In this document: one piece after another, positions 1-32,193 of the stretch
Layout of the letters: each line of letters opens with the position of its first letter
How positions within the stretch are numbered: position 1 is the first letter of the stretch
Source of the DNA: Alphaproteobacteria bacterium
GTDB taxonomy: Bacteria > Pseudomonadota > Alphaproteobacteria > Rhizobiales > NORP267
Assembly: GCA_028599125.1 (NCBI GenBank)
Contig: JAQRMX010000071.1
Location: 1-32,193, forward strand
Length of the DNA stretch: 32,193 nt
Direction of reading: 5' to 3'
The notes under the pieces: model-generated
Databases searched by the model: none
Told to the model about the DNA's origin: nothing
The model's input: the letters and a program-made list of their open reading frames with translations, nothing else
Position numbers and translations under genes: made by a program

Positions 1-648
1 AGTAACGCAAGCCTGTTTGGTGCTGTTCGGGCTGAATAGTTTAGAGTTTTGGCTGGTTATCAGGAAACTCTCCTGGTTCCGGGGGGTCACACCAAAGGGC
101 GTATAGGCCCCACGCGTAACAAGGCGAGTTACCTGATCACCTGCAAAAACTCTCAACTTTTCAGCCAGACGAGCACCAATCAGGATTCCTTTCCTTGAAT
201 CGAACCCCTCTGATGTCCCCTGTCGAATACTGCCGGTAATAAATGTTATTTTTTGCATATCTGGAGGTGTCAGGCCACGCACAAGAACTCCGACGGCCTG
301 ACCATTTTTTGATGCCATAGCCGCATTTTCAATAAATGGAAACGCAAGCCTCACCCCTTCAACAGTCATAATGCGCTGGCGCATCAACTCCGATTCAGAA
401 AAATTATGGCTGAGAGAATGGGCAACAATATGACCGTTAAACCCCAGAAATTTATCCATTAATTCCTTACGAAAACCGTTCATTACAGCAAGAACAACAA
501 TCATTGTCGCAACACCAACTGCGATCCCCAAGAACGAAAATCCAGCGATTACAGAGATAAAACCGTCTTTCCGCTGGGAACGCAAATAGCGCAGCGCTAA
601 AATCCACTCAAAGTTAGAAAAATATCTTAGCGTGTGTTTTTTGCTCAT
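1..648 (-). CDS. lolC: LolC/LolE-type lipoprotein-releasing ABC transporter permease, 3' part cut by window edge
   Basis: Inner-membrane permease of the LolCDE system, which extracts lipoproteins from the inner membrane and passes them to LolA. Seen: the protein opens [20 protein letters not shown], the typical amphipathic start with the ALRYLRSQR motif, then a hydrophobic span at about residues 30-55 ([20 protein letters not shown]), then a periplasmic region containing [11 protein letters not shown]. About 216 codons are visible and the rest lies beyond position 1. The ATG overlaps the proS stop codon (ATGA), implying translational coupling; proS-lolC adjacency is usual in alphaproteobacteria. 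LolC and LolE cannot be told apart from this part. The last 25 or so residues before the edge do not resemble the family's usual GMYEYD region, so a divergent or damaged segment there is possible. Confidence 0.85.
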
Positions 649-1973
649 CTCCCATGTACCAGTTTATTGATAGCAGATTCAGGTGACAATAACTCAATAG
701 CTCCAGTTAAACGATGTTTGAATTCTACCAGATTTGAAGAAAGACCATTTGGTCCTACAATAAGTTGCCAGGGAAGCCCTATTAAATCCATGTTTTTGAA
801 CTTGGAACCAGCACGTTCGCCCGTATCATCATAGAGAACCTCAATGCCGGTGGAAAGACATTGCGCATACAGGCGTTCACAGAGAGAATCTACCCCTGTA
901 TCCCCCTGTTTCAGATTGATGATACCCACATGAAAGGGAGCAACGGACTCCGGCCAGATAATTCCTGATTCATCATGGAATACCTCAATAATTGCTCCAA
1001 TCAAACGTGATATACCAATACCATAAGACCCCATCTGTAACGGTACTTGTCCCTTTTCACGGGTTTGTAAAAATGCCCTCATCGGCTCAGAATATTTTGA
1101 CCCGAAATAAAAAATATGGCCGACCTCAATGCCCCTTGCGGTAAGACGATGGTCAGGAGAAACTTCAGATTCAAACTGATACGGATCATGCTTCTCCTCC
1201 GTTGCGGCATATTTTCCAGTCCATGCTTTTGCTAATTCTTCCAGATCTTCTCTTTCATAGTCAATATTGTCCCCCGGTATTGACTGCCCAATGAGGGCCT
1301 TATCACAAAAAATAGAACTTTCACCTGTATTCGCAAGAACAAGGAATTCATGGCTCAGATCTCCGCCGATGGGACCTGTATCGGCAATCATTGGTATGGC
1401 TTTGAGACCAAAAGAAGAAAATATCCGCAGATAAGCAATGAATTGACGATAATAAGAGCGACGTGCCCCTGCCACATCATAATCAAAAGAATAGGCGTCT
1501 TTCATCAGGAACTCCCGCCCCCTCATGACACCAAAACGTGGACGCAATTCATCACGAAATTTCCATTGAATGTGGTAGAGACGCTTAGGGACATCACGAT
1601 AAGATCGGGCTGTTGCCTTGAAGAGGTTCGTTATCATTTCTTCATTCGTCGGACCATACAGCATTTCGTTCTGATGTCTGTCCTGTATGCGTAACATCTC
1701 CTTTCCATAATCATCATAGCGTCCACTAAAACGCCATAAATCCGCGGGCTGGATAGTTGGCATAAGCATTTCAACAAATCCTGCGCGATCCTGCTCCCTG
1801 CGCACGATTATTTCAATTTTTTTCAAAACACTGTAGCCAAGCGGAAGCCAGGAATAAATGCCGGCAGACTCTTGTCGAATCATACCTGCTCGTAACATAA
1901 GACGATGGGAAGCAATTTCAGCTTCTTTAGGAACTTCTTTTAACGTCGGCAAAAAATAGCGAGATAAACGCAT
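645..1973 (-). CDS. proS: Prolyl-tRNA synthetase, short alphaproteobacterial type
   Basis: Class II aminoacyl-tRNA synthetase that charges tRNA-Pro in the cytoplasm. Seen in the 442-residue product: motif 2 ([17 protein letters not shown], about residues 139-155), motif 3 (GIGISR, about 318-323) and a C-terminal anticodon-binding domain starting near [11 protein letters not shown]. There is no room for the roughly 180-residue INS editing domain of the E. coli enzyme, which fits the short ProS class of alphaproteobacteria. The frame is open 19 codons further upstream, but [15 protein letters not shown] is the usual N terminus and GGTGG lies just before this ATG, so 1973 is chosen. The stop overlaps the lolC start. 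A promoter candidate lies about 190 bp upstream. Confidence 0.95.
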
Positions 1974-2166
1974 ATATAATCCACCATCTGAAACATCTGA
2001 AAAAAACGAAAGAACCAAACCTCTGCACAAAAGCGCAGATAATCAGGAATGACAGTGAACAGCGAAACCGAAACGAAAACAAGTCTTCTCTCCCCACTAC
2101 ATCGAGGAATTGTTCCTAATCTTCTCTTCCATTCCCCTTTTGTAAGTAAATAAAACAGAAATTTCT

Positions 2167-2196
2167 ATTATCATGGTCAAAAAATATTTTGTTCAA
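2167..2196 (-). promoter_or_regulatory. Sigma-70-like promoter candidate for proS-lolC
   Basis: Read on the minus strand: a -35 box TTGAAC (2196-2191), an 18-bp spacer and a -10 box GATAAT (2172-2167). Transcription would start near 2160 and leave a leader of roughly 185 nt before the proS ATG. The match is good, but the surroundings are very AT-rich, so chance matches are likely. Confidence 0.35.
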
Positions 2197-2238
2197 AAAA
2201 TTCGCCTGATATACACTATATAATGATAGCGAACAGAA

Positions 2239-2266
2239 TTGATAATATTTATCAAAAATGTATAAT
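2239..2266 (+). promoter_or_regulatory. Sigma-70-like promoter candidate, plus strand
   Basis: TTGATA (2239-2244), a 16-bp spacer, then a perfect TATAAT (2261-2266), with TG directly before the -10 box. Initiation would fall near 2273. It is divergent from the proS promoter candidate 43 bp away. No protein gene follows on this strand, but an intrinsic terminator does about 170 bp later, which is why the element is noted. Confidence 0.4.
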
Positions 2267-2272
2267 AAAAAA

Positions 2273-2466
2273 ATAGGTTCTTCATAAATGTAGTGACAAA
2301 TATAGAAATACGGATTATTGTTCCTTTGGCTTGGTGGATTTTCTCTGCAGGCTATCGGTTCAGCCACTGATAAGTGAAGGTCCGAGTCTAGAGGGGAAAA
2401 CAAAGAAAAATAAATTAAAAAAATAATAAAACGGGATTCGGCGAGGCATCAGGCCTCGCTTTTTTC
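2273..2466 (+). ncRNA. Candidate small RNA, about 190 nt, unknown family
   Basis: Inferred from a promoter candidate just upstream and a strong intrinsic terminator at the end; both are plus strand, where no gene is otherwise present. Within it, CUAUCGGU (2352-2359) can pair with ACUGAUAAG (2366-2374), with one bulge and a six-base loop. Flanking UUUUCUCU (2339-2346) can pair, with G-U pairs, with AGGGGAAAA (2392-2400) to close a larger stem. A 25-codon GTG-started frame (2293-2370) with the hydrophobic core IRIIVPLAWWIFSAGY also exists but lacks a good ribosome binding site. I do not recognise 6S, SRP, RNase P, tmRNA or a known riboswitch. The transcript would converge on the DUF1467 gene. 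Confidence 0.3.
2440..2466 (+). terminator. Intrinsic terminator, plus strand
   Basis: A perfect 7-bp GC-rich stem, GCGAGGC (2441-2447) with GCCTCGC (2453-2459), and the five-base loop ATCAG, followed at once by a run of six T. On the minus strand no T run follows directly, so the element is directional and points away from proS. It has no annotated gene to terminate. Confidence 0.8.
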
Positions 2467-2604
2467 TTTCTTCAGGTAAAAATACCCTTTTTTTCTGTAG
2501 AAAACAATTGAATTAAGATAGCTTTTGAAGAAAAATAAAAAAAACATATTACTAGAAATAATTGGAAGATCATAAGATTAACAGGAGAGCTTCTGAGTTT
2601 TTTT

Positions 2605-2874
2605 CTACCATGGCGGCTTATACCCAAACGGTAAATTCCACATATCAATCCACTCATTAGCAAAACCCAGATAAATCAGGCTGCAGATGAATCCTGAAAT
2701 AACTGTTGTGATAAAAATAATGCGTAAAATTTTAACACTTTCCGGCGCGCTTCCCAACGTCCCAGGCAATATTTTTCCAGATTCAATCTGAGTCCGGACT
2801 CCCCAAGGCAAAACCATCAAAAGCACAAGCCACCAAACCAGAAAATAAATTGCTAAGAAACTTACCCAAGACAT
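2605..2874 (-). CDS. DUF1467 family small membrane protein
   Basis: An 89-residue protein of the DUF1467 family, function unknown. Seen: an N-terminal transmembrane helix (about residues 3-25, FLAIYFLVWWLVLLMVLPW), the characteristic PWGVRTQ following it, and a second helix at about 50-70 (IIFITTVISGFICSLIYL). In alphaproteobacteria this family commonly sits between rnj and proS, as here. It follows rnj after 96 bp and is probably the last gene of the nuo-birA-rnj transcript. Compared with rhizobial versions of this locus, no methylmalonyl-CoA epimerase gene lies between it and rnj. Confidence 0.85.
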   Translation of the reverse strand: MSWVSFLAIYFLVWWLVLLMVLPWGVRTQIESGKILPGTLGSAPESVKILRIIFITTVISGFICSLIYLGFANEWIDMWNLPFGYKPPW

Positions 2875-2970
2875 CTATTTATATTGCCAATCCGGAAGCA
2901 GTAAAGAAAAAATACCTCACCTTCCATAACAGAGGCAGAACATGGGGAAAAATGCATAAATATAAAGTGC

Positions 2971-4674
2971 CTAACAATGCAGAAGAATAACGTGACATAT
3001 TGGACGTTTCCCCCACATATTTCCAATTTTTGCACGAAGAGCCCGCTTGACGGACCTTGCAAAAATATCAGAATTATTTCTCTGAGAAAGTGAGAGAGAC
3101 ATGATAACTTCTTCAAGAAAAATACTGATATCCTCGCGGAGATTATATTCACCAACGCTTACATCCGGAAAACCAAACATAACGGCATCATAATCAATTA
3201 ATGATCCATTCCCTTGTGACATGAGTAAACTTACCATCACACAGCCGGATTGAGAAAGCTGCTTGCGCTCAAGCAAACCTTCATCCATTTCTTGAACGAG
3301 AAAATTGCCATCCTTGTAAAGACGACCAGACGGAACTTTACCGATTTCTTCTATTTCACCAGGAAGAAGACGTAATATTTTTCCATTTTGTATACGGGTA
3401 GCTTTGATCCCCTTACTTCTGGCAAGCTCTACCTGCGCTTCCATATGTTGTTCTGTTCCATGAACAGGAACAATATATGACGGTTTTAGCCAATCATACA
3501 TCTGCACTAATTCACCACGCTGCGGGTGACCGGAAACATGAATCAGATCATCCCTCTCCGTGATGACCCTAACGCCCACACTTACGAGCATATTATGTAC
3601 TTTTTCCACTGATTTTTCATTGCCGGGAATAACGCGCGCGGAAAATATTACCGTATCACCATTAACCAGATTCATATGTGGATAATTATCAAATGCAAGA
3701 CGTGTGAGTGCGGAACCTGACTCCCCCTGACTCCCGCTAATCAGGACAACAATCTCATTCCGTGGCAAATTTTGAAGAGATTTTTCGTCAAGAAAAGGAG
3801 GAAGGTCATCCTCAAGATAACCAGTCTCCTGAGCTACAGAAACAACACGCCTCATGGCACGACCAGTAATCACAACTTTACGACCGTGACGTTGCGCGGC
3901 AAGCATAACAGAGCGCAATCGTGCGACATTAGAGGCAAAAGTTGTTACAAGGACCAGACCAGAAGACGCTCCAATAACCCGGATCAATGCTTCAAGTACA
4001 TCACTCTCGCTTAAACCAACACCTTCACACATGGCATTTGTAGAATCGCAAACGAGAACATTACATTTCTCTTCGCCAAGTTGTTTAAATTTTTGAATAT
4101 CAATTGGATCCCCAATCTGTGGAAAAGGATCTATTCTCCAGTCACCAGAGTGATAAATCATTCCGAGCTGGGTACGGATCACGATCCCTCTAGATTCCGG
4201 GATCGAATGAGGAACAGGAATTGCCTCAATATCAAAGGGACCGAGACTAAACTGTCCTTCCGTTGGAAAAAGATAAAAAGGAATGGACAAATCAGAACCT
4301 GATTCAATCATCTTTGTGCGCAGTAGACTAATCGCAAATGACGTCGCATAGACAGGGACCTGCAATTCTGACCACAAATCAATAACCCCTCCAAAATGAT
4401 CTTCATGTGCATGAGTCAAAATGAGAGCAAGAAGGTTGGAACGCTCCTGCTTGATAAACTCTATATCAGGCATAATTTTCTCAATTCCAGGGAACGTCTG
4501 ATCAGAAAAACCCATACCAAGGTCAACCATAATCCACTTGCGGGAGCGCCCATTTCCAAAACCATAAAGGCTTATATTCATGCCGATTTCCCCAAGACCG
4601 CCCAAAGGGATAAAAAGCAGTTCATTCTGATCCTGATCGGATAATTTTTCTTTTAGATATTTTTGCATTTTCAC
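2971..4674 (-). CDS. rnj: Ribonuclease J
   Basis: Metallo-beta-lactamase/beta-CASP ribonuclease with 5'-3' exonuclease and endonuclease activity; in alphaproteobacteria it matures rRNA and turns over mRNA. Seen in 567 residues: LLFIPLGGLGEIGMN at the N terminus, the zinc motif HAHEDH at residues 88-93, further metal ligands around PVPH (153-156) and HSGDW (175-179), the beta-CASP part with VLVTTFASNVARL, and HVSGHP and VPVHGT motifs toward the C-terminal half. Length is usual for the family. The start is GTG at 4674, overlapping the birA stop as GTGA; an ATG two codons later (4668) is equally possible. The C-terminal dimerisation region ends GNMWGKRPICHVILLHC, also family-like. Confidence 0.95.
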   Translation of the reverse strand: MKMQKYLKEKLSDQDQNELLFIPLGGLGEIGMNISLYGFGNGRSRKWIMVDLGMGFSDQTFPGIEKIMPDIEFIKQERSNLLALILTHAHEDHFGGVIDLWSELQVPVYATSFAISLLRTKMIESGSDLSIPFYLFPTEGQFSLGPFDIEAIPVPHSIPESRGIVIRTQLGMIYHSGDWRIDPFPQIGDPIDIQKFKQLGEEKCNVLVCDSTNAMCEGVGLSESDVLEALIRVIGASSGLVLVTTFASNVARLRSVMLAAQRHGRKVVITGRAMRRVVSVAQETGYLEDDLPPFLDEKSLQNLPRNEIVVLISGSQGESGSALTRLAFDNYPHMNLVNGDTVIFSARVIPGNEKSVEKVHNMLVSVGVRVITERDDLIHVSGHPQRGELVQMYDWLKPSYIVPVHGTEQHMEAQVELARSKGIKATRIQNGKILRLLPGEIEEIGKVPSGRLYKDGNFLVQEMDEGLLERKQLSQSGCVMVSLLMSQGNGSLIDYDAVMFGFPDVSVGEYNLREDISIFLEEVIMSLSLSQRNNSDIFARSVKRALRAKIGNMWGKRPICHVILLHC

Positions 4675-5435
4675 CGTAGCAATTCAGGGAAGACGTCACC
4701 TGCAGAAATCTGCTGATAACTCCCATCATTCGATTGGATCAACAAGCTGCCATCCTCTTTCACAGACTCAAAAGTGCCAAAAAACGAACGTCCAGAAGAT
4801 TGGACCCTCATAAGTTGATTTATACCAAAAGCATGTTCCAGCCAACGGGTACGAATTAATGGAAACCCAGAACCGAAATTCCATTCCTGGAAAAGTGATT
4901 GAAAAAAGCTTGCAATTTTCTCTAACAAAAGATTCGGCGAAAGTTCAAAACCGCAACTTAAAAAGTCTGTAACAGGATATGGTATATTGTCCGGTCTCCA
5001 AACACAATTGACCCCAATACCGATAACGATGATATTTCCCTGCCCCCTGATTTTTTTACTCTCAATAAGAATACCAGACACTTTCGCTCCGTCAAGGAAG
5101 AGATCATTGGGCCATTTGAAAGATAAAAGAGCTGCCGAACGAGGAACAAGCAGTTTAATAGAGTCAAAAAGCGCTAACGCAGACACAAACGAAAGCTGAC
5201 TTTCCGTCCCTACTTTCTCTGCAAAGCGAAGAAGAAGACTGGCGTGGAGATTGCCTGATCTTGAGTCCCAGCACCGTTCGAACCGTCCACGTCCTGCTGA
5301 CTGATTTCGTGCTGCAATCCAAAGATTCCCAGGTGATCCTTTTTCTGCACGACGAAAAGCTTCCGATGAGGTTGAATCCAACTCATCAAACCATTCAATT
5401 TGTGCTACAGACGAGGTATCAAGACATCTCACCAC
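4671..5435 (-). CDS. birA: Biotin--[acetyl-CoA-carboxylase] ligase, monofunctional
   Basis: Attaches biotin, through biotinyl-AMP, to the carrier protein of acetyl-CoA carboxylase. Seen: the ATP/biotin loop SAGRGR (about residues 46-51), KWPND (107-111) and GAKVSGILIE (116-125), followed by a small C-terminal domain. The 254 residues contain no N-terminal helix-turn-helix, so this is the group I enzyme without repressor function, common in alphaproteobacteria. There are two adjacent GTG codons (5435 and 5432). A strong GAGGAG lies 5 and 8 nt before them and overlaps the end of nuoN, so the gene is coupled to the nuo operon. nuoN-birA-rnj is a conserved order. Confidence 0.93.
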   Translation of the reverse strand: MVRCLDTSSVAQIEWFDELDSTSSEAFRRAEKGSPGNLWIAARNQSAGRGRFERCWDSRSGNLHASLLLRFAEKVGTESQLSFVSALALFDSIKLLVPRSAALLSFKWPNDLFLDGAKVSGILIESKKIRGQGNIIVIGIGVNCVWRPDNIPYPVTDFLSCGFELSPNLLLEKIASFFQSLFQEWNFGSGFPLIRTRWLEHAFGINQLMRVQSSGRSFFGTFESVKEDGSLLIQSNDGSYQQISAGDVFPELLR

Positions 5436-5444
5436 CCCGGCTCC

Positions 5445-6917
5445 TCAAAGAAAAGACAATACAACTGTTTTGACAATATACATAAAGGGTCTGGGAAAAG
5501 CAAAACCAAAAAGACTTATTCCACCTGAAATCAAAAGAATGACATGAATAATAGAAGAAATAGGATCAAAACTCTCCTGATTAGCCTCATCAAAATACAT
5601 AATTTTGACAATTCGGAGATAGTAAAAAGCACTGACAACACTTGAAAGCACGGCAACCAGAGCTAAGCCATACAGATGGCTTCCTACCGCTGCCAATAAA
5701 ACGTAAAATTTTGCAAAAAAACCAAGAAGCGGCGGAATACCTGCCAATGAAAACAGCAACGTCGCAAAAAGAAAAGCAAACATCGGTTCATGTTTTGCAA
5801 TGCCGGATAATGTATTAATGCTTTCTACAGCCTCGCCCCCCCGACGCATTGCAAGAATACACGAAAATATCCCTAAAGCCATAAATGTATAGATTGACAT
5901 GTAAACCAAAACACCTATCAAACCAGCCTGACTACCAGCCGATAGACCTAACAGAATAAAACCTGCATGACCTATTGATGAATAGGCGACAAGACGTTTA
6001 ATATTATTCTGCCCAATAGCAGAAAAGGAACCAAGAATCATTGAACAGAGAGAAAGAAAAATCAGAATCTGTTGCCATTGCAGAATCATGACCGGAAAAA
6101 CAGACATCGTAAGGCGAATTAGAACTGCGATTGAAGTGATTTTAGAAGCCGTTGCAAACAGAAACGTCACTGGCGTCGGGGCCCCCATATAAACATCGGG
6201 GGTCCACATATGAAACGGCGCTGCAGAAATTTTGAAAGCAAGGCCTGCAAGCAAAAATATCAAACCAAAAACAAGGCCAAGGGAGGCTTCATCCGGAGCA
6301 TGGAATTCGGAAGCCAACCGGCTGATAGCAGAAAAATTCGTGCTGCCAGTGAAACCATAAATCAAAGAAATACCGTAAAGACTCATACCAGAGGCTAAGG
6401 CACCAAGAACAAAATATTTTAGGCCTGCTTCTGTTGATCGTAGTGACTCACGCTGAATAGAAGCAAGAATGTAGAGTGATAAGCTCTGTATCTCCATTCC
6501 CATATAGAGAGAAATAAAATTGCCAGATGATACGACCATCATCATCCCTGCCGTCGAAAATAAAATTAGAACAGGATATTCAAAATTGCTAAGTTCTTCA
6601 GATTTGAAAAGATCAACAGACATAAGCAGACAGAAAAAAGAGGAAAATAAGATAAGGCACTTCACAAAGGATGAAAACATATCAAGCACAAAGGCGCCGT
6701 CAAATAACTCTGACTCAATGGAACCACTCGACCACGATAAAATAGTCATAGAGAAAATTAAAAGAATCAAAGCAAGAGAAAAACCCATTGCAATCTCATT
6801 GAGACGTGCTTTTTCACGAGAAGAAAACACGCCATACATCAAAATCAAAATTGCTCCGATTATCAGAATAATTTCAGGTAAAAGCGGCAAAAGATCCGAA
6901 AGAGTTACTTTAGACAT
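5445..6917 (-). CDS. nuoN: NADH-quinone oxidoreductase subunit N
   Basis: Antiporter-like proton-pumping subunit of the complex I membrane arm. Seen: 490 residues with about 14 hydrophobic segments, the conserved MGMEIQSLSLYIL with its functional glutamate, and the loop LAFKISAAPFHMWTPDVYMG with the conserved lysine in the middle of the protein. Length is normal for the family. It is the last nuo gene, starting with ATG 6 nt after nuoM, and birA follows after 9 nt. Confidence 0.97.
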   Translation of the reverse strand: MSKVTLSDLLPLLPEIILIIGAILILMYGVFSSREKARLNEIAMGFSLALILLIFSMTILSWSSGSIESELFDGAFVLDMFSSFVKCLILFSSFFCLLMSVDLFKSEELSNFEYPVLILFSTAGMMMVVSSGNFISLYMGMEIQSLSLYILASIQRESLRSTEAGLKYFVLGALASGMSLYGISLIYGFTGSTNFSAISRLASEFHAPDEASLGLVFGLIFLLAGLAFKISAAPFHMWTPDVYMGAPTPVTFLFATASKITSIAVLIRLTMSVFPVMILQWQQILIFLSLCSMILGSFSAIGQNNIKRLVAYSSIGHAGFILLGLSAGSQAGLIGVLVYMSIYTFMALGIFSCILAMRRGGEAVESINTLSGIAKHEPMFAFLFATLLFSLAGIPPLLGFFAKFYVLLAAVGSHLYGLALVAVLSSVVSAFYYLRIVKIMYFDEANQESFDPISSIIHVILLISGGISLFGFAFPRPFMYIVKTVVLSFL

Positions 6918-6923
6918 TAAACA

Positions 6924-8444
6924 TCATAGTCCTGTCATTAAAGATAAATGCATTTCACGACTGATAGACATAACAGAATTGTAATGTTCAACAAGATTTG
7001 AAACACTTACGGCTGTAAAGTTCAGAATTGGACGCGGATAAATACCAAAAAAGATCGTTAAAAAGCCCAGAGGCGCCAAAGTCATTATCTCGCGCCAATC
7101 AACATCATTGATTTGGATTAGTTTTTTCTTCTCCAGAACTCCAAATACAACACGCGCATAAAGCCACAAAGCATAGGCAGCAGAAAGAACAATGCCTGTT
7201 GCCGCAAAAGCAGCAACCCAGCCACTGACCTGAAAAACACCCAAAAGAGAAAGAAATTCACCTATAAAACCACTTGTGCCAGGCAAGCCGATATTCGCCA
7301 TAGTGAAAAGCATGAGAAAAAATGCATAAACGGGCATCCGAGTAACCAAACCACCGTAAGAATCAATCTCACGGGTGTGCACACGGTCGTAAATAATGCC
7401 AACGCACAAGAATAAACCTGCTGAGATGAGACCATGGGATAACATTTGAAAAATAGCGCCCTGAATACCCTGTATGTTGCCGCTGAACAAACCCATAGTC
7501 ACAAATCCCATATGGGCAATAGAAGAATAGGCAATCAGCTTTTTTATATCACTTTGAACAAGTGCAACGAGCGATGTATAAATGATAGCAATCAGAGAGA
7601 GGAAAAACACAAAAGGTGCAAAATCTGAAGAGGCCAAAGGAAACATCGGGAGCGAAAAACGAAGAAACCCATATCCTCCCATCTTTAACAAAACGGCTGC
7701 CAAAATAACAGAACCGGCTGTCGGTGCTTCGACGTGCGCATCCGGCAACCAGGTATGTACCGGCCACATGGGGACTTTTACCGCAAAAGCGAAAAAAAAG
7801 GCAATCCAGAGCCAAATCTGAAGCTTTTCCGGAAATTCATAAGTCAAGAGGAAAGGAATATCCGTGGCACCAGTTTCCCAGTACATCACCAGAATCGCTA
7901 ACAGCATTAAAACTGAACCAAGAAGCGTATAAAGAAAAAATTTGAAACTGGCATAAACGCGACGAGCGCCCCCCCAGATACCGATAATAAAAAACATCGG
8001 AATCAAGCAGCCCTCAAAGAAAAGATAGAAAAGAACAATGTCAAGAGAACAGAAAACGCCAAGAATCATAGTCTCCAGCAGCATGAAAGCAATCATATAC
8101 TCCTTTACATGCTCCTTGATGGAATTCCAGCTTGCCAATATACATATTGGAATCAGGAAAGTCGTGAGAATAACGAACAGGATCGCTATTCCATCTACAC
8201 CGACATAGTAATCAATGAGACCATCAAACCATTCATATCTTTCGACAAACTGGAAACTGGCATTCGAAGAATCAAAATAGGCCCAGACCAGAAAAGACAG
8301 AAAAAATGTTATAACACTCGTCCAAAGTGCAACCCAGCGGGCATTAAGCGAATCTTCTCCCTCATTGGCTCGGGTGATAAAAATGAATAAGGCGCCCAAA
8401 GACGGCAAAAAGATCAAAAAAGAAATTACAGGCCAGATGACCAT
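6924..8444 (-). CDS. nuoM: NADH-quinone oxidoreductase subunit M
   Basis: Second antiporter-like proton-pumping subunit of complex I. Seen: the conserved glutamate in [17 protein letters not shown], then [20 protein letters not shown] and the lysine-bearing [12 protein letters not shown]. The frame is open up to 8468, but ATG at 8444 is chosen: GGAGGA lies 10 nt upstream, the TAATG overlap with the nuoL stop is typical, and [18 protein letters not shown] is the usual N terminus. This gives 506 residues. It depends on nuoL translation through the one-base overlap. Confidence 0.96.
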
Positions 8445-10426
8445 TACCCCAAAATCCTCCATATGCAAAAGGTCATCAAAAACGTAAGGCCAATGAGCAT
8501 AATAAAGGCGTAATGATACAAATATCCCGTTTGAAAGCGGGAAAAAATACGCGACAGATCAAGCGTACGAGCGGCGACAGCATCTGGCCCGAAACCATCA
8601 ATCAGAAACGTGTCCCCTCTCTTCCAGAAAAAATTACCGAGCCATATGATAGGACGGACAAAAAAGAAATGATAAAGATCGTCAAAATACCACTTGTTTA
8701 ACAAAAACTTATACAAAAAGATATTCTGTTCAGCAAGACGTGACGGAAAATTCGGCCACTTCAAATATAGAAGTAAAGCAAAAATAAAGCCGGAAATCAT
8801 CGCTAATGTCGGTGTCCAGATAACCCAGAAAGGAACGTGATGCATAGCATCCAGAACAGCCGTTCCGCTAGAGGGAAATACGCTATTTCCGAAAAAATGA
8901 TCGTAATTCTTTCCTATAAAAAACGATTTAAAAATAAAACCGAAAAATAAAGATGCAAAAGCCAGAATAAAAAGTGGAACCAGCATAATCATAGGGCTTT
9001 CGTGAATGTGCTCTTTTATTTCCGAAGATATATGAGACGTTCCATGAAAGGTCAAAAAAATAAGGCGCCAGGAATAGAAAGACGTCAAAAGAGCTGCCAT
9101 TGAAGTCATTAAGAAAGCATAAAAACCAGCAGAGGAATGAAAAGATGCAGCATAAGTGGCCTCTATGATCGCATCTTTTGAGAAATACCCACTCGTCAGG
9201 GGAAAGCCCGTCAGTGCGAATGTACCTATAAGCATCATCAGATAAGTCTTAGGGATATACGAACACAACCCACCCATCTTGTTCATATCTTGCTCTTCAG
9301 AAACGGCATGGATGACAGAACCAGCTCCCAAAAAAAGAAGAGCTTTGAAAAAAGCATGAGTAAAAAGATGAAAAACTCCAACTGAAAAAGCACCAACGCC
9401 AAGAGCAGCAAACATATACCCCAGCTGAGAGCATGTCGAATAAGCAATCACGCGTTTTATGTCATTCTGCACCAAAGCAACAGTTGCAGCAAAAAAGGCG
9501 GTAGTTGCACCGATAACAGTTATAACTGTCATAGCAAAAGGTGAAAGAACAAATAACGGTGATAAACGTGCAACCATAAAAATACCAGCTGTTACCATCG
9601 TCGCAGCATGAATGAGTGCAGAGACCGGTGTCGGTCCTTCCATTGCATCCGGTAGCCAAGTATGTAGAAAAAATTGCGCAGACTTACCCATCGCTCCCAT
9701 AAACAGTAACAAACAAATTAAGGTTACCGTATCAATTTTCCAGAACAGGAAATCAATGTGTAATAAATCATAAAACGGCAGAATCTCTTGGCTTTTTCCC
9801 TCAAAAAAATTACCAATACTGCGGCTACCATTAAATATGCTCTCAAAATCTACAGCACCAAATAAAACAAAAATTCCCAAAATACCAAGAGCAAATCCAA
9901 AATCTCCAACCCGATTCACCAAAAAAGCCTTCATCGCAGCAGCATTGGCACGCGGGCGCTGATACCAGAAACCAATTAATAAATATGATGCAAGGCCTAC
10001 CCCTTCCCACCCGAAAAACATTTGAAGAAGATTGTCAGAGGTCACCAAAATCAGCATCGCGAAAGTAAAAAAAGACAGGTAGGAGAAAAAACGTGAACGA
10101 TGAGGATCGGTATGCATATAGCCGATAGAATACCAATGGACGAGAGAAGAAACCGTAGTAACCACAACCAGCATAATTACCGTCAGGATATCAATCCTCA
10201 GCATCCAATCAGCCTGAAAAGTGCCAGAAGTAATCCAGGACGCAATAAATATAAGAAACGGTTCCCCGCCAGCAGCAAACTTAAAAAAAACAATCCAGGA
10301 TAAAAAGGCCGTTAACGTCAATAAAGAACTGGTAACAATCTCGGGTGCCTCTTTACCAAAGCGCTCACCTGAAAAACCAGCAAAAAGCGCTCCTATCAGC
10401 GGAAGAAAGACGATAAGTGAAATCAT
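8444..10426 (-). CDS. nuoL: NADH-quinone oxidoreductase subunit L
   Basis: Distal proton-pumping subunit of complex I, carrying the long lateral helix that runs along the membrane arm. Seen: N terminus [17 protein letters not shown], the glutamate motif [20 protein letters not shown], the block [20 protein letters not shown], and a C-terminal extension after residue 500 with further hydrophobic segments, fitting the lateral helix and terminal anchor. The 660 residues are typical. The ATG start follows nuoK by 5 nt. Confidence 0.97.
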
Positions 10427-10431
10427 ATCTC

Positions 10432-10743
10432 TTATCCCTTCATCACATTAATATCTTCAACCGCAATAGAACCGCGATTTCGTTCAAAACTAACCAGGAT
10501 TGCAAGACCTATGGCGGCTTCGCAGGCAGCAACGGTCAGAACAAGCAAAGCAAAAACTTGCCCGGTCAGATCTCCAAGATAAATTGAGAAAGCAACAAAA
10601 TTTATATTCACCGCTAATAACATCAACTCTATTGACATGAGAATGACAATGACATTTTTACGATTCACAAAAATACCAAAAACGCCTAGAGAAAAAAGAA
10701 GAGCCGCAACAGTCAGATAATGGGAAAGAGTAATTTCAGTCAC
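10432..10743 (-). CDS. nuoK: NADH-quinone oxidoreductase subunit K
   Basis: Small three-helix subunit of the complex I membrane arm. Seen: 103 residues, with [20 protein letters not shown] and its conserved glutamate in helix 2 and [16 protein letters not shown] with a second glutamate in helix 3; both belong to the proton path. Start is GTG at 10743, 14 nt after nuoJ. No upstream ATG in frame gives a better family fit. Confidence 0.96.
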
Positions 10744-10757
10744 GCAGCTCTATCCTT

Positions 10758-11366
10758 TCAGATTCCTTGACCAGATTTGACTTTTCGGATTTCAACAGAC
10801 GTTTCAGGACAGCGGGCGATCTGATCTGCAACAACTTGCCGCAGAACGCCTGGTTTATGGCGCAGTGTAAGGACAATCGCTCCAATCATGGCAATAAGCA
10901 GAATCAGTCCTGCTGACTGAAAATGATAAACATAGCGGGTATACAAAACCCGCCCAAGAGCCTCTGTGTTTGAAAGATGCTCCTCTATCGGAGCTTGTAA
11001 CAGATTATAGGCATTGGGGAAGCCTTTCCAAGCACCAAAGGCAATAAAAAGCTCAATCAAAAGAACGCCCATAACACAAGCCCCAATTGGCAGATAACTC
11101 ATAAACCCTTCATTTAATTTAACAAAATTAATATCGAGCATCATGACAATAAACAAAAACAGAACAGAAACCGCTCCCACATAAACAAGGATGAGAGTCA
11201 TGGCAAGAAACTCCGCTCCCAGCAGTACGAACAAGCCGGCAACGTTAAAAAATGACAAAACCAGAAACAGGGTCGAATGAACAGGATTCCGTGAAAAAAC
11301 GACCATAGAGGCAGAAGCGACAGTAAGAGTAGAAAAAAGGTAAAAAAAAGCAGAAAATAAATTCAC
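10758..11366 (-). CDS. nuoJ: NADH-quinone oxidoreductase subunit J
   Basis: Membrane subunit of complex I whose third helix undergoes a pi-bulge change during turnover. Seen: 202 residues with five hydrophobic segments; FFNVAGLFVLLGAEFLAMTL and the following LVYVGAVSVLFLFIVMML are the conserved core, and LILLIAMIGAIVLTL is the last helix. A hydrophilic C-terminal tail carries CPETSVEIRKVKSGQGI. Start is GTG at 11366 with GAGAGGG about 9 nt upstream. A 56-nt gap separates it from nuoI, one of the larger gaps in the operon. Confidence 0.95.
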   Translation of the reverse strand: MNLFSAFFYLFSTLTVASASMVVFSRNPVHSTLFLVLSFFNVAGLFVLLGAEFLAMTLILVYVGAVSVLFLFIVMMLDINFVKLNEGFMSYLPIGACVMGVLLIELFIAFGAWKGFPNAYNLLQAPIEEHLSNTEALGRVLYTRYVYHFQSAGLILLIAMIGAIVLTLRHKPGVLRQVVADQIARCPETSVEIRKVKSGQGI

Positions 11367-11422
11367 CTGAACGCACCCTCTCTTATTATTCTTGATTTAC
11401 AGAGATTTTATCACCCTCTGGA

Positions 11423-11911
11423 TTAGCGATACGACGAATCCAACGCAATGTTACGAGAAATGGCATCACCCCATTTATCACCATTGGATAAAAGCTTCTC
11501 TTTATTATAATAGAGTTCTTCACGTGTCTCCACGGCAAATTCAAAATTCGGTCCCTCAACAATCGCATCAACAGGACACGCCTCCTGACAAAAACCACAA
11601 TAAATGCACTTGACCATATCTATATCGTAACGCAACGTCCGTCTTGTTCCATCATCACAACGGGGACCGGCTTCGATTGTAATCGCCTGCGCGGGACAAA
11701 CCGCTTCGCATAGCTTACAGGCAATACAGCGTTCTTCTCCATTGGGATAACGAAGCAATGCATGTTCTCCCCTGAAACGGGGAGATAAATGGCCTTTTTC
11801 AAAAGGATAATTGATCGTTTTTTTGGGTGAAAAGAAATAACGAAGTGCCAGAAAAAAAGAAAAAATAAACTCTTTCAGAAAAAGGGCATTAACTGACTGG
11901 ACGATTTTCAT
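11423..11911 (-). CDS. nuoI: NADH-quinone oxidoreductase subunit I
   Basis: Peripheral-arm subunit (TYKY type) holding [4Fe-4S] clusters N6a and N6b, which pass electrons toward cluster N2. Seen: the two ferredoxin motifs [12 protein letters not shown] and [12 protein letters not shown], plus the diagnostic [20 protein letters not shown] and [15 protein letters not shown]. Two starts are possible: ATG at 11911 with GGAG 6 nt upstream (162 residues, usual length), and GTG at 11923, which touches the nuoH stop as TAGTG (166 residues). The ATG has the better ribosome binding site and was chosen. Confidence 0.96.
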
Positions 11912-11922
11912 CAATGTCTCCA

Positions 11923-12978
11923 CTATGCAGGCAAAAGCATATATTGACGCACTCCGGCTACAATAAACAACATTAACAGGGAAAGCGGCAGAAAAACCTT
12001 CCAGCCTAAACGCATCAGCTGATCATAACGATAACGGGGAACAAACGCCTTAACGATTGCAAACATAAAGAACACTAGCCATAGCTTCAAAATAAACCAC
12101 ACAATTCCAGGCACCCAATTCAGAGGAGCAATATCCAAAAGTGGCAACCAGCCGCCCAGAAACAAGATCGTAGTTAAGGCACACATCATGACAATGGCAA
12201 CATATTCACCAAGCATGAAAAGCAAATAAGGCGTCGAAGAATATTCCACCATGAAACCAGCAACCAACTCCGACTCTGCTTCAGGCAAATCAAAAGGAGG
12301 ACGGTTCGTTTCTGATAAAGCGGAAATGAAAAAAATTATAAATAAAGGAAAAAGCGGAAGCCAGAACCAATTGAGAAATGAAAGCCAGGGAAGTCCAAGC
12401 CAAACAGCTAGACCCGTTCTCTGTGCCTGTATAATTTCAGTTAAATTGAGGGAACCAACACAAAGAAGGACAGAAATGATCACAAGCCCAATCGAGACTT
12501 CATAAGAAACCATCTGCGCAGCAGATCGCAAGGCTCCCAAAAAGGCATATTTCGAATTTGATGCCCAACCGCCCAGAATGACCCCATAAACACCGAGAGA
12601 AGACATCGCAAAAATATAGAGAATCCCAACATTTAAATCAGAAATGACCCAGCCTTCCGAAAACGGGATCACAGCCCAAGCCGAAAGTGCAGAAATAGAC
12701 ATTACCAAAGGAGCCAGAAGAAAAACAAACTTATTGGCACCTGAAGGAATAACAGGTTCCTTCAGTGCAAATTTAAGTAAATCTGCAAATGATTGCAACA
12801 GGCCAAAGGGTCCTACAACATTCGGACCACGACGTAGCTGTACAGCTGCCCAAACTTTTCTGTCAGCGTAAAGAAGAAAAGCAATCAAAACCAGCAATGA
12901 CACCAGAATCAGAACACTCTGGAAAGCAACAAGAAGCACACTGACTCTCTCCACATTGTGAGGATAAAAATCATGCAT
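11923..12978 (-). CDS. nuoH: NADH-quinone oxidoreductase subunit H
   Basis: Membrane subunit at the base of complex I that forms much of the quinone chamber. Seen: 351 residues with about eight helices, the early loop [20 protein letters not shown], and the highly conserved [20 protein letters not shown] loop with its acidic residues. The frame extends to a GTG at 12999, but ATG at 12978 has AGGA 7 nt upstream and overlaps the nuoG end by 8 nt, so it is preferred. Confidence 0.97.
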
Positions 12979-15088
12979 CAGACTGTCCTGCTGCTTCACG
13001 CCGTGATTTCTCCCGAAAGCTCAGATCTGCCATAACCGCTGAAGCACGAGCAATCGGATTGCTCAGGTAAAAATCAGAAATAGCACTTCCCAAAGGAGCA
13101 GAATCAAGTTCGCTGACTGGAAGTGCCGCAAGCGCCTCAACTTGTCTTGCTGATTCCGATCTGATCTGATCAAATTCCGACAAATGGGGAGCAGAAGCAT
13201 ACATTGCTTCCTGGAGAGATTCCAGACAATCATAAGGAAGAGTTTGTCCCAGAACAGTCGACAAAGCGCGTAAAATAGACCAATCCTCACGTGCTTCACC
13301 AGGAGGGAAAATCGCCCGGTGCGCAAGCTGAACGCGACCCTCCGTGTTGACATAAATTCCTGATTTTTCAGTATAAGCAGCCCCCGGAAGAATGACATCC
13401 GCACGACTCGCCCCCGCATCGCCATGACTACCGATATAGACAACAAAGGCAGCTCCCAGAGACGACATATCAAGTTCATCTGCACTCAATAGAAAAAGAA
13501 GATCAAGTGCTCCCTTGCGAGCCGCATTAACCATGGAGGGAACATCATGACCTCCTTCATAAGGAACAAGTCCCAGATCTAGCCCAGCAACACGGGAGGC
13601 AGCCGTATGCAATACAGAAAAACCGTTCCAACTCGCAGAAAGTGCGCCAAAACGCTGTGCAATTTGCGCTGCAAGAACAAGAAGAGCCCGACCATCCGGA
13701 CGCCGCAAGGCCCCCTGCCCAACCATAATCATCGGATGAGATGAAGCCTCCAATACGCAGCAAAATTCGTGCGAACCTGACGCAATATCTTCCAGAAGAC
13801 TTGCATTTGATCCCAGATATTTATAATCATAAGTAAGATCTGCACTGCTATCAGGAACGCCGCCTGCAACAGCAATAGGAAACCCCCCCTCTAAAAAACG
13901 TTTCCGAATTCGAGTATTAAGGATGGACGCCTCAAGGCGTGGATTTGTACCAATCAACAACAAAGAATCTGCGTGCCTGATCCCCTCAATAGTAGGATTA
14001 AAAAGGTAAGTACTCCGCCCCAGATCAGGGTGAAGGGAGGTTCCATCTTGTCTACAATCAATACTCTTTACTCCAAGACGAACCATAAGATCCTTAAACG
14101 CAAACATTTCTTCAGCACTTGCCATATCACCGGCAATGGCACCAATCCGGTTCGCAAAAGTTCGTTCCGCACAGCACGCAATAGCCGCAAAAGCATCCTG
14201 CCATGAAGCAGAGAACAGTTTGCCGTCCTTCCTGATATAAGGGCGATCGAGACGCTGAAGACGCAACCCGTCCCAGCTGAAACGAGTCTTGTCTGAAATC
14301 CACTCCTCATTGACGCCTTCATTAAGGCGAGGAAGAACGCGCATAACTTCTCGCCCCCGCGTATCAACACGGATATTGGAACCTACAGCGTCCATAACAT
14401 CAATACTTTCTGTTCTGGACAACTCCCAGGGACGTGCTTTAAAGGCATAAGGGCGAGATGTAAGCGCACCAACAGGACATAAATCAATCACATTCCCCTG
14501 AAGTTCTGAAGTCATACCCTGCTCCAAATACGTGACAATTTCCATATCTTCACCACGCCCAATGGCACCCAACTCAGCGACGCCGGCAACCTCCGTCATA
14601 AAGCGAATACAGCGCGTACAATGAATACAACGCGTCATAATCGTTTTTACCAGAGGGCCTATATCCCTATCTTCAACGGCCCGCTTGTTTTCATGGAACC
14701 GGCTCTTTTCAACACCATAGGCCATAGCTTGATCCTGAAGATCACATTCACCGCCCTGATCGCAAATCGGACAGTCAAGTGGATGATTGATCAAAAGAAA
14801 TTGCATAACTCCCTGGCGGGCTTCACGTACCTTCCGAGAATTGGTCCTGATCTTTACCGGTGATCCATCATTTCCCGGTCGCAAATCATCTACTGAAAGA
14901 GCACATGAGGGCTGTAATTTGGACAATCCGACCTGCTCTACAAGACACATACGACAATTACCGGCAATCGAAAGACGCTCATGGAAACAAAAACGGGGAA
15001 TTTCTGCTCCCAACATCTCACATGCCTGAAGGACTGTAATTCCCTTGGGCACTTCAATCTCCTGCCCGTCAATGATCAATCTGGGCAT
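12971..15088 (-). CDS. nuoG: NADH-quinone oxidoreductase subunit G
   Basis: Large peripheral-arm subunit carrying a chain of iron-sulfur clusters. Seen in 705 residues: an N-terminal [2Fe-2S] domain (cysteines in [15 protein letters not shown] and PSCAL), then [17 protein letters not shown] and [10 protein letters not shown], then a long molybdopterin-oxidoreductase-like domain. At the place where the E. coli protein binds the extra cluster N7, the cysteines are absent ([11 protein letters not shown]), as in mitochondria and other alphaproteobacteria. The frame is open to 15154, but [16 protein letters not shown] with a strong GGGGGAGGGG just upstream marks the start at 15088. Confidence 0.96.
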
Positions 15089-15101
15089 GGCCCCTCCCCC
15101 T

Positions 15102-16418
15102 CTATCTCTTAACCGGAAAGGAAACAGCACCCTCTGCTTTTGGGTTGGCAGCATATTCCTTTATACGACGCCTAATCTCATGACTAAAATGACGGATCAA
15201 ACCCTGCACCGGCCACGCTGCCGCATCCCCCAGAGCACAAATTGTATTACCTTCCACCTCTTTTGTTACGTTAAGCAACATGTCAATCTCATGCTCATGA
15301 GCCTCCCCACGAACCATGCGCTTCAGCACCCGCCACATCCATCCTGTACCTTCACGACATGGTGTACACTGCCCACAACTTTCATGTTTATAAAAATAGG
15401 AAACACGCGCAATTGCATTCACTATATCTGTTGATTTATCCATCACCATAACCGCTGCTGTACCAAGGCCAGAGTGTTTTTCCCGCAACGTATCAAAATC
15501 CATCGAAAGATCCCAACATTCCTTCGCCGGAAGGCAAGGCACAGACACTCCTCCTGGAATCACAGCAAGAAGATTATCCCACCCCCCACGAATACCACCA
15601 GCGTGTTTTTCAATCAGTTCACGCAAAACGATCCCCATTTCTTCTTCAACAGTACAAGGTTTATTCACATGACCGGAAATTGAAAAAAGCTTACTTCCAG
15701 TACTGTTTTTTACCCGTCCTAAACTGGAAAACCAGTTTGCGCCGCGGCGCAAAATAGACGGAACAACTGCAATGGACTCTACGTTGTTGATTGTGGTCGG
15801 ACAACCGTAAAGACCGACATTTGCCGGATAGGGAGGCTTCATGCGTGGAAGGCCCTTCCTGCCTTCAAGACTCTCAAGTAAAGCCGTTTCTTCTCCGCAA
15901 ATATAAGCACCGGCACCATGATGCACATAGCAATCCAGATCCCAGCCTGTTACGCTGTTTTTTCCTAGAAGGCGCGCCTCATAAGATTCGTCAATCGCCC
16001 GCTGCAGAGCTTCACGCTCACGAATAAATTCTCCACGTATATAAATGTAGCAAACGTGCGCACTTATCGTAAAAGAGGCAAAAAGACAGCCTTCAAGGAG
16101 CAAATGCGGGTCGTGCCGAAGGATTTCCCGGTCCTTACAGGTTCCGGGCTCAGACTCATCTGCATTTACAATCAGATAATGAGGACGCCCGTCTCCCTCT
16201 CCAGCTTTGGGCATAAACGACCATTTCAGACCGGTAGGAAAGCCTGCACCACCACGCCCACGAAGACCAGAAGCCTTCATCTCCTCAATAATCCATTCCG
16301 CCCCTTTCTCAATCACGGATTTTGTCTCATCCCAGGCTCCCCGTTTTCTAGCAGACTCAAGAGATGAAGACTGAAAGCCATAAAGATTGGTAAAAATACG
16401 ATTCTCATCAGAGAGCAT
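15102..16418 (-). CDS. nuoF: NADH-quinone oxidoreductase subunit F
   Basis: NADH-binding flavoprotein of complex I, where NADH reduces FMN. Seen: the glycine-rich NADH/FMN loop [15 protein letters not shown], the FMN-contacting [35 protein letters not shown], and the N3 [4Fe-4S] motif [12 protein letters not shown] with its fourth cysteine downstream in NTICALGD. The 438 residues are typical. ATG at 16418 is chosen over ATG at 16424 because GGAG lies 8 nt before it. It overlaps the nuoE end by 11 nt. Confidence 0.97.
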
Positions 16419-17052
16419 CAGCATTTCTCCTTTTTATTTTTTCCTCGGCTGGGAGCGTAGTCAACGTAGTTGCCCCCCCGAGCGGCTCTGATGAATGACG
16501 TCCGTTTTGTGGACCTGGAGGAGGGAAATTATCGGCCTCTAAATGATCAAGTAACTCATTGAATTTTTTAACCGTCAAATCTTCATAAGTATCGCTTCCA
16601 ATCAGCATCATCGGTGCATTTACACACGCACCGAGACATTCAACCCGTTCCCAAGAAAAAGAGCTGTCCGCAGAAAGTATATCGGGTTCAGAAACAATCC
16701 TGTTCTTACAGACCCCGATCAGTTCATCAGAACCGCGCAACATGCAGGGCAGACTTGTACACACCTGTATGTGCGCTTTCCGACCTACAGGAGACAAATG
16801 AAACATTGTATAAAAAGTTGCAATTTCAAACGCACGAATATACGGCATACTTAAAAAATCGGCTACGTACCGAATTGCCGGCTCAGGCAACCAACCGCCA
16901 TGCTGCTCCTGAGCGCGCCACATCAACGAAATAATAGCAGAAGCTCCTCGACCAATAGGATATTTAGCAACTTGCTCCTTTGCCCACGCAATATTTTTTT
17001 CATTAAAAGAAAAATAATTAGGCTGCACCGCAGCCAGTCTACGCGCACTCAC
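16408..17052 (-). CDS. nuoE: NADH-quinone oxidoreductase subunit E
   Basis: Subunit carrying the off-path [2Fe-2S] cluster N1a next to the flavin in the NADH-dehydrogenase module. Seen: the cluster ligands in CTSLPC and CLGAC, the preceding [19 protein letters not shown], and the helical N-terminal half with QEQHGGWLP. After about residue 178 there is a proline- and glycine-rich tail ([17 protein letters not shown]) without visible structure, as is common in alphaproteobacterial NuoE. Start is GTG at 17052, overlapping the nuoD stop as GTGA, with GGAGAGG upstream. Confidence 0.96.
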
Positions 17053-18233
17053 CGATCCACCTCTCCGAAAACAATATCAATTGATCCAAGAATAGCCGAA
17101 ACATCCGAAAGCATATGCCCCCGACAAAGAAAATCCATCCCTTGTAAATGTGAAAAACCAGGGGCTTTAATCTTACACCGATAGGGTTTGTTTGATCCAT
17201 CCGAAACAAGATATACACCAAATTCGCCCTTAGGTGCCTCAACAGCAGCGTAAACCTCTCCTGCAGGAACATGATATCCCTCGGTGTAAAGCTTGAAGTG
17301 ATGAATTAAGGCCTCCATTGATGTCTTCATCTCATTTCTTCTCGGAGGAACAATTTTACCGGCATCCGAAAAAACAGGCGTCCGCCCCTCATTTGATTTC
17401 AATCGTTCAATACATTGCATCATGATACGAAGTGATTGCCGCATTTCTTCCATACGAACAAGATAGCGATCATAGCAATCGCCATTCTTTCCAACCGGAA
17501 TATCAAAATCAATATCTGCATAGCACTCATAAGGCTGGGCCTTACGTAAATCCCATGCCGCACCAGAACCGCGAACCATCACACCTGAAAATCCCCATGC
17601 CCACGCATCTTCTAGTTCAACAACACCAATATCAACATTGCGTTGCTTGAAAATACGACTATTGGTCAAAAGACCCTCAATATCGTCAAGAATCTTCGGG
17701 TGTTCCTCGCAGAATATTGCAATATCGTCAAGCAACTTTTCCGGTAGATCCTGATGAACCCCTCCCGGACGCACATAGGCAGAATGCATACGTGAACCAG
17801 ACGCTCTTTCGTAGAAAATCATCAGTTTTTCGCGCTCTTCGAAACCCCACAATGGAGGAGTCAGAGCACCAACATCCATCGCCTGTGTTGTGACATTGAG
17901 TAGATGTGACAAAATGCGACCAATTTCCGAGTAAAGCACACGAATCAACTGACCACGGTGCGGAACAGAAATGCCAAGCAGCGTCTCAACAGCTAAAGCA
18001 TAAGCATGTTCCTGATTCATCGGCGCAACATAATCAAGACGATCAAAATAGGGAACAGCCTGAAGATACGTCTTCGTCTCAATAAGTTTTTCTGTGCCAC
18101 GGTGTAAAAGGCCAACATGCGGATCAACACGTTCAACAATCTCACCATCAAGGTCAAGGACAAGACGCAAAACACCGTGCGCCGCGGGATGCTGCGGTCC
18201 AAAATTAATTGAGAATTTTCTAGATTCAGACAC
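17049..18233 (-). CDS. nuoD: NADH-quinone oxidoreductase subunit D
   Basis: Peripheral-arm 49-kDa homologue that helps form the quinone-binding site, related to NiFe-hydrogenase large subunits. Seen: [20 protein letters not shown] at the start, [25 protein letters not shown] (with the conserved quinone-site tyrosine expected nearby), the [20 protein letters not shown] block, and the C terminus [12 protein letters not shown]. The 394 residues match the family, and it is not fused to nuoC. Start is GTG at 18233 with GGGA 10 nt upstream; a 42-nt gap lies between it and nuoC. Confidence 0.97.
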
Positions 18234-18275
18234 AGTTCAAATATCCCACTATTCCTTTAACTCTGGACATCACGT

Positions 18276-18893
18276 CTATTTCCCTGATCGCTTATCATCA
18301 GGAGAGACATCTTTATACCCTTCCCACGGACTCAAAAAATCAAAAGTCCGAAATTCCTGAGACAAGGACACCGGTTCATAAACAACACGCTTGACATCAT
18401 CATTATAGCGGACTTGAACAAAACCTGTTGTCGGGAAATCTTTGCGCAAAGGATGACCCTTAAAACCATAATCCGTGAGAATACGACGAAGATCAGGGTG
18501 ACCAGAAAAAAGAATTCCGTATAAATCATAAGCTTCGCGCTCAAACCAGCCGACCGCTGGGAAGACCGAAACCACACTAGGTACCGGAATCATCCCATCA
18601 GTTTCTATTTTGACACGCACACGCTGATTTTGACAGGGAGCAAGCAAGTGGTAAACAACTTCAAAACGGCGCGCACGTGAAGGATAATCCACACCACACA
18701 AATCAACAAAACTGAAAAAGCCGCAGCGGATATCATCACGCAGAAATTTGAGAACACGAACGATCCCATCCGCGCGAGATAATAAGGAAATTTCGCCCCT
18801 TATTACGGACACGCTCTCAATATCGTCTCCCAGGTTATCGGAAACAATTTCACCCAGCTCAATAAGCGCCCTATCCCTATCATATTCAGACAA
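18276..18893 (-). CDS. nuoC: NADH-quinone oxidoreductase subunit C
   Basis: 30-kDa peripheral-arm subunit that holds NuoD in place. Seen: [25 protein letters not shown], then [33 protein letters not shown] (quoted only in part by its core [17 protein letters not shown]), which is the family signature. The open frame runs far upstream inside nuoB. The best start is TTG at 18893, which has AGGA 8 nt upstream and gives [14 protein letters not shown] and 205 residues, the usual length; another TTG at 18914 is less likely. It begins 10 nt after nuoB. Confidence 0.93.
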
Positions 18894-18903
18894 AACAAAA
18901 ATC

Positions 18904-19467
18904 CTAACGTTCAATCGTGCCCGTACGCCGTATCTTTTTCTGAAGCAGAAGAATACCATAAAGAAGCGCTTCAGCCGTCGGAGGACAGCCAGGAACATAA
19001 ATATCCACAGGCACAATCCGGTCAGCTCCTCTGACAACAGAGTAAGAATAATGATAATATCCTCCCCCATTGGCACAAGAACCCATCGAAATAACATAAC
19101 GCGGTTCAGGCATCTGATCGTAAACTTTGCGTAACGCAGGTGCCATTTTGTTGGTCAATGTGCCCGCAATGATCATAACGTCCGACTGGCGAGGACTGGC
19201 ACGCGGTGCAAAACCAAAACGCTCCACATCATAACGGGGCATTGATGCATGCATCATTTCGACAGCACAACATGCCAAGCCGAACGTCATCCACATCAAA
19301 GAGCCACTGCGGGCCCAATTGACAAGATCATCACTCGCTGTAACAAAAAAACCTCTGTCAGCCCAGCTGTTGCCAGAATCAGGAAAAAACGACTCATGTG
19401 GTTCAAGTGTACCGGGCCCTGAAAAAAAAGTTCTCATTCCTCGACCGGATGATTGATCTAATCCCAC
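18904..19467 (-). CDS. nuoB: NADH-quinone oxidoreductase subunit B
   Basis: Carries [4Fe-4S] cluster N2, the final electron donor to quinone in complex I. Seen: the tandem-cysteine motif [34 protein letters not shown] and [11 protein letters not shown] supplying the other ligands, and [20 protein letters not shown]. The start is uncertain. GTG at 19467 has GGGAG 7 nt upstream and gives 187 residues; ATG at 19437 has its purine run directly adjacent; GTG at 19488 is also open. The first was chosen. It overlaps nuoA by 10 nt. Confidence 0.96.
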
Positions 19468-19829
19468 TCCAGCGCTCCCTTTTTCCACTCATAGATAAAC
19501 CCAACCGTCAGGATACAAAGGAAAAGAATCATTGACCAAAAACCAAAAAGACCCACGTCCTCAAATGCTGCAGCCCATGGGAAAAGAAAAGCAACTTCTA
19601 AATCAAAAATAATGAAAAGAATTGAAACCAGATAAAAGCGGATATCAAACTTCATACGTGAATCGCTGAAGGCATCAAACCCGCATTCATAAGCAGACAA
19701 TTTTTCTGTATCCGGGCGACGATAGGAAAAAACAAAAGGAGCAACAAGCAACATCAGACCTATGACCCCGGCAATGGAAATAAAAATCACCAGAGGAAAA
19801 TATTCCGTCAGCAAATATGAATAACTCAT
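19458..19829 (-). CDS. nuoA: NADH-quinone oxidoreductase subunit A
   Basis: Three-helix membrane subunit near the quinone site and first gene of the nuo operon. Seen: the loop motif YECGFDAF with its conserved cysteine, and [20 protein letters not shown] leading into the second helix. The frame continues upstream, but two adjacent ATG codons (19832 and 19829) follow GGAAG; 19829 gives better spacing and 123 residues. The 234 bp between this gene and the tRNA gene should hold the operon promoter, but I could not pick out a clear one. Confidence 0.95.
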
Positions 19830-20063
19830 CATCTTCTTCCACGGCTTATGGCAACGCAAGAGGAACAGCCTTACTCCGTTAAGGTTAGGAAATGCTAAAG
19901 AAAGGAAAAAGGATCCTGAATCTCCAACACCGAAAGGACCTCCCGGATAACGCTAAAGTAACAGAAAAAACAGACGACACTCACAAAATCACCTACAGGG
20001 ACCTTATTCACGAAGAAGGAGTCTCATTCTTGAAAATCAGCTTTCCCGAAAGAAAGATAACAA

Positions 20064-20140
<77 letters not shown>

Positions 20141-20176
20141 CCCGCAAGGGGTAACACCAGCAACGAAGCCGGGTTA

Positions 20177-20189
20177 TGTGAGACTCACA
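20177..20189. repeat. Perfect 13-bp palindrome upstream of tRNA-Asp
   Basis: TGTGAGACTCACA, two 6-bp arms around one base. It sits 37 bp before the tRNA-Asp gene, near where its promoter should be, so it could be a regulator site, but nothing else supports that. Confidence 0.3.
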
Positions 20190-20401
20190 AACAAGACAAG
20201 GATACAGGAGCTTCAACAATCTGAAAACCCTTTATTTTTTCACTTTTTTATAGCGTGGGGACATGCTCTTAAAGAAACGTTTTTTGCTCTACCGTGTATT
20301 GGAAAAATAAAATCAAGACTATTTGTAATTTATATCTCTGTAAAATCCATAAAAATTTAATAAAATAAAAGTAAAAAATAGAGTTGTCGTAATATTAATT
20401 C

Positions 20402-20432
20402 AAAAAAAAAGAAATGAAGACTCTCATTTTCT
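20402..20432 (-). terminator. Possible intrinsic terminator after hflX
   Basis: On the minus strand, GAAAATGA pairs with TCATTTC (one bulge) around a six-base loop and is followed by nine T. The stem is AT-rich and other pairings are possible (CTCTCA with TGAGAG slightly upstream). It would end the hfq-hflX transcript about 240 nt after the hflX stop. Confidence 0.45.
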
Positions 20433-20670
20433 TCCAGAACCCGGGCTGAGAGGCGATTCATTTTTGTTCTTCTTCCTATATTCTGATTTATTTTCAATAT
20501 GTTGTCGTGAAGTGTTTTTTGGTTTTATTTTTCTTAAAAGATTGATATACGATTTGCAAAGCGAAATATCTCTCCGGCTTTTTTATTTTCTTACCCCATT
20601 GTTTTTTTAAATAGCTCAATGCGGGCAAGAAATGAAAATTCCTCCCCTATTTATGAAAGGATAAATAAAA

Positions 20671-22086
20671 TCAATAAGTTAAATCAAATTTACTGTTAAA
20701 ATACTGATCATGAATTTGCGGTACACAGACACGCAACACAACTTCATTCCCGTTAACAGATTTTTTTTCCATGACATCACAATTTTCATAAAGCCAGTTG
20801 ATTTCTCGTCCAGCAAAAGCCGGAAGCCGGACAGTGTAAACAGAATTATGCTTCGTCAAAGCATGGTCAATCTTATTCAGAAAGACTTCCAGGCCGTCTC
20901 CACTCACCGCTGATACTGCTACGACATCACTAGATTTCTCGGCCTCTTCACAAAAGGACAAACGCTCCTCAGGTGAAAAAAGGTCGATTTTATTCCAGAC
21001 TTCAAAAATATGAGGGCAAACCTCACCTTCCAGCACTTTATTTCTCTGGATGATGCATCTCCCCTCTCCTGAATCAGCAAGAAGAGCCAATACTTTACGG
21101 ACCTCACATGCTTGTGCCTCACTGTCCGGATGTGAAACATCTCGTATATGTAAAATAATATCAGCATTAACGATTTCTTCTAGTGTCGCACGGAAAGCGG
21201 CAACAAGATGTGTAGGTAAATTAGAAATAAAACCAACAGTATCAGAAAGAATAACGCGCAAACCAGACGGAAGCCGCAACTGCCGCAATGTCGTATCAAG
21301 CGTAGCAAAGAGAAGATCGGCGCAAAACACGTTTGAATCCGTCAAGCGATTAAAAAGGGATGATTTACCTGCATTCGTATAGCCAACCATAGCAATAACC
21401 GGATAAGGCACTTTCTTGCGGGCATGAGAATGAAGGGCGCGCCTGCGCCGCACATCCCCAAGCCGCGCTTCAATCCGTTCAATTCGTTCTCGAATCTGTC
21501 GGCGATCAGATTCAATCTGTGTTTCTCCGGGACCAGTAAGAAATCCCCGCCCCCCCCTCTGGCGTTCCAGATGTGTCCATGATCGGACAAGTCGGCTTTT
21601 TTGATAATTAAGACGAGCAAGCTCAACTTGCAGACGTCCTTCTCTACTGCGTGCGCGTGCAGAAAATATTTCCAGAATCAATCCAACACGGTCTATGACT
21701 TTAACACACCACTCCATTTCCAGATTGCGTTGTTGCACCGGACTAAGGGAGGTGCCTACAATTACCAAATCAACCTTAAGGTCGGGAAGAATATCTTTGA
21801 TTTCCTGAACTTTTCCCTTCCCGAAGAAACTTCCTGAATGCGCTTTCCGAAGATTAACGATCTGGCTGCCAACAACCCGAATGGAAATGGCTTCAGCAAG
21901 GCCGATAACCTCAGCAAGCAATGCGGACGAATCAAGACTCAGGCCGCTCTCTTCGGCAAAAGGCAAAACAGGTTCAAGGATATAGGCAGAGGATAGAAAT
22001 GCAGACGATAAAAAGAGTGGATCGGCAAAATCGAACCGGAGAGAAGAAGAAAAATTTGAATCCTCTTCACGCAGCCCCTTCTTCAA
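20671..22086 (-). CDS. hflX: GTPase HflX
   Basis: Ribosome-associated GTPase that splits stalled 70S ribosomes, notably in heat stress. Seen: the N-terminal HflX domain from LAEVIGLAEAISIRVVG and SGSFFGKGKVQEIK, the GGRGFLTGPGETQIESDRR linker, and the G domain with P-loop GYTNAGKSSLFN, DTVGFI and NKID. The start is uncertain. TTG at 22086 has GGGGAGGAG 7 nt upstream and gives 471 residues. ATG at 22185 gives 504 residues with an arginine-rich start overlapping hfq, but has no ribosome binding site. A separate 21-codon frame ends exactly on this TTG. hfq-hflX is a widely conserved pair. Confidence 0.93.
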   Translation of the reverse strand: MKKGLREEDSNFSSSLRFDFADPLFLSSAFLSSAYILEPVLPFAEESGLSLDSSALLAEVIGLAEAISIRVVGSQIVNLRKAHSGSFFGKGKVQEIKDILPDLKVDLVIVGTSLSPVQQRNLEMEWCVKVIDRVGLILEIFSARARSREGRLQVELARLNYQKSRLVRSWTHLERQRGGRGFLTGPGETQIESDRRQIRERIERIEARLGDVRRRRALHSHARKKVPYPVIAMVGYTNAGKSSLFNRLTDSNVFCADLLFATLDTTLRQLRLPSGLRVILSDTVGFISNLPTHLVAAFRATLEEIVNADIILHIRDVSHPDSEAQACEVRKVLALLADSGEGRCIIQRNKVLEGEVCPHIFEVWNKIDLFSPEERLSFCEEAEKSSDVVAVSAVSGDGLEVFLNKIDHALTKHNSVYTVRLPAFAGREINWLYENCDVMEKKSVNGNEVVLRVCVPQIHDQYFNSKFDLTY

Positions 22087-22148
22087 GAGACGACTCCTCC
22101 CCTTCGGGGTAAGACTGGATTCGACAGAAAACCACCTATGTGGATCAT
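22083..22148 (-). CDS. Possible 21-residue leader ORF between hfq and hflX
   Basis: A short frame coding [21 protein letters not shown]. Its ATG overlaps the hfq stop as ATGA and has a very strong AGGAGG 7 nt upstream; its TGA overlaps the proposed hflX TTG start as TTGA. It is out of frame with hflX. It could be a true coupling or leader peptide, or the original hflX start after a frameshift. I recognise no function. Confidence 0.25.
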
Positions 22149-22411
22149 TTTTGCTCCTCCTTATCCTCCTCCTCCTGCGTTTCATTATCAAACAAATGCA
22201 AAGGTTGGCTGGGCATGATCGTTGAAATCGCATGCTTGTAAATCAACTGCGAACAACCATCACGACGCAACAGGATGCAAAAAGTGTCAAACCAGCTCAC
22301 ACAGCCCTGAAGTTTCACACCGTTCACCAAAAAAACGGTCAGAGATACCTTATTTTTGCGGACGTAATTTAAAAAAACATCTTGCAAATTCTGAGTTTTT
22401 TCTGAAGGCAT
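22145..22411 (-). CDS. hfq: RNA chaperone Hfq
   Basis: Hexameric Sm-like RNA-binding protein that promotes pairing of small RNAs with mRNAs. Seen: [15 protein letters not shown] and [13 protein letters not shown]-type Sm1 (here [19 protein letters not shown]), then Sm2 with [13 protein letters not shown], 88 residues in all. The tail after the Sm fold is strongly acidic ([14 protein letters not shown]), encoded by a GAG-rich run that also serves as ribosome binding sequence for what follows. [10 protein letters not shown] at 22411 matches the family start; an ATG at 22477 would add 22 unrelated residues. The 145-bp gap to trkH contains a TATAAT (22546-22541, minus strand) that could give hfq its own promoter. 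Confidence 0.96.
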
Positions 22412-22556
22412 GCTAAGAAAGAACCTTTCATCTACTGTGACAGTTTCATCCCGGATAAGAAATGACGCTACCTTCATCTCCCCGATTGATCACTCTTTTA
22501 ATGTTCACAACCACAAACAACAAAAAATAAAGCTTTATTCATTATATCAACATTTT

Positions 22557-24017
22557 TCATGAACGCCAGAAAAACAAATTGCACAAAATCAAAAAACCCA
22601 ATACCTCCATGCGGCCCAGAATCATCATCAAAATTAGCACAGATTGCACAACGGAATTCATTTCAGCATATGAAACCCATGAAGGTGTTTTTTCTGCTAA
22701 TTCGCTGTATACAGTACCAGCATTTGCAAGATTGGAAATAATAACAACAAAACCTGAATCAAAATTCATCCCGGTAGCGGTTACAGCCAGTACACCAAAA
22801 ATAATGGCAAGACTAAAAGATATGAATATTAACCAAATTCCCTTGAGCATTTGTAAATTATAGATCTGACCTCCAATCTGAGCCCTTCGTTTACAATGAG
22901 GATGAATAAGACGGTATAATTCTCTCCGGGCATAAAGAATCATAGCGCCTATGCGGGAAAGTTTAATACCTCCTGAAGTTGAAAATACAGCACCGCCAAT
23001 GAGCACCAAAAACAAAATCAAGGGCAAAGGCAAAATTGAAAAATCACCGGAATGCATTTCCAATCCGCTGGTTGAGAGTAACGAAACAGCGGACGAAAAT
23101 CCACTTTTCAAAGAGAAAAAAAGGCTATAATCAGAATTAAAATAAAAAACAGAAGCGAAAAAAAGACCGAAAAAAAAGCTCAGAAAAAAAAGCCAATAGG
23201 GCTCATAATGATGATCATATTGCAAAGAAAGAGACCAATCCTTGTAAAAAAGAGCATGCTGCCAAACAACGCTCATTGCACCCAAAAACATGAAAAAAAC
23301 CACAATGAGTAAAATGGGGAAAGGATAATCCCCGATTTCCTGTCCAGTAGGATTGAAGCCACTTGTAGAAAGAGCAGAAAAAGAAAGTTCCGCTGATGTA
23401 AGGGCAGGTAAACCATTCATCGTCAGTAAGAGAAAGCAAAAAAAAGTAAGGACACTATAGATAAATGGAATCCATTTCATCGTAGCAAGCTGTGATATAG
23501 ACGGCTGAAACCCTGATGGAACCGCATGTGAAAAGCAGTCAGGCCTGCTCCCTAATTGAACGGGAGATAAAATAAGAAAAACCATTAATAGAGTTACCAG
23601 CCCCCCTATCCAATCAATCAGGCTACGCCAGAAAAGTAATGCTTGCGGGATTGGGATAAGGCTTACCTTAGGAAAAAGCGTTGTTCCGCTTGTAGTGAAA
23701 CCAGAAACTGACTCAAAATAAGCATGGAAAAAATTTAGGGAATAACCAGATATATAAAAAGGTAACGCCAGAAAAAACGGTACCGTCACCCACATAAAAA
23801 GGGCAAGCAAAAATGCATCATAGTGTTTCAAGACCTCTTCTGAATTACGAAAAGTAAAAATCAAGCTGCCAGCAATAAAGGCAATCAGACCAGAACTGAC
23901 CAGAAAAACAGCAACAAGCTTTTTTTCCTGAACTGCAAAAGCAACAAAAGTAGTCAAAAGCATAAAGCATGAAAGCGCAACAAGGACAAATCCCAGAAAA
24001 TAAAAAATAACGCGCAT
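22557..24017 (-). CDS. trkH: Trk-type potassium uptake protein TrkH
   Basis: Membrane channel subunit of the Trk potassium uptake system. Seen: 486 residues, very hydrophobic, with four pore-loop repeats: SVSGFTTSGTTLF, FSALSTSGFNPTG, SLLSTSGLEMHSG and ISNLANAGTVYSE, each keeping the glycine of the selectivity filter. FSTSGGIKLSRIGAM and ILGRMEVLGFL are also typical. Start is ATG at 24017, 54 nt after trkA. Its partner TrkA is directly upstream, so the pair is probably cotranscribed. Confidence 0.93.
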   Translation of the reverse strand: MRVIFYFLGFVLVALSCFMLLTTFVAFAVQEKKLVAVFLVSSGLIAFIAGSLIFTFRNSEEVLKHYDAFLLALFMWVTVPFFLALPFYISGYSLNFFHAYFESVSGFTTSGTTLFPKVSLIPIPQALLFWRSLIDWIGGLVTLLMVFLILSPVQLGSRPDCFSHAVPSGFQPSISQLATMKWIPFIYSVLTFFCFLLLTMNGLPALTSAELSFSALSTSGFNPTGQEIGDYPFPILLIVVFFMFLGAMSVVWQHALFYKDWSLSLQYDHHYEPYWLFFLSFFFGLFFASVFYFNSDYSLFFSLKSGFSSAVSLLSTSGLEMHSGDFSILPLPLILFLVLIGGAVFSTSGGIKLSRIGAMILYARRELYRLIHPHCKRRAQIGGQIYNLQMLKGIWLIFISFSLAIIFGVLAVTATGMNFDSGFVVIISNLANAGTVYSELAEKTPSWVSYAEMNSVVQSVLILMMILGRMEVLGFLILCNLFFWRS

Positions 24018-24071
24018 TTCAGATTTCTTTATCCTGTCACTAACGAATATTCCGTACCATGAACCTGAAAA

Positions 24072-25442
24072 TCAAAAAAACTCAAAACTGACACGAAACA
24101 TTTGCTCTACATGCTTGACTTTATCGGCCATCGCAAAAATGACAATACGATCATTCAGCTGAATTTCTGTATCTCCACAAGGAATAATAAAATTGCCATC
24201 CCTCCAGATCGCACCGATCCGGACGCCATCAAATACTTCCATTTCACGCAAAGATTTTCCAAGTAAAGGAGATGTCTCAAGAGATTCCGCTTCCAATATT
24301 TCGGCTTGACCATCGTGAATCGTATGGACAGAAAGGATACGACCTCTGCGGATGTGATGCAAAATCTTGGATATTGTCACAGCCTGAGGGCTCACATGCG
24401 CATCAATCCCGAGAGAGCGCAAAAACGGCAAATAGCTCGAATTATTGACAAGGGACATCGTACGCTTACAACCAAGACGCTTAGCTAAGATAGAAGACAT
24501 AATGTTGACCTGATCATCATTAGTGAGCGACAACAGCGTATCTGTGCAGGCCACATTTGCTTCACGTAAAATCTGATCATCAAGGGCAGACCCATGAAGG
24601 ATAATCGTGGAGGGAAGGCCATTGGCAATCTGAGACGCACGCTCCTTCGAAAATTCAATGATTTTCAGTTGAGTCTTGCTCTCCTCCAGTCGCTTTGCTA
24701 CATGAACCCCGATATTTCCGCCGCCGGCAATGATGACCCGATACGCCTGTTCTTCACTGTGACCGAAAACTGATAGGATCCGTTTCAACTGGCTCGTCGG
24801 TGCCGTGACATAAACCTCATCTCCTACCAGCATGTGGGTAGAACTATTTGGAATAAAAACAGCGTTTTTGCGGACTATCCCCACAACTATCGCTTCAAGA
24901 TCCGGAAAGAGATCAGTTAACTGGGATAATGGCGTATTCACAATCGGGCAATCTTCCTCGCAAATTACCCCGAAAACTGATACCTCACCACCACAAAAGC
25001 CAAGAACATCTGAAGCCCCCGGCAAACCAAGACGGCGGGCAACGACATCTCCAACCTCAAGCTCCGGGGAAATAATAACGTCAATCGGCATATTTTTTCG
25101 TGAAAAAAGATCACTCCAATGACCATGTAGATAGCTTTTGGATCGTATGCGCGCCATCTTTGTCGGGATTCTAAAGAGTGAATGAGCAACCTGGCAAGCA
25201 ACCATGTTGACTTCATCATGACGGGTTACCGCAATGATCATATCCACATCCTCAGCACCTGCTTGATGTAAAATATCCGGGTCAGAACCATGACCAACGA
25301 ACCCACGTACATCAATCATATCACTGATTTTGTCTATCAAAGTGCTTGAAGAATCAATTATTGAAACATCGTTGCTCTCGGAAGACAGACGGCGTGCGAT
25401 ACCAACCCCGACCTGACCTGCACCACAGATAATAATCTTCAT
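24072..25442 (-). CDS. trkA: Trk system potassium uptake regulator TrkA
   Basis: Cytoplasmic ring subunit that gates TrkH in response to nucleotides. Seen: 456 residues in two tandem RCK units. Each starts with a Rossmann glycine motif (MKIIICGAGQVGVGIARRL at residue 1 and VIIAGGGNIGVHVAKRL near residue 235) and ends with a TrkA-C domain (GDEVYVTAPTSQL and NDRIVIFAMADKV). Length is normal. It follows ntrX after 57 bp; ntrX-trkA linkage is a standing alphaproteobacterial arrangement. Confidence 0.96.
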   Translation of the reverse strand: MKIIICGAGQVGVGIARRLSSESNDVSIIDSSSTLIDKISDMIDVRGFVGHGSDPDILHQAGAEDVDMIIAVTRHDEVNMVACQVAHSLFRIPTKMARIRSKSYLHGHWSDLFSRKNMPIDVIISPELEVGDVVARRLGLPGASDVLGFCGGEVSVFGVICEEDCPIVNTPLSQLTDLFPDLEAIVVGIVRKNAVFIPNSSTHMLVGDEVYVTAPTSQLKRILSVFGHSEEQAYRVIIAGGGNIGVHVAKRLEESKTQLKIIEFSKERASQIANGLPSTIILHGSALDDQILREANVACTDTLLSLTNDDQVNIMSSILAKRLGCKRTMSLVNNSSYLPFLRSLGIDAHVSPQAVTISKILHHIRRGRILSVHTIHDGQAEILEAESLETSPLLGKSLREMEVFDGVRIGAIWRDGNFIIPCGDTEIQLNDRIVIFAMADKVKHVEQMFRVSFEFF

Positions 25443-25499
25443 TGAACGATCACTCCACTTTCATCGCCCTGAATTAACTTCTGGAACAAAATAAAGCGC

Positions 25500-26912
25500 T
25501 TAAACGTCATCCTCGCCTCTTTCCATTATTCGTTTGAAAGAAGAGACGCCGAGTAATTTCAATTTCCTGTGCAATGCAGAGCGCTCCATCCCTACAAATT
25601 CAGAGGTTTTTGAAATATTTCTCCCAAAACGCTCTATCTGGGCCATCAGATATTCTTGTTCAAAAATAATCCTTGCATCACGCAGGGGAAGAGCCATCAG
25701 ACGTTCCATACCGAGCCGCATTGAAGATAAAGGTAAAGGCGCGCCAATCTCTTTAGGCAAGTTTTCAACCGTAATGACTCCCCCCGCTTCTTCATTTGAC
25801 AAAATCATTAAACTTTCGACATTATTCCGTAATTGGCGAACATTTCCTGGCCAGTCATGCAATTGCATGATTGCCATCACGTCATCCCCTATCTCTGGGA
25901 GAGGTAGACCCTCTGTACGGGAAATCTGCTGCAAAAAATAATCCATCAATTCCGGAATATCCTGACGACGCTCTGCCAGAGTAGGCACTTTTATAGGTAC
26001 GACGTTCAAACGATGAAAAAGATCCGCACGCAAGCGACCTTCTTCAATCTCAGACTCCAAATCCCGTAAAGATGATGAAATAATCCGCACATCTACCTTG
26101 ATAGGCGTACAACCTCTCACACGATAAAATGTTTGATCAATCAGGACTTGCAATATCTTTGCTTGCATTTCACAGGGTATATCGGCGATTTCATCAATAT
26201 AAAGCGTACCACCATGTGCAGCTTCCAGAGCACCGACATGGCGCCGGCCATCTGTGCTAAACGGTTCAGAACCGAAAAGTTCAACTTCTATGCAGCCGGG
26301 GTCCAAAGCCGCAGTATTGAGAATAACAAAAGAAGCCCGGCATCTGGAAGAAAGTGAATGAATATTGCGAGCAATCAGCTCTTTTCCCGATCCGGCGGGG
26401 CCGCTAATCAGGACCCGTGCATTGTTTTTGGCGATTTTTTCTACGGCAGTCCGCAATTGTGACATGACCGGAGAATTTCCAATTATTCGTGTTTCTCTGC
26501 CACTCTTTCGGCGCAGTTCATGAACCTCACGATGCAAGCGGAGTGTCTCAAGCGCGCGCGCGGTTACAAGAAGCAAACGGTCAGATTCAAACGGTTTTTC
26601 AATAAAATCATAAGCACCACGCCTGATAGCTGAGACCGCCATCTCAACATGACCATGACCTGAAATCATGACAACCGGTAACTCAGGATGCTGTTGCTTG
26701 ATCATATCAAGCAATTCCAGGCCGCCAAGCTTGCTTCCTTGAAGCCAGATATCAAGAAAGATCAGACTTGGACAACGACCAAAAATTTCCTGTAAAGCGC
26801 TTTCACTATCCCGGGCAACGCGGGCTTCATAACCCTCATCTTCAAGAATACCTGAAACCAAATCTCGTATATCCGCCTCATCATCAACAATGAGAATATC
26901 AGAGCGAATCAA
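25500..26912 (-). CDS. ntrX: NtrX-type response regulator
   Basis: DNA-binding response regulator, partner of NtrY, tied to nitrogen, redox and envelope control in alphaproteobacteria. Seen: a receiver domain (residues 1-120) with IVDDEAD and phospho-acceptor D54 in FLDIWLQGSKLGG; an AAA+ domain with Walker A SGPAGSGKE and Walker B TLYIDEIADIP; and a C-terminal Fis-type helix-turn-helix (NISKTSEFVGMERSALHRKL). The sigma-54 contact loop GAFTGA is replaced by FSTDGRRHVGALE, a known trait of NtrX, so it probably does not activate sigma-54. Start is TTG at 26912 with AGGA 8 nt upstream. A 189-bp gap separates it from ntrY. Confidence 0.95.
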   Translation of the reverse strand: MIRSDILIVDDEADIRDLVSGILEDEGYEARVARDSESALQEIFGRCPSLIFLDIWLQGSKLGGLELLDMIKQQHPELPVVMISGHGHVEMAVSAIRRGAYDFIEKPFESDRLLLVTARALETLRLHREVHELRRKSGRETRIIGNSPVMSQLRTAVEKIAKNNARVLISGPAGSGKELIARNIHSLSSRCRASFVILNTAALDPGCIEVELFGSEPFSTDGRRHVGALEAAHGGTLYIDEIADIPCEMQAKILQVLIDQTFYRVRGCTPIKVDVRIISSSLRDLESEIEEGRLRADLFHRLNVVPIKVPTLAERRQDIPELMDYFLQQISRTEGLPLPEIGDDVMAIMQLHDWPGNVRQLRNNVESLMILSNEEAGGVITVENLPKEIGAPLPLSSMRLGMERLMALPLRDARIIFEQEYLMAQIERFGRNISKTSEFVGMERSALHRKLKLLGVSSFKRIMERGEDDV

Positions 26913-27101
26913 TTCAAATATCCTTTTCTAAAATCACTCTTCGTACAAAAAACAACATTTTTACAAATAGCAGGCTTTGCATCATCAGCTGTAAAACCTT
27001 TACGCTATTGAATACAATACAAGGAAAAACAAAACCTCTGAAAAAATAGCAGACATGAAACACAAAAGCGTAAATGTTGGTTCATTTCACATTCAATTCC
27101 T

Positions 27102-29339
27102 TTATGCTTTCTCATTTCCGCTGCCATCAAGCCAACGGAGAAAAATGACCTTTATTTGTGCACCAAAATCTGACCTGCCACCGAGTATCCGCAGTGAATC
27201 ACAAAGCATCATCTCCCCGCAGTGTTCTTCTACAATTTTGCGGACAATTGCTAGCCCCAAACCAGTGCCTTTATCATGTTTCGTCACATAAGGTTCAAAA
27301 AGCTGCTGTCTGTTCTCTTGAGGTAATCCGCATCCGTTATCAGTGAACAGAAGCGTCACATGCGACTCATTTGCTTTAATATGCACCTCAATCCAAGGCG
27401 TTTCCTCCCTCCTATATTGAGTGGAAGAGATTGCCTGAATGGCATTTTTTACCAAATTGGTGATCATCTGCGAAATTAGACGCCGGTCACAGATACAACG
27501 GACTTCACTATCATCATGTATAATCTCAATCTTGATTTCTGGAACAGATACGCCAATCAGAAAAACAGCCTGACGTACAATTACGATAAGATCCACTTCT
27601 TTCATCACAGCCTTCGGCATGCGTGCAAAGGCAGAAAATTCGTCAACCATTCGCCCAATATCGCCAACTTGACGAATGATTGTCTCAACACAACGGTCAA
27701 ATACATCCTGATCTCCCTGGATGCTCGTAGAATATTTGCGTCTCAAGCGTTCCGCAGATAGTTGGATGGGTGTAAGGGGATTTTTTATCTCATGAGCAAT
27801 GCGCCGTGCAATATCCCTCCAGGCTGTTGCACGCTGGGCCGTTACAAGCTCGGTAATATCATCAATCGTAACGACATAACCAGACTGATCGCTCTTGGAC
27901 GTTACACGTACGTCAACAGTATGTTCACGGCCAGCTTTTCTGTATAGGACAATCTGCTCTTGATAAAATGTTTGTTTCAGTTTTAATGCAGCCTGCAAAA
28001 CTTTACATAATTCAGAAATTTCCTTTTCTAATGGACGACCAATCAGATTATTGGCATTAAGCTCCCAGAATGTCTCTGCTGATCGGTTGATAAATTCAAC
28101 ATTCCCGTTCCTGTCAATCCCGATAACCCCTGATGTCACACTGGCAAGAACCGCTTCCGTAAAGCGACGACGATTATCTAGTACATCATTCGTCTTGAGC
28201 AATTCATCACGCTGTGCTTTCAGTTGGCTGGTCATGCTATTGAACGTCATGCCTAAATTGGCCAATTCACCATCACTCTGGCTTATAGGGACCTGAACGC
28301 CCAGATCACCTCTTGAAACCAGTCGTGCAGCATTGATTAACCGGCGAATGGGCGCAACCAGACGTCTGGAAAACCATAACGCCATCCATATCGCTGAAAA
28401 CATGAGTATCAGGGCAATGTTGATATACATCAACGCAAAGGCAATTTGTATACTGTAGCGGTTTTTGGCTATGTCCTGATACTCCATCGCTTGTGCGGCC
28501 GTTTCACGGACGTGCTGCACAACTTTAGCATCAAGACGACGGACGATGTAGAGATAGGAATCCTGATAATTTTGTAATTTGGTTAAAACACCAATTTCAT
28601 TAGCTTGGTCATTAATACCGGGCGTAAGAATGACAGACTCTCCTTCTTTAGCCCTTTGCAAGGCAAAAAAAGGAGGAATAAGAAAAAGATCATGGGCAGT
28701 CCGCGTATGTTTAAGAATGATCCTGTACCGACCATTGATGATATAAACACCTCCGAGTGCATATTGCTCCATCCGCTCCCGTACAATCTCACTAAAACGA
28801 TCTTTATCCCGATTAATGAGAGGCTGAATCTTATCCAAGTCTCTGATCATTGCCAATAGATCGCTACGAATCTCGTTCGTACGCTCACGCATGTACGCAT
28901 AAGCGATCATCGTTGAACTTTGTATCATAGACCTAGCGCGGCCCGTGAACCAGCGATCCAGCCCCGTGTCAAGAGTAACACTGGCGACAATCGCTACAAT
29001 GATAGCAGGGGTCGTGGCAACAAAGGCAAACAAACTCACAAATTGGCCTTGTAACCGCGCACCGGCATCACCTGACCTCCACGCCTGCACCAGACGCAAA
29101 AGTTCAATCATAATCAATAAACTAAGGAAAAAAACAAGAACAAGGTTGCCAACTAAGACGATGACAACCACATTGTAAGTGGGAGGAATTGATGTACGAC
29201 CGGTCAGGACGAGAAATGTTGCAAGACCAGAGAGAATGGCAACAAAAATAGTAACCCCGCCAATGAGTACGCTCCACTGAAGATTAGCAAGATAACGCAA
29301 AGAAAGCTGGATAGCGGCAATAGAACAGAGATTCATCAT
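27102..29339 (-). CDS. ntrY: NtrY-type sensor histidine kinase
   Basis: Membrane sensor kinase of the NtrYX system. Seen in 745 residues: transmembrane helices at about 22-46, 57-80, 103-122 and 297-322, with a periplasmic domain between the last two; HAMP (about 322-375); PAS (about 390-495); HisKA with phospho-histidine H516 in RRIAHEIKNPLTP; and an ATPase domain with DNGCGLP and GTGLGLAIVRKI. Length and layout are typical. Two ATG codons (29339 and 29336) start the frame, without a strong ribosome binding site. No ntrB, ntrC or dusB gene precedes it, unlike the common order. Confidence 0.95.
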   Translation of the reverse strand: MMNLCSIAAIQLSLRYLANLQWSVLIGGVTIFVAILSGLATFLVLTGRTSIPPTYNVVVIVLVGNLVLVFFLSLLIMIELLRLVQAWRSGDAGARLQGQFVSLFAFVATTPAIIVAIVASVTLDTGLDRWFTGRARSMIQSSTMIAYAYMRERTNEIRSDLLAMIRDLDKIQPLINRDKDRFSEIVRERMEQYALGGVYIINGRYRIILKHTRTAHDLFLIPPFFALQRAKEGESVILTPGINDQANEIGVLTKLQNYQDSYLYIVRRLDAKVVQHVRETAAQAMEYQDIAKNRYSIQIAFALMYINIALILMFSAIWMALWFSRRLVAPIRRLINAARLVSRGDLGVQVPISQSDGELANLGMTFNSMTSQLKAQRDELLKTNDVLDNRRRFTEAVLASVTSGVIGIDRNGNVEFINRSAETFWELNANNLIGRPLEKEISELCKVLQAALKLKQTFYQEQIVLYRKAGREHTVDVRVTSKSDQSGYVVTIDDITELVTAQRATAWRDIARRIAHEIKNPLTPIQLSAERLRRKYSTSIQGDQDVFDRCVETIIRQVGDIGRMVDEFSAFARMPKAVMKEVDLIVIVRQAVFLIGVSVPEIKIEIIHDDSEVRCICDRRLISQMITNLVKNAIQAISSTQYRREETPWIEVHIKANESHVTLLFTDNGCGLPQENRQQLFEPYVTKHDKGTGLGLAIVRKIVEEHCGEMMLCDSLRILGGRSDFGAQIKVIFLRWLDGSGNEKA

Positions 29340-29421
29340 TATGTAACATCAGGCCCCACGTAGAAATTAAAACATGCACCTGTGGACAAGCAGAAAACGC
29401 ATGTCTTACGAATAGACGATG

Positions 29422-29460
29422 ATGAAGGCTCTGTTAAATTTTAACATTTTCCACCTTCAT
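29422..29460. repeat. Nested inverted repeat upstream of ntrY
   Basis: Outer arms ATGAAGG (29422-29428) and CCTTCAT (29454-29460) enclose an inner dyad GTTAAA-T-TTTAAC (29433-29445). Both are perfect, with a 4- and 8-base internal loop between them. As DNA it could be an operator; in an ntrY leader RNA it could form a hairpin. No T run follows, so it is not a usual terminator. Confidence 0.4.
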
Positions 29461-29641
29461 GCCCATCCGCTATTCTATACTCGATAAATTGAAAAAAATA
29501 CATAAGCGCACGTCTATCCTGTATAGGCACATCTGGTTATACAAAACGCTAAATCCTGTTAAAGCCAGTTTTGATCGAACCTAAAGGGCCGTTTCCGCTC
29601 AACAGCCCTCCCCCTCAAATATAAGCTCATACATAATAGAA

Positions 29642-29671
29642 TTGATCACAAAAGGGAAAATTTGCTAATAT
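29642..29671 (+). promoter_or_regulatory. Promoter candidate for ispDF
   Basis: TTGATC (29642-29647), an 18-bp spacer and TAATAT (29666-29671), placing transcription start near 29678, about 38 nt before the ispDF start. A CGGAGG ribosome binding site follows at 29701-29706. Confidence 0.45.
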
Positions 29672-29715
29672 CAAAAAACATAAGTTAAGGTTAGTTTTCC
29701 CGGAGGCTTTCTATT

Positions 29716-30957
29716 TTGTGTACAAACGCGATTATCGTCTCAGCCGGGCACGGTATACGAGCATGTGCTCATACTGATGAAATACCCAAACAATTTTCTT
29801 TTTTAGCAGGAAAATCTCTCATTTCTCATACTCTTCGCCCTTTCCTAAACCATAAAAAAATTAAAAACATCATTGTTGTTATTGCTCCGGGCCAACATTC
29901 TCTGCTCCTTCAGGCACTCGGAAACGAGATCAATCGCATTGTTTTTGTTTATGGGGGCGCAACACGGCAGGAATCCGTGGCTGCCGGTCTGGACGCCTGC
30001 AATAGTCAGTCTCCGCGTTATGTTCTTGTTCACGATGCCGCCCGCCCCTTCGTAACACCGCTACTTATTGACCGTGTCATTGCGGCCCTCTCTTCTTATG
30101 AAGCCGTTTTCCCCGCTATCCCCGTTACAGATACTTTAAAAAAAATATCTAATGGCGGCAAAATGAAGACAATTGACCGAGAAGGTTTATTTTCTGCTCA
30201 AACACCTCAGGGGTTTCACTATCCTGTCATTCATGAGGCTCATATTCAGGCAAAATCAACAGGAAAAAATAATTTTACAGATGATGCCGCACTGATCGAA
30301 TGGAAGGGGGGAAAGGTTCACATCGTTCCAGGAGACGCTGATAATGTCAAATTGACAACCAACATAGATATGCTTTGGGCAGAAAAGGCGCTAAAAGCAG
30401 AAAAGGCCCTCCCTCTCCAACCTGTTATGGAAACACGAACAGGACACGGGTTTGATGCACATGCCTTTATTAGTCCGAATACAGGAAATGAAACGGGAGT
30501 CACATTATGCGGCATCTTTATTCCGCACTGCTTTCCTTTGGAGGGCTATTCAGATGCGGATGTTGGTCTTCATGCGCTTTCAGATGCTATATTCGGTGCC
30601 TTGTGTGATGGTGATATCGGACAACATTTTCCTCCCGGTGAACCAGCATGGAAGAATAAGGACTCTGCCTTCTTCCTTCAATATGCGAGCAATTCCGTCC
30701 TTAATAGAGATGGAAAAATCATTCATCTCGACGTGACGCTCATTTGCCAGAAACCTAAAATCCAGACTCATCGTGACAAAATGCGTGAACGGATCGTGCA
30801 AATTACGAGCGTTCCCCTTTCCTCTGTCAGTGTAAAGGCAACAACCACGGAACGGATGGGATTTACAGGACGGTGCGAAGGAATTGCGGCGATGGCGACT
30901 GCAACTCTCCGTCTGCCAGCCGTTTCGATCGGTGAAAATGTTCATGAAGCAACGTAA
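29716..30957 (+). CDS. ispDF: Bifunctional IspD/IspF enzyme of the MEP isoprenoid pathway
   Basis: Fused enzyme: the N-terminal half (residues 1-235) makes CDP-methylerythritol from MEP and CTP; the C-terminal half (240-413) makes the cyclodiphosphate MEcPP. Seen for IspD: SAGHGIR, PKQF (24-27), HDAARPFV (106-113) and AQTPQGF (161-167). Seen for IspF: the metal motif D247-A-H249 in GHGFDAHAF, GYSDADVGLHALSDAI and TTTERMGFTGRCEGI. The fusion is common in alphaproteobacteria. Start is TTG at 29716 with GGAGG 9 nt upstream. The nucleotide loop is unusual: three residues longer than in E. coli, and SAGHG in place of AAGxG. It is the only plus-strand protein gene here. Confidence 0.94.
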   Translation: MCTNAIIVSAGHGIRACAHTDEIPKQFSFLAGKSLISHTLRPFLNHKKIKNIIVVIAPGQHSLLLQALGNEINRIVFVYGGATRQESVAAGLDACNSQSPRYVLVHDAARPFVTPLLIDRVIAALSSYEAVFPAIPVTDTLKKISNGGKMKTIDREGLFSAQTPQGFHYPVIHEAHIQAKSTGKNNFTDDAALIEWKGGKVHIVPGDADNVKLTTNIDMLWAEKALKAEKALPLQPVMETRTGHGFDAHAFISPNTGNETGVTLCGIFIPHCFPLEGYSDADVGLHALSDAIFGALCDGDIGQHFPPGEPAWKNKDSAFFLQYASNSVLNRDGKIIHLDVTLICQKPKIQTHRDKMRERIVQITSVPLSSVSVKATTTERMGFTGRCEGIAAMATATLRLPAVSIGENVHEAT

Positions 30958-31172
30958 AAAAGACCACAATATAGCCACCTGTCAACAGGCCAGACTCTCC
31001 TGAATGTCCCCTTAAAAAGCTGATCATACATTCACACCATTGGAAATCCGGTGCAAAAAATATCTCCCTTTCACGAGCCTTGTACATTACCGGACTTGTA
31101 AAAATACGCCGTTAGAGAGCAACAGAGAAATTAAACACAAGAAACGGTTTTCTGTTTAGAAATTCAGAAAAA
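30958..31172. other. Convergent intergenic region between ispDF and coq10
   Basis: 215 bp where ispDF and the lipA-coq10 unit converge. A small hairpin (CCTG-TCAA-CAGG near 30979-30990) is present without a T run. No clear intrinsic terminator was found for either side. Confidence 0.4.
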
Positions 31173-31643
31173 TTAAGAAGGTATTTTATTGAGATAAATA
31201 AAGTCTGCACGCGCTTCAAAGGCAGATACAAACCCCGCGAAGGCATGATCGAAACCAGCCCCGGCAAGCAGCTGTAAGCTAGTGCTTCGTAGCTTATAAG
31301 AAATAAAAAAATCAATCTTACACCCCCTGTGCAAGTCATCAAGCGGACTAAATGACCAGAAATTATCAAGCGTATCAAAAGGGCCGGAAATATGGGAAAC
31401 ACTGACACGTAAACGGTCAGGTTCCAAAAAAACACGACTGGTGAAAGTCTCAAGAATAAAACCATGACCAATGGTCATCTCACAAATCAGTATTTTATTT
31501 TCACCCTGGCAAGGTTCGGTACCGCAAATCTTCAATGCTTTGCATAAAGGCAAAAACTCAGGGTATCTCTCAACATCAGCAACAAGAACAAACATATCTG
31601 AAGGATTGTGCTGTACCTGACGGTTTATTTCAAACTGACGCAC
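31173..31643 (-). CDS. Coq10/RatA-type START-domain protein (ubiquinone-binding)
   Basis: Polyketide cyclase/START-like protein of the Coq10 family, which binds ubiquinone and helps deliver it for respiration; the bacterial RatA name is often given to the same family. Seen: [21 protein letters not shown] near the N terminus, the region around [20 protein letters not shown], and the C-terminal helix [18 protein letters not shown], all typical. GTG at 31643 gives 156 residues, starting [10 protein letters not shown], and matches family length; GTG at 31685 is also open. The start overlaps the lipA stop by 14 nt, so the two genes are coupled. lipA-coq10 linkage is usual in alphaproteobacteria. 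Confidence 0.9.
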
Positions 31644-32193
31644 GGGCGGATCGACCTTCCTTATGAGAAGAACGGGTTGAGGCACGTAGTTTCAGAAAAT
31701 CTTCATCGGCATGGTATGATGACCTGGTAAGGGGACTTGCCGAGACAAAAGAGAAGCCCTTGGCATAGGCAATCGTCTCATAGGATCTGAATTCTTCCGG
31801 CTTGACAAAGCGTTTAACAGGATGATGCGAACGGGTCGGTTGCAAATACTGACCAATCGTCAGAAAATCAACATTTGCGCTACGAAGATCATCCATCAGT
31901 TGCAAAACTTCATTACGTTCCTCACCCAGTCCTACCATAATTCCTGACTTGGTAAACATGGAGGAATCCAATTCCTTTACACTCTGCAATAACCGTAAGG
32001 AATGAAAATAACGAGCCCCCGGCCTAACAGTCAGATAGTTTGATGGAACCGTTTCCAGATTATGGTTGAAAACATCCGGGCGCGCCTCAACAATAAGTTC
32101 AAGAGCGCCAGCCTTACGAAGAAAATCTGGTGTCAGCACTTCAATCGTCGTTTCCGGTGAACCGGCTCTTATCTTATCAATAGTTAATGCAAA
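31630..32193 (-). CDS. lipA: Lipoyl synthase, C-terminal part, cut by window edge
   Basis: Radical SAM enzyme that inserts sulfur into the octanoyl group on E2 and GcvH proteins. About 187 C-terminal codons are visible and the N-terminal cluster motifs lie outside the window. Seen: [83 protein letters not shown] and a C-terminal [16 protein letters not shown], all standard. After that the tail ([16 protein letters not shown]) is basic and less conserved. The reading frame is open to position 32193. Confidence 0.96.

Follow-up and report, generated by a model that had tools for sequence, protein, structure and literature searches.

The small RNA alpha-r9 of S. meliloti, which was found in 2007 and has been described as sra32, SmrC9 and sm12 and later as SmelC289, adjoins proS and is transcribed divergently from it (PMC2245857, PMC2573895, PMC3927594). 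The accessible parts of these reports make this placement a rule for the family (PMC3927594, PMC2573895). The RNA was detected on Northern blots at about 132–165 nt (PMC2245857, PMC2573895, PMC3927594, PMC2780559, PMC7143759), its 5' end was mapped and its promoter reads gaTGAC-n17-CTA.AT (PMC2245857, PMC2573895). Its targets are only predicted in the literature examined, where pairing with the leaders of fliM and smc01800 was proposed in 2007 (PMC2245857, accessible part).

MmgR, the alpha-r8 RNA that Rfam lists as suhB (RF00519), limits polyhydroxybutyrate storage according to the accessible portion of the literature. In Caulobacter, the sRNA CrfA pairs on Hfq with the alpha-r8 seed of SisA–D, lowers SisA and frees the SisA targets; its site lies in a G/A-rich stem-loop and it is induced by carbon starvation (PMC12559287, accessible part). 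The same 2025 paper states, in the text available, that no direct base-pairing by MmgR had been identified (PMC12559287). A search of the literature, with most subscription papers outside it, returned no text that links alpha-r9 with MmgR.

The window considered here is the whole stretch of 32,193 bp that was analysed, from a genome of 1,433,589 bases (84 contigs, 99.8% complete). The gap between proS (minus strand, approximately 645–1973) and a DUF1467 gene (minus strand, 2605–2874) holds a plus-strand unit that is well supported as an sRNA gene that has a promoter and a terminator of its own. The promoter proposed in the original prediction, TTGATA-16-TATAAT (2239–2266, plus strand), is present, matches the consensus at 11 of 12 positions and is the top promoter-like site of the window; when the proS–DUF1467 gap was simulated as 500 Markov copies, 0.8% of them reached a best match of at least 11 on one strand. 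However, it is not the conserved one: it was not seen in the relatives and scores at most −6.1 against the promoter matrix made from them. The site conserved in relatives is instead GTGACA-17-TATTGT (2293–2321, plus strand), which ranks first among 64,330 positions with that matrix, made, like the core matrix, with the window left out. The relatives carry [GA]TGACA-17-TANNNT upstream of a conserved core, and the distance from the −35 box to this core is 86 in the window, compared with 85–90 in four same-family loci. The 2239–2266 site is perhaps a second, upstream promoter, or has arisen by chance.

Transcription likely starts at about 2328–2331 from the 2293–2321 promoter. To place this start, the spacing was read from the best RF02343 match (L150), where the 11 initial bases at the mapped sra32 5' end recur and 9 bases separate them from the −10 box; applied to the window, this offset leads to an RNA of approximately 139 nt (2328–2466, plus strand). 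The transcription unit that had been predicted here stands, but the start and the length of about 190 nt given to its RNA are probably wrong, about 139 nt being better supported. The predicted sRNA comprises the core GGTCCGAGTCTAGAGGGGAAAA (2379–2400), a stretch rich in A (2401–2432) that appears single-stranded from its sequence and from the fold of 2328–2466 and is a possible candidate Hfq site, and a strong, one-way intrinsic terminator, GGCGAGGC-ATCAG-GCCTCGCT TTTTTC (2440–2466). The directional terminator that had been noted is confirmed, with a stem (2440–2460) of 8 pairs, 6 of them G-C, followed by a T-run. In line with the protein gene noted as lacking, the plus strand here holds no long frame and only one notable frame of approximately 24 codons, which starts with GTG at 2293. 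The suggestion of a folded RNA fared less well: the predicted fold of 2273–2466 is unexceptional (z −1.58; 12 of 200 shuffles as good). An Hfq-like protein recognised by eye is encoded in the window (22145–22477), and a partnership with Hfq, previously thought plausible, gains from the co-precipitation of the S. meliloti homologue SmrC9 with tagged Hfq (PMC2848018, accessible part).

Positions 2293–2466 constitute an orthologue of the alpha-r9 sRNA gene (Rfam ar9, RF02343). The unit (2293–2466, plus strand) adjoins proS (645–1973, minus strand) and diverges from it, and the TGAC-n17-TA promoter at conserved spacing, the core and the terminator are all found. It shares with sra32 the proS-divergent placement, the [AG]TGACA-type promoter, a GGYCYRAGUCUNGGGAGGA-like core, A- or U-rich flanks, the terminator and a length within the published 132–165 nt. 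It differs in that the window core has TAGAGGGGAA for TNGGGAGGAA and in that the window and its same-family relatives lack the greater part of the GGCGC...GACGCG segment that many other alpha-r9 RNAs have; in the window, an A-rich stretch takes its place.

The five same-family genomes compared (2.8–3.8 Mb) and many others, all of them distant relatives with proS at most 71% identical, preserve the gene order rnj – DUF1467 – gap – proS – lolC. All five same-family gaps carry a shared motif on the same strand (e.g. GGCCCAAGTCGAGGGAGGAG, GGCTCAGGTTTAGGGAGGGC), then a terminator of the window's type. The conservation on which the original prediction depended thus holds for the terminator and for a promoter, although not for the promoter that it had chosen. 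Within the window, no other of 64,348 positions scores as high as the core at 2379 (21.2; next 11.0). On the strand antisense to proS and within 1.5 kb upstream of it, a core was found in 35 of 80 named proS loci and was absent in 45; each of the 35 outscores every one of the 80 sense-strand controls, in a test where each locus id was kept out of its own matrix while a few copies under other ids (L114 for L032) stayed in. Among Bradyrhizobium, the proS loci L055, L057–L061, L063, L066, L067, L073, L090 and L097 showed no core within 1.5 kb upstream.

Besides the unit itself, a DNA search of 2273–2466 in 101 genomes returned short matches only, the best of which (E 3.1e-5) covers approximately 40 bases of the A-rich stretch and the next (E 0.0086) the terminator. 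The Rfam scan of the unit gave no family at cut-off. In the window as a whole, a tRNA gene (20067–20140, minus strand) is the sole Rfam match to exceed its cut-off. In a permissive scan of 2000–2620, the lowest E belonged to RF02343, ar9, which we take to be Rfam's name for the SmrC9 family, as is consistent with the present results (24.1 bits, below the gathering score of 45 bits; E 0.11, mainly on the terminator). As regards the 5' stem-loop and the long-range stem of the ar9 consensus, the alignment deletes most of the middle of the model and retains only terminator pairs. With its score below the gathering cut-off, the unit is treated as orthologous to the gene but outside RF02343 in its curated form. 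At E ≤0.1, 89 of the order's 249 genomes have an RF02343 match, which in 37 of the 89 is over cut-off; at E 0.1, the model matches none of the six genomes of the window's family, though each carries the proS-side RNA. In two genomes (G047 and G086) for which proS was also at hand, the RF02343 match adjoins it.

A wider covariance model, R1, was made from 30 other sequences, namely 30 of 34 listed proS-side and ar9 references, from core to terminator and with the window left out; L106, with no recognised terminator, was excluded from the alignments. R1 finds 2371–2467 at E 1.7e-6 (32.0 bits) when the window is searched, and this match is the best in the whole genome (E 7.5e-5). The original prediction had recognised no family, which agrees with the lack of an Rfam family at cut-off, but the combination of synteny and R1 does lead to alpha-r9. 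In the order-wide alignment, 7 of 13 predicted pairs change on both sides, all of them in the terminator, where 7 of 8 pairs do so; RNAalifold gives support only for the terminator and for a short hairpin within the core, and inspection showed 5' pairing with the core in some relatives. Cores resembling alpha-r9 are also present at three loci (L317, L318 and L323) from Parvibaculum, Azospirillum and an unclassified alphaproteobacterium, with no Rfam match over cut-off; the family may extend beyond Rhizobiales.

The second R1 match in the genome (G000:C9:11009–11127, 28.0 bits) lies on the antisense strand of suhB/MmgR, which RF00519 recognises at 71.4 bits (gene at G000:C9:10984–11058, minus strand). 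MmgR and alpha-r9 are separate genes in separate places that share sequence in the opposite sense, MmgR being the complementary partner, recognised by the alpha-r9 model on its antisense strand. At 18 R1-match loci scanned with Rfam (of 30 fetched) from 20 named genomes, suhB overlaps on the opposite strand in 9, one is ar9 itself and 8 have neither over cut-off. As R1 matches antisense MmgR, the sequence of the alpha-r9 core amounts to the reverse complement of the MmgR seed together with the bases that follow it.

This complementarity of the core to the alpha-r8 seed is found within the window's own genome. There, UUUCCUCCCUAGACUUGGGCC of MmgR faces GGYCYRAGUCUNGGGAGGAA of alpha-r9, and the core and the seed pair at 17 of 18 ungapped positions (G-U counted). 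Their best duplex (−35.7 kcal/mol, with runs of 13 and 7 pairs) is the best of 12,862 tiles covering both strands of the window, the next independent tile reaching −33.2; 1 of 1,000 shuffled seeds did as well. Co-folding of the two RNAs gains 17.0 kcal/mol; UUUCCUCCC of MmgR is predicted to be open and the alpha-r9 core of the window to be mostly paired within its own RNA.

The pairing was then compared across 55 genomes for which both RNAs were fetched, MmgR being recovered through RF00519 alone and represented by one copy per genome, where many have several. The energies of the cognate duplexes lie between −17.9 and −50.3 kcal/mol. When each of the 24 families was represented by a single genome, the mean was −37.7 for same-genome duplexes and −36.2 after the partners were permuted, and 10 of 10,000 permutations did equally well; this test kept the weak suhB matches of G005, G007 and G047, which are probably or partly another RNA, and had G009 and G014 (alpha-r9 sequence missing from the set) and G106 (no suhB match) outside it. 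Ungapped, the representatives of the 24 families pair at 373 of 432 positions, with the firmest pairing in the first 13. These pair counts show no same-genome preference (5,480, 2,060 and 2,020 of 10,000 permutations as good), because most columns are nearly invariant, and a T-T mismatch occupies one column in 27 of 41 distinct pairs. Few changes affect both sides: C-G to T-A in G029 (core GGTTT, seed AAAC), A-T to G-C in G003 and G004 (core CAGG, seed CCTG) and again A-T to G-C one column further on in G236. Given these few changes and the lack of preference in pair counts, the co-variation between core and seed is suggestive, not proven.

Across 61 genomes, the word AAGTCNNGGGAGGAA was counted 67 times, with 44 of the genomes carrying it, compared with a single occurrence of the reversed control word; at least 31 of the 67 lie inside suhB matches (two of them weak) and at least 8 inside alpha-r9 genes (one, in G056, assigned by its place beside proS). 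R1 matches 257 of 297 genomes at E 1, a count that is inflated by the matches to antisense MmgR and was used neither as a distribution nor as a measure of co-occurrence, the losses clustering in one family. In the genomes of family f4 (0.9–1.6 Mb), suhB is absent in 10 of 12 and weak in 2, and none of the 12 is in the list of R1 matches. The genome of the window, which is also reduced, keeps both RNAs. Weak suhB matches at L268, L269, L270 and L271 (G005, G007, G014 and G047) resemble another conserved RNA, GGCUCCUGUC...UUUGACGCCUCCCUGUUAACU (G047 variant), which has its own CCUCCCU stretch and terminator.

Such complementarity might also be obtained if the alpha-r9 orthologue regulated mRNAs directly by antisense pairing, in which case the match to MmgR would be a by-product of its Shine-Dalgarno-like GGAGG. 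The MmgR seed is anti-Shine-Dalgarno-like according to the accessible part of the Caulobacter paper (PMC12559287), so that GGGAGGA would pair with any such seed, and both the predicted sra32 targets fliM and smc01800 (PMC2245857, accessible part) and the lack of cognate preference in the pair counts are in keeping with direct action on mRNAs. However, the complementarity extends past GGGAGG through AGUCU and often further, which a mimic of a ribosome site would not need, and the second R1 matches fall on antisense MmgR. Direct regulation of mRNAs as the explanation of the match is therefore considered unlikely, while deserving serious weight.

Explanations that deny the relationship to alpha-r9 survive less well. 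An unrelated sRNA made from the 2239 promoter could be invoked from the 11 of 12 consensus match of that site and from the lack of an Rfam match over cut-off, but synteny, core, promoter spacing and the covariance model make it very improbable. The unit was also considered as a diverged form of the missing 6S RNA, because this genome shows no RF00013 match at E ≤1 whereas all 11 other genomes searched have one over cut-off. This identity was rejected as barely credible: RF00013 is absent among the 9 matches obtained up to E 10 over 2000–2620, the 6S RNAs of relatives that were inspected share by eye none of the core of the unit, and same-family genomes carry 6S as well as the proS-side RNA. 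The 6S gene of this genome has been lost, has diverged or lies in an assembly gap. A small membrane peptide encoded by the GTG frame of approximately 24 codons at 2293, an open frame that ends in RIIVPLAWWIFSAGYRFSH, was rejected as the least credible reading of all, since its start codon falls on the conserved −35 box, upstream of where the RNA likely begins, it stops before the core is reached and no ribosome site was seen by eye.

The preferred reading, to which we assign a probability of approximately 0.7, is a joint one, in which the unit is an alpha-r9 orthologue and also a sponge of MmgR through core–seed pairing. More generally, alpha-r9 is rather probably dedicated to sponging alpha-r8 (MmgR) in Rhizobiales, and perhaps in neighbouring orders too. 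The two would form a conserved sRNA/anti-sRNA pair in which pairing covers the seed and in many genomes extends towards the MmgR terminator arm, and whose partners are kept together even in a 1.4-Mb genome. CrfA of Caulobacter crescentus provides the precedent: like the alpha-r9 core, its G/A-rich site is complementary to the alpha-r8 seed UUUCCUCCCU, and it is bound by Hfq, as is SmrC9, a likeness drawn from the published description, in its accessible part, and not from the CrfA sequence. The one Caulobacteraceae genome searched (G297) gave a weak R1 match (E 0.07).

By analogy, alpha-r9 would be the Rhizobiales sponge of MmgR and would act on it as CrfA acts on SisA, according to the following model. 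The alpha-r9 RNA would be transcribed from the 2293–2321 promoter, divergently from proS. In the cell, its core (2379–2400) would base-pair with the seed of MmgR, probably on Hfq. Once its seed is occupied, MmgR could not block its mRNA targets and, with more alpha-r9, the MmgR regulon would be released. The gene, its promoter and terminator and the complementarity of core and seed are the demonstrated parts of this model; transcription in this organism, formation of the duplex in cells, the loss of MmgR activity and the inducing signal are inferred.

The window exposes the limits of the Rfam ar9 model. If the sponge pair is real, the feast-famine switch of Caulobacter would have a counterpart in Rhizobiales.
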